Positions 1 through 64,000 of a DNA stretch of 64,000 nucleotides are shown piece by piece (positions within the stretch are counted from its first letter, which is position 1; each line of letters begins with the position of its first letter). This DNA is from Cellvibrio sp. KY-GH-1. Lineage in GTDB: Bacteria > Pseudomonadota > Gammaproteobacteria > Pseudomonadales > Cellvibrionaceae. The notes beneath the pieces were generated by a model, which worked only from the letters and a program-made list of their open reading frames with translations, did not search any database and was not told the origin of the DNA. Position numbers and translations under genes: made by a program. The stretch covers positions 4,423,501 through 4,487,500 of the forward strand of contig NZ_CP031728.1 of NCBI RefSeq assembly GCF_008806975.1, read 5' to 3'.

Positions 1-1078
1 AGGTGATGCTGCCCGTGTAGTGGTAGATTTCACTGGCAAGTCACGTCGCGAAGCAAAATTACAGAGTTACGATAATAAATCTGCTCGTTTTTCATTGGAT
101 ACCTGGATGGGTCCAGTAGCTTTCAATGTCCAATTTGTTGCGCAAAAACTGCAAGGTATCATGCTGGTGGGCAATGCGCCTTATGCGATTAGTGGTGAGC
201 AAATTGTAGATAACGTTTCTTTACAAAGCGAACGAAAAAATGCACAAAAAATTAAACAAAAAGAAAAAAATAAATCTGCACAAAAAGAGTTGCCTATTAG
301 CGAACAAGTGGCTCATTTGAGTGCACAACAAGAGCAACTTATCTTGGGTGGCGAAGCGGCACTTTGGGCTGAAATCGTCGACGAACACAGTATTGACTTG
401 CGATTGTGGCCGCGTGCATTTGTTGTGGGTGAACGGCTCTGGTCGGCCCAAAGTTTGCAAGATGAATCCCGTATGTATTACCGCTTGAATTTTGTAGCGC
501 AATGGGCAGAGAAGTCGGTCGCGTTGCAGCACAAACTCCAACAGCAAATGGCGTTGAAGCGTTTGTTAGGGGAACAGGCAGGTGCAACTGAAATACAAGC
601 TTTGGAAACTTTTATGCAATTGTTGGAACCGGCGCATTACTATCATCGCCACCATGAAAAGTCAGTCTATGAAAGTTATTCGAAAGCTGACCCGCTTAAC
701 CGTTTGGTTGATGCCTTACCCGTAGAAAATGAAGGTCTACAGCAGTTTAATCAGCGGTTGGAACAGTGGTTAATCAATCCTGCTGCCAATGCACAAGGCG
801 ATGAATTGAAAACCCAATTACTGGTCTGGGCGGAGAACCGCCGTGTGCTGGAATCCTTGCTGGTAAAGCACCCGCAATGGCGTTCGTTGGCAGACAATGC
901 AGATCGTCTGGTTACGGCGACTATTTTGCTGCTGGATAAGCGTGCGCACAGCAGCAAGTTGCCAGATGATGAGCGTGAAAAAATTGAAAATTTGCTGCAC
1001 CAGCTGCGACAAATGGACCAGGAAATAATAATAGCCCTGATTGGTTCGCTGGAAAAAATTCTGTATTCGTTTACATAA
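1..1078 (+). CDS. beta-N-acetylhexosaminidase, GH20 (5' partial)
   Basis: The frame is open from the left edge (codons from base 2), so this is the C-terminal part of a longer protein. The motif GGEAALWAEIVDEH followed by LRLWPRAFVVGERLWS is the end of the GH20 TIM barrel, where the Trp and Glu line the GlcNAc subsite. The catalytic Asp-Glu pair should lie upstream of the window. A Lys-rich segment (about residues 70-95 from base 20) precedes this motif and looks like an insertion loop. After the barrel there is a helical tail of about 200 residues. Family knowledge: GH20 enzymes release GlcNAc from chitooligosaccharides, usually in the periplasm. The neighbouring TonB receptor, halogenases and chitinase fit a chitin-use locus. 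Substrate is inferred, not seen. Confidence 0.88.
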   Translation, partial: GDAARVVVDFTGKSRREAKLQSYDNKSARFSLDTWMGPVAFNVQFVAQKLQGIMLVGNAPYAISGEQIVDNVSLQSERKNAQKIKQKEKNKSAQKELPISEQVAHLSAQQEQLILGGEAALWAEIVDEHSIDLRLWPRAFVVGERLWSAQSLQDESRMYYRLNFVAQWAEKSVALQHKLQQQMALKRLLGEQAGATEIQALETFMQLLEPAHYYHRHHEKSVYESYSKADPLNRLVDALPVENEGLQQFNQRLEQWLINPAANAQGDELKTQLLVWAENRRVLESLLVKHPQWRSLADNADRLVTATILLLDKRAHSSKLPDDEREKIENLLHQLRQMDQEIIIALIGSLEKILYSFT

Positions 1079-1080
1079 AA

Positions 1081-1111
1081 CCTGACCGTGGAAATATTGG
1101 TCGGGTTTTTT
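1081..1111 (+). terminator. Rho-independent terminator after the GH20 gene
   Basis: CCTGACC (1081-1087) pairs with GGTCGGG (1099-1105), with one G-T pair, followed by six T. It begins 3 bases after the hexosaminidase stop, so the regulator downstream needs its own promoter. Confidence 0.75.
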
Positions 1112-1121
1112 GTAAATTCTA

Positions 1122-1137
1122 TTGACAACGTTGTCCA
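1122..1137. promoter_or_regulatory. LacI-type palindromic operator candidate
   Basis: GACAACGTTGTC (1124-1135) is a perfect 12-bp palindrome with a central CG, as in LacI-family operators. It overlaps a TTGACA (1122-1127) that could be a -35 box. It lies between the hexosaminidase terminator and the AraC-type gene. LacI-family regulators of GlcNAc/chitin genes are known in related gammaproteobacteria; that this site belongs to one is inference, and no LacI gene is in the window. Confidence 0.45.
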
Positions 1138-1250
1138 TGTGGCGCACAGTTAAACTGCCAAAGGCTTGAAATTGATCAAGCAGTAGTTGTTGTTACTTGC
1201 TCCCAGGATAGAAAAATAATTAGAACATTGTTCTTAATGGGTAGGTTGCT

Positions 1251-1787
1251 ATGACAGAGGTAGCACTGGCTAACAAACACATTTTGGCGCTGATCATCAG
1301 CGGCGTTTTGGCGGCGATTGCGGTTGCTTTTCTGTTAGTGCGCAATCGCAATTTGAGTCGAGCATTGCAGAATACAAGGTCTGCAATCCAAATGAATTCG
1401 GTAGCACATTTGATTCAGGAGGTGCCTAATCCTTCAGATGTGCAGCAAAAGGAACTGGTTGAAAAGTTGGTGGTGTTTATGGAGCAGAACAAGCCTTATC
1501 TGGAATCCCATATCACGGTTGAACGTCTGGCTAACAAATTAAATGTTTCGCCCAAATTGTTATCCAGCACTATTAACAGCCAGCTTCATGTGAATTTTTT
1601 TGAGTTGATAGGTAATTACCGGGTGGCGGAAGCCAAAAAGCGGTTGGCCGATGAAGAGCTGCGCCAAAAATCTATCAGCGAAATTATGAAAAGCTGCGGC
1701 TTTAATAGTAAGTCGGTATTTAATCAGGCCTTTAAAAAATCTGTTGGTGTTACGCCCAGCCATTATCGCCAACAGCATTTGCACTAA
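1251..1787 (+). CDS. AraC-family regulator with a single N-terminal membrane anchor
   Basis: 178 residues. Residues about 10-28 form one hydrophobic segment followed by RNRN, predicting a one-pass inner-membrane anchor with the rest in the cytoplasm. Residues about 68-175 are an AraC/XylS two-helix-turn-helix domain, including NFFELIGNYRVAEAKKRL and CGFNSKSVFNQAFKK. The linker is short and there is no sugar-binding cupin domain. Its DNA-binding part is clearly the same subfamily as the C-terminus of the seven-TM regulator at 20011-21207, so this may be a shortened relative. It lies directly upstream of the TonB receptor, which makes that receptor the likely target (inference). The start is ATG at 1251 with GTAGG upstream. 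Confidence 0.8.
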   Translation: MTEVALANKHILALIISGVLAAIAVAFLLVRNRNLSRALQNTRSAIQMNSVAHLIQEVPNPSDVQQKELVEKLVVFMEQNKPYLESHITVERLANKLNVSPKLLSSTINSQLHVNFFELIGNYRVAEAKKRLADEELRQKSISEIMKSCGFNSKSVFNQAFKKSVGVTPSHYRQQHLH

Positions 1788-1949
1788 AGCCGCTGCACGC
1801 TCCGTGTGACTAACGGTTTGATGGAAATGCAGGTTAATTCGATTTTAGTTGTTAATGATGTAAATGGAGTGTCCACAGAATTACGTATAACGCGGTTTGT
1901 TATAAGTGATCAGAGATTTAATACGAGAGAAAAAACCAAGGGGTTAGAT

Positions 1950-4900
1950 ATGTTTACAAGTAAAAACAAAATGACAGACATGTCGGGTAAGCGATTTAAA
2001 AAATCCTTGCTGGCTGTTTCGATCATGGCATTCACCATGCCAGCATTTGCACAAGACAGCAAAAAAGCCGATGAAAATCTGGAAGAAGTTGTTGTTACCG
2101 GTATGAAAAGCAGTATCGATTCTGCACAAGAATTGAAGCGTAATGCGGATACCGTAAAAGATGTAATTACTGCAACCGACATAGGTGCATTACCGGATAA
2201 ATCGGTTACTGAAGCATTACAACGTGTTCCTGGTGTAACCATCGAGCGCTTTGCTTCTTCTGATGACCCCAAGCACTATGCGGATGAAGGTACTGGCGTG
2301 TTGGTGCGCGGCCTTGACCGCGTGCGCTCGGAAATTAACGGCCGCGATGCGTTCAGTGCTAACCCCTGGGGTGGCTTGAGCTACGAAGATTTCCCGGCAG
2401 AATTGTTGGGTGCAGTGGAGGTTGTTAAAAACCAAACTGCTGACCTGATCTCTGGTGGTATCGCCGGTACTGTTAACCTGGTAACTCGCAAGCCATTTGA
2501 TTCAGATGAACAGTTACTTTCTTTCAGCGCTAAAGCCAACTACGGCGATTTCCGCGAAGAAGTGACACCATCTTTCTCTGCACTTTTTGCGGATAGTTGG
2601 GAAACCAGTGCTGGTAAGTTCGGCTTCCTGGTGGCAGGTTCTCAATCAGAATATAAATCTCGTGGTGACGGTGTGGGTGTAGGTAACTTCCACAGCCGTG
2701 GCCCGGTTGATACCTTCTCTTATGATGTCTGGGGTACTCCTGCTCCGGGTGTTGTTAAGGACAGTTATTCGCATCCTTGTATGCCAGAGGCAACCGATTG
2801 GCGCGCCTGTACCCCGGCACAACTTGCTGATGGTGCTAAGAAGTTCACCGCAGACGATGCTGCAGCTTACGTTCCGAAATATGAAGGTACTGCGATTACT
2901 GGTCAGCCTGATGGTGTGACTTACTACACTCCGGCACAGATCCACCTGAGCACCGCGGAAAATGACCGCGAGCGCACCGGTTTTACTACCTCGCTGCAAT
3001 GGGCTAACGCGGATGAGACGGTGACTGCGACCTTGGAGCATATTAATTCCAAAGCGTCTTTGGAATGGCAGGAGCACCGTGTTGGTCAAGCGGCCCAGGG
3101 TTTTAAAGGCTTTATGGCTAGCTCACACGACTGGCTGGATAAGTCTGCTGATGGTTACCCTCGCACCTTTGATTCAAATGGCTTCCTGACTTCAGGTGTT
3201 GGTGTAGGCATTAGCGGTGATGTGCCGCTGTTGTACATCACCCGTTGGAACTACAACGAAAATACCGTTGAAGATACCTCTTTCAATGTAACGCTGACTC
3301 CCAATGATCGTTTGAAAGTTGAGCTTGATTTCCAGCACATAGAATCTGAAAAACTGGTGCATAACTACAGCATGTCTGGCCAGACTCGTGGCGGTTCTGC
3401 TGCGGTAGGTAAATTGTTGCCTTACTATCTGGATTTGACTGGCAGTCGCCCTGCAATCGAATTCCTGAGCGATACCGATTTTACTGGCTGGATTGATCAA
3501 GCGGCTTTCCAACCGGAAGTATTTATCGGTTCAGGTATGCAACAGGAAGAGCTTAACAATGCCGATTCCGACAGCTTTAAAGTTGATGTGGAATATGCGT
3601 TGGACGGCGTAATTACAGCGGTTAAAGGTGGTGTGTATTACACCGATAAAACTCTGACTGTGCGCGATACCGAATACGCCGGCTGGTCTCCCATTTCTAC
3701 TCCCTGGGTAAACGAGCAACGCGTTGCTTCGGCTGCAGCGAATCGCCCGGATTTGTATGACCGTCTTGATTTCTCGGATTACTACAATGGCGACGTTCTG
3801 AGTGGCGGCGTGCAGAGCTTTATGTTCCCCTCACTTGAGTTGGTAAAAAATTATCCGCAATCGCTGCGTGATGGTTGTGCCGATGGCTGGTCAACAGTGG
3901 GTGATAGCGCGGGTAACGCCGCAGATGGTAGCGGTGGTTGTGCGATTCCTTACGAAGATATGGAAGGTCGCACAAGTCACTTTGCTGATCACGACGTAAG
4001 TGAATCCAACGAAAAACGCACAGAAGCTTATCTGCGCGGTGACTTCGAATTTGCAGACCTGTCGACTCCTATCAAAGGTAACTTCGGCCTGCGCTACGTG
4101 AACTATCAACTGGAATCTTCCGGCTTTGTGGTACTACCTCCAGAGACCAGTCGTGGCGGCGCGCAAACCGCTGGATTCCTGCAGTCCCAATACCCAAGTA
4201 TTTATGCGTTGGCTAATGGCGAATCCATGCCAAGCACGGTTGACGGCACTGACTACGACACAGTGTTGCCAAGCTTGAACGTGACCTTCGGTGTGACCGA
4301 TGATGTTATTGTGCGCTTTGGTGCATCGCAAGGTTTGTTCTACCCAAGCTTGACCGACACTCGCAATCGCGTGATCGTTGGTTTGACTGTGGATCCAAAA
4401 CTGCAAGACGAATCCAAACCACAAAGCGATACCACTAACCCGGTTATTGGCATTGACAGCGTTGCTCTTGATGCATCAGCCAGCAACCCGTACCTGCAAC
4501 CGGAAGAATCGGTTAACCTGGATTTGACTACCGAATGGTACTTTGCGAAGGCTGGCTCTGTAAGCGTTGGTCTGTTCCACAAAAAACTGGATAACATAAT
4601 TCGCAACAAACAGTTTGATTTGGACATTACCCAAGGTGGTGCGGCGCATACCCTCTCTGCTTATGGTCCAGCGAATACCGGTTCGGGCACCATTCGCGGT
4701 GTAGAATTTTCTTACTCACAGTTCTACGACATGCTGCCAGGTGCCTGGAGTGGTTTAGGTTTGCAGTTTAACTTCACCTATATTGACCAAAATGGATTGG
4801 AAGATCCTAATGGTGCGTTACCGCCAAGCACTCGCTTTAACTCTGCTGGTGAGCCAGTGGTGGACGAGCGCAACACCTTCCGTGTATTCAGCGGTTTGCC

Positions 4901-5237
4901 ACTGCAAGGTTACTCTGACGAGAACCTGAACCTGGTTGGTATGTACGAATACAACGACATTTCGTTCCGTCTGGCTTATACCTGGCGTTCTGAATACTTG
5001 TTGACCTTGCGTGAATCTGAGGACTTCTCTCCGGTTTATGCCAAGGCCGCCGGTATGCTGGATTCCAGCTTGTATTACAGCATCAATGAGAATTGGCAAG
5101 TTGGTATCGAAGGCAGCAACCTGCTGAACACAGAGACCAAAACCGAGTATCAAATGAACCAGGCGGGGGTAAGAACTGACGCGTTGAACTTCACTACTGA
5201 CCGTCGTTATGCGCTGAGCGTTCGTGCGAAATTCTAA
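1950..5237 (+). CDS. TonB-dependent outer-membrane receptor (chitin/GlcNAc locus)
   Basis: About 1095 residues from the ATG at 1950, chosen because AAGGGG precedes it and a signal peptide follows (charged start, hydrophobic core, PAFA cleavage near residue 34). An open frame reaches further upstream but gives a non-signal extension. The mature N-terminus carries a TonB-box-like EEVVVTG (about 45-51), then a plug domain with ALPDKSVTEALQRVPGVTIE, then a long barrel ending in aromatic KF. The size and plug sequence match the large TonB receptors of Xanthomonas, Caulobacter and Cellvibrio that import oligosaccharides. The tryptophan-halogenase/cupin genes downstream are typical companions of this receptor class. 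GlcNAc oligomers as ligand are inferred from the flanking GH20 and GH18 genes. Confidence 0.9.
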   Translation: MFTSKNKMTDMSGKRFKKSLLAVSIMAFTMPAFAQDSKKADENLEEVVVTGMKSSIDSAQELKRNADTVKDVITATDIGALPDKSVTEALQRVPGVTIERFASSDDPKHYADEGTGVLVRGLDRVRSEINGRDAFSANPWGGLSYEDFPAELLGAVEVVKNQTADLISGGIAGTVNLVTRKPFDSDEQLLSFSAKANYGDFREEVTPSFSALFADSWETSAGKFGFLVAGSQSEYKSRGDGVGVGNFHSRGPVDTFSYDVWGTPAPGVVKDSYSHPCMPEATDWRACTPAQLADGAKKFTADDAAAYVPKYEGTAITGQPDGVTYYTPAQIHLSTAENDRERTGFTTSLQWANADETVTATLEHINSKASLEWQEHRVGQAAQGFKGFMASSHDWLDKSADGYPRTFDSNGFLTSGVGVGISGDVPLLYITRWNYNENTVEDTSFNVTLTPNDRLKVELDFQHIESEKLVHNYSMSGQTRGGSAAVGKLLPYYLDLTGSRPAIEFLSDTDFTGWIDQAAFQPEVFIGSGMQQEELNNADSDSFKVDVEYALDGVITAVKGGVYYTDKTLTVRDTEYAGWSPISTPWVNEQRVASAAANRPDLYDRLDFSDYYNGDVLSGGVQSFMFPSLELVKNYPQSLRDGCADGWSTVGDSAGNAADGSGGCAIPYEDMEGRTSHFADHDVSESNEKRTEAYLRGDFEFADLSTPIKGNFGLRYVNYQLESSGFVVLPPETSRGGAQTAGFLQSQYPSIYALANGESMPSTVDGTDYDTVLPSLNVTFGVTDDVIVRFGASQGLFYPSLTDTRNRVIVGLTVDPKLQDESKPQSDTTNPVIGIDSVALDASASNPYLQPEESVNLDLTTEWYFAKAGSVSVGLFHKKLDNIIRNKQFDLDITQGGAAHTLSAYGPANTGSGTIRGVEFSYSQFYDMLPGAWSGLGLQFNFTYIDQNGLEDPNGALPPSTRFNSAGEPVVDERNTFRVFSGLPLQGYSDENLNLVGMYEYNDISFRLAYTWRSEYLLTLRESEDFSPVYAKAAGMLDSSLYYSINENWQVGIEGSNLLNTETKTEYQMNQAGVRTDALNFTTDRRYALSVRAKF

Positions 5238-5284
5238 TTAGCCGTTTCTATTTAGAAACAGTTAACTAGAGACTGTATAAAAAA

Positions 5285-5314
5285 GCGCGCAGCCTTGTTC
5301 TGCGCGCTTTTTTT
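5285..5314 (+). terminator. Rho-independent terminator after the TonB receptor
   Basis: GCGCGCAG (5285-5292) pairs with CTGCGCGC (5300-5307), followed by seven T. It separates the receptor from the halogenase genes, which are therefore either read-through or start from a promoter in 5315-5396. Confidence 0.85.
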
Positions 5315-5396
5315 ATGCTACATAAATACTGACACAAATCGGTAGATAAACATTCGTTAGAGTAGTATTCAAGAGCCAGCCAATTAGGCACTGACT

Positions 5397-6905
5397 ATGC
5401 AAAAGAACACCCTGAATTCCATCTGTATTGTTGGTGGCGGCACGGCGGGCTGGATGGCAGCAAGTCTATTGTCGTCGGCGTTACAAGGTAGCCGAATAAA
5501 CATTACCGTAATTGAATCGCCGGATATCGCCACTATTGGCGTGGGTGAATCTACCGTTCCATCAATCATGGATTTTCTGCGTGTTTGTCAAATCAACCTG
5601 AAAGAGTTTGTGGAAGCAACCTCGGCAACCTTCAAGCTGGGAATTCGCTTTGACGATTGGTTAAAACCCGGCGAACAATTTTTTCATCCGTTTGGTACAG
5701 TTGGTCAAAGTATCCACGGTTTTGAGTTCTATCAAGCCTGGTTAAAAACCTGTGCTGATGGCAATCGCACCCGTTGGGTCGATCACTCACCCTGCGCAGT
5801 CATGGCCGAAAACCGCCGTTTTATGTTGCGTCCGCCGCAACATCAGAACTGGGTGTTGCGTAGCTATGCACATGCCCTGCATCTGGATGCAATTTTAGCG
5901 GCGCGTTATTTACGTGATTTATCGCTGGCGCGCGGTGTAGAAAGAATCGAAGCAACTGTCATGAATGTTGTCGTTGACGAGCGACAGTTTATTAGCGCTC
6001 TGGAATTAACAGGCGGCGATACAATTACCAGCGATTTCTTTATTGATTGCACTGGCTTTAAAGGCATCTTGATTGAAGAGGCGTTAAAGGTCGGTTACGA
6101 GGATTGGACCGATTATTTACCTTGCAATCGCGCAATTGCGGTACAAACGACCAATACCGGTGAACCTTCACCTTTCACGCAAGCTAAGGCGCGTGATGCA
6201 GGTTGGACCTGGAAAATTCCGTTGCAGCATCGCACCGGCAATGGTTATGTGTATTCCAGTCGATATTGTTCTGATGACAAAGCGATTGATACCCTGTTAG
6301 GCGCGGTAGACGGCGAATTGCTCAGCGACCCGCGCGTGATTCCATTTACGACCGGGCGCCGAAAAAAAATATGGCACAATAACTGTTTGGCGCTAGGGCT
6401 TGCATCCGGATTTTTGGAACCCTTGGAGTCGACTGCGATTCATTTGGTGTATAAAACACTAGTTCATTTTATCCGATATTTTCCTGATTTGGATTTTGAG
6501 TCTCACACCGAGCAGGCATTTAATCAGAAAATAAATGCCGACTATCAAGAAATTCGAGATTTTATTATTTTGCATTACTGCACAACCCAGCGTGACGACA
6601 CTGACTTCTGGCGCTGGTGCCAGAGCATGCCTGTCCCTGATTCGTTGCAGGAAAAAATTCGCTTGTTCCGCGAGCGCGGGCAAATAGATCATTTACCAGG
6701 AGAATTTTTTACCAGCGACAGTTGGTGTTCGATTTTAGAGGGGATGAGTGTGCGTCCGAAAAAATACCATCCGTTAATGGATGCATTTGATAGCAAGATG
6801 TTAGCAAGAACCTTGCAGGAAACCGCACAAAATGTTTACCAGACGGTAATGCAAATGCCGAATCACTATGACTATATTCAGCAACACTGCCCTGCTAAAA
6901 AGTAG
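5397..6905 (+). CDS. FAD-dependent tryptophan-halogenase-family protein (first copy)
   Basis: 502 residues. The N-terminal FAD-binding loop reads IVGGGTAGWMAA (residues 11-22). Lys80 in TFKLGIRFDDW sits where PrnA has its catalytic Lys79. WTWKIP matches the family WxWxIP motif, and FLEPLESTAI supplies the conserved glutamate (Glu344). All the landmark residues of a flavin halogenase are thus present. Proteins of this class next to TonB receptors are common in Caulobacter, Xanthomonas and Cellvibrio, but their substrate is not established; a role on tryptophan is not implied. It forms a likely operon with the cupin gene (53 bases) and the second halogenase (31 bases further). No flavin reductase gene is nearby. 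Confidence 0.88.
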   Translation: MQKNTLNSICIVGGGTAGWMAASLLSSALQGSRINITVIESPDIATIGVGESTVPSIMDFLRVCQINLKEFVEATSATFKLGIRFDDWLKPGEQFFHPFGTVGQSIHGFEFYQAWLKTCADGNRTRWVDHSPCAVMAENRRFMLRPPQHQNWVLRSYAHALHLDAILAARYLRDLSLARGVERIEATVMNVVVDERQFISALELTGGDTITSDFFIDCTGFKGILIEEALKVGYEDWTDYLPCNRAIAVQTTNTGEPSPFTQAKARDAGWTWKIPLQHRTGNGYVYSSRYCSDDKAIDTLLGAVDGELLSDPRVIPFTTGRRKKIWHNNCLALGLASGFLEPLESTAIHLVYKTLVHFIRYFPDLDFESHTEQAFNQKINADYQEIRDFIILHYCTTQRDDTDFWRWCQSMPVPDSLQEKIRLFRERGQIDHLPGEFFTSDSWCSILEGMSVRPKKYHPLMDAFDSKMLARTLQETAQNVYQTVMQMPNHYDYIQQHCPAKK

Positions 6906-6958
6906 CGCCACTAATAAAATGATGCAACTGTGGATGTTGCTTTGGTGAGTAACACAAT

Positions 6959-7975
6959 ATGACGGCGTATAAACCTATTCCAGAATACCGCGAACTTGGC
7001 GCGCAGCAATTTTTTGCAGAAATAGCGCCTGCTCAGCAGCCTATCGTCATTCGAAACTTTGTCCAGTATTGGCCCGTCGTTGCAGCGGCAAAAAAGTCAC
7101 CGCAGGATTTTGCAGCTTACCTGCTGCGCTTTTACACCGGTAAAAAAGCCAGGATTTTCGTTGCACCTCCGGCGGCTAACAAACGTTTTTATTACAACAA
7201 TGATATGACCGATGTGAATTATCTGCGCGGGGAAGAGCGTGTGGATTTATTTTTAGGTCGTTTACTGGAGTTGATGGATCGGGACGTCTACCCGGCTATC
7301 TCCATTCAAAATTCTTCACCGGCGGACATATTGCCGGGATTGATTGCCGAAAATAAGTCCGATTTTTTCCCCGATGAAGAGCCCCACCTTTGGGTTGGCA
7401 ATGAGGGCATTGTCAGCGCTCACTACGACGGTGCAGACAATATTGCATGTGTTGTGGCAGGGCGTCGGCGCTTTGTGCTATTCGCCCCGGATCAAGTCGG
7501 TAATTTATACCCCGGTTCGCTAAATTTTACGCCTGCCGGCGCGCCCACCAGTATGGTCAATTTGAACGAGCCGGATTTCGAGCGCTATCCACTGTTCCAA
7601 ATCGCATTGGACAATGCCTATTCGGTAGAACTCGATCCTGGCGACGCCATTTTTATTCCCATGCTTTGGTGGCACCATGTGGAATCACTGGAAAAAGTAA
7701 ATGCGTTGATGAATTTCTGGTGGAATGGCTCCGCTGCGAAAAATGCAATCCCACCCAGCCCCATTGATAGTTTAAATATCGCACTGCTTGCCATGCGCGA
7801 TTTAACACCAAAACAGCGCAATGCCTGGCGGTGCCTTTTTGATCACTACTTATTCAAACAGGGTGTTGATCCTGCTGCTTATATTCCCGAGCATCAACAA
7901 CATTTACTAGGAAAAGTCTCGCTGGACTATGTGCGTGCTATCAAAGACTATTTTATTGAAAAATTAAAGAAGTAA
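6959..7975 (+). CDS. JmjC/cupin-8-like protein between the two halogenases
   Basis: 338 residues, no signal peptide. The core contains HYDGADNIACVVAGRRRFVLF, where His and Asp give the HxD iron-binding pair of 2-oxoglutarate oxygenases of the cupin-8 / FIH type. A second conserved histidine lies in IFIPMLWWHHVESL. The start of the fold (PIVIRNFVQYWPVV) also fits the family. Members hydroxylate proteins or small molecules; the substrate here is unknown. The position between two halogenase genes, with short gaps on both sides, suggests one modification unit acting with the TonB receptor system (inference). GGTGAG lies upstream of the ATG. Confidence 0.82.
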   Translation: MTAYKPIPEYRELGAQQFFAEIAPAQQPIVIRNFVQYWPVVAAAKKSPQDFAAYLLRFYTGKKARIFVAPPAANKRFYYNNDMTDVNYLRGEERVDLFLGRLLELMDRDVYPAISIQNSSPADILPGLIAENKSDFFPDEEPHLWVGNEGIVSAHYDGADNIACVVAGRRRFVLFAPDQVGNLYPGSLNFTPAGAPTSMVNLNEPDFERYPLFQIALDNAYSVELDPGDAIFIPMLWWHHVESLEKVNALMNFWWNGSAAKNAIPPSPIDSLNIALLAMRDLTPKQRNAWRCLFDHYLFKQGVDPAAYIPEHQQHLLGKVSLDYVRAIKDYFIEKLKK

Positions 7976-8006
7976 GCAGGCAGTCTAATCGCCCAATAGT
8001 GAATTA

Positions 8007-9521
8007 ATGAATATGAATAGCGAACAGCAAAAGCCAAAAAAAATCCTTATTGTCGGCGGCGGGACTGCAGGCTGGATGGCGGCAAATTTAATGGCTTCCC
8101 GCTGGCGGGATATTGAAGTTAGTCTGTTGGAATCGGCGGATATTGGTATTATTGGTGTGGGCGAAGGTTCAACACCGCATTTGAAATTCTTTTTTGATAC
8201 GGTGGGACTCGCTGAATCTGAATGGATGCCGCGTTGCAATGCGACCTATAAGAATGGAATTTCTTTTGCAGGCTGGTCTGCGATTCCCGGGTATGAATCT
8301 TATTTTCATCCTTTTCCGGCGCAGACTGATGACATGCTCACCGTTCCTCATTTTTTTAGCAGCATCAATGCGCGTATGCAGGGGCATGATGCAGTCGCAC
8401 ATCCAGACCACTATTTTTTAGAAACCTATCTCACCCGAGAAAATTTAGGCCCGATACCGAATGAAACTTTTCCATTTGGTGTCGCCTATGGATACCACTT
8501 CGATGCAACTCTGTTGGGGCAGTTTCTTGCAGAGACTGGCGTGAGTCGCGGGGTAAAAAGAATTATCGGTACTGTAACTGAGGTTGTGCTCGGACCCTAT
8601 GGCGCGATCGCGTCGCTTCGTCTGGATGATGGGAGTTTTATCGATTCCGATGTATTTATCGATTGCTCGGGTTTTAAATCCCTACTAATGCAAGGGGCAT
8701 TGAAGGCCAGTTACAAAAGTTTCAGCGATAATTTGTTTAACAACGCGGCCGTAGTGATGCCCAGTGAAATTTCTGCTGTTATTCCTCCTGAGACAAAATC
8801 AACCGCACTATCAAATGGTTGGGCATGGAAAATTCCGTTAACCAACCGGTTCGGAAATGGCTATGTTTATAGCGCAGACTACCTGACACCGGATCAGGCC
8901 GAGACAGAATTACGGCGACATTTGGGGCTGCTCGACAGCGATGTGGACGCCAGACATTTGCAAATGAAAGTTGGGCGCGTAGAAAAACACTGGGAGCAAA
9001 ATTGTCTGGCAGTCGGTTTATCGCAAGGCTTTATAGAGCCCTTGGAGGCTACGGCGCTCGCACTTTCGCTGGAAACGATTACGCGCTTTATGAGTTTTTA
9101 TGAGCGTGGTGAATTTACCAATGAATTTGCAGATGCTTTTAATAAAGAGATTAATGCAAAGTTTGATGGCGTTAGAGATTACATTGTTTGTCATTACAAA
9201 GTGAATCAGCGGCGCGATACTGATTATTGGCGAAACAATGCTGCTAACATGCATCTCTCAGATAGCCTTAGTAAAATTTTACATTTCTGGTGGAACAGTA
9301 AAGATTTTGCAAAAGACATGTATATGAATAATCTGACAGGGAGTTATCAGCCAAAATCCTGGGCTTGCTTATTGGCGGGCTATGGCGTTTTTCCTGCATT
9401 GAGCCAGAATTCAATGAACGATCAATACGCGTCAACGCAAAACATGGCGCAGTTGGCGGATTTTATTCGTCGATGTGGTCTGAATTTCAAATCACACAAC
9501 GAGCAACTGAATATTCGCTAG
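8007..9521 (+). CDS. FAD-dependent tryptophan-halogenase-family protein (second copy)
   Basis: 504 residues. It has the FAD loop IVGGGTAGWMAAN (16-28), Lys82 in ATYKNGISFAGW at the catalytic-lysine position, WAWKIP as the WxWxIP motif and FIEPLEATALAL with the conserved glutamate. Compared with the first copy, the EST after the proline is EAT, a change beside the chloride/flavin region. The two copies are only moderately alike, so they are old paralogs rather than a recent duplication. It is last in the 5397-9521 unit. Two ATGs two codons apart are possible starts and neither has a strong ribosome site. Confidence 0.87.
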   Translation: MNMNSEQQKPKKILIVGGGTAGWMAANLMASRWRDIEVSLLESADIGIIGVGEGSTPHLKFFFDTVGLAESEWMPRCNATYKNGISFAGWSAIPGYESYFHPFPAQTDDMLTVPHFFSSINARMQGHDAVAHPDHYFLETYLTRENLGPIPNETFPFGVAYGYHFDATLLGQFLAETGVSRGVKRIIGTVTEVVLGPYGAIASLRLDDGSFIDSDVFIDCSGFKSLLMQGALKASYKSFSDNLFNNAAVVMPSEISAVIPPETKSTALSNGWAWKIPLTNRFGNGYVYSADYLTPDQAETELRRHLGLLDSDVDARHLQMKVGRVEKHWEQNCLAVGLSQGFIEPLEATALALSLETITRFMSFYERGEFTNEFADAFNKEINAKFDGVRDYIVCHYKVNQRRDTDYWRNNAANMHLSDSLSKILHFWWNSKDFAKDMYMNNLTGSYQPKSWACLLAGYGVFPALSQNSMNDQYASTQNMAQLADFIRRCGLNFKSHNEQLNIR

Positions 9522-9674
9522 CGTATGTAAAGATAAATTAAGGAAATTTTTAGCAATGGTTCGACCTTTAACTGGCAAGTTCGACTTTTGTAGTATCCAA
9601 AAAACGTTATTGCTCTCGTGATTTCCACAGTGATACTTTACCTCGACCATATGATTTGATGCTTGGGGAATGAA

Positions 9675-9791
9675 ATGCTGTTTTGGCAGGGTAACACAAC
9701 AAAAATCCAGAGCTACTTTCTGGCAATTAATGGTGTGTTGTTCATAGGCTTTATCGCCATTTTGTTCTTTAGCGATGCCGCTATTTACTAA
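9675..9791 (+). CDS. possible small single-pass membrane protein (38 aa)
   Basis: ATG at 9675 is preceded by GGGGA six bases upstream. The frame reads MLFWQGNTTKIQSYF and then a hydrophobic run NGVLFIGFIAILFF of transmembrane length, ending SDAAIY before TAA. A strong terminator begins 28 bases after the stop, which otherwise would sit 300 bases behind the halogenase unit. These three signs make a real small gene plausible but coding is not proven. I know no family for it. Confidence 0.35.
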   Translation: MLFWQGNTTKIQSYFLAINGVLFIGFIAILFFSDAAIY

Positions 9792-9819
9792 CATGAATTT
9801 TATAGTCTTCCCGTGACTT

Positions 9820-9845
9820 GCCAGAACTTGTTCTGGCTTTTTTTT
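9820..9845 (+). terminator. Rho-independent terminator
   Basis: GCCAGAAC (9820-9827), loop TT, GTTCTGGC (9830-9837), then eight T. It ends transcription of the small ORF at 9675 or of the halogenase unit. Confidence 0.8.
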
Positions 9846-10099
9846 GCCCGTTGAAAAGTGCCGGTGAGCGTTAATTCGCGTATGGCTTCCCATTTTTCCC
9901 TTTATTTAAAATGGGAATAGAAGTTTGAACCTAATGTTCCTTGCTGTTTCGGTGAAAATTTGCGGATCAATCAACATCAATAATCCCACTTGGCGATTTA
10001 ATTGTGGGACTGATAATAGAAATGGTACGAGTTTTAGCAATAAATTGCCTTGTGATATGGCGGGTGTTAGCGTGGATTTGCGTCGTTGTGAGGTAATCA

Positions 10100-11752
10100 A
10101 TGGCAAATAACAACACCTTGAGGCAAACGATCATGACTTTTTCCAAAAATATTGCGCGCAAATTATTTCGTGCAAGCACCGCGTGCTTATTCATTACCAG
10201 TTCGCTGCTCGCCTGTGCGCAGACCACCAAAGTGGTTGGCTATATTCCATCCTACAAAAATATGCCGGCGGTTATTGATCGCACAGATTTAACCAAACTG
10301 ACCCATTTGAATTTATCGTTTCTGAATCCCAATGCCAGTGGCCTGGTGTTAAGTGGCGGCAACCCTGTGTGTATGGAGGGCGCTAGCGCTAACGATCTGC
10401 ATTATGTCGTCAATAAAGCACATCAGGCCGGCGTCAAAGTGTTGGTGTCCATTGCTGGTGGTGTTTTGCCGGCGTGTTCGGGCAATTGGCAAACCTTATT
10501 GCAACCGGCCAATCGCGCCACAGTGGTGAATAATTTATTGCAGTTTGTTAACACATTTAATTTAGATGGGTTGGATGTGGATATTGAAGGCGTGGTGTTA
10601 ACCAACATTGATAACGCTGGCAATTACACTCCGTTTATTCAGGCGCTACGTAATGGCTTGCCAGCAGGAAAATTATTGACCTCGGCAACGGCGTCTTATG
10701 TTGGCGGTATGGTTCCCGCCTCATCACTGCAATATTTTGATTTTGTAAACATCATGTCCTATGACGCGATTGGTCCGGGCTGGGGGCAGGCTGGTGCAGA
10801 GCATTCACCTTATTCCATGGCAGTATCGGATATTAATATTTGGAAAGCGCGCGGACTGACCAAACAAAAATTGGTCTTGGGTGTGCCATTTTACGGTTAT
10901 GGATTTAATGGTTATGCCGCTGCTTATGATTACAATTCAATCGTCAATCAATTCGGCGCAAGCGCTGCGCAAACAGATGTGATTGGTACACGCTGCGCCG
11001 GTTGCAGTTACATTACGTACAACGGTATTCCCACTATTCGTAGTAAAACCCAACTCGCGTTGCAAGAAGGGGCGGGAGTGATGATCTGGGAGTTGTCGCA
11101 AGATGTGGCGGGAGCTAATAGTTTGCTCGCGGCCATTCACAGCCAAATAGGCGGAGGCAACTCCAGCAGCTCATCAACTGCGAGTGGCTGCCCGGCCTGG
11201 GTAAGCGGCAAACAATATTATGCGGGCAATAAAGTCAGTTATCAGGGCGGTTATTACATCGCTGAATACGACAACCCCGGCTACATTCCTACGGTGAGCA
11301 CGTATTTCTGGGAGCCCATTAGTGCGAGCGCTTGCGGTGGTACTTCCTCCTCCAGTTCTTCAACTGCTGTATTTACCAAATTAATTCAAGCTGAAGCCTA
11401 CACCTCTATGAGCGGCGTGCAACTTGAAACTACTACCGATACTGGCGGTGGGCAAAATGTAGGTTGGATTGATGCGAATGACTGGATGGCCCACGCCAAC
11501 GTTAATTTCCCCAGCAGTGGCACCTACCGCGTGGAATATCGTGTAGCTAGCCCGAGTGGAGCGAGCCTGTCGCTGGATTTAAATGCCGGTTCTATCCAGT
11601 TGGGGCAAGTCACTATTCCGGCAACTGGCGGTTGGCAAAATTGGACCACTGTTTCCCATACGGTCACTATCAATGCCGGCACCTATAGTGTGGGGATTTT
11701 TGCCGCGCAGGGTGGCTGGAATATCAATTGGTTGCGATTCACTAAATTGTAA
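10100..11752 (+). CDS. GH18 chitinase with CBM5/12 and CBM6 modules
   Basis: 550 residues. A signal sequence ends at LLACAQ, so this is either a secreted protein or, by the LLAC lipobox-like site (Cys39), a lipoprotein. The GH18 barrel spans about 42-350 and carries DGLDVDIE, the DxxDxDxE catalytic motif with Glu163 as acid/base. A Ser linker (about 354-360) leads to a CBM5/12 chitin-binding module with CPAWVSGKQYYAGNKVSYQG. A second Ser linker leads to a CBM6 with GGGQNVGWIDANDWM. The enzyme should cleave chitin outside the cell or at its surface; CBM6 on a chitinase is unusual and may bind a co-polymer. ATG at 10133 is an alternative start that still keeps the signal. Confidence 0.92.
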   Translation: MANNNTLRQTIMTFSKNIARKLFRASTACLFITSSLLACAQTTKVVGYIPSYKNMPAVIDRTDLTKLTHLNLSFLNPNASGLVLSGGNPVCMEGASANDLHYVVNKAHQAGVKVLVSIAGGVLPACSGNWQTLLQPANRATVVNNLLQFVNTFNLDGLDVDIEGVVLTNIDNAGNYTPFIQALRNGLPAGKLLTSATASYVGGMVPASSLQYFDFVNIMSYDAIGPGWGQAGAEHSPYSMAVSDINIWKARGLTKQKLVLGVPFYGYGFNGYAAAYDYNSIVNQFGASAAQTDVIGTRCAGCSYITYNGIPTIRSKTQLALQEGAGVMIWELSQDVAGANSLLAAIHSQIGGGNSSSSSTASGCPAWVSGKQYYAGNKVSYQGGYYIAEYDNPGYIPTVSTYFWEPISASACGGTSSSSSSTAVFTKLIQAEAYTSMSGVQLETTTDTGGGQNVGWIDANDWMAHANVNFPSSGTYRVEYRVASPSGASLSLDLNAGSIQLGQVTIPATGGWQNWTTVSHTVTINAGTYSVGIFAAQGGWNINWLRFTKL

Positions 11753-11791
11753 TTTTACTGCTCGCTAGCCTTCAGTTTTCCTCCCCGACTT

Positions 11792-11818
11792 GCGGATCTA
11801 CTATAGATCCGCTTTTTT
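11792..11818 (+). terminator. Rho-independent terminator of the chitinase gene
   Basis: GCGGATCTA (11792-11800), loop CTA, TAGATCCGC (11804-11812), then six T; a perfect 9-bp stem 40 bases after the stop. Confidence 0.88.
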
Positions 11819-11930
11819 ATTCCTACCTATAGTTTCTATTCGTACCTATCCTTTTGATTCGCACCTGGTTTTTTATACGCGTACCTATATTTTTTACGCG
11901 TACCTATATTTTTTTAAGTTTATCTATGCA
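11819..11930. repeat. degenerate tandem repeat, six units of 19-20 bp
   Basis: The heptamer TACCTAT or a close variant starts at 11824, 11843, 11862 (CACCTGG), 11882, 11901 and 11921 (TATCTAT): spacings 19, 19, 20, 19 and 20. Most copies have CG or TCG just before and a T-run after. The middle copies at 11882 and 11901 are nearly identical. It lies between the chitinase terminator and the peroxidase gene. A binding array or a slippage-born repeat are both possible. Confidence 0.7.
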
Positions 11931-12047
11931 CTTTTTGAGTAATTATTCGTTAATTCGGTGAATGCTGATTTAATCGAGCATCTAAAAGGACGTAGACTGC
12001 GTAACTAACGTTTGATACAGCACGTTTTTTAAATCGAGGAATTGACT

Positions 12048-12578
12048 GTGAAACTGAACCGCTTATTAGGCTTGGTGATGACTATGGTGACCACATCGGC
12101 ATTTGCTTGCCCCGAATACTTGCAAGGGGAATACCGCAAATTGCACTCTAAAGATTCGGTCAATATTTGCGAGTTGATGGAAAACAAAACGGTGTTGGTG
12201 GTTAATACGGCAAGTCACTGCGGGTTTACCTCCCAATTCAAAGAACTCGAAGCCCTGCATAAAAAGTACAAGGATAAGGGGTTGGTGGTGGTCGGTTTTG
12301 CCAGCGATGACTTTAAGCAGGAGGATGATGACGAGGAAAAGGCAGCGGAGATCTGCTATCTGAATTACGGCGTAACCTTCACCATGTTGGCACCAACCCA
12401 TGTGACCGGTGAGCAAGCCAACCCGGTGTTCAAAGCCTTGGCCAAACAAGCGAAAGAACCCAAGTGGAACTTCAATAAATATCTGGTCGGTAAGGATGGC
12501 AAGCTGGTCGAGTATTTCGGCAGTATGACCAAACCGGATTCGCCCAAGTTGGCCGCCGCGATAGAAGCCCAGCTCTAA
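12048..12578 (+). CDS. exported glutathione-peroxidase-like protein
   Basis: 176 residues from GTG at 12048, chosen because CGAGGA ends seven bases before it; a TTG two codons earlier would be too close. A signal peptide ends near SAFA-C, so the protein is periplasmic or, with that Cys, possibly lipid-bound. NTASHCGFTSQF carries the peroxidatic Cys (Cys58, in place of selenocysteine) and KWNFNKYLV carries the Trp and Asn of the catalytic tetrad. Where classical members read CNQF, this one reads ASDDF, so the tetrad Gln and the nearby Cys are absent. It probably reduces hydroperoxides using thioredoxin-like donors, but the changed motif leaves this open. Confidence 0.82.
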   Translation: MKLNRLLGLVMTMVTTSAFACPEYLQGEYRKLHSKDSVNICELMENKTVLVVNTASHCGFTSQFKELEALHKKYKDKGLVVVGFASDDFKQEDDDEEKAAEICYLNYGVTFTMLAPTHVTGEQANPVFKALAKQAKEPKWNFNKYLVGKDGKLVEYFGSMTKPDSPKLAAAIEAQL

Positions 12579-12605
12579 TACGTTTGCCATTAAGATCCGA
12601 AAAAC

Positions 12606-12632
12606 AACCGGCGTTATAGGCCGGTTTTTTTT
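12606..12632 (+). terminator. Rho-independent terminator of the peroxidase-like gene
   Basis: AACCGGC (12606-12612), 7-base loop, GCCGGTT (12620-12626), then a T-run to 12632. Confidence 0.82.
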
Positions 12633-13170
12633 CGCCTGTTTCAGCGGCAGTATTGCCCAAACCAATGAAAACGGTATCTTTTTTTGGGGTTTTTATCAGC
12701 TGATAAGCATTGCCTCTTGCCCGTCACCCATCTGCGCATAAATGGTTTTTATACAACATCCTTCTTATTTTTAGCGATAAACCGCCATTAATCGTACAAA
12801 TTGGCATAAAAATAGCTTTTTTTGGCAATTTAGACTGACTTTTAAGCCTGATTTAGAAAAACCACATCTATGTTGGCAATCACAAAATTTTCTTGAAACC
12901 GATTACATTTTGATTCATTATCCTTGTCGCGTAATCCGTTACATAAATATTACTTAATTTGACAGGTCCGAACTTGCGACGCTGCGCCGGAGACGAGATA
13001 CAACGCTTGGGCATTCCCGCCTGGGCGGCTTAAAACAATAAAAGCGATACCACTGGCTGCGCCTGATGACGTCAGTGCCTTTTATTCCTCTGCCTCCAAT
13101 TTCTGCTGCACCCCGCACCTGGGTCTGATCTAAAAAATTTATAAAAGATAACAAAACGAGGAAGCTCAAG
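12633..13170. other. long upstream region of the second TonB receptor
   Basis: No gene recognised. It is AT-rich from 12760 to 12960 and contains related motifs AAACCGATTACAT (12896) and GTAATCCGTTACAT (12931), listed separately, and the palindrome TGACGTCA (13067-13074). The long leader suggests that receptor expression is regulated. Confidence 0.5.
12896..12944. promoter_or_regulatory. paired operator-like motifs upstream of the second TonB receptor
   Basis: AAACCGATTACAT (12896-12908) and GTAATCCGTTACAT (12931-12944) share the CCG-TTACAT pattern with starts 35 bases apart. The second has dyad arms GTAA/TTAC. These look like two sites for one regulator about 230-275 bases before the start codon. 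No regulator is identified, so this is a weak call. Confidence 0.3.
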
Positions 13171-16100
13171 ATGATCAAAACCAGAGGTATCACTACCCGC
13201 AAAAAGGCGTTGGTGTTGGCCATAGGCTGCGCGCTTGCTGGCGTCCAGGCTTATGCCCAAGATCAAACCACCAACCCCGAAACAGACGAGGCAATCGAAG
13301 AGGTACTGGTAAAAGGTGTACGCGCCTCCCAGGCTAAAGCGATTGATATCAAACGTGAATCTACCACCGTAGTGGATTCAATCGTGGCCGAAGATATCGG
13401 CAAACTGCCAGACACCACCATCACCGACTCGCTGCAGCGGGTTACCGGTGTGCAAATTACACGTGAGGCCAATGAAGGTACCAGTTTGAACGTGCGTGGT
13501 ATGCCGCAGGTGCTGACGACGTTAAACGGCGAACAATTTCTTAGCCCATGGACAATTACCGGAGTGGGAGCCAATTATTCGGATGTTCCAGCGGGATTGA
13601 TCTCCGGGGCAGATGTGTATAAATCTCAATCCGCGAATTTATTGGCTGGTGGTATTTCTGGTCTTGTGGATTTAAAAACCTTGAGCCCTTTGACGTTGAA
13701 GGAATGGATGGTGCGTGCGCGCATTGAAGGTTCAATCGGCGATATGTCTGATAAAGAAACTAATAAGGATGGCTCTACCAGTACGCGCAATCCTGATCAC
13801 AATGTCAGTATTTTCGTTGGCAATAATTTTGATGATGTGTTTGCGTTTACTCTTTCCGGATTTAATTCAACGACCTATAACGCCAATTATTCCATGTGGG
13901 AAAATGCGCGTTTGGCGTTCCTTGATCGTCGCGGTGGAACTCCGCGCGACCCGCTGGATTTTGATGGTGACGGCGATACTGTTGGTGATTGGTATTTAAC
14001 CCCGGAATCTTTCAGTGCAAAAAGCAATTATATGGATCGCGAACGTGAAGGCGGTGCATTTACGTTTGAATCCAATGTCGCAGAAGGTTTTACCCTGCGC
14101 GGCGATGTGTTCTATACCAGCATGGCGCAATATGATCGCGGCGTCAGTGTAGGATTTAATGCATCTACCAATCCTAATTATTACGAAGTTAATGGCGTTC
14201 GCGCTCCTCGCCCTGGAACCAATGACACCATCATTGGCTATGACGAGCAGTTGTACAATGTATTGCTGCCAGAAAGTGAGTTTGGCGATAGCGTCGATTT
14301 TAGCTATGTCGATAAAAATGGTGTGACGCAAAATAGAAGTTTACATGCATTGAAAGTTGCACGCGTTGATGCGGCAGATTTCCAAACAAGTTCTACCAAC
14401 GAAAGTAATCGTACTGGCGCACTTAACACCAACTTGCAATTGAAATACACCAATGGTGATAACTTTGATGCAAGTGTGCGTTACATTTATGCGGAAGCAG
14501 AAAAACATTATCGAAAAGCAACTTTCCAGCAGGGAACTCCTGCGTGGTTGTGGGTCGATGAAGATGGTACTCCGGGGAAAGATCCGCTCAATATTTATAA
14601 CATCACTGTTGATTACTCGCGCGATATTCCTTCCTTTGCATTTGACGATGATCTTTCCAACGCAAATTTGCTGAAGCAATACCAGGGCTTTGCGGACGGC
14701 AGTGACACTAATGCAACGTTAAACGTTGCACGCGTCGATGCCAAATATTCTTTCAATGACAATTTCTGGGAATCAGTTGAGGGCGGGTTGCGCTGGGGTG
14801 AACGTCAGGCCGATTACACAAAGTTTTATTACGTCACACCGACTGCGCGCTACTCCAACTGGGATGATCCTCGTGTTCCGGTAGACAAGCGTTACAAGTT
14901 GCGAACGGGCAATCAGATTTGGCAAAAATATCCAGAGTGGCGCAAGTTTGAATTTGCTGAAGAGCCAACCGCATTGTTGGAAAACGGTTTGGTCGATAAT
15001 GGTTTCTCAGCTGCTAACACTACGGTATTTACCGATTTCGGTCCCATTAAAGGTTTTGAAAATGGTGTTTCTTCTCTGGATCCTTCCGAGTGGGACAATC
15101 CGCTGGCATTCCTTAATAAATTGTACCCGGGCACTAAAACAGCCAATGACCCTGGCTACACCTATGATGTAACTGAAGAAACCACAACAGCATTTGCACA
15201 AGTCAATTTCAACAGCGAGGAAGGCATTGCAGGAATTCCTTTTAAAGGAAATTTTGGTGCCCAGTTTGTTCGGACTGATCGCACAGTTATTCGCGCTGTA
15301 GTACCCGATGTTTTGGATAAATACAATTCCATCGGTTATGACGACTGGCAAAAAATTGCTTTTGTTGCTGAAACAGAAACTATCGAACACTCCTTTAATG
15401 ATGTGTTGCCCTCACTCAACTTGAACTTCTTCCCACATGATGATGTGGTGGTTCGTGTTGGTGCCTCAAAAACCACTTCACGTAATGATTTGAATAATGT
15501 GGGCTCGAGTTTGGTGCTCTGGTATCAGCAGTGCGACAAGTTGGATGAAAATGGCAATCCCATTCAGATTCCTGTTGGCGGCGGTCAAACTCGCAATGAA
15601 TCAGTGAGTTGTGTGGGTGGCGGTAATGACGATGGCAATCCTTATATCAAGCCCTGGTATGCCAACGTCTATAACACTTCTACTGAGTGGTATTTTGATG
15701 ACAATGCCATGCTTGCAGCAGGTTTGTTTTTGATTGAAGTAGAAACTTCTACTGAACAAACCCAGGAGATGCGTTCATTTACCGATGGCGATGGTATTGA
15801 TCGCGGTCGCACAGCCAACATCTACACCACCAGAAACGTGGGTGCTTCTGATCTGTACGGATTTGAAATGGGTTATAAGCAGCCATTTTCTTTCCTGCCC
15901 GGTGAAATCCTGAGCTCTACCGGTGTGGAGTTCAACTACACCTATTCACGTAGTAAATCCAACAACATTGATATTGAAGGCAATGCATTGCCATTACCTT
16001 CCAATTCAGAACATCAATCCAACTTGATCCTTTGGTATGACCGCGATGGCTTGAACTTGCGCTTGGCGTACAACTGGCGCAGTGAGGAATATTTGGGGCG

Positions 16101-16332
16101 CGTTGGTTTGAATACCAATGCTGCAGAACTCAATCTGGGTAACTGGTTGGAAGCAACTGGCTATCTGGACTTTTCCGCTAACTATTGGGTTAACGACCAC
16201 CTTGAATTCAGTTTTAACGGGGCCAACCTGACAGGCCAGAACCGTCGAAGCTACGCACAGATGACGGATCAATTCCAGTCGCTGTGGGTACAGGAGCGTC
16301 GTTATACCTTGGGTATGACTGTAAAACTTTAA
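13171..16332 (+). CDS. TonB-dependent outer-membrane receptor paired with GH5-like lipoprotein
   Basis: 1053 residues with ATG at 13171 behind AACGAGGAAG. The signal peptide ends at AYA near residue 29. A TonB-box-like EEVLVKGVRA (about 43-52) is followed by a plug with GKLPDTTITDSLQRVTGVQI and a barrel ending RRYTLGMTVKL. It belongs to the large oligosaccharide-importing receptor class, like the receptor at 1950-5237, but the two are divergent and will have different ligands. The next gene, only 75 bases downstream with no terminator between, encodes a surface lipoprotein with a mannanase-like fold, so mannan- or glucomannan-like oligosaccharide is the best ligand guess (inference). Confidence 0.9.
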   Translation: MIKTRGITTRKKALVLAIGCALAGVQAYAQDQTTNPETDEAIEEVLVKGVRASQAKAIDIKRESTTVVDSIVAEDIGKLPDTTITDSLQRVTGVQITREANEGTSLNVRGMPQVLTTLNGEQFLSPWTITGVGANYSDVPAGLISGADVYKSQSANLLAGGISGLVDLKTLSPLTLKEWMVRARIEGSIGDMSDKETNKDGSTSTRNPDHNVSIFVGNNFDDVFAFTLSGFNSTTYNANYSMWENARLAFLDRRGGTPRDPLDFDGDGDTVGDWYLTPESFSAKSNYMDREREGGAFTFESNVAEGFTLRGDVFYTSMAQYDRGVSVGFNASTNPNYYEVNGVRAPRPGTNDTIIGYDEQLYNVLLPESEFGDSVDFSYVDKNGVTQNRSLHALKVARVDAADFQTSSTNESNRTGALNTNLQLKYTNGDNFDASVRYIYAEAEKHYRKATFQQGTPAWLWVDEDGTPGKDPLNIYNITVDYSRDIPSFAFDDDLSNANLLKQYQGFADGSDTNATLNVARVDAKYSFNDNFWESVEGGLRWGERQADYTKFYYVTPTARYSNWDDPRVPVDKRYKLRTGNQIWQKYPEWRKFEFAEEPTALLENGLVDNGFSAANTTVFTDFGPIKGFENGVSSLDPSEWDNPLAFLNKLYPGTKTANDPGYTYDVTEETTTAFAQVNFNSEEGIAGIPFKGNFGAQFVRTDRTVIRAVVPDVLDKYNSIGYDDWQKIAFVAETETIEHSFNDVLPSLNLNFFPHDDVVVRVGASKTTSRNDLNNVGSSLVLWYQQCDKLDENGNPIQIPVGGGQTRNESVSCVGGGNDDGNPYIKPWYANVYNTSTEWYFDDNAMLAAGLFLIEVETSTEQTQEMRSFTDGDGIDRGRTANIYTTRNVGASDLYGFEMGYKQPFSFLPGEILSSTGVEFNYTYSRSKSNNIDIEGNALPLPSNSEHQSNLILWYDRDGLNLRLAYNWRSEEYLGRVGLNTNAAELNLGNWLEATGYLDFSANYWVNDHLEFSFNGANLTGQNRRSYAQMTDQFQSLWVQERRYTLGMTVKL

Positions 16333-16407
16333 TGAGTGCCGCTGCAAAAAATAAATCGAAAGCGCAGTTAAACACGGCAACCTTTTAATACAGTTTGGAG
16401 TTTTATT

Positions 16408-19008
16408 ATGAAATTTAAATTTAGTTACATGGCGCTCTTTATGAGTAGCTTGCTGTTGCAGGCATGCGGTGGCGGTGGTTTGGCGGGCGATGAAAAAGAC
16501 AGTACCGATCCATTAATTCCTGAGCCGGTTGTTGATGATGGTTCTGATCGTCCGCGTCCATCGGAATCAACCCCTTTTATTAAGGCAGATGGCTGGTTAT
16601 TGAAGGATGTTGCGGGGCAATCAATATTTTTGCGCGGCGCCAATATTTTATTTGGCGATAAACCTCTGGATCGAATCAAAAATATTACTCCGGTAGCAGA
16701 AATTGGTTCAAACGTTGTGCGTCTGCAAGTGAAGAAAACGACACGTAAAGAAGAGCTGGAAGGTGCGCTTGTCGATATCGTCAGCAAAAATATGGTGGCG
16801 TTGGTTAGCCTGGTTGATGATTCGCTGACTTGTAAAGATGATGCGGACGAATTGGATAAAGTGGTTACTGATTTGTGGTTGGGTTCATGGTTGGAAGTTA
16901 TTGCACAAGACCGTTTTCAACCGCATCTTATGATTAACGTGGCTAATCAATGGGGCCCCAAAAGCGTTTTCACAGAAAATACTGTTGGTTATGGTGATTA
17001 TCTGGAGGCGCATAAGCTGGTAATTCGCGAGTTCCGTAAAGCGGGTTTGAAAGTGCCCCTGGTTATCGATGCCGCTGGTTGCGGTCAGGATTATTATTCA
17101 TTTACTGCCGGACGTGCGCGTGAACTCAAAGCAGCCGATACACAGGGAAACCTGGTGCTATCGGTTCACGGGTTTGGTGAAACCTGGAGCAGTAACGACA
17201 AGGTTCGTACAGCCCTGACCAGTTTGGCAAAAACCAATATGCCGATCGTGATGAGTGGTTTTGGCGGCTCTGCTGTTGCTGCGCAAAATGAAGTGGATCA
17301 CTTGGGTATCATGCGAAAAGGTTATGGTGATGGTGGTTTGGGGTTCGCTATTCCCTGGCAATCAGCAGAAGATAAAGCTGCCTATTCAATGACACTGGAT
17401 GAACCATTATTTCTACGTGGAGCCAGTATTCGCACGGATGTATTTGTACCCAAGTCTTACGTAGATAACGGTAAGCTAGGTATTGTCATGTATTTAAAAG
17501 ATGCTAATGGACGCTACGCGAATACCGGATGGAATCAGGCCAGCAGCATGAATTTTGATGCCTGGAATAAACTGAACTTTAAATTGACCAGTGTGGATTA
17601 TTTAAAAGGCATTGGCGCTTATGTAGAAGACGGTTTTGATTTAACAGCGGTACAAAAGATTGGTTTTGAAATTGTCGCCAATGGAAAACCGGCAGATGTC
17701 AGTGGTAATTTAATTTTTGACAACCTCACGGTATTCCCTGGTATTCCACCAGTTTATATCGCTAATTTTGATACCACTAACGAAGAGTGGGAAACCCATT
17801 GGGGACCATTCACTAGCGCTGCTGCCGATGGAAAATTAACAATTCTACCGACGGGTGGGGGTGACGGCGCCGTAGACCTGCAAGGTTGGAAAGCGCCAAG
17901 TTTGTACTCGATTCCACTGGGCACAGAATTGGAAGTGGTTTTGCGCGTATTTGTTCCAGCTTCCTATGCAAATGAAACTAACGCCTGGATGAAAATATTT
18001 GGCCAGTTTGGTCCCGCGTGGGAATTTTGGCGGGATGTCCCTGCACAGAGTTTTGCGGGACTCACTGCAGGTGCCTGGAATACGGTGAAATTTAATGTCG
18101 ACTTCAGTGATGTAAGCCCATCGCAAGCATTTGGTATTCAATTGGGTGGTTTTAGTGGTGCGAAATCTGAACCGCTTTTGGTTGATTTTGTTGAAATTAA
18201 TGATCCGAATAAAACCAATACCAAAATTGTAAATGCCTTGCAATTAGGCTCCAGTTTTAATGATGGAAGCGCCGATAACTATTCGGTTTATTGGGACAAG
18301 ATGGCGAATATGGCGATTGTTAATGGAGTGATGGAAATTACCAATACCAATACTAGTGGTACAGCGGACGTCGCTATTGGGAAAGCAGATATCGCCAACA
18401 AATCACTTAACTTTGAAGGCCCGGTCACTGTCAAAATGAAAGTGTTTGTACCTGAAAGTTTTGCCGGGACAGATTTTTACTTCCAAACATTGATACAAGA
18501 TTCCGACTGGTCTCCGGATTTTACTGTGCAATGGAAGATCGATAAATTTACCCCCGGCGACTGGACTGAATTCACCTACACCGTAGATTCTTTCCCTGAT
18601 GGATTTAATAGAAAAGGTATTATGAATAATTTTGTCATCATGTTTGGCGGCAACGTTAATGGCACTATCAAAGTTGACGATGTCGAGATATACGGCAACG
18701 TTGAAGTTGAAGACTCCCAACCCATCCTTACTGTTGGTTTTGAATCCCAAGCTGAAGCCGATGTGTTTAAATTTGACTATGCCAGTGGCGGATTAAGTGA
18801 AGGTGTATTGGCAGGCGCGAATGCCAAAGCTTGGGTTAATAGCACATTACCGTTCGGCTGGATTGCCAATAGCTGGATTGGTGATGGCGGTTACGATATG
18901 TCGACATCGGAAAGTGCTGTGACCCTAACGCCAAGAGGAGAAGAAATTGCGAATGGGGAGTTTGGAATAAAAATGACAAGTTTGCCGGCTAGCTTTGTTA
19001 AGCCTTAA
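16408..19008 (+). CDS. outer-membrane lipoprotein with an apparently inactive GH5-like domain and beta-sandwich modules
   Basis: 866 residues. LLLQACGGGG is a lipobox (Cys20), followed by an Asp/Pro-rich spacer to about residue 55. Residues about 55-330 follow a GH5 mannanase-like barrel: WLLKDVAGQSIFLRGANI, MINVANQWGP, LVLSVHGFGETW and PIVMSGFGG. At the acid/base position, where GH5 enzymes read NE, there is Asn-Gln (Gln181). At the nucleophile position, where they read GEFG, there is Ser-Gly-Phe-Gly (Gly284). His254 is kept. After it come three beta-sandwich modules of about 140 residues, two of which contain a VFVPxSY/F motif, and a shorter fourth piece ending at KP. No catalysis is expected; a glycan-binding role beside the TonB receptor is inferred. 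Confidence 0.78.
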   Translation: MKFKFSYMALFMSSLLLQACGGGGLAGDEKDSTDPLIPEPVVDDGSDRPRPSESTPFIKADGWLLKDVAGQSIFLRGANILFGDKPLDRIKNITPVAEIGSNVVRLQVKKTTRKEELEGALVDIVSKNMVALVSLVDDSLTCKDDADELDKVVTDLWLGSWLEVIAQDRFQPHLMINVANQWGPKSVFTENTVGYGDYLEAHKLVIREFRKAGLKVPLVIDAAGCGQDYYSFTAGRARELKAADTQGNLVLSVHGFGETWSSNDKVRTALTSLAKTNMPIVMSGFGGSAVAAQNEVDHLGIMRKGYGDGGLGFAIPWQSAEDKAAYSMTLDEPLFLRGASIRTDVFVPKSYVDNGKLGIVMYLKDANGRYANTGWNQASSMNFDAWNKLNFKLTSVDYLKGIGAYVEDGFDLTAVQKIGFEIVANGKPADVSGNLIFDNLTVFPGIPPVYIANFDTTNEEWETHWGPFTSAAADGKLTILPTGGGDGAVDLQGWKAPSLYSIPLGTELEVVLRVFVPASYANETNAWMKIFGQFGPAWEFWRDVPAQSFAGLTAGAWNTVKFNVDFSDVSPSQAFGIQLGGFSGAKSEPLLVDFVEINDPNKTNTKIVNALQLGSSFNDGSADNYSVYWDKMANMAIVNGVMEITNTNTSGTADVAIGKADIANKSLNFEGPVTVKMKVFVPESFAGTDFYFQTLIQDSDWSPDFTVQWKIDKFTPGDWTEFTYTVDSFPDGFNRKGIMNNFVIMFGGNVNGTIKVDDVEIYGNVEVEDSQPILTVGFESQAEADVFKFDYASGGLSEGVLAGANAKAWVNSTLPFGWIANSWIGDGGYDMSTSESAVTLTPRGEEIANGEFGIKMTSLPASFVKP

Positions 19009-19017
19009 TAGATAAAA

Positions 19018-19045
19018 AACGGCTCCTAAGTGGAGCCGTTTTTTT
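19018..19045. terminator. bidirectional terminator
   Basis: AACGGCTCC (19018-19026), loop TAAGT, GGAGCCGTT (19032-19040), T-run to 19045, with A-run before the stem. It sits between the lipoprotein gene and the convergent acetyltransferase gene and can serve both. Confidence 0.88.
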
Positions 19046-19084
19046 AAACTAAATGAAGGGGGTGAACAGTATTTTTAGGTCGTT

Positions 19085-19507
19085 TTAAATATTCAACGAA
19101 AAATACTTGGCTTCAAACTTCATCCCTTTTGCAAGGTAAAACCGGTGCGCGGCTTCGCGTTGTACACCGGATACCAAACGCACTTGATCGCACTTTAATT
19201 CGCGCGCGTAATTGCAGATCCAATCAAATAATTTGCCGCCGTAACCCTGTGAGCGATCGTCCGCATTGGTAATCAGGTCATCAATTTCCAAATATTTTCC
19301 CGCGTATAACCATTCTGCAGTGCGAATACCGGCAACGGCTTTAATGGCATCCTTATCGCGCAGATAAACTAACTGATATCCGTGATTGGTTTGCATGCGT
19401 GCAACCAATGCGAGAAATTGCTCCCGGTCAAGGTGTGGGCGCAGCTGAGCTATGATTGGATAGCAGGCATTAACCTCATTGGGTGTGGTAGCAAACTCGA
19501 TGTACAT
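19085..19507 (-). CDS. GNAT-family N-acetyltransferase
   Basis: 140 residues. The start is set at the ATG at 19507 because AAGGA lies nine bases upstream; an earlier frame opening lacks such a site. The later half has DDLITNADDRSQGYGGKLFDWICNYA, which fits the GNAT acetyl-CoA loop (R/Q-x-x-G-x-G/A), and VRLVSGVQREAAHRFYLAKGM, the usual C-terminal strand-helix. It is a small cytoplasmic acetyltransferase of unknown acceptor. It follows dtd on the same strand with a 41-base gap and may be co-transcribed with it. Confidence 0.8.
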   Translation of the reverse strand: MYIEFATTPNEVNACYPIIAQLRPHLDREQFLALVARMQTNHGYQLVYLRDKDAIKAVAGIRTAEWLYAGKYLEIDDLITNADDRSQGYGGKLFDWICNYARELKCDQVRLVSGVQREAAHRFYLAKGMKFEAKYFSLNI

Positions 19508-19548
19508 ATCCGTAATTCCTTTAACTATCAACACTCGGTCACTAACAA

Positions 19549-19989
19549 CTATTCCATCTCCAACATAAAGGTAACTGGCCCGTCATTGAGCAAGCTGACC
19601 TGCATGTCGGCAGCGAAGATTCCCGTAGCGACCTTGTTATGTTTGGTGCGTAATTGCGTCACAAAATAATCGTAGAGTGCTTGCGCTTGCGCAGGTGGTG
19701 CAGCGGAGGAGAAGCTGGGGCGTGTGCCTTTTTTTGTGTCGGCGGCCAGGGTGAATTGTGAAACCACCAAAACTCCACCATCGATTTGTTGCACATTGCA
19801 ATTCATCTTGTTGTCCGCATCGGAAAAAATACGATAGCTGAGTAATTTATCAATTAATTTATTCACGGTTTCTTCAGTATCGGCTTTTTGAATACCAAGC
19901 AAGAGCAGTATGCCCTGCTGAATTTCTCCGACAATTTTATTATCGACAGTGACTGATGCATGTTTAACGCGTTGAATAAGGCCGAGCAT
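19549..19989 (-). CDS. dtd: D-aminoacyl-tRNA deacylase
   Basis: 146 residues, the normal Dtd length. It begins [15 protein letters not shown] and carries the two active-site signatures: [10 protein letters not shown] and, near the end, [12 protein letters not shown] (the Gly-Pro cross-subunit motif that rejects L-amino acids). It hydrolyses D-aminoacyl-tRNA, including D-Tyr-tRNA, in the cytoplasm. It lies 21 bases after the AraC-type regulator gene on the same strand. Confidence 0.95.
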
Positions 19990-20010
19990 TCGGAATCCTG
20001 TTTAATGGGG

Positions 20011-21207
20011 CTATGAAGCCACGGGTTGAACCGTTTTGCGGTATTCGCTCGGTGTCATGCCGGCTTTTTTCTTGAACAGCGTATTAAAGGTCGCTTTGCT
20101 GTTAAAGCCTACATCCAGCATTATATCGAGCATGGTTTTGTCGGCATGGGCACTGTCGGCCAGCATCCGTTTGGCTTCTTCCACGCGATAGGAATTAATA
20201 AACTCAAAGAAATTACAATCGAAATGGCGGTTGATAATATTGGATAGCAAACGCGGTTGCATTTTGAGTTGCCCGGCCAGTTTCTCCAGGGTCAACGCCG
20301 GTGTCAGGTAGGGCTTTTCCTTCTCCATATATTTGCGGATTTGCTCGATCATTTCCGGTTTGATTTTATCTTTTTGCAGCTCCGGTTCTTGCTCATCTTT
20401 TACTGGCTCCGGCTCGCTGGCGGGTTTTTGCTCCAAGCCTTCGAACACGCTGGAATGGCCCAGGCCAAAAAATATCAGCACGCTAACCAGTAGGAAGGTG
20501 GTGTAGTTGCCCAGTAGGCCCATGGTTTCAAAATCAGTCGTGATACCAAAGCTGATGGACAGGATAATCATGGCCGCCACCAATACTGCCCAGAAACGAA
20601 TTACCAGAAAACCGATCACCAGAATCCGCAGCCAGGTTAAATCGATTTTGTCGATGTCAGAAAAATTGGTGCGAATATGTTGGGTATACCGTTTAATTTC
20701 AATCAGGCAGATAACTCCCAGCGCCACGCGAAAAGCCTCGCGGAACAGAGTGACGTAATTCATTACCTCAGGCGCGAGTGCGAGATCATATTGTTCCTGG
20801 ATTGTTTTTTTATCGCTTACATCGAGACTGTAATAAAACAACAGTTGATAACCGACATAGAGGATAAACGGCAGCAAATACATGAGATCGGTTAATTTCA
20901 AACGATACTCTTTATAAATCAGCGAGCGTGTGTACCACAGCAATAGCGGTCCTTCCAACCAATAGCCAAAACCGAATACGTAAAATAAATTGGGAGACCA
21001 ATCAATGGCAATATGACGAAACTCCGCGCCAAAACTGATCAGGATGTCGAGCGGAATGGCTGCCTGCTGTAATAGGAAAAATGCGAGAAACACATTGCGA
21101 CTATAGTGTTCGCGTTTGATAGTCAGAAGTAGGAGCGCAAATAAAATACACTGATAGGCTGTCATTAACAGCACTACATCGTGAGTATTAAAAATGACCT
21201 CATACAT
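20011..21207 (-). CDS. AraC-family regulator with a multi-pass membrane N-terminus
   Basis: 398 residues. Residues about 8-245 contain roughly seven hydrophobic segments, including one starting VVLLMTAYQCILFALLLL and one near residue 190 with LRILVIGFLVIRFW. A charged Glu/Lys/Pro-rich linker (about 258-285) follows. Residues about 290-395 are an AraC two-helix-turn-helix domain with NFFEFINSYRVEEAKRML and GFNSKATFNTLFKKKAGM. The architecture means a membrane-embedded sensor directly fused to a DNA-binding domain, acting on chromosomal DNA from the inner membrane. Its DNA-binding part resembles that of 1251-1787. The signal and target are unknown; dtd follows it closely. Confidence 0.83.
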   Translation of the reverse strand: MYEVIFNTHDVVLLMTAYQCILFALLLLTIKREHYSRNVFLAFFLLQQAAIPLDILISFGAEFRHIAIDWSPNLFYVFGFGYWLEGPLLLWYTRSLIYKEYRLKLTDLMYLLPFILYVGYQLLFYYSLDVSDKKTIQEQYDLALAPEVMNYVTLFREAFRVALGVICLIEIKRYTQHIRTNFSDIDKIDLTWLRILVIGFLVIRFWAVLVAAMIILSISFGITTDFETMGLLGNYTTFLLVSVLIFFGLGHSSVFEGLEQKPASEPEPVKDEQEPELQKDKIKPEMIEQIRKYMEKEKPYLTPALTLEKLAGQLKMQPRLLSNIINRHFDCNFFEFINSYRVEEAKRMLADSAHADKTMLDIMLDVGFNSKATFNTLFKKKAGMTPSEYRKTVQPVAS

Positions 21208-21384
21208 GGGATCGCTCCTCTAGGGCTGTACAACATTATTAGAGTTCTAATTCAGCCAGATGCGTTGCTATTGTTGTTATGGTGCATCACTTTCGGATTC
21301 ACTGGCCCGGATAAAAGGGAGTTCCGGGCGCTATAGTATTGGGATCATATCATCGAACTAAAAAAGCCAGAAATAGCCCGCCCA

Positions 21385-21418
21385 AAATAAAACGGAGCCT
21401 GCAGGCCCCGTTTTATTT
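21385..21418 (-). terminator. terminator of the iminopeptidase gene
   Basis: AAATAAAACGG (21385-21395) pairs with CCGTTTTATTT (21408-21418), with an inner GCCTGCAGGC. It lies 33 bases past the pip stop on the reverse strand and provides a T-rich tail there. Confidence 0.75.
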
Positions 21419-21450
21419 GAAATTTATAGTTTGGTATATCATTTGGGCAA

Positions 21451-22422
21451 TCAGGCTAATTGGTCACCGGTTTTAAGCAGCTGCTTGGCGAGGTCGTCGG
21501 TTGCGCGAATCAGCGCATCAACAATACCGGGTTCGCGCGATGCGTGGCCGGCTTCACGGATAATCAGTAGCTCCGACCCTGGCCAGGCTTTGTGCAAGGC
21601 ATAGGCATTGTCGAGCGGACAAATAACATCATAGCGACCGTGCACAATCACCCCGGGAATACCTGCCAGCTTGTGCGCATCGCGCAGGATCTGGTTGGTC
21701 TCCAGGAATGCATCATTCACAAAATAATGGGCTTCAATACGTGCAAGTGATAGCGCGCGATGGGGTTCAGTAAAGGAATCCACCACATCCTGACAGGGCT
21801 TGAGAGTGGCGGTGCGCCCCTCCCAGCCAGCCCAGGTTTTCGCGGCTGACATTTGCATGATCTGGTTTTCACCGGTGAGCTGGCGGTAGTAGGCTTGCAT
21901 CATATCGCTGCGTTCATCCACAGGAATTTGGGCGATGAAATCGTCCCAGTAATCCGGGAACAGACGGCTCGCGCCCTCCTGGTAGAACCACAACAAATCT
22001 TCGCGGCGGCAGAGGAAAATACCGCGCAGAATCAACCCCAATATACGTTCGGGATAGGCTTGTGCATAAACCAGGCTTAGCGTCGAACCCCAGGAGCCGC
22101 CAAACAATACCCACTTGTCTATTCCGAGGGTGGTGCGAATAACTTCAATGTCCTCAACCAGTTTTTGGGTGGTATTACCCTGAAGTTCTGCGTGTGGGCG
22201 AGAGCGTCCGGCTCCGCGTTGATCGAACAGGATAATGCGATAAACCTCGGGATCAAAAAAGCGGCGATCGTATTTTCCACAACCGGCACCCGGGCCACCA
22301 TGCACAAATAAGACGGGAATTCCGTCGGGGTTGCCTGACTCATCAACGTACAATTCATGGGGTGGTTCTACGGCAATTTGGTGACGCTGGTAGGGCTTTA
22401 TCTCGGGATAAAAAATCTGCAT
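21451..22422 (-). CDS. pip: proline iminopeptidase
   Basis: 323 residues, an alpha/beta hydrolase of peptidase family S33. HGGPGAG is the oxyanion-hole motif, FGGSWGSTLSL carries the nucleophile Ser, and the later GRYDVICP and EAGHAS give the Asp and His. The family removes N-terminal proline from small peptides in the cytoplasm. Length and motif spacing match the Neisseria/Xanthomonas type. It is monocistronic, divergent from the WYL regulator. Confidence 0.93.
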   Translation of the reverse strand: MQIFYPEIKPYQRHQIAVEPPHELYVDESGNPDGIPVLFVHGGPGAGCGKYDRRFFDPEVYRIILFDQRGAGRSRPHAELQGNTTQKLVEDIEVIRTTLGIDKWVLFGGSWGSTLSLVYAQAYPERILGLILRGIFLCRREDLLWFYQEGASRLFPDYWDDFIAQIPVDERSDMMQAYYRQLTGENQIMQMSAAKTWAGWEGRTATLKPCQDVVDSFTEPHRALSLARIEAHYFVNDAFLETNQILRDAHKLAGIPGVIVHGRYDVICPLDNAYALHKAWPGSELLIIREAGHASREPGIVDALIRATDDLAKQLLKTGDQLA

Positions 22423-22667
22423 AAACTCGCCTTGTTCGGGTCAATCGCATAGAGGGTGCGGGTATAACGTCCACTAAAGGTAGCACAGGGGCTGCTTTAA
22501 GCGCGTTATTTTCGCAGGGAAAAGCAGTGAGATGCCACAAATTCTGGCGCCACGGCGATTTATTGTTCAATCGTGACCCGGTTTTTCTGCGGTACTTTCA
22601 GTCTTGCTGCCATAAACTGTCAGTAACCTCGATTAGCATGCCCAAAACCCCTGGCCCCGGAGCTTAT

Positions 22668-23393
22668 ATGCATCGTGCGGAACGTCTTTTTCAGCTGACC
22701 ACTTTATTGCGCAACCGCCGCACAGTGCTGACTGCAAAGCAGTTGAGCGACCATTTGCGAGTGTCTGAGCGCACTATTTACCGCGACATTCAATCCCTGA
22801 GCCTGTCCGGCGTTCCCATCGAGGGCGAGGCGGGGGTCGGGTATCGTTTGTCCCATCGCTACCAACTGCCGCCCTTGATGTTTGATCGCGAAGAAGTAGA
22901 GGCATTGTTGTTGGGCGCGCGCATGGTTAGTAGCTGGGGCGATACAGATATGGCAATCCACGCCAATCAGGCGATCCAGAAAATTCTCGCGGTATTGCCT
23001 GACCATCTGCGCCACAGCGATGAAACCTTGCCGTTGTTGGTGCCCAATATGGAAGAGGTGCAGAAATATTACACCGCCCACAGCCAGCCTATGCGCGAAG
23101 CCATTCGCCTGCATCGCTGTGTCATTATCGATTATGTGCGCGCCGATGAAGAGCACAGTTCGCGCACCATAGAACCTCTCGGGTTAATTTTCTGGGGTAA
23201 GGTTTGGACGCTGGTTGCCTGGTGCCAGCTGCGCAACGACTATCGCACCTTTCGCCTGGACCGTATTCAATCCACCGTAATAACCGATAACAGTTTTGCG
23301 ACGGGCGATCAAAAAAGTCTCAAGCATTTTCTAAACCTGATGAAAGAACGCTGCGAACAAGAACCGGAGCAAATCCAAACCGATCTCACTTAA
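22668..23393 (+). CDS. YafY-type HTH/WYL-domain transcription regulator
   Basis: 241 residues from ATG 22668, which has CCGGAG upstream; the frame is open further 5' but lacks coding character there. The start MHRAERLFQLTTLLRNRR and VSERTIYRDIQSLSLSGVPIEGEAGVGYRL form the DeoR-like winged HTH. The C-terminal half, with CVIIDYVRADEEHSSRTIEPLGL and RTFRLDRIQS, is a WYL domain, which binds nucleic acid or small ligands. Target unknown. It is 19 bases before tag, so the two may be co-transcribed and the regulator may respond to DNA damage (inference). Confidence 0.88.
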   Translation: MHRAERLFQLTTLLRNRRTVLTAKQLSDHLRVSERTIYRDIQSLSLSGVPIEGEAGVGYRLSHRYQLPPLMFDREEVEALLLGARMVSSWGDTDMAIHANQAIQKILAVLPDHLRHSDETLPLLVPNMEEVQKYYTAHSQPMREAIRLHRCVIIDYVRADEEHSSRTIEPLGLIFWGKVWTLVAWCQLRNDYRTFRLDRIQSTVITDNSFATGDQKSLKHFLNLMKERCEQEPEQIQTDLT

Positions 23394-23412
23394 CCTTGAA
23401 GGAAAATTGGGT

Positions 23413-24006
23413 ATGTCACAACAACAAAAATGCCGCTGCAGCTGGTGCGGCGATGATCCCTTGTATTGCGAATATCACGATCAAGAATGGGGCGTGCCGC
23501 TGCATGATGAGCGCAAGCTGTTTGAATTTCTTATTCTGGAAGGGGCGCAAGCTGGCTTGTCGTGGATTACCGTATTGCGCAAACGGGAAAATTATCGCGC
23601 CGCCTTTGATGATTTTGATCCCGCAAAAATTGCTCGCTACACTCCCGCCAGGGTTGAAAAGCTGATGCAAAATGAAGGAATTATTCGCAATCGATTAAAA
23701 ATAGAAAGCGCGATAAAAAATGCTCAGGCGTTGCTCGCCATGAAGAAAAATGGCGAAAGCTTTAGCGACTTTGTGTGGAGCTTTGTTAATCACAAGCCTG
23801 TCCAGAATAAGTTGCAAGGTATGCAGGATGCTGTCGCCAGTACCCCCGAATCCGATGCCATGAGCAAAGCGTTAAAGAAAAAGGGCTTTAACTTTGTGGG
23901 CACTACGATTTGCTACGCCTTTATGCAGGCTTGTGGCATGGTCAACGACCACATTGCCGGCTGTTACCGATACAAGGAGTGTGCAACGCTGGCCAAAAAA
24001 CTCTGA
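23413..24006 (+). CDS. tag: DNA-3-methyladenine glycosylase I
   Basis: 197 residues from ATG 23413, ten bases behind AAGGA. KCRCSWCGDDPLYCEYHDQEWGVP is the hallmark start of Tag; its Cys and His, with the C-terminal His-Cys part (NDHIAGCYRYKEC), form the zinc snap. EGAQAGLSWITVLRKRE is the conserved lesion-pocket region. The enzyme excises 3-methyladenine from alkylated DNA. Confidence 0.94.
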   Translation: MSQQQKCRCSWCGDDPLYCEYHDQEWGVPLHDERKLFEFLILEGAQAGLSWITVLRKRENYRAAFDDFDPAKIARYTPARVEKLMQNEGIIRNRLKIESAIKNAQALLAMKKNGESFSDFVWSFVNHKPVQNKLQGMQDAVASTPESDAMSKALKKKGFNFVGTTICYAFMQACGMVNDHIAGCYRYKECATLAKKL

Positions 24007-24187
24007 TACTGCAGTCTGCTTAACATTCCTTGAATTGCCTGCCCTGAGCAGGCTTGTTACCCTCTCCTCACTATAGACTCAATCGCTGGATTCCAGCAAT
24101 CGAGCGCAAGATTGGTCATGCCTGGCACAAGCACATCCCCTCAATTTATTGTTGTTCATTTTTGTAGCCATTCGTTGGAGCTTATCG

Positions 24188-25315
24188 ATGAAATATTCCC
24201 TGCTAGGTGCCTCACTGTGTTTTGCGCTGGCGCAGCCCTTGGCTGAGGCCAAACCGCTTGATATAAAAACTGATACCGGCAATATCCAGGTGAATACCAT
24301 TGCCGAAGGGTTGGAGAATGTCTGGAGCCTTGCCTTCTTGCCCGATGGCAATATGCTGGTGACGGAAAAACCCGGTCGCATGCGCATAGTAACTGCGCAG
24401 GGAAAAGTAGGTGAGCCACTGCAGGGGTTGCCAAAAATTTATAATCAGGGCCAGGCCGGTTTGCTGGATGTGGTACTTGCACCGGATTTCGCCACCAGCA
24501 AAAAAATCTACTTCAGTTATTCAGAGCCGGACGAAAAAGGTAAAAACAGTACCGCGGTAAGTTTTGCCACACTTAATGGCAACACCTTGGAAAACGTCAC
24601 GCGCATATTCAGTCAGCAGCCAAAAATAGATTCCGGCGCGCATTTCGGTTCGCGTCTGGTATGGAAAGAAGACGGCACACTGTTTATTACTCTGGGTGAT
24701 CGCTACAGCGAAAAAGACAAGGCCCAAACCCTGGACAACCATCAGGGTAAAGTCATTCGCGTTAATGCGGATGGAACAGTTCCCAAGGATAATCCCTTTG
24801 TAAAAACTCCGGGCGCTTTACCGGAAATATGGTCTTATGGTCATCGCAATATGCAGGGAGCTGCAATCAATCCGCTCACTAAAAAACTATGGACTGGCGA
24901 ACATGGACCACAAGGTGGCGATGAACTAAATATCGATGAAGCGGCAAAAAATTATGGCTGGCCCGTGATTACCTATGGCGAGAATTACGGTGGTGGAAAA
25001 ATTGGTGAAGGCACCCATAAGGAAGGAATGGAACAACCCGCATACAAATGGGTTCCATCGATCGCGACTGCGGGGTTTATGTTTTACACTGGCGATAAAT
25101 TCCCGCAGTGGAAAAATAATATTCTGCTCGGTAGCTTGAAAGAGCAAACACTGGTGCGACTGGTGCTGGATGGGGACAAAATTGTTAAAGAGGAGCGCTT
25201 GTTGAAAAAAGAGTTAGGGCAGCGCTTGCGCTCGGTAGTGCAGGGGCCAGATGGTTTAATTTATCTGGTAACCGATGAAAGCAAGGGTAAAATCCTGCAA
25301 TTATCACCGCAATAA
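24188..25315 (+). CDS. PQQ-dependent aldose sugar dehydrogenase family protein, exported
   Basis: 375 residues from ATG 24188 (TTGGAG seven bases upstream), with a signal peptide ending near AEA. The body is the six-bladed propeller of the soluble glucose dehydrogenase / YliI family: ENVWSLAFLPDGNMLVTEKPGRM near the start, WSYGHRNMQGAAINP and WTGEHGPQGGDELN in the middle. His and Arg of these motifs bind PQQ in characterised members. It should oxidise aldose sugars in the periplasm; whether PQQ is made by this organism cannot be judged here. Confidence 0.88.
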   Translation: MKYSLLGASLCFALAQPLAEAKPLDIKTDTGNIQVNTIAEGLENVWSLAFLPDGNMLVTEKPGRMRIVTAQGKVGEPLQGLPKIYNQGQAGLLDVVLAPDFATSKKIYFSYSEPDEKGKNSTAVSFATLNGNTLENVTRIFSQQPKIDSGAHFGSRLVWKEDGTLFITLGDRYSEKDKAQTLDNHQGKVIRVNADGTVPKDNPFVKTPGALPEIWSYGHRNMQGAAINPLTKKLWTGEHGPQGGDELNIDEAAKNYGWPVITYGENYGGGKIGEGTHKEGMEQPAYKWVPSIATAGFMFYTGDKFPQWKNNILLGSLKEQTLVRLVLDGDKIVKEERLLKKELGQRLRSVVQGPDGLIYLVTDESKGKILQLSPQ

Positions 25316-25327
25316 ATTGACAAAAAC

Positions 25328-25350
25328 TCCCGCTCTGGCGGGATTTTTTT
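25328..25350 (+). terminator. Rho-independent terminator of the sugar dehydrogenase gene
   Basis: TCCCGC (25328-25333), loop TCTG, GCGGGA (25338-25343), then seven T. Confidence 0.85.
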
Positions 25351-25369
25351 ACCTCGGTCGAATACTCTT

Positions 25370-25759
25370 ATGATCACTGATCTGCTTTTTGTTTATGGCA
25401 CCTTACGACGCGATTGCCCCAACGGTGCACATCCGCAATATTTAGCCGGCGCGGAATTTATCACCAGTGCGCAAGTACGAGGAAAGCTCTATCGCGTCAG
25501 CTATTATCCCGCGCTGGTGTTGGATGATGGTGGATGGGTTCAGGGGGAGATTTATCGTCTGCACAACGAGCAGCAACTTGCTCGGCTGGATGCCTACGAA
25601 GAATGCACCTACCCCGCATCGCCAGAGCAGGAGTACCAGCGTTGTGTGATTAACGCACAGACCGCCAACGGCGAAACGTTCAAGGTCTGGGTGTATGCCT
25701 GGCAACGTCCGCTGGAGAATTTACCGCTTATTGCCTCGGGCGATTTTCTCAATCCTTAG
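25370..25759 (+). CDS. gamma-glutamylcyclotransferase-like protein (AIG2/YtfP fold)
   Basis: 129 residues. LLFVYGTLRRDCPN near the start is the family YGTLxxG-type phosphate-like loop, and LDAYEECTYPASPEQEYQRC carries the conserved Asp/Glu. The fold is typical of GGCT-like proteins, some of which release 5-oxoproline. Activity of bacterial YtfP-like members is mostly untested, so the reaction is inferred. Confidence 0.82.
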   Translation: MITDLLFVYGTLRRDCPNGAHPQYLAGAEFITSAQVRGKLYRVSYYPALVLDDGGWVQGEIYRLHNEQQLARLDAYEECTYPASPEQEYQRCVINAQTANGETFKVWVYAWQRPLENLPLIASGDFLNP

Positions 25760-25785
25760 TTGCGCCCTGACTGACCACAGTTGTT

Positions 25786-26091
25786 TTAGGCATCGATTCT
25801 GTTTAGCACCAGCGGCATTTCACACTTTTGACCGCCGTCGTTGCCAATCATTTCATCGTAGGGTGACTGCATTACCAGCCACGCGCGCTCGAACCCCATG
25901 GATTTCAATGTTTCCTGCGCTCGATATGCACTGGGAAATTTTTGCGGTTTCCCACTGCCATCACGCAACAACTGAACGCGATTGGACTGCCCCTCCGGCT
26001 CTTCGGTGAAACCAACGAGATATTGTGCGCAATCACTAAAACTAAAAACCAATGCACGGCTTTGTCCGGCCGAAGAAAATAGTTGCGGCAT
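25786..26091 (-). CDS. small conserved-looking protein of unknown function
   Basis: 101 residues from ATG 26091, preceded by GGAG. The start lies three bases from the stop of the DCC-family gene, so the two are translationally linked. It begins MPQLFSSAGQSRALVFSF and has no signal peptide, membrane segment or motif that I recognise. Three cysteines are absent from any CxxC pattern. It may be partner to the DCC protein upstream. Confidence 0.65.
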   Translation of the reverse strand: MPQLFSSAGQSRALVFSFSDCAQYLVGFTEEPEGQSNRVQLLRDGSGKPQKFPSAYRAQETLKSMGFERAWLVMQSPYDEMIGNDGGQKCEMPLVLNRIDA

Positions 26092-26093
26092 GA

Positions 26094-26468
26094 TTAAGTC
26101 TCCTTGATGTGACAGGTACGATAAAGTTTGCAGTAGCGATTCTGCGCCCAACGACGATAGAGCTTGTCTACCAATGGGGCCACCAGCGGCCAACGCAGTG
26201 GGCGCACAAGGAACCCGAAGGCGGTAAAACTCCAGGCGGCAACAGTCGCATCAACGCCGCGCAACCAGGTTCCGTCGGGCTGGAGTAAATGCAACTCCAG
26301 CAAAAATCTTTCACGCTCCCCCTCATTTATCTGGAGCAAGTGATGAATATCTGTCAGCACTAATCGATTGCTTTTGTGTTTGCGTAAAAAAGCCATTTCC
26401 CTTGCGCAAAGGCTACAGCGGCCATCGTAAAAGAGTTGGGCGCAATGGATGGGCAAAGGTAATGGCAT
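26094..26468 (-). CDS. DCC-family (DUF393) thiol-disulfide oxidoreductase-like protein
   Basis: 124 residues. AQLFYDGRCSLCAREMAFLRKH holds the DGxCxLC motif that defines the family. A helical C-terminal part contains WSFTAFGFLVRPLRWPLVAPLVDKLYRRWAQNRY, the usual membrane-associated tail. Family members are small thioredoxin-like proteins of unproven function. First gene of a two-gene operon with 25786-26091, divergent from hemH. Confidence 0.85.
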   Translation of the reverse strand: MPLPLPIHCAQLFYDGRCSLCAREMAFLRKHKSNRLVLTDIHHLLQINEGERERFLLELHLLQPDGTWLRGVDATVAAWSFTAFGFLVRPLRWPLVAPLVDKLYRRWAQNRYCKLYRTCHIKET

Positions 26469-26555
26469 AATGTGCGTCCTTAATCGCTGGGAACCTGTAG
26501 TTTCCAGATATACTTACGTAGCATAATTGGGTTGGATCACTCTCTGGAGCAAGGC

Positions 26556-27575
26556 ATGAGTCGCTTTACCGCTTTACATTACGATATCGACCCCGTTTTT
26601 CATGCGGCAAACAGGACTGCGCCGCGAATAGGTGTGTTGCTGATTAACCTGGGAACGCCTGACGCGCCAACGACACCAGCATTGCGCCGCTACCTTGCAG
26701 AGTTTTTGTCCGACCCTCGCGTTGTGGAAATCCCCCGTCTGCTGTGGCTGTTGATTTTGCACGGAATTATTTTGCGCGTGCGTCCAAAAAAGTCCGCAGC
26801 ACTTTATCAAGGAGTATGGACCAGTGAAGGTTCCCCGTTGTTGGTGATTAGCAAGCAACAACAACTCGCTATTCAGCAGCAATTGGGAGAGGGTTACAGC
26901 GTGAAGTTGGGTATGCGTTACGGCAACCCATCCATTGCCTCTGCGATGCAGGAATTGCAAAAAGAAGGTGTGCGCAAAATTATCGTGCTGCCGCTCTACC
27001 CGCAGTATGCAGGTCCTACAACGGGCTCCAGTTTTGATGCAGTGGCCAAAGAATTAAATCGCTGGCGCTGGGTGCCGGAATTGCACTTTATCAATAATTA
27101 TTGTGATCACCCTTTGTATATCGACGCATTAGCCAATTCGGTGCGCGAACATATAGAAAAAAATGGTTTGCCGCAAAAAATTATTTTTTCGTATCACGGC
27201 ATGCCAAAACTTTTCCTTAACGCCGGTGACCCTTATTTTTGTTTTTGTCAGAAAACAACGCGTCTGGTGCAGGAAAAACTACAGCTGGATAAAAATATTT
27301 GCATTACCAGTTTTCAATCGCGCTTTGGAAAGGCTGAATGGTTAAAGCCCTACACCAATGAAACCCTGGAAAATTTGCCCAAAGAAGGTATTAAAAATAT
27401 CGCCATTTTATCGCCCGCATTTAGCGCGGATTGTCTGGAGACTCTGGAAGAGTTGATGGTGGAAAATCGCCATATCTTTATCAATGCCGGCGGTGAAAAA
27501 TATGACTACATTGCCGCCCTGAATGATCGCGCTGATCACATTGCGGCATTGGTTGCTTTGGTGAAAAATGAATAG
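26556..27575 (+). CDS. hemH: ferrochelatase
   Basis: 339 residues from ATG 26556 (GGAG seven bases upstream). RIGVLLINLGTPDAPT opens the chelatase fold, FSYHGMPK carries the metal-binding His, and SPAFSADCLETLEEL the partner Glu. It inserts iron into protoporphyrin IX at the inner membrane face, the last step of haem synthesis. CFCQKTTRLV suggests cysteines in the family's usual place, but no full iron-sulfur set is evident. Confidence 0.95.
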   Translation: MSRFTALHYDIDPVFHAANRTAPRIGVLLINLGTPDAPTTPALRRYLAEFLSDPRVVEIPRLLWLLILHGIILRVRPKKSAALYQGVWTSEGSPLLVISKQQQLAIQQQLGEGYSVKLGMRYGNPSIASAMQELQKEGVRKIIVLPLYPQYAGPTTGSSFDAVAKELNRWRWVPELHFINNYCDHPLYIDALANSVREHIEKNGLPQKIIFSYHGMPKLFLNAGDPYFCFCQKTTRLVQEKLQLDKNICITSFQSRFGKAEWLKPYTNETLENLPKEGIKNIAILSPAFSADCLETLEELMVENRHIFINAGGEKYDYIAALNDRADHIAALVALVKNE

Positions 27576-27720
27576 CGCTTTGTAAGAAAACTCGACAACT
27601 ATTTTTCATCAGCGGATCCCTCTAGAATGGCCGCGCCGTTATGTAATGAATCCGATATAGGGGTAACTATCGGGAGCAAGCACGGCTTCTAACTTACCTT
27701 CTTATATCAAGGATCAGCTT

Positions 27721-28416
27721 ATGAAAATCGCAAAACTGGCTTCTGCGTTTGCAGGTCTGGTGCTGGGCGCTAGCGCACTGCAAGCCAACGCAATTCCCTT
27801 CGAAGTAGATATTACTGTTGATAACTCCTACGCGCTTTACTACGGTACTGGCACTGCTGCGACAAACTTTGTGGGTAGCAATGGTGATTGGACCAACACA
27901 GAAACTTACACCTTTGATTTGCCGACCAGCAATTTCATTTATGTAGTTACCCAATCGGATTTGGCGGTTGCACAGGGCTTCCTCGCACAATTTACCAACT
28001 TGTTGAATAACAGCCGCTTTTACAGCCATGATTCGCAATGGCAGGTAACTGCAACCGGGCTTTATGGTTCAGCTCCTTATACAGGCTCTGCTACTGATTT
28101 GTCCGCATTAAGCGCGCAAGTCGTATTGGCTAATGCGGGTAGCAATGCATCTGGTGGTTGGGTTGCTACCAGTGCCGGCGAGGCCAACGGCGCTGCACCA
28201 TGGGGTTTGCGCCCTGAGATTGATGCCGCTGCACGTTGGGCATGGTACAACAACAATGGCAGCAGCAATCCTACCCTCGGTGGTCATGATCACGACGAGT
28301 ACTTGATTTTCCGTATTTCTGTGGGTGCTAGTGAAGTTCCAGAGCCTGCAGGTCTGGCGCTGCTCGGTTTAGGCTTGTTGGGCCTGGGCGCAGCAAGAAG
28401 ACGTCAAGCGAAGTAA
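27721..28416 (+). CDS. PEP-CTERM sorted exported protein
   Basis: 231 residues. A signal peptide ends near QANA. The last 26 residues are a PEP-CTERM signal: VPEPAGLALLGLGLL, then GLGAARRRQAK. Such proteins are cut and anchored or released by an exosortase at the Pro-Glu-Pro. The body is rich in Ser, Thr, Asn and aromatic residues with no domain I recognise. No exosortase or glycosyltransferase is in the window. The leader has AAGGATCAGCTT before the ATG. Confidence 0.88.
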   Translation: MKIAKLASAFAGLVLGASALQANAIPFEVDITVDNSYALYYGTGTAATNFVGSNGDWTNTETYTFDLPTSNFIYVVTQSDLAVAQGFLAQFTNLLNNSRFYSHDSQWQVTATGLYGSAPYTGSATDLSALSAQVVLANAGSNASGGWVATSAGEANGAAPWGLRPEIDAAARWAWYNNNGSSNPTLGGHDHDEYLIFRISVGASEVPEPAGLALLGLGLLGLGAARRRQAK

Positions 28417-28430
28417 GTTTGGCTGATTTT

Positions 28431-28454
28431 CGATTGCCCCGTTTGGGGCAATCG
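28431..28454 (+). terminator. hairpin after the PEP-CTERM gene
   Basis: CGATTGCCCC (28431-28440), loop GTTT, GGGGCAATCG (28445-28454): a perfect 10-bp stem but only three T after it, so termination may be weak. Confidence 0.6.
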
Positions 28455-28497
28455 ATTTCGCTAAGAAAGTCCCCGCTCTAGTGCCACTCATCAGGTG

Positions 28498-29154
28498 TTA
28501 TTTTTTATTGAGCACCGCCAACAGTAGCACCCAAAAACACAACACCAGATTAAACAGCGGTATTTGTAATTCTGCAGGCATGGCGTAGACCACACAGACG
28601 GCGGGGATCCATACCAGCCAGTTGGAGAAAATCACCGTGGGGATTTTTACGCAGAAAAATTGTTTATTCATGGCGGCGCGCCAACGCGAAATACTCCAGC
28701 CGGACTCCATCCACAAATAAATAATAGTGATGCCTGGTGCAGCCCAAAAGGTGCTGTAAATAAATTGATCCGCAGCCATTTTGATCAGTATGGTTTGCCA
28801 ATCATTGTCGCTGCCGAACCATTCAGTTTGAAAGCGATAAAACAAATCCACTTCCATACCTTTAATACCCCAGAAGAGCAGATAAAAAACCAGCAGCACA
28901 AATACATTTCTACCGGCGAAGGCTTTGCTAAGCCATAGATATAAAAATGGAATCAAGCCGCCAAAAATCGCTGTAGAGATAAACGAATAGCTAAAGCCAT
29001 GGCGTGCCTTTAAATCACCAAACCAAACGAACACTGGTTTTGACGCAGGAACAAAAAAATAAACCAGCAAGACGGCTAACGCAAAAACCTGTAACACCAG
29101 GCCCGGTTTTATATTTTTCCTGAGCGCAGCGGCAATAGCTTCGCGGATATTCAT
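28498..29154 (-). CDS. multi-pass membrane protein of unknown function
   Basis: 218 residues from ATG 29154, four bases after the stop of the TSUP gene. About six hydrophobic segments are spread over the length, for instance LVLQVFALAVLLVYFFV (about 25-41) and FNLVLCFWVLLLAVL near the end. It starts with a short amphipathic helix. No family recognised. Coupling to the TSUP permease suggests a shared process, perhaps anion or sulfur-compound handling (inference). Confidence 0.7.
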   Translation of the reverse strand: MNIREAIAAALRKNIKPGLVLQVFALAVLLVYFFVPASKPVFVWFGDLKARHGFSYSFISTAIFGGLIPFLYLWLSKAFAGRNVFVLLVFYLLFWGIKGMEVDLFYRFQTEWFGSDNDWQTILIKMAADQFIYSTFWAAPGITIIYLWMESGWSISRWRAAMNKQFFCVKIPTVIFSNWLVWIPAVCVVYAMPAELQIPLFNLVLCFWVLLLAVLNKK

Positions 29155-29158
29155 AGCA

Positions 29159-29965
29159 TTAATGACCAAAGACCGTAATTAACATTTGTATTGATAGCCC
29201 GAGCAGCAAAAGGGCAAATAGTTTTTTAAGTTGCGGGATTGGTACGCGATGTGCGAGTTTTGCGCCCAATGGAGCGGTGAAAAAACTCATGCACGCCATA
29301 GCGATAACGGCCGGCCAATAAACATAACCCAGTGTATAGTCTGGCAAGTTAATTTGATTCCATCCATTCAGGATGTAGCCCAGCGCACCGGAAATTGCGA
29401 TAGGCAAACCAATGGCTGCAGAAGTTCCTATCGCCACAGGCAAACTCACATTGCACCACACCAAAAACGGAACCGTTAAGGTACCGCCACCGATCGCCAC
29501 CAGGGCAGAAATAACGCCAATACCTGCACCAGTAGAACTCAAACCAATCATCCCTGGTAATTGCCGTGAAGCATGAGGCTTGCGATTCAGTACCATTTGT
29601 AATGCTACGCCGGCCATAAAACAGGAGAAAAAAATCGCTAGCGGCTTGGCCGATAAATAACTCGCGACAAATGTTCCGGCGAATGTTCCGAGTAATATTC
29701 CCGGTGTGATTTTTAGTACAGCTGGCCAAATAACCGCATTGTGTTGGTGATGTGCGCGCAAGCTGGCGATTGCGGTCGGTACTATAGCTGCCATAGATGT
29801 CGCTAACGCCATATGTAACACATGCTCAGTTGGAAATTGGTGCTGAGCAAATATAAACGTGAGCACCGGCACCATGATGCCACCGCCGCCAATACCGAAC
29901 AGACCGGCAAAAATACCGGTAAGGGCGCCGAGCAATAAAAAATAAAACAGAAACGAAAAATCCAT
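29159..29965 (-). CDS. TSUP (TauE/SafE) family permease
   Basis: 268 residues with about eight membrane segments. LTGIFAGLFGIGGGGIMVPVL near the N-terminus and VISALVAIGGGTLTVPFLVWC in the middle are the two-fold repeated glycine motif of the TSUP family. Members export or import sulfite, sulfoacetate, taurine-derived or other anions through the inner membrane. The substrate cannot be read from sequence. It leads an operon with the membrane protein 28498-29154. Confidence 0.9.
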   Translation of the reverse strand: MDFSFLFYFLLLGALTGIFAGLFGIGGGGIMVPVLTFIFAQHQFPTEHVLHMALATSMAAIVPTAIASLRAHHQHNAVIWPAVLKITPGILLGTFAGTFVASYLSAKPLAIFFSCFMAGVALQMVLNRKPHASRQLPGMIGLSSTGAGIGVISALVAIGGGTLTVPFLVWCNVSLPVAIGTSAAIGLPIAISGALGYILNGWNQINLPDYTLGYVYWPAVIAMACMSFFTAPLGAKLAHRVPIPQLKKLFALLLLGLSIQMLITVFGH

Positions 29966-30004
29966 AGCCTTGGTAGCTCGTAATGCGTTTATTACAAGAG
30001 ATAA

Positions 30005-30547
30005 CTATTTAATAAAACCTTTCAGACGCGCGAGGTTGTATGCGTTCACACTCGTAGCATCTTTAATAACACAGGAAACAATCATCTCCTCGAATTGTGC
30101 CAATGTGAATGATTGGGCAATTAAGCCCTCTTCCTCTTGATCCAGTGCGGTGTTGTGCTGCTGCAAATCGGTAGCGAGATAAATGTGGTAGCCCTGCGTT
30201 GAATAGCCATAGGCTAGATATTGATGCCCTACATATTGCATCTGCCCGGCAATTAATCCGGTTTCTTCGTGCAATTCGCCCGCGGCGATAATGGCATGAT
30301 CTGTATCTGAATTTTCCTCCCAGCTTCCTTGCGGTAACTCCCAGTAGCGGCCCTGTACCGGATAGCGATACTGCTCAACAAGATGGATGCAACCGTCACT
30401 GATGGGAATAATCACCACAAAATCCGGCTTTTCCACGACTCCGAAAATACCTTCGGCGCCGCTGGGACGTTGGATTCTATCTTCGCGTACCCGCATCCAT
30501 TTATTTTCGTAAACTGTTTTACTCGCCAGGGTTTTTATTTCCGTCAT
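30005..30547 (-). CDS. Nudix hydrolase, ADP-ribose pyrophosphatase-like
   Basis: 180 residues from ATG 30547, nine bases after GGAG; the GTG three codons earlier touches that site. The N-terminal strand KTVYENKWMRVREDRI and VEQYRYPV are as in NudF/ADP-ribose pyrophosphatases. The Nudix box is GSWEENSDTDHAIIAAGELH, then EETGL. The usual Arg of REUxEE is Gly here, while the three metal-binding glutamates stay. It likely hydrolyses a nucleoside diphosphate-sugar, but the changed box may lower or alter activity. Confidence 0.85.
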   Translation of the reverse strand: MTEIKTLASKTVYENKWMRVREDRIQRPSGAEGIFGVVEKPDFVVIIPISDGCIHLVEQYRYPVQGRYWELPQGSWEENSDTDHAIIAAGELHEETGLIAGQMQYVGHQYLAYGYSTQGYHIYLATDLQQHNTALDQEEEGLIAQSFTLAQFEEMIVSCVIKDATSVNAYNLARLKGFIK

Positions 30548-30592
30548 AGTTGACACTCCGGTTTCCAGTTACGCTACAGAAAATTTGCCGTT

Positions 30593-30630
30593 AAAAAAAA
30601 TCCCCGCAGTTTTCACTTCGGGGATTTTTA
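30593..30630 (-). terminator. Rho-independent terminator of typA
   Basis: AATCCCCG (30599-30606) pairs with CGGGGATT (30619-30626). On the reverse strand the stem is followed by eight T (A 30593-30600 on the + strand). It lies just past the typA stop. Confidence 0.85.
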
Positions 30631-30650
30631 TTTCACACATCAATCTTGCA

Positions 30651-32474
30651 TCACTTGTTTGCGCGCTTACGCTCGTTTTCAGTGAGCAGTTTTTTGCGCA
30701 GACGAATCGATTGTGGCGTTACTTCTACCAGCTCGTCGTCTTCAATAAACTCCAGCGCCTGCTCCAGAGTGTGACGGATTGGCGGTGACAGAGTCAGTGC
30801 ATCGTCAGTACCGGAAGCACGCACGTTGGTTAATTGCTTGGCTTTGGTTGGGTTTACTACCAAGTCATTTGAGCGCGAGTGAATACCCACGATTTGACCT
30901 TCATAAACTTCTACACCGGCGCCCAGGAACAAACGGCCGCGGTCTTGCAGCGGGTGCAAACCATAAGCGAGCGTTTTACCTTTCACCATAGAAACCAGTA
31001 CGCCGTTTTGACGCTTGGCCACTTCACCTTCTTTCACGGGACCGTAGTGATCGAAGATGCTGGTCATGATGCCTGAACCGGAAGTCATGGTCAGGAACTG
31101 GCCGCGGAAACCGATCAATCCGCGCGATGGGCAGAGGAATTCCAGCTTGATACGGCCTTTGCCATCCGGCTCCATGTTGGTCAACTCGCCCTTGCGCAGG
31201 CCGAGTTCTTCCATCACTTTACCCTGATGTTCTTCTTCAACGTCGATAACTACTTGCTCGAACGGCTCGTGCACCACGCCGTCCACAATTTTCTGAACTA
31301 CTTCAGGGCGGGATACCCCCAGTTCGTAGCCTTCGCGACGCATATTTTCGATCAATACCGACAGGTGCAATTCACCGCGGCCAGACACGATAAATTTGTC
31401 CGGAGATTCACCTTGTTGTACGCGCAGCGCCACGTTGGCAATCAATTCCTGATCCAGACGGTCTTTGATGTTACGGCTGGTCACGTATTTGCCTTCTTTA
31501 CCGGCAAACGGCGAATCGTTTACCTGGAAGGTCATGCTTACGGTTGGCTCGTCGATCGACAATGCCGGCAGTGCTTCTACGCAGTCGGGGCTGCACAGGG
31601 TGTCGGAAATGCCAAGCTTATCCACACCGGTGATACACACGATATCGCCCGCGAAAGCTTTGTCGGTTTCGATACGTTGCAGGCCGTGGTAACCCATCAC
31701 TTGCAGCACCTTGGCTTTGCGTTGGTTGCCTTCGTGATCAACCACAACAATTTGCTGGTTGGGTGACAGGCTGCCGCGGGTGATACGGCCAATACCGATA
31801 ACGCCCACGTAGCTGGAGTAGTCCAGCGCAGAGATTTGCATTTGGAATGGGCCGTCAACGTCAACTTTAGGCGGTTGCACTTTGTCGACGATCATCTGGA
31901 ACAGCGGGGTCATATCTTCAGCGATATTGTCCGGATCCAAACCCGCCACACCGTTGAGTGCAGAGGCATAAACAATAGGGAAATCGAGTTGTTCTTCGGT
32001 CGCACCCAAGCGGTCAAACAGGTCGAATACCTGGTCGATAACCCACTCAGGGCGAGCGCCCGGACGGTCGATCTTGTTGATCACCACAATCGGGTTTAGA
32101 CCTTGTTCGAAGGCCTTGGAGGTTACGAATCGGGTTTGTGGCATTGGTCCGCCAACGGCGTCCACGATCAGCAGTACCGAGTCAACCATCGACAGAACAC
32201 GCTCTACCTCGCCGCCGAAGTCGGCGTGTCCGGGGGTATCCACGATGTTAATGCGGTAGTCGTTCCATTTAATGGCGGTGTTTTTCGCCAGAATGGTAAT
32301 ACCGCGCTCGCGTTCCTGATCGTTGCTGTCCATGATCAGGTCGCCGGTGTCATCGCGGCGGTCGAGGGTGCCGGATTGACGCAACAACTGGTCAACCATA
32401 GAGGTTTTACCATGGTCAACGTGGGCGATAATCGCGATATTACGCAGTTTTTCGATTGCTGATTGATCTGTCAC
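30651..32474 (-). CDS. typA: translational GTPase TypA/BipA
   Basis: 607 residues, the usual length. The G-domain shows [16 protein letters not shown] (G1), RGITILAKN (G2), DTPGHADF (G3) and [12 protein letters not shown] (G4). The C-terminal domains follow with [17 protein letters not shown] and, near the end, [16 protein letters not shown]. It binds the ribosome and supports 50S assembly, mostly under cold or stress. It is monocistronic. Confidence 0.97.
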
Positions 32475-32651
32475 TGTGGGATTTCTCTTGGGTATGCGCC
32501 TGCAAAAGGCTAAAGGGGATACGTAAAAAGGCGCGCATTATACCTATCTGGACATGGCGCGGATATGACAATCGGGGAAAAGTTGCCGGTTTTTTAAGCA
32601 CCCATCGTCAAGATGGGCGCAAAATTCACGAAATCTACCGGCCAAATCTCG

Positions 32652-34127
32652 TTAAATGGCGCAAGCACTCTTCGGCTCAGGGCGGTATACGCCTACGTTC
32701 AAATGCCCGGCATCTTTTAAATTGGCAGCGTGCAATTGGCTCATCACGCCTTTCTGGCAATACAAATAATATTGTTTGCTCATGTCCAGATGGGCGAATT
32801 GGTTGTTGAGCGAGTAGAAGGGAATAACTTTAATTTCAACGCCAGCCAGACTTAATGGATTTTTTTCCTGTTCATCGGGGTGACGTATATCAATAACAAT
32901 TTGGCCGGGATTGATATCACCGACCACTGGCACCGATAAATCTGCATCCAGTTCATCGACAATCTCATCGATATTTTGCGCGCGGCGCTCTTCAATTGCG
33001 CGCTCCAGCACCGAAAAATCGAACCTATTTTCCGCGCGTTCAATTTTATGCATGCGCGCTTTGGTGGTGGGGTTTACCGAAATCACGCCGCAATATTCGG
33101 GCATGCTCGCGGCAAAACTTTCGGTACCGATTTTGCGTGATAGATCGATGATATCGCCTTTATCCATAGTGGCGAGTGGGCGCAGTACCAAGGTATCAAT
33201 CACGCGATCAATCGCACCTAAATTGATGAGGGTTTGACTGGAAACCTGAGCCACACTTTCACCGGTAACCAATGCGGGAATCTCTAATGATTCCGCCACT
33301 TTTTCCGCTGCGCGCAGCATCATGCGCTTGAGGATTACGCCCATGTAGGGGTTATCCACTTTCTCCAGAATTTCTTTCACAACGTCTTCAAAGGGAACAG
33401 TGACAAATTTTACGCGATGACTCGCGCCGTATTTATTCCACAAATAATAAGCCACTTCTTTCACGCCGATTTCATGGGCGCGACCGCCGAGATTAAAAAA
33501 GCAGTAGTGGGCGCGCAGGCCGCGTTTAATGCACAGATAAGTAGAAACCGTGGAATCGAAGCCACCGGAAATTAATGACAATACCGGATCTTGAGCGCCC
33601 AATGGGAAGCCGCCCAGCCCCTGGGTTTTGCTGGTGAGCACCCAGAGGCGACCATCTTTAATTTCGAGCGGGACGATAATGTCCGGCTTATGCAGGCTGA
33701 CCCCTTTGGCTTCCGAGTTATGTAGCAAACCGCCGCCGACATACTGCTCCACCTGCACCGAACTGAATTCGTGTTTACCCACGCGTTTGGCGCGCACACA
33801 GAAGGTTTTGCCGGCGAGTTGATCGCGCCAATGGCGCAACGTATTTTGGAAAATCGAATCCAGATCACCCAAAGGGTAGTCATGAATCAAGGCGAAATTT
33901 GCGATACCAGGGGTGCGTGCCAGCACATCGGACACTTGCGCCGTCACTTGTGTATCCGCTTCCGGACAGCGGATTTCAATCTTTTCCCAGTCGCGCTGTA
34001 CATCGATCGCCACTCCGACATTAGCCAGCAAAACGCGCAGGTTATCGCGCAGTTGCTTGATGAACTTTTTGCGCACGGGTGGGCTTTTGATAATGATTTC
34101 GGGAAATACTTTGACGATGAAATGCAT
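32652..34127 (-). CDS. thiI: tRNA 4-thiouridine synthase with rhodanese domain
   Basis: 491 residues. The N-terminal ferredoxin-like/THUMP part begins MHFIVKVFPEIIIKSPPVRK. The PP-loop LSLISGGFDSTVSTYLCIKRG binds ATP. The C-terminal rhodanese domain carries YYLYCQKGVMSQLHA with the persulfide Cys. The protein adenylates U8 of tRNA and passes sulfur from IscS, and in enterobacteria it also feeds thiamine thiazole synthesis. The length equals that of proteins having the rhodanese extension, not the short form. Confidence 0.95.
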   Translation of the reverse strand: MHFIVKVFPEIIIKSPPVRKKFIKQLRDNLRVLLANVGVAIDVQRDWEKIEIRCPEADTQVTAQVSDVLARTPGIANFALIHDYPLGDLDSIFQNTLRHWRDQLAGKTFCVRAKRVGKHEFSSVQVEQYVGGGLLHNSEAKGVSLHKPDIIVPLEIKDGRLWVLTSKTQGLGGFPLGAQDPVLSLISGGFDSTVSTYLCIKRGLRAHYCFFNLGGRAHEIGVKEVAYYLWNKYGASHRVKFVTVPFEDVVKEILEKVDNPYMGVILKRMMLRAAEKVAESLEIPALVTGESVAQVSSQTLINLGAIDRVIDTLVLRPLATMDKGDIIDLSRKIGTESFAASMPEYCGVISVNPTTKARMHKIERAENRFDFSVLERAIEERRAQNIDEIVDELDADLSVPVVGDINPGQIVIDIRHPDEQEKNPLSLAGVEIKVIPFYSLNNQFAHLDMSKQYYLYCQKGVMSQLHAANLKDAGHLNVGVYRPEPKSACAI

Positions 34128-34172
34128 GGCGGGCTCTGGAGCTAGGTGTCTGTGTATTGATGCGATGAAAAA

Positions 34173-34240
34173 GGGCGCGATAAATCGCGCCCCCTCCGTG
34201 TACCCGCATTATACCGGCAGGGGAGCGATTTATCGCGCCC
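34173..34240. repeat. inverted pair of palindromic REP-like elements
   Basis: GGGCGCGATAAATCGCGCCC (34173-34192) is a perfect 9-bp hairpin with loop AA. At 34223-34240 AGCGATTTATCGCGCCC repeats it in the opposite orientation, with one changed base in an arm. The 30-base spacer is CG-mixed. This two-unit inverted arrangement resembles REP/BIME elements. It lies between thiI and the antiporter gene, both on the reverse strand. Confidence 0.75.
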
Positions 34241-34258
34241 TATTTAAAACTGCCTTGC

Positions 34259-35467
34259 CTACTTGGAGCGGAATATTATTTCCCGCATTTTTTTTAGTTT
34301 CGGCGATACCACTGGCACAGTGAGCATGGTACTGGCCACTGCCATAATCAGCAGCGCTGTGAAGGTCTCACTGGTGATAATTTGCTTATCAAGCAGTACG
34401 TTGGCGAAGATGATCATGATCAGCGCTTTGGTTTGCAGCAGCCAGCCAATAATCGACGCTTCGCCTTTTTCCCATTTCAAGATCTTGCCCGCCGCGTGAA
34501 CACCGGCCAATTTGCCTGATACCGAAGCGACTAACAGTATTGCCGCGGCGATAAACACAGTAGACCCGCCCACATCCCAATTGGTGCGCAGGCCGGTGCT
34601 GAGGAAGAACACCGGCATAATGATCATCAGTACAAAGTGACGCAGCTTGTCCATGTCCTCCTGGTTAAACCAGTCGGCGTCCATCACCGCACCGGCAAGG
34701 AACGCGCCCACCATAAAGTGCAGCCCGGCCCAGTCCGCCGCCAAACCAATAATCGCCAACCAGATAAAACCGGAATACCAGCGGTCTTTTTCCTGAATTG
34801 CGACCATCAACTTGCGAAACAGATACGCGGCTATGGCAAAACCAAGCAGGAACATTCCTTGGCGGCCTACGCGCTCCCAATCCAGAAGGATCAGCGCCAG
34901 AACCCCCCAAATGGCAATATCATCGAGACTCGCGTAACGCAGAATTCGCTGGCCGATTGGCTGCCGCAGTATTTCCAGTTTTTCCATTAGCAGTATCAAA
35001 ATCGGCAATGCTGTCACTGCGCAGGCCATACCCACACCGAGAATAAACTGCCAGGTCATCCCTTTTGGCCCCATCCATCCGTCGCTGAATGACATAAGCG
35101 CTACTGCCGCTGCGCAGCCAAAGAGCAGCGGTGTACCCAGGGCCAAGCCTGCGGTGATGCTGCTTTCACGTTTGTACTGCCAGGCTTTTTTCAGATCCAG
35201 TTCAATTCCGGCAATCCACACAAAAATCATCACCGCCCACCAGGCAATACCGTTGAGCGATTTGATGACATCCGGGGTAAAGACAAAGGTGTAGTATTCG
35301 GGAAAAGCCTTACCCAGTACTCCCGGGCCCAGCACAATCCCCATAATAATTTGTACTACTACCAATGGTGCCCAATAATCAGTGCGCCCCCAGCGCCAGA
35401 TTAGGTAAGGAATGGTGAAAATGATCACCATCGCGATCAGGAAAACTTCTGTAGTTGTCATATGCAT
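34259..35467 (-). CDS. CPA2-family cation/proton antiporter
   Basis: 402 residues with about eleven to twelve membrane segments. It reads as the membrane part of a KefB/GerN/NapA-type antiporter: VVVQIIMGIVLGPGVLGK, ILGVGMACAVTALPIL, RYASLDDIAIWGVLALILLD (with the Asp-Asp ion site) and FMVGAFLAGAVMDADW. There is no RCK/TrkA-N domain at the C-terminus, so it is a membrane-only exchanger, probably of Na+ or K+ for H+. Ion is inferred. Confidence 0.9.
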   Translation of the reverse strand: MHMTTTEVFLIAMVIIFTIPYLIWRWGRTDYWAPLVVVQIIMGIVLGPGVLGKAFPEYYTFVFTPDVIKSLNGIAWWAVMIFVWIAGIELDLKKAWQYKRESSITAGLALGTPLLFGCAAAVALMSFSDGWMGPKGMTWQFILGVGMACAVTALPILILLMEKLEILRQPIGQRILRYASLDDIAIWGVLALILLDWERVGRQGMFLLGFAIAAYLFRKLMVAIQEKDRWYSGFIWLAIIGLAADWAGLHFMVGAFLAGAVMDADWFNQEDMDKLRHFVLMIIMPVFFLSTGLRTNWDVGGSTVFIAAAILLVASVSGKLAGVHAAGKILKWEKGEASIIGWLLQTKALIMIIFANVLLDKQIITSETFTALLIMAVASTMLTVPVVSPKLKKMREIIFRSK

Positions 35468-35734
35468 AGTGCTAACTCATTCATTTTTATAGCTATTGTT
35501 ACTGTTTTTAAATGTCACCCTGTGCTCGCCGCCCAATGGGATTGACGAAGGGAGCGAGGCTACAGTGATTTTTAACGCCAATCGACAGCAACCCTATAGG
35601 TATTGGCTATGGATGCATTAGGTAAAAGCTAAATAAAGAACAGGTAAAAAGTGGTGCAATTTGGAGCAGGCTGCTGGCACACTAGCAGCCTTGCGGTACT
35701 TGCGAAGGTTCAGGAAGAAAAGCGTGAAACAGTG

Positions 35735-35791
35735 TGCACCATAATTGCGCGTTTTGAAAAATTCGTGATCACATTTGGTGCTTTGTGCGTT
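35735..35791. promoter_or_regulatory. NtrC enhancer-like sites
   Basis: TGCACCATAATTGCGCG (35735-35751) resembles the NtrC site TGCACCA-N5-TGGTGC in one half, and TTTGGTGCTTTGTGCG (35775-35790) holds another TGGTGC half. They lie about 120 and 75 bases before the -24 element, near the spacing used in enterobacterial glnA. The other halves are degenerate. Confidence 0.4.
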
Positions 35792-35855
35792 TAAAATAAT
35801 TTCTCTTATTGCTCAAGAGCCTTATTTTTTGCGGCTTATTGCTATTTTCCTTGGA

Positions 35856-35870
35856 TGGCATATATTTTGC
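35856..35870 (+). promoter_or_regulatory. sigma-54 promoter of glnA
   Basis: TGGCATATATTTTGC fits TGGCAC-N5-TTGC: GG at 35857-35858 and GC at 35869-35870 have the strict ten-base gap of -24/-12 promoters. It is 168 bases before the glnA ATG, and the NtrB/NtrC genes lie downstream, as expected for nitrogen control. Confidence 0.8.
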
Positions 35871-36037
35871 CCCCTTTCTGACACCCAAAGTTGATCGATT
35901 CACCGAAATGAGTCGCTCACAACTTACACCGGGAGCCATTTCCGGTTAGTTTTTCGCCAGAAAAGCTTACCAGCCGACTGTAATAACAACATTTTCATCA
36001 TCGTAGCCTTCGGGCTATTACAACTTGGAGGCATTCA

Positions 36038-37438
36038 ATGTCTAAGACTTTAGACCTGATCAAAGAACACGAAGCTCGTTGGATCGACTTGCGCTTCACT
36101 GATACCAAAGGTAAAGAGCAGCACGTAACTTTCCCATCAAGCGTTGTTAACGACAGCTTCTTCACCGACGGCAAAATGTTCGACGGTTCGTCTATTGCTG
36201 GCTGGAAAGGCATTAACGACTCAGACATGATTCTGATGCCGGATGATTCAACTGCCGTTTTGGATCCTTTCTACGACGAAGCGACCATCATTGTTCGCTG
36301 TAACATCGTTGAACCAGCGACCATGCAGGGTTACGACCGCGACCCACGTTCTATCGGCTTGCGCGCTGAAGAGTACCTGAAGTCTACCGGTCTGGGTGAC
36401 ATCGCTCTGTTCGGTCCAGAGCCAGAATTCTTCATTTTCGACAGTGTTCACTTCAACTCAAGCATGGGTGGCGCTTTCTACAAAATCAAATCTGAAGAAG
36501 CTGCATGGCAATCAGGTGATGATGTTGAAGGCAAGCACGGCCACGCTCCACGCGTAAAAGGTGGTTACTTCCCAGTTGCACCAATCGACTCTCTGCACGA
36601 CATCCGTGGTGCAATGTGTAACGCGATGGAAGCAATGGGCCTGGAAATCGAAATCCATCACCACGAAGTTGCTAATGCTGGTCAGTGTGAAATCGGCGTA
36701 GGTGCTAACACTCTGGTTAAGAAGGCGGACGAAGTACAAATCCTGAAGTACTGCGTACACAACGTTGCTCACCAGTACGGCAAAACCGCTACCTTCATGC
36801 CTAAGCCACTGATCGGCGACAACGGTTCAGGTATGCACGTTCACCAGTCTTTCTCCAAGAACGGCAAAAACCAATTCGCTGGTGACGCTTACGCTGGCCT
36901 GTCTGAAACTGCCCTGTACTACATTGGCGGTATCATCAAGCACGCTAAAGCTCTGAACGCTTTCTGTAACGCATCTACCAACTCTTACAAGCGTTTGGTT
37001 CCAGGCTTCGAAGCTCCAGTAATGCTGGCTTACTCAGCTCGTAACCGCTCTGCTTCTATCCGTATTCCTTACACTGTTGGTGAAAAAGCCAAGCGTATCG
37101 AAACTCGTTTCCCTGATCCAACTGCTAACCCATACCTGTGCTTCGCTGCATTGCTGATGGCTGGTATTGATGGTGTTCAGAACAAGATTCATCCGGGCGA
37201 GCCAGCAACTAAAGACCTGTACGATTTGGAGCCGGAAGAAGAAGCACTGATTCCACAAGTGTGTGCATCTTTGGAAGAAGCGCTGAATCACTTGGAAGCG
37301 GACCACGACTTCCTGTTGGCCGGTGGTGTGTTCAGCAAAGACTTCATCGAAGCTTACATTGAGCTGAAGAAGGCTGATATCCAACGCGTAAACATGACTC
37401 CACACCCAGTAGAATTCGAACTCTACTACAGCGTGTAA
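36038..37438 (+). CDS. glnA: glutamine synthetase type I
   Basis: 466 residues, the normal GSI-beta size. [12 protein letters not shown] and [17 protein letters not shown] carry metal- and glutamate-binding residues. [10 protein letters not shown] is the ATP/ammonium region. [11 protein letters not shown] contains Tyr395, the adenylylation site, so it is likely regulated by GlnE. The enzyme makes glutamine from glutamate, ammonium and ATP in the cytoplasm. CTTGGAGG lies before the ATG. Confidence 0.98.
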
Positions 37439-37485
37439 TAAGTCAGGTTTTGCCGGTTTTCCGGCAAAACCGTGAATCGCTCCAG

Positions 37486-37520
37486 AAAAAGCCCGAGCAG
37501 GGAACTGCTCGGGCTTTTTC
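37486..37520 (+). terminator. Rho-independent terminator of glnA
   Basis: AGCCCGAGCAG (37490-37500) pairs with CTGCTCGGGCT (37505-37515), with A-run before and T-run after. An extra hairpin GTTTTGCCGG/CCGGCAAAAC stands at 37447-37470. Confidence 0.88.
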
Positions 37521-37571
37521 TTTAAGGGCTGTAAGGCTACTCTTGGGGAATGAGTTGGAGAGGGAAAAATC

Positions 37572-38108
37572 ATGCGTGTGTTTTTGCTGTTGCTATTATC
37601 GCTTGCCCCCTGGGTGGTGGCTGATGTTTACAAGACGGTCGATAAAGATGGTCGTGTTATCTACACTGACAAACCTAAAAGCGACAACGCTCAAAAAGTG
37701 GAGCTGCGTGAAATAAACACTGTGCCCGGTGCCCAGCCGTTGCCTGAGTCCACCCCGGTTGAGTCATTCCAGTCGCAGCCTGCGGCTATGAGTTACCAGA
37801 TAGAAATCATCAGTCCACGCAATGAGTTAATTATTCCTGTCGGTCAGCGGGATTTGGCTATTGCAATCAAGGTCGAGCCTGAGCTTCAGCCAGATCATCT
37901 GTTGGTATACTTTATGGATGGTGAGCTGCTGGAGGAAACCTCAATGACCAATATCATTGTTAAGGATGTCCCGCGCGGTAGCCACAATCTGGTGGTGGAG
38001 GCTATAGACGCCAATGGTCAATCATTGGGCACGTCCGCTCCGGTCAGCGTGAGCCTTATGCGTCCAATTGTTAAAAAACCTGCCCCACCAACGCCCACTC
38101 CAAAATAG
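37572..38108 (+). CDS. exported DUF4124-domain protein
   Basis: 178 residues. A signal peptide ends near VVA, and ADVYKTVDKDGRVIYTDKP right after it is the DUF4124 motif. The rest, with IEIISPRNELIIPVGQRDLAI, looks like an Ig-like fold and ends in a Pro/Thr-rich tail. Proteins of this kind are found beside glnA/ntrB in pseudomonads and relatives; function unknown. It lies between the glnA terminator and glnL. Confidence 0.85.
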   Translation: MRVFLLLLLSLAPWVVADVYKTVDKDGRVIYTDKPKSDNAQKVELREINTVPGAQPLPESTPVESFQSQPAAMSYQIEIISPRNELIIPVGQRDLAIAIKVEPELQPDHLLVYFMDGELLEETSMTNIIVKDVPRGSHNLVVEAIDANGQSLGTSAPVSVSLMRPIVKKPAPPTPTPK

Positions 38109-38261
38109 TTGCACCAATTCGGTGCTATGATTTTTCTGAAAATCCCCATAATGGACAGCTTTACCAGCTAAATCAGCTGAATAGTGCTGTTTTCTTACTT
38201 GGTTTGGTTTTTGCAGTAAGCCAAGTGCCCATTGTCGAGGCGTTCAGGAGAGCATAACCCG

Positions 38262-39338
38262 GTGAGTCCGCGCGATATCTATAAACCCATATTGGATAGC
38301 CTAAGTACTGCCATCGTTTTGGTGGATACTGATTTGCTGCTTTGCCATATGAATCCGGCCGCCGAAGCGCTGCTCGCAATGAGTTGTGAAAGCAATACCG
38401 GTGAGCCCATCACCTATTTTTTTTATGAATCCGATGAAACTGACCGCCAATTAAAGCTTGCGGCTGTTCAGGCCAATCACTACACCAAGCGCCATGCAGA
38501 ATGGCGGCTATTAAGTGGGGGCAACCTGACGGTAGATTACACCGTCACCCCTTTCGGTGATCATGAAGGATTGATTATTGAAATTCAGCCGATCGATCGG
38601 CTGCTGCGCATCAGTCGCGAAGAGATGCTTACCACTTCCCATGAGACGACACGTAATCTAGTGCGTGGCATGGCGCATGAAATTAAAAACCCGCTGGGCG
38701 GAATTCGCGGTGCGGCGCAATTGCTGGCGCGGGAGCTGCCCAACCCCGGGTTGAGTGAATACACCAACATTATCATTGATGAGGCGGACCGCCTGCGCAA
38801 CCTGGTCGACCGTATGCTGGGTCCTAATCAGTTGCCCAAGTGGCAGTCGTTAAATATTCACGAGGCGATTGAGCGGGTTGCTAACATCATCAAAGCGGAA
38901 AGTAATGATGCGATCCGCATTGTGCGTGACTACGACCCCAGTATTCCCAATATGCAGGGCGATAAGGAGATGCTGATACAGGCACTGCTTAACATAGTGC
39001 GCAATGCCATGCAGGCGTTGTTGGAAGCTCATGTGGTTAATGGGGTGATTCAACTGCGCACTCGCATCCAACGCCAATACACTATTGGTCGCAAGCACCA
39101 TTCGCTGGTTTGTCGTCTCGACATTATCGATAACGGTCCTGGCATTCCGCCGGAAATAATCGAAAACATTTTCTACCCGATGATCACCGGCCGTGCCGAA
39201 GGTACCGGCTTGGGTTTGACCATCTCGCAGCACCTGATTCATCAACACCATGGCCTCATCGAGTGCCAAAGTGAGCCGGGCAAAACTCGTTTCTCACTCT
39301 ACTTACCTATGGAAGCGCAACATGCAGAAGTCCAATAA
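38262..39338 (+). CDS. glnL: nitrogen regulation sensor kinase NtrB
   Basis: 358 residues from GTG 38262, chosen because AGGAG is 11 bases upstream and the protein then has normal NtrB length. A PAS domain (about 1-115) is followed by the H-box MAHEIKNPLGGIRGAAQLL with the phosphorylated His. The ATPase region shows NIVRNAMQAL, DNGPGIP and GTGLGLTIS. It phosphorylates NtrC when nitrogen is scarce, under PII control. The coding end overlaps the start of glnG by 17 bases. Confidence 0.94.
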   Translation: MSPRDIYKPILDSLSTAIVLVDTDLLLCHMNPAAEALLAMSCESNTGEPITYFFYESDETDRQLKLAAVQANHYTKRHAEWRLLSGGNLTVDYTVTPFGDHEGLIIEIQPIDRLLRISREEMLTTSHETTRNLVRGMAHEIKNPLGGIRGAAQLLARELPNPGLSEYTNIIIDEADRLRNLVDRMLGPNQLPKWQSLNIHEAIERVANIIKAESNDAIRIVRDYDPSIPNMQGDKEMLIQALLNIVRNAMQALLEAHVVNGVIQLRTRIQRQYTIGRKHHSLVCRLDIIDNGPGIPPEIIENIFYPMITGRAEGTGLGLTISQHLIHQHHGLIECQSEPGKTRFSLYLPMEAQHAEVQ

Positions 39339-40758
39339 AGTCTGGATCATCGATGATGATCGCTCGATTCGCTGGGTGCTGGAAAAGGCCCTGCAACAAG
39401 CCAATATAGAAACTCGCGTGTTTGACTCGGGCGATAGTGCCATGAGTCAGCTCAACCGGGACACGCCCGATGCCATTATCAGTGATATTCGCATGCCGGG
39501 AACTGATGGCCTTACTTTGCTGGGCAATCTTCACAATACCCATCCGCAGATTCCAATTATCATCATGACTGCCCATTCAGACCTGGACAGCGCAGTCGCT
39601 GCCTATCAGGGCGGAGCCTTCGAATATTTGCCCAAGCCTTTTGATGTGGACGACGCCGTGGCTGTTACCCAACGCGCACTTGCCCATGCTCAAGAGCAGA
39701 AAAGCGAGCACGCGCCGGAAAACAGTGTGGAAACCAACACTGAAATCATTGGCGAAGCCCCAGCGATGCAAGAAGTCTTTCGCGCGATTGGCCGCTTGTC
39801 GCAATCCAACATCACGGTATTGATCAATGGTCAATCCGGCACTGGTAAAGAACTGGTAGCCCGTGCGCTTCACCGTCACAGTCCGCGACGCAATGAGCCG
39901 TTTATTGCGTTGAATATGGCGGCAATTCCTAAAGACTTGATGGAATCTGAACTCTTCGGCCACGAAAAAGGCGCTTTTACCGGTGCCGCCGCACAGCGTC
40001 AGGGGCGCTTTGAACAGGCCAACGGAGGTTCGTTGTTCCTTGATGAAATCGGTGATATGCCGGCGGAAACTCAAACCCGTTTGTTGCGCGTATTGGCGGA
40101 CGGCGAGTTCTATCGAGTGGGCGGCCACACTCCGGTTAAAGTGGATGTGCGCATCATCGCCGCTACCCACCAAAACCTGGAAACCCTGGTGGCAGACAAC
40201 CGGTTCCGCGAGGATTTATTCCATCGTCTGAATGTAATTCGCATTCATATCCCCAAGCTGGCCAATCGCCGTGAAGATATTCCCAAGTTGGCGCGCTTTT
40301 TCCTGCACAAGGCCGCGACCGAATTGAACGTTGATCCCAAGGTGCTATTGCCTGAAACCGAAGAATACTTCTGCTCGTTGCAATGGCCCGGTAATGTGCG
40401 CCAACTGGAGAATACCTGCCGGTGGATCACCGTAATGGCCTCGGGTCGCGAGGTTCATGTGGAAGATCTGCCGCCTGAACTGTTGGAAAACAAAGAAACA
40501 AGTACCCCCGCAGACGATTGGGAAAAGGCCTTGCGTCATTGGGCGGACCAAGCGCTCACCCGCGGTCAACACCAGTTGCTCAGTGAGGCCGTGCCTACGT
40601 TTGAGCGCGCATTGATCGAGACGGCTCTCAAGTACACTGCCGGGCGTAAGCGCGATGCCGCAAATCTGTTGGGCTGGGGGCGCAACACCCTTACGCGCAA
40701 GCTGAAAGAGCTGGGTATGGCCGGCGGTAACGACCCCGACAATGATATTGACGACTAA
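39322..40758 (+). CDS. glnG: nitrogen response regulator NtrC
   Basis: 478 residues from ATG 39322, with GGAAG upstream; starting inside glnL indicates coupled translation. The receiver has IIDDDRSIRW and SDIRMPGTDG with the phosphorylated Asp. The AAA+ domain has GQSGTGKE (Walker A), GAFTGA (sigma-54 contact) and GGSLFLDEIGDMP (Walker B). The Fis-type HTH is RDAANLLGWGRNTLTRKLKE. It activates sigma-54 promoters such as the one before glnA. Confidence 0.96.
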   Translation: MQKSNKVWIIDDDRSIRWVLEKALQQANIETRVFDSGDSAMSQLNRDTPDAIISDIRMPGTDGLTLLGNLHNTHPQIPIIIMTAHSDLDSAVAAYQGGAFEYLPKPFDVDDAVAVTQRALAHAQEQKSEHAPENSVETNTEIIGEAPAMQEVFRAIGRLSQSNITVLINGQSGTGKELVARALHRHSPRRNEPFIALNMAAIPKDLMESELFGHEKGAFTGAAAQRQGRFEQANGGSLFLDEIGDMPAETQTRLLRVLADGEFYRVGGHTPVKVDVRIIAATHQNLETLVADNRFREDLFHRLNVIRIHIPKLANRREDIPKLARFFLHKAATELNVDPKVLLPETEEYFCSLQWPGNVRQLENTCRWITVMASGREVHVEDLPPELLENKETSTPADDWEKALRHWADQALTRGQHQLLSEAVPTFERALIETALKYTAGRKRDAANLLGWGRNTLTRKLKELGMAGGNDPDNDIDD

Positions 40759-41060
40759 ACTCTCCTTTCTTTTATCCCTTCCGCGAGCCTGACTACAGGC
40801 TCGCATCACCTCGCCGTTGGCGCATAAAACTTCTTTACCTTTCCATAGGGCAGCTTTTAAAACCTGTGTCTATACTCAGCTAACCGGGTAGCGAACCTGA
40901 CTTGGCAACCACTACTACAGCCTTATTACCCCAAGTTTGTAACACCGTACACACGGCACGGGGTCGGTAGTCGCTCAATCGATTCAAGAAATTGACTGAA
41001 CTGCCGCCAACAACAATTGATGCTAATAAAAACTGAATCCGAATGCTTTCGGGGGAAAAC
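40759..41060. other. intergenic region between glnG and the chemotaxis receptor
   Basis: No gene. GCGAGCCTG (40783-40791), loop ACTA, CAGGCTCGC (40796-40804) is a perfect hairpin 25 bases after the glnG stop without a T-run; it may be a weak or Rho-aided terminator. The remaining 250 bases should hold the receptor promoter; I see no strong motif. Confidence 0.5.
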
Positions 41061-42551
41061 ATGGTACAAAAATCATTACTTACCAAACTAATGATGGTAT
41101 TAACCATTGTGATGGTTGCCATTGCCGTATTGGTGGCGTTCACCAATTACAAAATTGCATCCAGTGATTTGGAAAAAGAATTGGAAGCAGAGACAGCAGC
41201 GATGATCGAGCTGACCAACAGCTCAATATTGGAGGCGGTATTTGCATACGATTTCCAACAGATTGAAGCTATTGCCAAATCTCTGGTAAATACTTCGTTG
41301 GTCACTACCGTCAGCGTTGTTGATCATCGCGGGCAATCACTCGCCAAGGCAGCAGATGATGACCGCAGCGAACACCAGATTACCCGTGCAGCCGTGCCTA
41401 TTGTTTACAACGGCAATACTATCGGGAGTTATGACATCAGTTTCTCCACTCAGGAATTGCAGAAGACGCTAATCCAGCAAGTGTGGACGAGTGTTTGGAC
41501 GGTGTTGGCACTGTTGGTTGCGAGTCTGGTGACTGTTTATGTGTTGATTCGCAGTCTGGTGTTGGCTCCAGTAGATGAAGTAACTCGCTCACTCGCGTCC
41601 ATTGCGGGTGGTGGTGGTGACCTTACTCGTCGTTTACCGACTGACAGTCAAAATGAAATTGCCGCGCTTGCACACAATTTTAATCTGGTGATGGAGCATA
41701 TTGCCTCTATCATTCGCAACGTAGTACTAGTGAACGATAAGGTGCGCACCAACGTTAATAAAATGAGTAGCGCAACCGAGAGCACCGTAAACTCCACCTC
41801 TCAGCAATTGCGCGAAATTGAATTGGTAGCAACCGCTGTGGAAGAGCTATCGGCATCTGCAACAGAAATCGCACGTCACGCGGGGGACACCGCCGAGCGT
41901 ACCAATGCCACCAGTATTTTGGCGGAAGAAGGTAACACCATCGTTAATCTGTCACTCGAAAATGTGAATCGCCTAACCGGGCAAATAGAATCTACTGCGC
42001 AAAAAATTCAGGTATTAAAAAATAACTCGGTCAATATCGGGTCGGTAATGGAGGTAATCAGAACCATCGCCGAGCAAACCAACCTGCTCGCGCTCAACGC
42101 GGCAATCGAGGCTGCGCGTGCGGGTGAGCAGGGTCGTGGCTTTGCCGTAGTTGCGGATGAAGTTCGCTCACTTGCGCAAAAAACCCGCTCATCCACTGAA
42201 GAAATTGAATCGATCATCGTGCAATTGCAACGCGCTGCCGATGAGGCTCACCAAGCGATGAACACCAGCACCGCGTCAGCGCGTGAGACTATTGATACCG
42301 CCTCCAAAGTTGGTGGTGCATTAGATAAAATCCGCGCAAATATCGGTATCATTAACGACATGAACCACCAAATCGCCACCGCCTCACATGAGCAAAGTTC
42401 TGTCGCGAATGAAGTGAGCAAAAACATCACTGCCATTCATGGCTTGTCAGAAAATGTGGTGGAAAACGCGCAGGTTGTTAATCACAGCGGTAGCCAGTTA
42501 ATCAATGAAACCAGCGAACTGAAAAAGCAAATTGATAGCTTTAAAGTGTAA
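41061..42551 (+). CDS. methyl-accepting chemotaxis protein
   Basis: 496 residues from ATG 41061, right behind CGGGGGAAAAC. TM1 is about 9-28 and TM2 about 140-160, enclosing a small periplasmic sensor of about 110 residues. A HAMP domain follows with [20 protein letters not shown]. The signalling hairpin tip [20 protein letters not shown], then [12 protein letters not shown], is the MCP hallmark. It reports to CheA/CheW at the inner membrane. The ligand is unknown; the sensor has no recognised family. Confidence 0.93.
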
Positions 42552-42580
42552 ATATTGCTGTTACAGTTCAACAATAACGA

Positions 42581-42596
42581 CGGCGCTCATGCGCCG
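42581..42596. repeat. left copy of 16-bp target duplication
   Basis: CGGCGCTCATGCGCCG, identical to the copy at 44198-44213. It is itself a hairpin (6-bp stem, loop TCAT) and was part of the terminator between the chemotaxis gene and the downstream reverse-strand gene. Confidence 0.85.
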
Positions 42597-42615
42597 CAGA
42601 TCGTTGACAAACCCC
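42597..42615. repeat. IS left terminal inverted repeat
   Basis: CAGATCGTTGACAAACCCC; matches the right repeat with two transitions. Confidence 0.85.
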
Positions 42616-42642
42616 ACCCTAAAAAAGTGGGGTTTTATTTTT

Positions 42643-44151
42643 TTAGCTCGCGCTGTGCATCAACCGCATTTCTGGCGATTGATTTCCAATCCGTTCATTT
42701 TTCTCGATAAAACGCGATATAAGTATCCACAGCGCTTGAACAAGGCCTAACACCACCAATGGATTATAAAAACGCGCCAGCAACAGCGCTATCTTCTTCA
42801 TATTCTGGCACGCAGCCGCCAACAAACACTGGCCACTCACGCGACGCAAGCCGCGATAACGTGCATATCTATGACCGTGCAATTGTTTCGCGTCGGCAAA
42901 GCTGCGCTCCACCGTTTCCTTTCTGCGTTGATAAATCCGTTTGCCTTGCTCGGTGAGTCGTCGCGCATCAGTGCGCTCCACACTGTCTTGCCACACATGG
43001 CGTGTGATGACTTTGGTGTGGTTGCGACTGCGCGTGCATTGATCCAAAAACGGACAGCGTTTGCATTGCTCTGAATCGGAGCGGTATTCGCGATAGCCCA
43101 ATCGGTTGGTGGTGTTATATGAAATCAACTGACCCGCCGGACAGGTGTAATGATTCTGATCGGCATCAAACACAAATTTGCGCCTGGCAAATAAGCCTTC
43201 CGCTTTGTTGGGGCGGCGATAGCCAATAACGCCCTCAATATTGCGATCTTCCAAACCTTTGCAGATGCCTGCAGTTTTGTAGCCTGCATCCAATCCCACC
43301 GTGTACGGATAAATATTGAAGGCCGTTAATTGGCGATCCAGGCGTGCCAAATAAGGTTTGCTGTCATGCACGTTGCTCGGTGTGACGTGGGTGTCCGTGA
43401 TGATGTTGTATTTACCATCCACGGTGCGATGGTCGAGATAATAAAATCCTTGGGGCTTGCCTTCGCGTGTTAAATAACCACTATCGGGATCAGTGGTGCT
43501 GACTTTAATGTCGCGGGTTTTTGGCTCGGTATCGCCCGCTTTTTCTTTTAGTGGGGCTTTGCCGTTGGCAATTCGGTCTTCATCAATCGCCACTTCCAAC
43601 GCGGTTAAATAATCCGTCGGCGTTTGCGTGACGGTGTGAATTTCAAACTTCTTTTTATTGGCATTGGCTTTCATGTGGGTGCTGTCGGTGTAAAGCACAT
43701 CGCCGCCCACCAAGCCGTGGCCAATTGCTTGGCGAACAATCTCATCAAAAATTTGTTGCTCAATATCAGTCGCTAAAAACCGGCGCCGACGTTGCTGGCT
43801 AAAGGTGGAGGCATCAATGATTTTATCCGTGAGACTCAACCCCAAAAACCAACGATATGCCACATTCACTTGCACCTCGCGCACTAACTGCCGCTCGCTG
43901 CGCACACCAAACAAATAACCAATAAACAGCATTTTAAATAACAACACCGGATCAACTGCAGGGCGGCCGTTGTTATCGCAATATAAATGGCGGACTTGGT
44001 CGCGGATAAATTCGAAGTTGATGTACTTGTCGATTTTGCGCAGTAGATGGTCAGCCGGAACGAGATCCTCAAGGATCACCATTTCCAGTGTGTGTTGGCG
44101 CGGCGCAGGTTCTTTGAGCATGGCAGTCATCACAAGAAAGTGTGCTGCCAT
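42643..44151 (-). CDS. IS1182-family DDE transposase
   Basis: 502 residues from ATG 44151. The N-terminus (LEMVILEDLVPADHLLRKID) and VDPVLLFKMLFIGYLFG are family landmarks. The DDE core shows LYTDSTHMKANANKKK, VGLDAGYKTAGICKG and a later ETVERSFADAKQLHGHRYARYRG with the Glu. A cluster of Cys (FDADQNHYTCPAG and ... CKRCPFLDQC) is a zinc-like motif of the family. The frame is intact, so the element may be active. It runs against the chemotaxis gene. Confidence 0.93.
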   Translation of the reverse strand: MAAHFLVMTAMLKEPAPRQHTLEMVILEDLVPADHLLRKIDKYINFEFIRDQVRHLYCDNNGRPAVDPVLLFKMLFIGYLFGVRSERQLVREVQVNVAYRWFLGLSLTDKIIDASTFSQQRRRRFLATDIEQQIFDEIVRQAIGHGLVGGDVLYTDSTHMKANANKKKFEIHTVTQTPTDYLTALEVAIDEDRIANGKAPLKEKAGDTEPKTRDIKVSTTDPDSGYLTREGKPQGFYYLDHRTVDGKYNIITDTHVTPSNVHDSKPYLARLDRQLTAFNIYPYTVGLDAGYKTAGICKGLEDRNIEGVIGYRRPNKAEGLFARRKFVFDADQNHYTCPAGQLISYNTTNRLGYREYRSDSEQCKRCPFLDQCTRSRNHTKVITRHVWQDSVERTDARRLTEQGKRIYQRRKETVERSFADAKQLHGHRYARYRGLRRVSGQCLLAAACQNMKKIALLLARFYNPLVVLGLVQALWILISRFIEKNERIGNQSPEMRLMHSAS

Positions 44152-44178
44152 TAAACGCAAACCCCCAGCTTTTGGCTA

Positions 44179-44197
44179 GGGGTTTGTCAGCGGTCTG
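44179..44197. repeat. IS right terminal inverted repeat
   Basis: GGGGTTTGTCAGCGGTCTG, the reverse complement of the left end with two changes. Confidence 0.85.
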
Positions 44198-44220
44198 CGG
44201 CGCTCATGCGCCGTTTTTTT
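44198..44220. terminator. right copy of the target duplication, a bidirectional terminator
   Basis: CGGCGCTCATGCGCCG (44198-44213) is followed by seven T. Before insertion the sequence ran CAATAACGA, this hairpin, then TTTTTTTATTATTG, giving a symmetrical terminator for the chemotaxis gene and the convergent reverse-strand gene. After insertion only this copy keeps the T-run. Confidence 0.75.
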
Positions 44221-44234
44221 ATTATTGAGAAAAG

Positions 44235-45389
44235 CTAGTGCTCCCGTTTAAATGGCAATAGCTCCCGCGCGTCTACTATGTACTGCTGAATTTGCCTCGC
44301 TTCTTGTTGTAAAAAGTTAGTAATCGCTGGGCGAAATTCTTCTGCTTGTAAGTAATGATTGGAAAAGGTCATTGTTGGTTCAAATCCGCGTGCGATTTTA
44401 TGCTCACCTTGAGCGCCTCCATCAAAGCGCCGCAGGTGATTAGCGATGGCATAGTCAATGCCTTGGTAGTAGCAGGTTTCAAAATGGAGGAATTGGTATT
44501 CCTCAAAACAGCCCCAGTAGCGACCATAAAGAGTTTGCTGGTCGCGAAAGAAAAGTGCAGCAGCGATAACTGGATCATGCTCTGCGCGTTGCACGACAGC
44601 GCAAACCAAAACCAAACATTCACTGAAGGTTTCTACCAGGCGCAGGAAAAAATCTTGCGACAAATAACCGCTGTGCCCGCTGCGTTTTAAATAAGTGTTG
44701 CGATAGAGTGCATAAAATAGCTCCATATCGGCAGCCGTTATTTGTGCTGCTTCTTTCACGTTGAAACTAATTCCTTGTGCTCTGACGTGTTGGCGTTCTT
44801 TCACAATATTTTTGCGTTTGCGCGATGCCATACGTGTGAGAAAATCATCGAAGCTCGCGTAACTATGATTAATCCAATGGAATTGGCAGCCGACCCGCTG
44901 CGCGGCGCCCGTCGTTGTCCATAACTCACTAAGATCGGCGGAGGGAAATAGGCAGTGCCAACCTGAATAACTATGGGATGTGCAGAATTGGCTCAGTGCG
45001 TGACTCAGAGCATCGATTAAAGCTTCGGTTATTTTTCCGCGGGTTAACAGTCGGGGGCCTGAGCAAGGCGTAAAAGGAATGGCATTGATCCACTTGGGGT
45101 AATAACTAAAACCATAGCGGTTATAGGCATCGGCCCACGCCCAATCAAATACATACTCACCGTAGGAGTGGGTTTTCACATAGCCAGGTAGCGCGGCGAT
45201 GAGCTGCCCTTGCTCATACACTAGCGCATGGGCGACTTTCCAGCCAGATGCGGTCGTTGTGCATCCGCAGTCCTCAAGTGCGGCCAGAAATTCAAAGCGG
45301 CAAAATGGGTAGCCATCGTCACACAGTTGGTTCCAGTCTTGCGCTTTTAGCTGGTGAATAGAGTCAATAAAACGAATCTGCACAATCAT
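44235..45389 (-). CDS. GNAT-like protein, DUF482 / peptidoglycan-recognition type
   Basis: 384 residues from ATG 45389. The sequence pattern (WNQLCDDGYPFCRFEFLAAL, AALPGYVKTHSYGEYVFDWA, FTPCSGPRLL, GRYWGCFEEYQFLHFETCYY, QGEHKIARGFEP) fits the COG3146/DUF482 family, which has a double GNAT fold. The acceptor is unknown; similarity to FemAB-like peptide transferases is the basis of the usual name. It is convergent with the IS and divergent from exoD. Confidence 0.85.
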   Translation of the reverse strand: MIVQIRFIDSIHQLKAQDWNQLCDDGYPFCRFEFLAALEDCGCTTTASGWKVAHALVYEQGQLIAALPGYVKTHSYGEYVFDWAWADAYNRYGFSYYPKWINAIPFTPCSGPRLLTRGKITEALIDALSHALSQFCTSHSYSGWHCLFPSADLSELWTTTGAAQRVGCQFHWINHSYASFDDFLTRMASRKRKNIVKERQHVRAQGISFNVKEAAQITAADMELFYALYRNTYLKRSGHSGYLSQDFFLRLVETFSECLVLVCAVVQRAEHDPVIAAALFFRDQQTLYGRYWGCFEEYQFLHFETCYYQGIDYAIANHLRRFDGGAQGEHKIARGFEPTMTFSNHYLQAEEFRPAITNFLQQEARQIQQYIVDARELLPFKREH

Positions 45390-45502
45390 TTTCCCGTTTG
45401 CATCACATTTGCGTAAAGTTACGCAACTGAGTAGCACTACGCTAGTCTTTGTAATTGTGACTACAGTAAAATCACGCTACTTCGATTACTTTTGGTTGCT
45501 TA

Positions 45503-46153
45503 ATGCCTTCCGAACACCAGACCGGCGAAACGACCCAGCGTCATGCCAGCGTCAGCTTATCCACCCTGTTATTGAGCTTTGCTGAAAATTTCAGCAATGA
45601 GCGCGTGCGCGTACGCGATATTACTGAGTCCCTTGGGCAGCGCTCCTTCGGGTTTATTCTACTGATCTTCGCCCTACCAAATTCACTTCCTATCATCGGA
45701 ATTCCCGGCGTGTCTACCATCACGGGGTTGCCGATGTTATTTGTGGCGGTGCAGATGGCGCTCGGGCAGAAAAAAGTGTATCTGCCTCGCTGGATAGCGG
45801 ATAGTTCGCTCCCTACTGTCAGTTTTCAGGCATTAATCCGGAAAGTCATTCCCTGGCTGCAGCGAATTGAAAAGCTGATGAAGCCGCGCATCACCTTTCT
45901 AACCCAGAGTAATGCCGAGCGATGGTTGGGTGCATTTTGCGTGCTGTTGGCATTCCTACTGGCTTTACCTATTCCTCTGGGGAACTTGCTCCCTGCGCTG
46001 GGGATTTTATTTATCGCGCTAGGTCTCATAGAAAGCGATGGTGTTTGTGTATTGGTTGGAATAGGCATTGGTATTGCGGCTTGGTTTTTTCTCAGCGGGC
46101 TGGTATGGATTGCCGTGCAAACAGTAGTGGCGATGCTGGATAAACTGGTCTAG
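45503..46153 (+). CDS. exoD: ExoD-family membrane protein
   Basis: 216 residues. LGQRSFGFILLIFALPNSLPI and IPGVSTITGLPMLFVAVQMALG are the ExoD family core; three or four hydrophobic segments follow, ending FFLSGLVWIAVQTVVAML. ExoD affects exopolysaccharide production and stress tolerance in rhizobia; the biochemical role is unknown. Start ATG 45503; no clear ribosome site. Confidence 0.88.
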   Translation: MPSEHQTGETTQRHASVSLSTLLLSFAENFSNERVRVRDITESLGQRSFGFILLIFALPNSLPIIGIPGVSTITGLPMLFVAVQMALGQKKVYLPRWIADSSLPTVSFQALIRKVIPWLQRIEKLMKPRITFLTQSNAERWLGAFCVLLAFLLALPIPLGNLLPALGILFIALGLIESDGVCVLVGIGIGIAAWFFLSGLVWIAVQTVVAMLDKLV

Positions 46154-46396
46154 TTCATTTTTTTACAACCAATACCCATTTTATTAATTGAAAACTGAGC
46201 GCCAAGGCTTACGGCGTGCATCAAAAAATTCCACAAAAATTGAAATAACCCTGCTTGTATTCGAGAACTAACGCACTCATCAAATCCCAACTTAGTCTGA
46301 TAATGCGCGCACTCATTCTTCCGCGATCCTGTGTTCAGGATCTATTCATTCAACAAAACTAGTATTCCGCTGGAAGACCTTACTGGAGATAAAATC

Positions 46397-46960
46397 ATGA
46401 CCAATTCTTTCAAAAAAATCAGCTTGTTACTTGCAGCTGCCGGATTAACTTTCAGTGCAGGCACAATGGCTGCGCCTGGCATTAGCTATAACTATGCAGC
46501 ATTGCAATTTGTTGATCAGGATGTGGACAATTACGATTGTAACCAGGATGGTTTGCGTTTAAGTGGCAGTCTGGAATTAAACGATGACTTCTTTGCACTG
46601 GGGTCGCTCAGTGATGTGAGTGGTGGCCGCTGCGGTTCCCAAACGATCAGCGCTGGTATTGGCTATCACGCTTTGTTTGGGGCTGATTCGAGTATGTACG
46701 GCGCACTGAGTTTTGAAAATGTTTCAGTGGATCACGGCGAAAGTGATTCAGGGCTGGTGGTTGCAGGAGGCGTTCGTGGCTTTATCAATAACAATGTTGA
46801 AGCCAAAGTAGAGCTTTCTCATCATACTGCGCACGATGGGAATACCGTATTGGGTGGCGGTTTGGCTTATTGGTTCTCGTCACAATTTTCGGTAACCGGT
46901 GACGTAGGTATTGGTTCTGAAGCCTCTGAAATTGCGTTGGGCGTACGAATGAATTTCTAA
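46397..46960 (+). CDS. small outer-membrane beta-barrel protein
   Basis: 187 residues from ATG 46397 (GGAGAT upstream). A signal peptide ends at TMAAPG. The mature part alternates polar and hydrophobic residues, with strands such as GISYNYAALQFVDQDV and QFSVTGDVGIGSE, and ends in aromatic NF, an outer-membrane insertion signal. It resembles uncharacterised Omp-like barrels of eight strands. Function unknown. Confidence 0.78.
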   Translation: MTNSFKKISLLLAAAGLTFSAGTMAAPGISYNYAALQFVDQDVDNYDCNQDGLRLSGSLELNDDFFALGSLSDVSGGRCGSQTISAGIGYHALFGADSSMYGALSFENVSVDHGESDSGLVVAGGVRGFINNNVEAKVELSHHTAHDGNTVLGGGLAYWFSSQFSVTGDVGIGSEASEIALGVRMNF

Positions 46961-46970
46961 AACCGCGTTA

Positions 46971-47000
46971 CAAAAAAGCCAGCGACTGCTGGCTTTTTTG
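46971..47000. terminator. bidirectional terminator
   Basis: CAAAAAAGCCAGC (46971-46983), loop GACT, GCTGGCTTTTTTG (46988-47000). It is shared by the barrel gene and the convergent ABC-F gene. Confidence 0.88.
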
Positions 47001-47010
47001 TTTCCACTTT

Positions 47011-48927
47011 TTATTGATTGGCCGCTTCCAGTTCTTCGCTAACCTGTAACCAATTCTCTTCTGTTTCTTCCAGTTGCGTTTGCAGCTTGCTTTGCTCCGC
47101 CAATAAATCACGCAATTTGTTTTTATTTTTTTCGTCGTAAATATCGCTATCACCTAATTGGTTTTCAACGTCTGCCAAGCGAGCCTGGAGTTTTTCCATT
47201 TGGCTTTCAAGTGATTTTAATTTATTGGTGAGTGGTTTTAATTGCGCGCGCTGCGCGGCAGATTGTTGGCGCTGGGCTTTTTTATCCAGTTTGTCGCCGT
47301 CGCTATTGGCCGACTTTTCCAATACGGCCGCTTGTTTTTCTTGTGCCGCCGCTTGTTGTCGCTGTTGCAACAACCATTTGTAATAGTCTTCCAGATCACC
47401 ATCAAATTCTTCGACCTTTCCATCTGCCACTAGCAAAAATTCATTGACGGTATTGCGCAGCAAATGGCGATCATGCGAAACGACAATCACTGCGCCTTCG
47501 AACTCTTGCAGTGCCATGGTCAATGCATGGCGCATTTCCAGATCCAGATGGTTGGTGGGTTCGTCGAGTAAGAGGACGTTGGGTTTTTCCCACGCAATTA
47601 ATGCCAGTGCCAAACGTGCTTTTTCACCGCCGGAAAAATGCGTAATAGGTTCAAAGGCGCGGTCGCCGTGAAAATCAAAACTGCCGAGGAAATCACGAAT
47701 TTCCTGCTCGCGTGCGCTAGGGGACAAGCGCTGCACATGGAGGGCAGGCGATGCATTCATATCGAGCGATTCGAGTTGATGCTGCGCAAAATAGCCCAGT
47801 TTAAAGTGTTCGCCGTTAGTGCGATCACCTGCTAATAGCGGCAAGCTGCCGGCAAGGGTTTTTACCAGGCTGGATTTACCCGCACCATTGGGCCCGAGCA
47901 AGCCAATACGCGTTTCGGCGCGAATCGCCAATTCGACATTTTTTAATACGCTTTTGCCTGGATAGCCAATTTCGCCGCGTGCGATATGCACCAGCGGAGT
48001 AGACATCTTGTCATGACAGCTAAAGGTAAATGTGAAGGGCGAATCTATGTGCGCGGGCGCAATTTTTTCCATGCGCTCCAACTCTTTAATGCGGCTCTGG
48101 GCCTGACGCGCTTTGGTTGCTTGCGCGCGGAAGCGGCGAATATAGTTTTCGACGTGCGCAATACGCGCTTGTTGTTTTTCGTAAGTTACTTGTTGTTGCG
48201 CCAATTTTTCAGCGCGCTGGCGCTCGTAGGCAGAATAGTTGCCGGAATAATTTTCCAGTTTTTGCTGCTCAATACTGACGATCCTATCGACAATATTGTC
48301 GAGAAAATCGCGGTCGTGCGAGATGATAATCAGCGTGCCCGGGTAACGCTTTAACCATTCCTCCAGCCAGAGGGTCGCGTCCAGATCCAGGTGGTTGGTC
48401 GGTTCGTCGAGTAGTAGCAGATCTGACGGGCACATAAGTGCCTGCGCAAGGTTGAGGCGGATGCGCCAACCGCCGGAAAAATCCGTCACCGGGCGCTGAT
48501 CGTCGCCGGCGGAAAATCCTAATCCATTTAACAATTGTTGTGCGCGTGACGGCGCGGTGTAGGCGTGGATATTTTCCATCTCGCTATACAAATGCGCGAG
48601 TTTTTCACCGTCGCCCTTGCTATTGGCCAGTTCGATTTCCTGCTCCAGGCGACGCAGTTCGCTGTCGCCATCCAGCACATAATCCAGCGCACTGCGATTG
48701 GTGTGCCCAACCTCCTGCGCCATGTGGGCTATGCGCCAGTTTTTGGGGATGTCGACTGAGCCTGTATCACTGTGCAGGCTACCCAGCAATAACTGGAACA
48801 AGGTGGATTTGCCGCAGCCATTGGCGCCGATTAAACCGACTTTCTGGCCCGGATAAATAGTAAGTTCGGCGGAGTCCAATAAAAATTTGGCACCGCGCTG
48901 GACGGAGACATTCTGTAATTGAATCAT
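47011..48927 (-). CDS. yheS: ABC-F ATPase, YheS-like
   Basis: 638 residues from ATG 48927, the length of E. coli YheS. Two ABC modules: GANGCGKST and FSGGWRIRLNLA in the first, GPNGAGKSS and FSGGEKARLALAL in the second, both with LLLDEPTNHLDL. A Lys/Arg-rich linker lies between them, and a C-terminal coiled coil (about 555-636, rich in Lys, Gln and Glu) follows. ABC-F proteins bind the ribosomal E site and have no membrane part. The start lies 49 bases before the divergent TIGR02444 gene. Confidence 0.92.
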   Translation of the reverse strand: MIQLQNVSVQRGAKFLLDSAELTIYPGQKVGLIGANGCGKSTLFQLLLGSLHSDTGSVDIPKNWRIAHMAQEVGHTNRSALDYVLDGDSELRRLEQEIELANSKGDGEKLAHLYSEMENIHAYTAPSRAQQLLNGLGFSAGDDQRPVTDFSGGWRIRLNLAQALMCPSDLLLLDEPTNHLDLDATLWLEEWLKRYPGTLIIISHDRDFLDNIVDRIVSIEQQKLENYSGNYSAYERQRAEKLAQQQVTYEKQQARIAHVENYIRRFRAQATKARQAQSRIKELERMEKIAPAHIDSPFTFTFSCHDKMSTPLVHIARGEIGYPGKSVLKNVELAIRAETRIGLLGPNGAGKSSLVKTLAGSLPLLAGDRTNGEHFKLGYFAQHQLESLDMNASPALHVQRLSPSAREQEIRDFLGSFDFHGDRAFEPITHFSGGEKARLALALIAWEKPNVLLLDEPTNHLDLEMRHALTMALQEFEGAVIVVSHDRHLLRNTVNEFLLVADGKVEEFDGDLEDYYKWLLQQRQQAAAQEKQAAVLEKSANSDGDKLDKKAQRQQSAAQRAQLKPLTNKLKSLESQMEKLQARLADVENQLGDSDIYDEKNKNKLRDLLAEQSKLQTQLEETEENWLQVSEELEAANQ

Positions 48928-48976
48928 GGCGCGCATTCTAGCAGACTTGGAGCAAGATCCTGCCAGCGGAATTTGT

Positions 48977-49468
48977 ATGTCTTCACCCCTCCTTCCCAAC
49001 TGTGACCTATGGGCGTTTTCCCTGCATCACTATGCTCGCCAGGGCGTTAGCGACCTGTGTTTACGCTTGCAGGATGAGCACGGGGCCAACGTAAATATTG
49101 TGTTTTGGACGTTGTGGCTTGGCTTTCGTGGGCAATTACTGGATGCCGCGCATTTAGCGCAGGCGCAGCGGAAAGTTCACGCTTGGGATCAGCATTACAT
49201 ACTGCCTCTGCGCCAGTTACGGCGCCGCCTCAAAGTTGAATTCGGCACTGAGGACAATTCGATAGAGGCAGTGCGTACCCAGATAAAGCAAGCGGAGCTA
49301 CTTGCCGAAAAGCATTTACAGCAGTTATTGGAATCCGTTTCCGGACGCCTTGAGCAAAGTGCACCCGACAATGCATCGGTAATGGCAAACAACCTGCGCG
49401 TGTATTTGCGCACTTTGCCATGCAGTGAAGCTCTTATCGATGCACTGCTGGAATTGATCATTAACTGA
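48977..49468 (+). CDS. TIGR02444-family protein
   Basis: 163 residues from ATG 48977 (GCGGA upstream). PNCDLWAFSLHHYARQGVSD, CLRLQDEHGANVNIVFW and KVHAWDQHYILPLRQLRR are the family core. It is soluble and helical. The family is usually found next to the YheS gene in pseudomonads, as here; role unknown. It is convergent with the DUF2789 gene, five bases apart. Confidence 0.85.
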   Translation: MSSPLLPNCDLWAFSLHHYARQGVSDLCLRLQDEHGANVNIVFWTLWLGFRGQLLDAAHLAQAQRKVHAWDQHYILPLRQLRRRLKVEFGTEDNSIEAVRTQIKQAELLAEKHLQQLLESVSGRLEQSAPDNASVMANNLRVYLRTLPCSEALIDALLELIIN

Positions 49469-49473
49469 TAACG

Positions 49474-49710
49474 CTAGTGATGACGCCGCAGCCGCGAATC
49501 CAATTGATCCACCAGCTCACACCACTCCGAATCTTGCTCCAGACATTCATCCAGAAAGCGTCGCTGTGAGCTAGACCAGAAGGGAGCCTGCACTATGGCT
49601 GTTTGCGGCGGCAGATAATGAAACTGGATAAAGCGCGCAATGGCTAGATTGCTGTTATCCAAGCCCAACTGAGCGAAGAGTTCGGGCATGTTAGGGGTAG
49701 CTGTATGCAT
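49474..49710 (-). CDS. DUF2789-family small protein
   Basis: 78 residues from ATG 49710, eight bases behind GAGG. ELFAQLGLDNSNLAIARFIQ and APFWSSSQRRFLDECLEQ, with WCELVDQLDSRLRR at the end, match the DUF2789 pattern of pseudomonads. No function known. An open frame continues upstream but lacks the family start. Confidence 0.85.
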   Translation of the reverse strand: MHTATPNMPELFAQLGLDNSNLAIARFIQFHYLPPQTAIVQAPFWSSSQRRFLDECLEQDSEWCELVDQLDSRLRRHH

Positions 49711-49815
49711 GGTATACGCCTCGTTGTGCGATGAGGGGTTATAGAAGTATGCCTGAATCAGCACTCTGAAGATTGCAATTTTTTCTTCTTATAAAAAATG
49801 CTTAAAGCAGCAAAA

Positions 49816-49863
49816 CACCCAATAAAAAAGCGAGCTGTTTAAGGCTCGCTTTTTTATTGGGTG
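49816..49863 (-). terminator. long bidirectional terminator after algP
   Basis: CACCCAATAAAAAAGCGAGC (49816-49835), loop TGTTTAAG, then its exact complement at 49844-49863: a perfect 20-bp stem with A/T runs on both sides. It lies 37 bases beyond the algP stop. Confidence 0.88.
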
Positions 49864-49900
49864 GTTAGAGAGCCTTGAATGACTCTCATGGAGTGTTCGC

Positions 49901-50782
49901 TTAACTTAATGCGCCTTGATCATCATCAAAGGGCAGAGTTTCGGTAACAGGTGCTGGTGCGGCTTCTACAACTTCTACAGGAGCTTCCACCACGGGAGCG
50001 TCGACCACAACGGCTTCTGCCGGTGCTGCAACTACGGACGCCTCTACCTCAGGCGCTTCTATCGGTGCTGCCGGCGCTGCCTCTATTGGCGCAGGCGCTG
50101 CTTTTTTCGGCGCTCGTTTAACAGCTGGCTTTTTCGCAACCTTTTTCTCAGCGACTGGTTTGGCTTCTGCTTCTGCAGCAATGGGAGCTTCCGCAGCGGT
50201 TACTACTGGTTTAGCTTTTGCCACTTTGGGCTTCGCCACCTTGACTGGTTTGGCTTTCACTTCTGCGGCGGCTTGAGGTGCTTCAACTGTAGCAGTCTTT
50301 TTTGTTTTTTTAGTTTTAACTGATCCAGCTTTCTTTTCGGCTTTTTCTTTCTTGACTGGTTTTTCGCTAGCCGCTTTTTTCTCATTTGATACTTTTTCTG
50401 GGGAGGTCTTCTTGGTTGCTGATTTTTTTGCTTTGCCGGGTTTGCTGTTGGCTGCTTCAGCCAACAGCTTGGCTACTTCAGCGGCAGCGCTCACTTGTGC
50501 AGTGAAAGCGTCTACTTGTGCTTGCGCATCCGCTAACTTTTTACTTTGTACACTCAAGTCTTTCTTTAATTGTGCGATTTGGGACTTGGCTTTGCCGGCG
50601 TCTTTGGCTGACAGTGCCGCTAGCTTTTTCTCAGTTGCAGCGACATTTTTTTGCTCTGCAGCGACCGTTTTTTTCGCAGTAGCCAGTTCTTGACCACGCG
50701 CTTTTTCCAGTGCAGCGGTGACCTTGGCAATTTGCTGTTCCAGATCAGCAACAGAATTTTTTGGGGTTTTGGAGGCAGCCAT
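49901..50782 (-). CDS. algP: AlgP-like, Lys/Ala/Pro-rich histone-H1-like protein
   Basis: 293 residues. Residues about 1-110 are a coiled coil (AVTA-type heptads, starting MAASKTPKNSVADLEQQIAK). From about 115 to the end the composition is Lys, Ala, Pro and Val only, with PKKAAPAP-like and KKTKKT-like stretches resembling histone H1 tails; the last residues PFDDDQGALS are acidic. In Pseudomonas this gene sits beside algQ and an FKBP gene, as here. Its product binds DNA there and affects alginate expression. Here the role is inferred from synteny and composition. Confidence 0.8.
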   Translation of the reverse strand: MAASKTPKNSVADLEQQIAKVTAALEKARGQELATAKKTVAAEQKNVAATEKKLAALSAKDAGKAKSQIAQLKKDLSVQSKKLADAQAQVDAFTAQVSAAAEVAKLLAEAANSKPGKAKKSATKKTSPEKVSNEKKAASEKPVKKEKAEKKAGSVKTKKTKKTATVEAPQAAAEVKAKPVKVAKPKVAKAKPVVTAAEAPIAAEAEAKPVAEKKVAKKPAVKRAPKKAAPAPIEAAPAAPIEAPEVEASVVAAPAEAVVVDAPVVEAPVEVVEAAPAPVTETLPFDDDQGALS

Positions 50783-51292
50783 AAAAAGTACCTGTTCAAT
50801 AAGTGCGTTAGAGGAGCGCGTCAGAAATTAATATGCGTCGGAAAATAAAAAAGAATGCCGGAACTAAGCGGAATACATTTCGGGCGAATTGTAGCTGTGC
50901 CTTATCAAAAAGTGTATTCCTGCGGGCAAGCAATCCGGTATTTAAATAACAATATTTCTATCCAGCTGCTGTTTGCTTTATGCCCGCTGTACTGATCCGC
51001 TGGATGTTGAACTTTTATTCCAGTATTGGGGTCATAAGCGCCTGAATTTGGAGCGCAAGGAGGCACTAATAAGCAATCGCCAGCATTTACGCGTGAATCG
51101 TGCAAATGGGCAACAGCCCACACTTCCGGGGCTTGAGATTAGATTGCCGCCAAAAACGCGCACATTTGCCCGAAGTTGGTATACCATTGCCGCCTGCTCT
51201 GGCGCTGTGAAGGTGTCGGCTAGGAACAGACGCATCGCGCGTTCACAATCATTACAAACCAATCATTAAAAGATTACAGATTAAGGTGACTT
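50783..51292. other. intergenic region between algP and the FKBP gene
   Basis: 510 bases between divergent genes. Both promoters must lie here. Short frames on both strands (50905-51269) do not look coding. No repeat or riboswitch seen. Confidence 0.5.
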
Positions 51293-52039
51293 ATGTTTAC
51301 TAAACGCTTACTGGTTGTTGGCCTGATGGCTGCTACTGCTGGCCTGATCGGCTGCAAAAAGGAAGAAGTTAAGCCGGTTGATGACAGCGCCAAGCTGGCC
51401 ACCCTGGAGCAAAAAGCCAACTACATCATTGGTCAAAACCTGGCTAAAAACCTGCAAAACGGCGGTTTGGCAATTGAGCCTGAGTCTTTGGCGTTGGCGT
51501 TGACCGATGTTCGCGATGGCAAAGAGTCGCGCATCAGCCAGGAAGACATGCAAAAGATCATGCAAGAAGTGCAAACCAAAGCCATGGCCAAGCAAGAAGA
51601 AGAGCAAAAGAAACAAAGCGAAGCTAACGTAGCTGCTGGTCAAAAATACCTGGAAGAAAACAAAGTTAAAGAAGGCGTAACGGCGACTGCCAGCGGCCTG
51701 CAGTATAAAGTAATTACCGAAGGTAAAGGCGCCAAGCCAAAAGCAACTGACACTGTTACCGTGAACTATACCGGTAAGTTGATTGATGGCACCGAGTTTG
51801 ACAGTTCCGCTAAAAACGGTGGCCCGGTTTCTTTCCCTCTGGACGGCGTAATTGCTGGTTGGACTGAAGCTCTGCAATTGATGCCACAAGGCTCCAAGTG
51901 GGAAATCGTTATTCCATCTGACTTGGCCTATGGTGCTGGCGGTCAAGGTCCAATTCCACCTTCATCAACTCTGATTTTCGAAGTTGAATTGCTGGAAATT
52001 AAAGCGCCTGAAGCAGCTGCTGAAGAAGCGAAAAAATAA
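51293..52039 (+). CDS. FKBP-type peptidyl-prolyl isomerase lipoprotein
   Basis: 248 residues. The signal ends in GLIGCKKEE, a lipobox with Cys21. A helical FKBP_N domain (about 38-130) is followed by GVTATASGLQYKVITEGKG and the FKBP core VTVNYTGKLIDGTEFDSS, IPSDLAYGAGGQGPIPPSSTLIF, with the active-site aromatic and Asp residues kept. It should catalyse proline isomerisation in the periplasm at the membrane surface (FklB/FkpA/Mip type). Confidence 0.93.
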   Translation: MFTKRLLVVGLMAATAGLIGCKKEEVKPVDDSAKLATLEQKANYIIGQNLAKNLQNGGLAIEPESLALALTDVRDGKESRISQEDMQKIMQEVQTKAMAKQEEEQKKQSEANVAAGQKYLEENKVKEGVTATASGLQYKVITEGKGAKPKATDTVTVNYTGKLIDGTEFDSSAKNGGPVSFPLDGVIAGWTEALQLMPQGSKWEIVIPSDLAYGAGGQGPIPPSSTLIFEVELLEIKAPEAAAEEAKK

Positions 52040-52051
52040 GCCTGTTTTCAG

Positions 52052-52091
52052 GCAATAAAAAAACCCGCCAGTGTGCGGGTTTTTTTATTGC
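52052..52091. terminator. bidirectional terminator
   Basis: GCAATAAAAAAACCCGC (52052-52068), loop CAGTGT, then GCGGGTTTTTTTATTGC (52075-52091): a perfect 17-bp stem between FKBP and the convergent rsd gene. Confidence 0.88.
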
Positions 52092-52114
52092 TGCAAGTTT
52101 GTGCTTGAGGCTGA

Positions 52115-52579
52115 TTAGCTAACCAAATCCTTATGGGCAGTGTGCAGCACAGCAATCAGTCGATCTTCAGCGCTAAAGCGAATTTCCAGCGCTTCGCCCA
52201 ATTGCGAAAGGTCTGGCGTGAGGGCCGTAAGGTCATCGGTCTCCAGATACTTATCGTTAAAATCCAGCAATTTCTCTGTGGTTTTATCAACTACATCATA
52301 GAGCTTGCTGGCTTCCTGCAAGGCATCTGCATCGTCGAACTCACGGCCCTCTTTAATCAGTTGATCATAAACCTCGAAGTGGCCCGCAGAAACATAATCC
52401 ACCAGAATTTGGCAAAAGCTGCGCAATTTTTCACCGCGCTGGACATCACTCAAGTCTTCACTCAAACCACTCAGTGCACAGTATTGCACCAGCATTTCCT
52501 GACGCTCTTCCAGCCAGCGATCGATAATTTCGCTGACGCCACCCCAGCGCTCTTTGGCAGTTTTGCAATTCTCTAACAT
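52115..52579 (-). CDS. rsd: sigma-70 regulator Rsd/AlgQ
   Basis: 154 residues. NCKTAKERWGGVSEIIDRWL and RQEMLVQYCALSGLSED open the protein, then CQILVDYVSAGHFEVYDQLI and FNDKYL: the pattern of Rsd/AlgQ, a four-helix protein that binds sigma-70 region 4. It favours alternative sigma factors in stationary phase. The gene order dsbB-rsd-FKBP-algP is that of Pseudomonas, where it was named AlgQ. Confidence 0.93.
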   Translation of the reverse strand: MLENCKTAKERWGGVSEIIDRWLEERQEMLVQYCALSGLSEDLSDVQRGEKLRSFCQILVDYVSAGHFEVYDQLIKEGREFDDADALQEASKLYDVVDKTTEKLLDFNDKYLETDDLTALTPDLSQLGEALEIRFSAEDRLIAVLHTAHKDLVS

Positions 52580-52703
52580 CAGATGTTCCTATGATTCTTC
52601 AACCTATGACTTCAAACAGGAGTCGCGCTTGCGGAGCTTATGATGGCCCCGGCTCGTTATGAGCCGTCCACAATAGGCCATCTGCTCACACAGGGCAAGC
52701 CAA

Positions 52704-53216
52704 TCAGGCGAGTTTGTTGTCCTTGCGCACCAATTGAAACAGGTTCACCAGGGCGAGGCCGATAAAGGCAATCAGGGTCCATGCTGCCAAGCTCAGACCA
52801 AAGATTTTATCGACATGGGCGCAGTTGCCATCACCTTGCAGCAGCAGTTTGAGCGCTTCCATAAAGGGGAACACTTCAAAAATATACGAAAGCCCCGGGC
52901 CGCATGCTGGAACCTGATCCTCCGGCAAGCTTTGCAGCCACAACTGGCGACCAGCGAAGCAGGCGCCGAGGATAGGGCTGATAATGCCGAGTAGTGCGTA
53001 GGCGCGGCGACCTGTTGTTGCCGGGTTATGAATAGCGGCTACCAGCCCAAGTACCCCGGTTAGCACCACAAAGCCGCGCTGGGTTATGCACAGTGAGCAG
53101 GGAATCATTTTAAGCACATGTTCCATATACGCAGCGGCGAGCATCATCGCAGTGCAGGCGACAAAAATAAGCAAGTTGAGTTGGCGGCTATTAATTTGGT
53201 GAAGGGCGGAAAACAT
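52704..53216 (-). CDS. dsbB: disulfide bond formation protein DsbB (DsbH-like)
   Basis: 170 residues with four membrane segments. PCSLCITQR holds the first Cys pair, which faces the periplasm and passes electrons to quinone. The second loop has VPACGPGLSY and DGNCAHV, the second pair that oxidises DsbA. Length and spacing are typical. It lies upstream of rsd on the same strand. Confidence 0.95.
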   Translation of the reverse strand: MFSALHQINSRQLNLLIFVACTAMMLAAAYMEHVLKMIPCSLCITQRGFVVLTGVLGLVAAIHNPATTGRRAYALLGIISPILGACFAGRQLWLQSLPEDQVPACGPGLSYIFEVFPFMEALKLLLQGDGNCAHVDKIFGLSLAAWTLIAFIGLALVNLFQLVRKDNKLA

Positions 53217-53416
53217 GTGCGATCCTTATTGGGCTTATAGTGTTGTTAATGAGAGTTTCAGTGATGCTTACCTATGGTAAGCAATTCCGCAGCAACTGGG
53301 CCAGCATTTTGCGGAAAGCCCGGGCGCTGAGCGGCTGATAGGCTATGCTTGGTGGGCGAGTTTCCGCTCGTTTGGAGCCTCAAAAGCGGCGCAAGTTTCA
53401 TGGGTGAGGAATGGGT

Positions 53417-53998
53417 ATGAAGAAAAAATGGTTGGCGATATTGGGGCTGAGCCTGGGGGCTTCCGGTGCCCTTGCCTCAGGGGGCGGTAACGCGCCGGCG
53501 GAAGGGGTTAATTATATTGCGATTAGTCCACCGTTAATTGTGAACTACGGCGGCCCGGGCAAAGTGCGCTATATAAAAGCAGAATTATCACTGCGCGCGG
53601 AAAATGCCGCCGATGCTACAGAAGTAATGCATCACCTGCCGCTGATTCGCGATCGCTTGGTTAGCATTCTTAGTGCGCAAACCGAAGAAGTTATCAGTAC
53701 CGCGGAGGGTAAAGAATATTTACGGGTGTATGCGCTGGCTGAGATTAATAAAGCGCTGCTGAAAGTGGAGGGTCACGATCATCATGCCGAGGACCATGAC
53801 GCTGATGCAGATCACGGTAAAGATCACGCGAAAGATAAAGGAAAAAAACATGCAGATGCTGACGATAAGCACGCGGGCAAATCTGCGGCGGGCGAACCTG
53901 AGCACGGGGAAGTGGTGCTGCCATCTGCTGCTGATGTAATACCAGTCAAGGGGCCAGCTTCTGACTTATTTTTCAATAATTTTGTAGTACAAAAGTAA
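53417..53998 (+). CDS. exported FliL-like protein with His/Asp-rich insert
   Basis: 193 residues from ATG 53417, six bases after GAGGA. A signal peptide ends near LASGGG, so it is likely periplasmic rather than a membrane-anchored FliL. Residues about 30-115 follow the FliL fold (YIAISPPLIVNYGGPGK, RYIKAELSLRAENA). Before the C-terminal LFFNNFVVQ there is an insertion of about 60 residues (117-175) very rich in His, Asp, Lys and Ala. Such an insert suggests metal binding (inference). No flagellar genes are nearby. Confidence 0.78.
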   Translation: MKKKWLAILGLSLGASGALASGGGNAPAEGVNYIAISPPLIVNYGGPGKVRYIKAELSLRAENAADATEVMHHLPLIRDRLVSILSAQTEEVISTAEGKEYLRVYALAEINKALLKVEGHDHHAEDHDADADHGKDHAKDKGKKHADADDKHAGKSAAGEPEHGEVVLPSAADVIPVKGPASDLFFNNFVVQK

Positions 53999-54007
53999 CC
54001 GCACGTG

Positions 54008-54032
54008 GGCACCGTTTTTCGGTGCCTGTTTC
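54008..54032. terminator. terminator between FliL-like gene and gshA
   Basis: GGCACCG (54008-54014), loop TTTTT, CGGTGCC (54020-54026), then TGTTTCTT. Confidence 0.65.
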
Positions 54033-54048
54033 TTGCCCATCTATTTAA

Positions 54049-55668
54049 TTATTGCCCGCAACTGCACCCGCGATATTGCGCGTAATAATTTTCCAGATAT
54101 CCATCGAATGAAACTTGTTGTCGCTGCTCCAGCGCGGCCTGTTCTTGTAGAGATTTTTCACCCATCGCAGCGAATTCGGCGTAGCCTTTTTCATCCAGCG
54201 GCCGCGTGGCAAACCAGGCGCGGTGTTGCTCCGCCAGTTGTAGTGTATGTGCGTAAAAACTTTGCTGCTTTTCCTGCATATCACGCAGTACGCGCGCAGA
54301 GGGAGTTAACGCGGGGTTTTCAAGTTTGGCGAGCTGTTGTTGTACAGATTGTTGATACTGGTTTCCGGTTTTGGCTTGGTCCAGCAGTGCGGCGCATGCC
54401 AGGCTACCGGCAATAATTTCTTGGGCCCAGCTACGCATGGTAATCGAGTCATCGCCGCGCAATAGTTCCAAATTGGGCTCGCGCCCCTGATTCACAATCC
54501 GCTTTTGGTTTTCCTGCCCTTGGTAAAATTCGCGCGCATCGGTTTGCGGGCTATCGCTCAATAAGCAGTAGAGTAAAAACGCATCCATTACCTGCATTTG
54601 CTCACTGGTAATCCCCAGCGGTTCGTAGGGATTTAAATCGACACAGCGCACTTCTACATATTCTACGCCGCGCAACCGCAGCGCTTGCAATGCTGTTTCA
54701 CCGCGTTCGGTCGTGCGTTTGGGGCGAATGCTGGAGTAAAACTCATTTTCAATTTGCAGCAAACTCGTGTTGAGCTGCTGATAGTTGCCGTCGCTATCTT
54801 TCACGCCTAGGTGTTCGTAGGCGGGATGACTTTGGGTGATGGCGCCGCAGAGCGTTTTTAAATAGTCACTCAGGTTGTTGTAATTCACTACCAGACTTTT
54901 TTGCGCATCACTTTGGTAGCCAAGGTCACCCATGCGCAGCGACGTGGCAAAGGGCAAATAGTGGGTTTGCTCCGCAAACGGGAACGGCTGTAACTGGTGA
55001 TTGCGATTTTTAACAAAGCAGGAACAAACCGCCGGCGACGCACCGAACAGATAAATCAACAGCCAAAAATTGCGGCGGAAATTACGGATCAAACCAAAAT
55101 AGCGCTCGGTTTTAAAATCCTGCAACGATTGTTGATTGCCGGTTTGCGACTGTGCCTGTAATAGCGACCAAAACTCATCGGGCAAACTGAAGTTGTAGTG
55201 AATGCCGGCGATGGTTTGCATCGCGCGGCCATAGCGATGCCCAAGGCCAATGCGATAAATGGTTTTCATTGTGCCGCTGTTGGAGCTGCCGTAACGCGCA
55301 ACAGGAATCTCATTATCGGACCCCAGGGTGCACGGCATACTGGCTGGCCAGAGGCGCTCGTGATTGGGGGCAAGTTGGGAGTAGGTATAACGATGAATAT
55401 TATCCAGCTGCTTCAGCAGCGGTTCTACATCAGCAAAAGGCTCGGTAATAAATTCGAGCAGTGCTTCGCTGTAATCTGTCGTGATGTGCGGATGTGTCAG
55501 TGCTGAACCCAATGCTTCCGGGTGATCGGTTTGCGCCAGGGTCCCGGTAGGAGTTACGCGCAGGCTTTCTTTTTCCAGGCCACGTAAAATACCGCGCAGG
55601 CTGGCGTTGTTGTCGGCAGTAGCAAATGCTGCCAGTAGATCCTGTGATAGGCCTTGAGGTGCAGACAC
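54049..55668 (-). CDS. gshA: glutamate-cysteine ligase
   Basis: 539 residues. LRGILRGLEKESLRVT near the start, PASMPCTLGSDNEIPVARYG and LRGVEYVEVRCVDLNPYEPLGI are core motifs of the gammaproteobacterial GshA type. It makes gamma-glutamylcysteine, the first step of glutathione synthesis. The last residues GCSCGQ carry two Cys, outside the catalytic core. It is slightly longer than the E. coli enzyme at the C-terminus. Confidence 0.95.
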   Translation of the reverse strand: MSAPQGLSQDLLAAFATADNNASLRGILRGLEKESLRVTPTGTLAQTDHPEALGSALTHPHITTDYSEALLEFITEPFADVEPLLKQLDNIHRYTYSQLAPNHERLWPASMPCTLGSDNEIPVARYGSSNSGTMKTIYRIGLGHRYGRAMQTIAGIHYNFSLPDEFWSLLQAQSQTGNQQSLQDFKTERYFGLIRNFRRNFWLLIYLFGASPAVCSCFVKNRNHQLQPFPFAEQTHYLPFATSLRMGDLGYQSDAQKSLVVNYNNLSDYLKTLCGAITQSHPAYEHLGVKDSDGNYQQLNTSLLQIENEFYSSIRPKRTTERGETALQALRLRGVEYVEVRCVDLNPYEPLGITSEQMQVMDAFLLYCLLSDSPQTDAREFYQGQENQKRIVNQGREPNLELLRGDDSITMRSWAQEIIAGSLACAALLDQAKTGNQYQQSVQQQLAKLENPALTPSARVLRDMQEKQQSFYAHTLQLAEQHRAWFATRPLDEKGYAEFAAMGEKSLQEQAALEQRQQVSFDGYLENYYAQYRGCSCGQ

Positions 55669-55764
55669 GTCAGTTTCCTTTTTGCTCAGAGAGCATTTGG
55701 ATAGGCCGGTGGTTGCGCACCGGCGCGGGAAGTAGTTGAGTCAGTCTAGATGAGCTGGAGAGAT

Positions 55765-56136
55765 TTATGCCAGCGGAACATCGCTCGCGGCAGACGCACG
55801 CTCGATATCAGCGGGGCTGTCTTCCGGTGCAAACTCGGCGACGGCCAACGCGTCTGTTGTTGGTGGTAGCTGATCTAACAGATCCTTGCCTACTTTGGGT
55901 AGGGGTTCCGGCATGAGTTCCGGATCAATCTGTGGCAGACCTTTTTCGTTCGCAGTACAGCTAATTACCTTAATACGCTGGCGATAGTCTTTGGAGCTGG
56001 CTTCAAACATTTGGTTTATAGCTTCATCTTTATGCGCCGTTTTAAATAGTGCTCCCAGGTCGCGACCATCCAGCCAATTGTTTTGTTTACCTAAAAACAG
56101 CTTTTCCTGATTTTGCAGAATAAAGAGCTCGCTCAT
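55765..56136 (-). CDS. conserved-looking protein of unknown function
   Basis: 122 residues from ATG 56136 behind AGGAGT. It begins MSELFILQNQEKLFLGKQN and has WLDGRDLGALFKTAHKDEAINQ, then an acidic, Ala/Pro-rich tail from residue 75 on (PADIERASAAS). No signal peptide or membrane segment. I recognise no domain; the first half looks folded, the tail disordered. Confidence 0.65.
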   Translation of the reverse strand: MSELFILQNQEKLFLGKQNNWLDGRDLGALFKTAHKDEAINQMFEASSKDYRQRIKVISCTANEKGLPQIDPELMPEPLPKVGKDLLDQLPPTTDALAVAEFAPEDSPADIERASAASDVPLA

Positions 56137-56340
56137 GACTACTCCTGGTGCGTTCACTCGATAAACCGCGGATGTGGGGTTTTACCGGTAAACTTCAAGG
56201 GGCACAGATTGTGATTTGCGACGACAGGGCCTGCGTTTTTTCAAGCGCTTAGCGCTATTCATTTGTTCTACATCAAATATTGGGGGTTTATCCGCACCGA
56301 TAATGGTATCGCCTGACAATAACAATAGAGGAATCAGACG

Positions 56341-56904
56341 ATGTTTAAAACCTTCCTGGTGTACATTCATTTAATCGCCGCCTGCCTGGCTGTGGGCGTA
56401 CTACTTATGCAAGACCTGGCACTCGCCAAATGGCGGGGCCGCGCGATGGACGCAGAAGCGCGAGCCAATCTTCATCAAAATGCCGGTATCGTGACCTTGG
56501 CGCTTGTTGTGCTATGGGTTTCAGGTTTGGCGATAGTGATCATTGGGTATCTCGATAACCCTGCGTACCTTATGAACCAAAAGTTGTGGGGAAAATTTAC
56601 CGTCGTTAGCATACTGACTATTAATGGTTTAATTTTGCACTACTACAGTTTTCCCAAGTTGATGTCGCCGGTTGGTTTTCTGGGGGCAGGCCGCACGGAG
56701 CAACTGTTTGTGTTGGTAACCGCCGTCGTGTCACTGGTTTCCTGGTTGTATTCCTGTTACTTGGGAATTGCGCGTCCATGGAACAACGTTGCACCTTACT
56801 CCTACGTGATGACGATTTACGTGATGGTAATGGCGGTGGCAATGGCGGTTGGACTTGCAGTTTGGCGTGAACTGCGCAACGAATTCCGTTTGCTTGCACA
56901 TTAA
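56341..56904 (+). CDS. multi-pass membrane protein of unknown function
   Basis: 187 residues with five hydrophobic segments: about 5-25, 49-70, 84-100, 120-145 and 155-175. Histidines near TM ends (VYIHLIAAC, NGLILHYYSF) recall haem-ligating membrane proteins of the DUF2214/CopD-like type, but no firm family is seen. GAGGAATC lies before the ATG. Confidence 0.7.
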   Translation: MFKTFLVYIHLIAACLAVGVLLMQDLALAKWRGRAMDAEARANLHQNAGIVTLALVVLWVSGLAIVIIGYLDNPAYLMNQKLWGKFTVVSILTINGLILHYYSFPKLMSPVGFLGAGRTEQLFVLVTAVVSLVSWLYSCYLGIARPWNNVAPYSYVMTIYVMVMAVAMAVGLAVWRELRNEFRLLAH

Positions 56905-57009
56905 TGACAACATCTGGGGCGCGTTAATTTCCGATGTTTTGCCGTTCGAGGTTTCCGCAAGGATCGCTGGGTAATGTTAATAGCCGACCGGGATGGTCGG
57001 CTTACAAAC

Positions 57010-58083
57010 CTACCAATCCATTAACGCTTTTAACTGCGGTGTTAAATCGTTTGCCATAGCGGCGTGCTGCGCTTTGGTTGGATGTGCATCCTGAGTATCG
57101 CCAGGATAATTAGTAGAGGTAACCTGGTGCACACGAGTGTTGTTTACACGTGAAATGGCCTCGCGAATATAATCAATTAATGCGGCTTTTTTCTCGCCAT
57201 TTAAAATTGCACCCTCGGTGATTGCAATGTGCGCTTGTGGGTGGTTAGCGAGTAACTTGTTAATTAATTTTACATAGGCAGTTACATAAGTTTCGCGGTC
57301 CGGAATGCCGGTGCTGAAATCATTGGTACCAACGGCGCTAACAATTAAATCCGGCTGGTATTGGTTGTGATCCCATTTGAAGTCCGGGTTGTTGTCACCG
57401 ACCGCATATTCATAAAAATCCGGCAAGTTAGCTTCATCCGTTTTGCCATTCCAGCTGCGAATTAACCCACGCCCACCCCAGCACACTAAATTTACTTGTG
57501 AGTTAAGCGCTTTGGCAGTGAGCATGCCGTAGGACTCACGCGCATTCCACCAGCGCGTATTTTTTTGTTCGCCAGCAACGCGGTCAATAGCTTCGCCACA
57601 GGTTACGGAATCGCCCAGTACCAGCATTTTACGTTTGGGTAATTTTGCGGACGGGAAAAAACCTTCTCCGGTAAGTACAAATTCTTTAATGGTCACATTG
57701 CCATGCCAATTTTCCGAGCGATGAATAATTTCAACGCTGTGCCTGGCTGATGCAGGAAAGTGAAATAGTTCGATACTCTGTACTTGTGGCCCTAGCTTTA
57801 CTGCTTTGGGGGCACCGCCATCGACAATAATATCTACCCAGGAGTTGCCGCCACTACTCTGCATGCTGGCACTCAGCTGCGAGCCTTCCACTTCGGTGCT
57901 AAAACTTACGCCGGGAAAGCCAAAAGTCAGGCTCTGGTCGGCGTTGGTATGCGTGCGCCCGGTGCGGCTGATCATGCTATCACTCGCGTACAGGTGCGTA
58001 CTTTTGGGAGCCGAGGTGGTGCAGGCATTCAGGTTGATCAGGGTGACTGTCATGAGCGTTAGGTTAAATAATTTTTTAATCAT
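57010..58083 (-). CDS. CE2-type acetyl esterase lipoprotein
   Basis: 357 residues from ATG 58083. The signal ends LNLNAC, a lipobox, so the enzyme is membrane-anchored. A jelly-roll domain (about 25-155) precedes the SGNH domain, which has KMLVLGDSVTCGEAID (Ser in GDS), VSAVGTNDFSTG and DAHPT (Asp-His). The two-part layout is that of CE2 esterases, known from Cellvibrio japonicus, which deacetylate xylan, mannan or glucomannan. Substrate inferred. ATG at 58092 is an alternative start, too close to AGGAG. Confidence 0.85.
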   Translation of the reverse strand: MIKKLFNLTLMTVTLINLNACTTSAPKSTHLYASDSMISRTGRTHTNADQSLTFGFPGVSFSTEVEGSQLSASMQSSGGNSWVDIIVDGGAPKAVKLGPQVQSIELFHFPASARHSVEIIHRSENWHGNVTIKEFVLTGEGFFPSAKLPKRKMLVLGDSVTCGEAIDRVAGEQKNTRWWNARESYGMLTAKALNSQVNLVCWGGRGLIRSWNGKTDEANLPDFYEYAVGDNNPDFKWDHNQYQPDLIVSAVGTNDFSTGIPDRETYVTAYVKLINKLLANHPQAHIAITEGAILNGEKKAALIDYIREAISRVNNTRVHQVTSTNYPGDTQDAHPTKAQHAAMANDLTPQLKALMDW

Positions 58084-58139
58084 GTGTTTCATTCTCCTAT
58101 AACGCAAAAGCGCACTGGATGTGCGCTTGCGGGAAAATA

Positions 58140-58889
58140 TCAAGGCTTGAGGAGTGCAGTTATATCCGGGGTCATGGCATTCGCCCAGACTTGGTAGCCT
58201 TTGGGTGTTGGGTGCAAAAAGTCTTTCATGATCTCGGGGGAAATGCTGCCGTCTTTTTCCAACAGTAGCGGACCGTAATCTTTAAAGAAAATGGTTTTGT
58301 TATTGCCCAGTTTGCCGATTATTTTATTCAGCTGTTTCACTTTGTCGCGATTGGGGGATTTGGGATCCTGCTCAAAAGGAAAAACAGCATTTAATAAAAT
58401 TTTGCTGTTGGGCCAGGCTAATTGAAGTTGTTGCACAACGCGTGTAACGCCGTCACCTGCTTGCTCGGGCGATTCCTGCAATCCGCCAATATTATTTACA
58501 CCAATCAGCAATACAATTAATTTGGGTTGCAGGTTGCCAACCGCGCCGTGCTGCAAACGCCAGAGTACGTTGCCGGTGTTATCGCCACCTATGCCAAAGT
58601 TGGCTGCTTTTAAGGGGGCAAAATTGGTTTGCCAGATTTGCCAATCCCAACCGGCGGTAATTGAGTCGCCGACAAAAAGCACATCGACCTGCTCAAATTC
58701 TGCAATTACAGTGTCATCTGCATGTTGCTTTTCCCAAGCCTTAATGGACATCCACTCGTAATCTACGGCGCGTTTGGTGGGAACTATGCCTGAAGGTGGT
58801 AGCGGTGAGAGGGCCAGTGTGGATTGACAGAATAGGCCAATGCCAAATGAAGCAAAAACAGAAAATAATTTTTTGTGGTGCAGAGTCAT
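58140..58889 (-). CDS. exported SGNH/GDSL esterase
   Basis: 249 residues from ATG 58889 (AGGAA upstream), signal peptide ending near TLALS. VLFVGDSITAGWDWQIW carries the nucleophile Ser, GIGGDNTGNVLWRLQHG the Gly/Asn oxyanion residues, LIGVNNIG the Asn block, and DFLHPTPKGY the catalytic Asp and His. It resembles PAF-acetylhydrolase-like lipases and polysaccharide acetyl-esterases. It precedes the CE2-type gene on the same strand with a 56-base gap, so the two are likely co-transcribed. Confidence 0.88.
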   Translation of the reverse strand: MTLHHKKLFSVFASFGIGLFCQSTLALSPLPPSGIVPTKRAVDYEWMSIKAWEKQHADDTVIAEFEQVDVLFVGDSITAGWDWQIWQTNFAPLKAANFGIGGDNTGNVLWRLQHGAVGNLQPKLIVLLIGVNNIGGLQESPEQAGDGVTRVVQQLQLAWPNSKILLNAVFPFEQDPKSPNRDKVKQLNKIIGKLGNNKTIFFKDYGPLLLEKDGSISPEIMKDFLHPTPKGYQVWANAMTPDITALLKP

Positions 58890-59018
58890 AGTTGTTATTC
58901 CTGTAGTGGGGTTACACGCTGCCATTAACTGGCAACAGAAAATCTATGCTTGCTGTGTGTTTATTGTTGGTGCGCAATCAAGGTTGCGCTTGTTGTTTTA
59001 AAAAACCGTGTTTGATTT

Positions 59019-60068
59019 TTAGTGCTTCAAGCTTAGTCGCTCGTTCTGCATATTCAAGCTTTGTACGCCGGCGATATTTAACACCAAATCCAGTAATTCA
59101 TCCCAGGGTTCTGCGTTGCGCATTCCTTTTACCGCTTTGTCTATCCCGTTGGCTTTGCGCAACAATTGTTGCAAGTGCGCGGGTTTTAAACGGCGCAGTG
59201 CGGCCTGGATTAATGGCTGGCGTTTTTCCCACACACCGGCTTGCTTTGCCGCCCAATCAAAATGCTTGCCTTGGGCGACGGCCTGCGAAACCTGGATCAG
59301 TGTGCGTATATCGCGAGTAATAGCCCAGAGCACATTGATGGGCTCCGTGCCTTCGCTGCGTAAACCTTGTAATGTTTTTACTGCGGCGCGCGCATCGCCA
59401 TGTAATGCTTTATCGGCGAGGCCGAACACATCATAGCGCGCGCTGTCGGCAACGACTGATGCCATCAATTCATAATCGATATGATTGTTGTGCGCGAGCA
59501 GTTTTAATTTTTCAATCTCTTGCGCGGCTGCGAGCAGGTTGCCCTCAATACGCGATACCAATAATTCAATGGCGTCGGCATCCGCGCGCAAACCGGTCGA
59601 TTGCAACCGCAGCCCTATCCAGCGCGGAAGTTGGGCGATGGTTACTGGCCAGATTTGAATGTGTTGGCCAGCATCTTCAATGGCTTTAAACCATTTGCTT
59701 TTTTGCGTGGCGCTGTCGAGTTTATCGGTAACGATTAGCAACACATTATCCGGTGCAGGAGATTCTGCGTATTCTTGCAAAATTTTTCCGCCTTTATCGC
59801 CCGGCTTGCCGGAGGGCATACGCAGTTCGATAATTTTTTTCTCGGCAAACAATGACAGGCTGTTGGCGGCGGCGAGCAATTGCCCCCAATCAAAACTGGT
59901 GTCGGCATGATAGAGGTCGCGCTCGCTAAACCCTTGCTTGCGCGCGGCAGCGCGAATTTGGTCGCAACACTCTTGAATCAAGAGCGGCTCTTCGCCGGAA
60001 ACCAAATAAATCGGTACCAATTGCTTGGTGAGTGCGGCACCCAGTTGTTCAGCGCGCAGCTTGGGCAT
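59019..60068 (-). CDS. holA: DNA polymerase III delta subunit
   Basis: 349 residues. It has LVPIYLVSGEEPLLIQECCDQI near the N-terminus, and later VSRIEGNLLAAAQEIEKLKLLA and VFGLADKALHGDARAAVKTL. The clamp loader delta subunit opens the sliding clamp. It is last in the conserved leuS-lptE-holA operon, one base after lptE's stop. Confidence 0.93.
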   Translation of the reverse strand: MPKLRAEQLGAALTKQLVPIYLVSGEEPLLIQECCDQIRAAARKQGFSERDLYHADTSFDWGQLLAAANSLSLFAEKKIIELRMPSGKPGDKGGKILQEYAESPAPDNVLLIVTDKLDSATQKSKWFKAIEDAGQHIQIWPVTIAQLPRWIGLRLQSTGLRADADAIELLVSRIEGNLLAAAQEIEKLKLLAHNNHIDYELMASVVADSARYDVFGLADKALHGDARAAVKTLQGLRSEGTEPINVLWAITRDIRTLIQVSQAVAQGKHFDWAAKQAGVWEKRQPLIQAALRRLKPAHLQQLLRKANGIDKAVKGMRNAEPWDELLDLVLNIAGVQSLNMQNERLSLKH

Positions 60069-60069
60069 G

Positions 60070-60612
60070 TTATTGGGCCGTTTGCGTGGATGATGCAGGT
60101 GTTGTTGATTGTTTGGCGGCGAGGTTTTTTACCCGGCGCAGAATCGTCTGCGCGAGTTCACGGCGCATTTCGCGCAAGACCAACTCTTCTTCCTGTGCGG
60201 CACTGTTGGCGTTGTTTACGTTGTAGTTGTAGGTACGAGTAATGCTCGCAGCAGTATCTTTAGGCGTGATTAGGTTACCGGCACTGCTGATGCTGAACGG
60301 CGCGCGCAATATAATTTCATAGGCGCTGGTCAGTGCATCGCTGCCTACGCCGGCGGTGCGTTTATCCAGCGTTTCGCTGCCGATATTCAGCACCAGTGTT
60401 TGCGCGGTGTTTTTTTCGACTTCGGTAATTTTGTAGCCGGGCAATGCCTGACGCAACGAGTTCACTAATTGGCTGTGGTTGTCGCTGCTCTCGATGGTCA
60501 GATTGAGTGGTTGTGTCATCGCCAGTTTATCGCTGCCGGATGTAGAGCCGCGCAAATGCCAGCCACAAGCAGAGAGCGAAAGAATTAATAAACTGGCGAT
60601 AATTTTTTTCAT
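60070..60612 (-). CDS. lptE: LPS-assembly lipoprotein LptE
   Basis: 180 residues. The signal ends LSLSACGWHLRG, the LptE start with lipidated Cys16. LPGYKITEVEKNTAQTLVLN and EELVLREMRRELAQTIL match the LptE fold. It sits in the LptD barrel and helps place LPS on the outer membrane. Ribosome binding region overlaps the intergenic stretch of 56 bases after leuS. Confidence 0.93.
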   Translation of the reverse strand: MKKIIASLLILSLSACGWHLRGSTSGSDKLAMTQPLNLTIESSDNHSQLVNSLRQALPGYKITEVEKNTAQTLVLNIGSETLDKRTAGVGSDALTSAYEIILRAPFSISSAGNLITPKDTAASITRTYNYNVNNANSAAQEEELVLREMRRELAQTILRRVKNLAAKQSTTPASSTQTAQ

Positions 60613-60668
60613 AACAATCTCATTCTTTAGCGGTGAGCTTCTCCCGTTTTAACGGGAGAAGCTTCAAC

Positions 60669-63386
<2,718 letters not shown>

Positions 63387-63388
63387 TT

Positions 63389-63754
63389 ATGAAATCCGGC
63401 GATAGATCCACAGCTCCAACCCCAAATAATCCTTATCACACCCACCAGATGGATCTACCCTTCAGCCCGGAGGAGACGGGCGCGCTTGGAACATTGAAGG
63501 AAGGTTTCGCCCATGAGGTTGATGACCTCGTCAAGCTCGAACTCACTGCCGAGGAAATGGTGGGAAATGAGGTGCGGCTCGCGCGCGAATATTTAAAGGA
63601 AGATGCAGGCCATTTCTGGAGCGACCTTAAACAGGAGTTTCTTAATTGGGAGCTGGCGACCGGGCAGTTGCTGCTGACAGCAGCCGACCCTACCCGCGTA
63701 GATTGGCAAGCGCACCGTTGGTGGGGTGATGAAGAATCGCAGATGCGGCATTAG
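63389..63754 (+). CDS. YbeL-like (DUF1451-type) protein without zinc ribbon
   Basis: 121 residues from ATG 63389. FAHEVDDLVKLELTAEEMVG and LAREYLKEDAGHFWSDLKQE followed by WELATGQLLLTAADPTRVDW resemble the helical N-terminal part of YbeL. E. coli YbeL lies beside leuS as well, but ends in a Cys-rich zinc ribbon that is absent here. It is divergent from leuS. Function unknown. Confidence 0.65.
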   Translation: MKSGDRSTAPTPNNPYHTHQMDLPFSPEETGALGTLKEGFAHEVDDLVKLELTAEEMVGNEVRLAREYLKEDAGHFWSDLKQEFLNWELATGQLLLTAADPTRVDWQAHRWWGDEESQMRH

Positions 63755-63845
63755 CAGCGCTTGCTGAACGGTTAAAGCCCAATTATCCGATAAGTTTGTT
63801 AAGCTCTCTCGTGCCTGAACTATAACTATATCCAGTGAGAGAACC

Positions 63846-64000
63846 ATGTCTTTATCCCTGCGCGCCCGCCTGGGCGCTTTAGTATTTATGCTAGTCCCCG
63901 TTTTTGGAGTTGCCGAACCCGTGAGTGAATTACCTGCCGAGCCTATTTACCTTTGGGCGGAAAAGCCGTTAATTGAACCTGACCGTGAACATATCAAAGA
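63846..64000 (+). CDS. exported protein, 3' truncated by window end
   Basis: ATG 63846 follows GAGAGAACC. The first residues MSLSLRARLGALVFMLVPVF and GVAEPV form a signal peptide. The remaining 30 residues (PAEPIYLWAEKPLIEPD and on) do not identify a family. The frame is open to the edge. Confidence 0.5.
   Translation, partial: MSLSLRARLGALVFMLVPVFGVAEPVSELPAEPIYLWAEKPLIEPDREHIK

Follow-up and report, generated by a model that had tools for sequence, protein, structure and literature searches.

A receptor-paired relative of the GH5_8 mannanases that lacks both catalytic glutamates suggests stepwise disarming into a glycan-capture lipoprotein

What does a mannanase-like barrel do once both of its catalytic glutamates have gone, and why is it kept as a lipoprotein encoded directly behind a TonB-dependent receptor (TBDR)? 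The window – the whole 64,000-nucleotide stretch of Cellvibrio DNA analysed here – poses this question at a single gene pair. As the best reading, our data suggest a receptor-paired mannanase that has been disarmed stepwise into a glycan-capture lipoprotein. The present-day product probably captures glycan without catalysis, as a lipoprotein that descends from a GH5_8 beta-mannanase. The features on which the argument turns are as follows.

13171..16332, + strand: TonB-dependent receptor, 1053 aa (TIGR01782, 480 bits; Pfam Plug)
16397..16400, + strand: GGAG, a ribosome-binding-like site 7 bases before the lipoprotein ATG (read from the sequence)
16408..19008, + strand: lipoprotein open reading frame, 866 aa, a split GH5_8 barrel with inserted beta-sandwiches (frame intact)
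16408..16467, + strand: lipoprotein signal peptide and lipobox LQAC with Cys20 (sequence; Cys20 invariant in 53 rows)
16561..17328, + strand: first part of the barrel, residues 52-307, beta1 to alpha7 (PDB alignments, AlphaFold2 model, VIA alignment)
16948..16950, + strand: CAA, Gln181, at the acid/base position (codon reading, PDB alignments, outgroup columns)
17257..17259, + strand: GGT, Gly284, at the nucleophile position (codon reading, PDB alignments, outgroup columns)
17329..17748, + strand: insert beta-sandwich 1, residues 308-447 (hhalign; model strands)
17749..18213, + strand: insert beta-sandwich 2, CBM fold, residues 448-602 (separate model, pLDDT 94.9)
18214..18717, + strand: insert beta-sandwich 3, residues 603-770 (E 4.5e-43 against sandwich 2 by hhalign)
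18718..18840, + strand: connector back to the barrel, residues 771-811 (model)
18841..19005, + strand: second part of the barrel, beta8 motif PFGWIANSWIG and alpha8, residues 812-866 (phmmer, VIA)

A split barrel without its catalytic glutamates

Evidence for the GH5_8 barrel fold came from both sequence and structure. In phmmer searches against PDB sequences, residues 50-298 align to GH5_8 mannanases (1wky, E 8.2e-11; further matches 4y7e, 3wsu, 4fk9 and 1bqc) and a second stretch places residues 816-859 on 1wky 251-298, while the VIA structural alignment of the lipoprotein model spans residues 56-866. An initial annotation of this DNA had described a dead GH5 mannanase-like lipoprotein, and both the fold and the loss of the catalytic glutamates bear it out; what it overlooked is that the barrel is split and that an insert is among the likely binding parts. 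Beta8 and alpha8 lie at the far C-terminus, after an insert of some 500 residues, and the barrel is therefore interrupted: from the nucleophile position to the beta8 Trp there are 526-739 residues in 83 family rows, against 31-35 in eight canonical barrels. The contiguous barrel of the GH5_8 beta-mannanases is thus not found in the window protein.

The insert comprises three CBM-fold domains, the type of glycan-binding domain known from surface glycan-binding proteins (SGBPs). Sandwich 1 is related by hhalign to sandwich 3 (E 4.9e-19) and to sandwich 2 (E 4e-13), and sandwich 2 matches CBM22, CBM27, CBM15 and CBM29. The window lipoprotein matches no Pfam family up to E 10; among six relatives scanned by Pfam all match Cellulase (PF00150), and in two, P0043 and P0052, SGBP_B_XBD reaches the insert above cut-off. 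Mann_GBD_bact also matches the insert of some relatives. For sandwich 1 we considered a circular permutation in which residues 769-800 precede 308-447; it scored 77.9 versus 71.0 against sandwich 2 and 103.0 versus 103.4 against sandwich 3; because hhalign gave no clear gain, the permutation is not claimed.

The catalytic positions were read again from the codons, with the same result as before: CAA for Gln181 and GGT for Gly284. In four printed PDB alignments Gln181 pairs with the N-E motif Glu and Gly284 with the nucleophile position, where the 4y7e chain itself has Ala. All eight outgroup mannanase barrels have Glu in both columns; the window protein lacks the acid/base and nucleophile glutamates that characterise GH5_8. 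The gene is as intact as had been supposed, with the 866-aa frame whole, GGGG directly following the LQAC lipobox, and the Cys20 column invariant across the 53-row family alignment.

The loss has company. Of the 85 non-identical relatives, 13 have Gln181 and 12 have the full Gln/Gly combination, and since relatives carry the same states, Gln181 and Gly284 are not a sequencing accident. The expectation that this very change is kept in other Cellvibrio holds for the window's own clade and no further: elsewhere in the genus the pairs are Gly/Glu, Gly/Gly, Gly/Ser, Gly/Ala-type, Gly/Asp or Ala/Glu. Within the Gln clade the cleft retains Arg105 (13/13), His254 (12/13) and Trp823 (12/13); Tyr256 is replaced by Phe in all 13 rows and Asn180 is kept in six (His in six, Tyr in one). 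The changes at Asn180 and Tyr256 indicate that the sugar cleft has been altered too, which counts against the capture reading. The remaining both-lost rows are more altered, with Asp or Glu at position 256 in 17 of 19. Two acids near the cleft, Glu190 (16975-16977) and Glu258 (17179-17181), are specific to the clade.

Receptor pairing and the order of loss

The TBDR gene ends 75 bp before the lipoprotein gene, with no terminator-like site listed between them by our scan; Pfam finds Plug alone on the receptor, and no signalling domain. This arrangement – a lipoprotein encoded beside a TonB-dependent transporter, as for SGBPs – is general. The 144 family genomes contain 33 lipoprotein copies, in 32 genomes, and 32 of the 33 have a same-strand TBDR directly upstream; the exception, G016, starts at base 1 of its contig, so that the contig end cuts the locus. 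(In G003 and G140 the TBDR match is partial, the remainder being visible in their loci.) At E 1e-200 the listing has 41 TBDR places. A lipoprotein accompanies each of the 32 that are 54-100% identical, and none is listed for the nine at 51-53% identity. Across distinct loci the TBDR lies upstream in 34 of 35, at gaps of -73 to +90 nt as measured by mechanical ORF ends, the remaining locus being the cut contig. A second TBDR stands in tandem upstream of the pair at two loci (L028:13374-16391, L031:13308-16307); its identity to the window's receptor is 47-48%.

The family shows the double loss in the window to be real, and also to be one end of a graded series. After removal of sequences sharing a 500-residue block with a retained row, 24 of 85 rows keep both glutamates, 29 have lost only the acid/base (Gly 21, Ala 4, Lys 3, Asp 1) and 32 have lost both (Gln/Gly 12, Gly/Gly 7, Gly/Ala 6, Gly/Ser 5, Gln/Ser 1, Gly/Asp 1); loss of the nucleophile alone occurs in none of the 85. 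A maximum-likelihood tree was built from the barrel, with the two catalytic columns masked, L057 and L058 left out and the eight canonical GH5_8 barrels serving as outgroup (99/100). A set of 13 both-Glu rows splits off first (96/87), including entries from Catenovulum, Paraglaciecola, Neptunicella and Colwellia; further both-Glu rows come next. The fewest changes on this tree are three for the both-Glu state and six for the nucleophile. Support is low along parts of the backbone (86/62, 80/62, 87/47), and the acid/base may therefore have been lost on just two occasions; P0053 lies within a both-Glu clade (100/96), though on a long branch. That loss of the nucleophile recurs follows from the mixed pairs P0014/P0020 (100/99) and P0018/P0025 (98/89). 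Copies with both glutamates are paired with a TBDR as well (for example L040, L042, L045, L071 and L076), and for this reason receptor pairing most likely preceded disarming.

Six of 21 genomes of the genus give no match to the protein at E 1e-30. Searches across the order found the family in at least six genomes out of 390, every one of them from the taxonomic family to which the window belongs, and across the class in at least one of 369, namely the window's own genome; these are lower bounds, with mostly two candidates scored per genome. A contig search with P0046 as query found no relative, and a plasmid search with the gene pair found no match. With the family alignment as query the contig search gave 31 loci, including relatives named Paraglaciecola, Catenovulum and Alteromonadaceae, and including L052-L064, which match the query only in part and are not counted as members of the split family.

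Constraint, ligand and competing readings

Selective constraint bears on whether the barrel is kept and on what it is kept for. For G001/G011, the single usable pair of close relatives with unsaturated dS (most other pairs are saturated), NG86 dN/dS is 0.022 (dS 0.46) in the N-terminal part of the barrel; the insert has 0.111 and the TBDR 0.027. The barrel figure leaves out the tail of G011, which looks broken in the assembly, and becomes 0.099 once this C-terminal piece is included. The both-Glu pair L090/L091 gives 0.022 (barrel) and 0.088 (insert). As far as these few pairs go, purifying selection is as strong on the dead barrel as on one that has its catalytic residues. That the protein would be a decaying pseudogene product, a reading prompted by the absent glutamates and by the six genus genomes without a match, is so improbable that we dropped it: the constraint contradicts it, the frame is intact, Gln181 is present in 13 of 13 clade rows and the partner TBDR is retained. 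The proposal of a kept pseudoenzyme rather than decay is upheld because the gene is intact, strongly constrained and furnished with a lipoprotein signal. The same figures lend themselves to a further reading, in which contact with the TBDR is the main reason for keeping the dead barrel, as a lid or docking part likened to SusD or the BtuG lid, and glycan is caught by the CBMs alone. It shares ground with capture by the lipoprotein as a whole but assigns the barrel another purpose. In the G001/G011 pair the barrel is as constrained as the TBDR and some five times more so than the insert, and the strict pairing is kept across both-Glu and disarmed members; but both-Glu barrels are equally constrained, and therefore the constraint need not stem from docking. 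We consider this reading somewhat unlikely.

The identity of the glycan is a separate matter. The neighbour genes scanned are a hand-picked selection, not a census. Beside the pair in the window lie a GH18-CBM6 gene (10100-11752, + strand) and a glutathione peroxidase gene, and no mannan genes. Further upstream, still near the pair, at 1251-9521 (+ strand), is a second TBDR cluster with an AraC-type regulator, a TonB-dependent receptor (1806-5237) and two tryptophan-halogenase-like genes (5397 and 8007) around a Cupin_8 gene (6959). Relatives present a different picture: GH130 and N-acylglucosamine 2-epimerase-family genes in L037, L044 and L045, with an SSF symporter gene in L037; an epimerase-family gene in L026; an alpha-galactosidase gene in L047; GH26 and CE2-type esterase genes in L040; and in L042 a GH26 with PF21253 domains. 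GH130, epimerase-family, GH26, CE2-type esterase and alpha-galactosidase genes together form a beta-mannan signature. The window's own genome holds nine GH26 and two GH130 matches, a GH5_8 protein in which both Glu motifs are present (L003) and a three-barrel GH5 protein (P0054) whose middle GH5_8 barrel has both glutamates and a contiguous beta8. The gene for the latter (L020:7345-12702, – strand, near C1:3.28 Mb) encodes 1785 aa with CBM35 besides three GH5-type barrels; next to it are a TBDR 30% identical to that of the window and a tryptophan-halogenase-like gene.

It is thus the family, not the local context, that would make mannan the likeliest ligand. The local context has led us to weigh chitin, or some glycan other than mannan, as the ligand of the window clade. 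A GH18-CBM6 gene stands upstream of the pair in L022 as well as in the window, which makes a chitin link possible, a GH18 gene is also near the pair in L042, and an ORF at the window edge (20-1078, + strand) has a short GH20 match of 71 residues. Set against these are the descent from GH5_8, the GH26 and GH130 matches of the genome, and the mannan genes beside several relatives, disarmed ones included (L026, L037 and L044); on balance a ligand other than mannan appears improbable. Still less credible is continued hydrolysis by way of other acids, for instance the clade-specific Glu258 or Glu190. Each is conserved as Glu in 12 of the 13 rows of this clade, the commonest residues in other groups being non-acidic, yet both canonical glutamates are absent, no acid occurs at 284 within the clade, and Glu258 is replaced by Thr in P0006.

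Capture without cutting is the reading to which we return. The CBM-fold insert, the Pfam matches of relatives, the TBDR pairing and some mannan loci point indirectly to a glycan-binding role. Given anchor and pairing, the lipid would hold the protein on the outer face of the outer membrane, where the CBM-like insert could catch mannan-type chains and the disarmed cleft, the insert or both could retain a chain uncut. Most likely the protein would serve to keep glycan near the receptor while enzymes elsewhere – separate mannanases – do the cutting, with the oligosaccharides then passing to the partner TBDR. A more ambitious proposal, which we put forward tentatively, is that this is an independent SusCD-like uptake pair in Gammaproteobacteria, with a GH5_8 mannanase as partner that began as an active enzyme mounted on the receptor and was disarmed stepwise and repeatedly, the dead barrel docking as a lid or capture arm and the CBMs fishing for glycan.

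If true, one gene family in one neighbourhood would show the passage from enzyme to binding partner of a transporter, through states – both glutamates, acid/base lost, both lost – reached more than once. Natural variants would then allow direct tests of the order of pseudoenzyme evolution and of what replaces SusD outside Bacteroidota. Also flagged are database entries named cellulase or GH5, of which cutting is not to be expected.

Comparison with known systems

The nearest description is in the GH5 survey of Aspeborg et al. 2012, whose section on a non-catalytic subgroup mentions three lipoproteins with an apparently inactive GH5_8-related module, a large extra part and long branches (PMC3526467). 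All features stated there fit the window protein, compared by description and not by accession, and on the strength of that account the protein probably belongs to the group already noticed in 2012 (PMC3526467). The survey calls the extra part a C-terminal extension, whereas here it is an insert with beta8 and alpha8 behind it, and its section on the subgroup is without receptor pairing, intact relatives or order of loss (PMC3526467). In the openly available text that we consulted we found no description of the split barrel, the receptor pairing, the intact relatives or the order of loss, and recognised no account of the family beyond PMC3526467. With the GH5_8 beta-mannanases 2whj, 3jug and 1wky the protein shares the barrel fold (1.3-1.5 A over 285-289 residues), but it is without both catalytic glutamates and its barrel is interrupted between beta7 and beta8.

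Among transporter partners, the position of the lipoprotein gene directly after that of a TonB-dependent transporter recalls SusD, a likeness that bears on working and not on membership: the window lipoprotein shows no SusD sequence profile (no Pfam family up to E 10), and no SusD-like fold is among the 50 VIA structural matches listed for its model. The BtuG lipoprotein is not known to be related to that of the window. Catalytically impaired glycosidase folds are known from polysaccharide utilisation loci, where BT1284 and other proteins are GH18-like and not, as here, GH5_8; in the account of BT1284 no binding to the glycans tested was measurable, which counsels caution for the capture reading (PMC11180146). 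BtuB-BtuG, as described in PMC10404256, joins a TonB-dependent transporter to a dedicated surface lipoprotein, a location predicted for the window protein too; there the cargo is B12 and the complex is demonstrated, whereas a complex of the pair here is a proposal. The SGBP of the Bacteroidota levan utilisome offers a parallel (PMC7618045): a lipoprotein gene beside a TonB-dependent transporter gene and CBM-type domains, with SGBP_B_XBD itself extending to the inserts of two relatives of the window protein. What sets the window protein apart from that SGBP is its scaffold – a dead TIM barrel, in Gammaproteobacteria, with no SusD-like gene between receptor and lipoprotein (PMC7618045).
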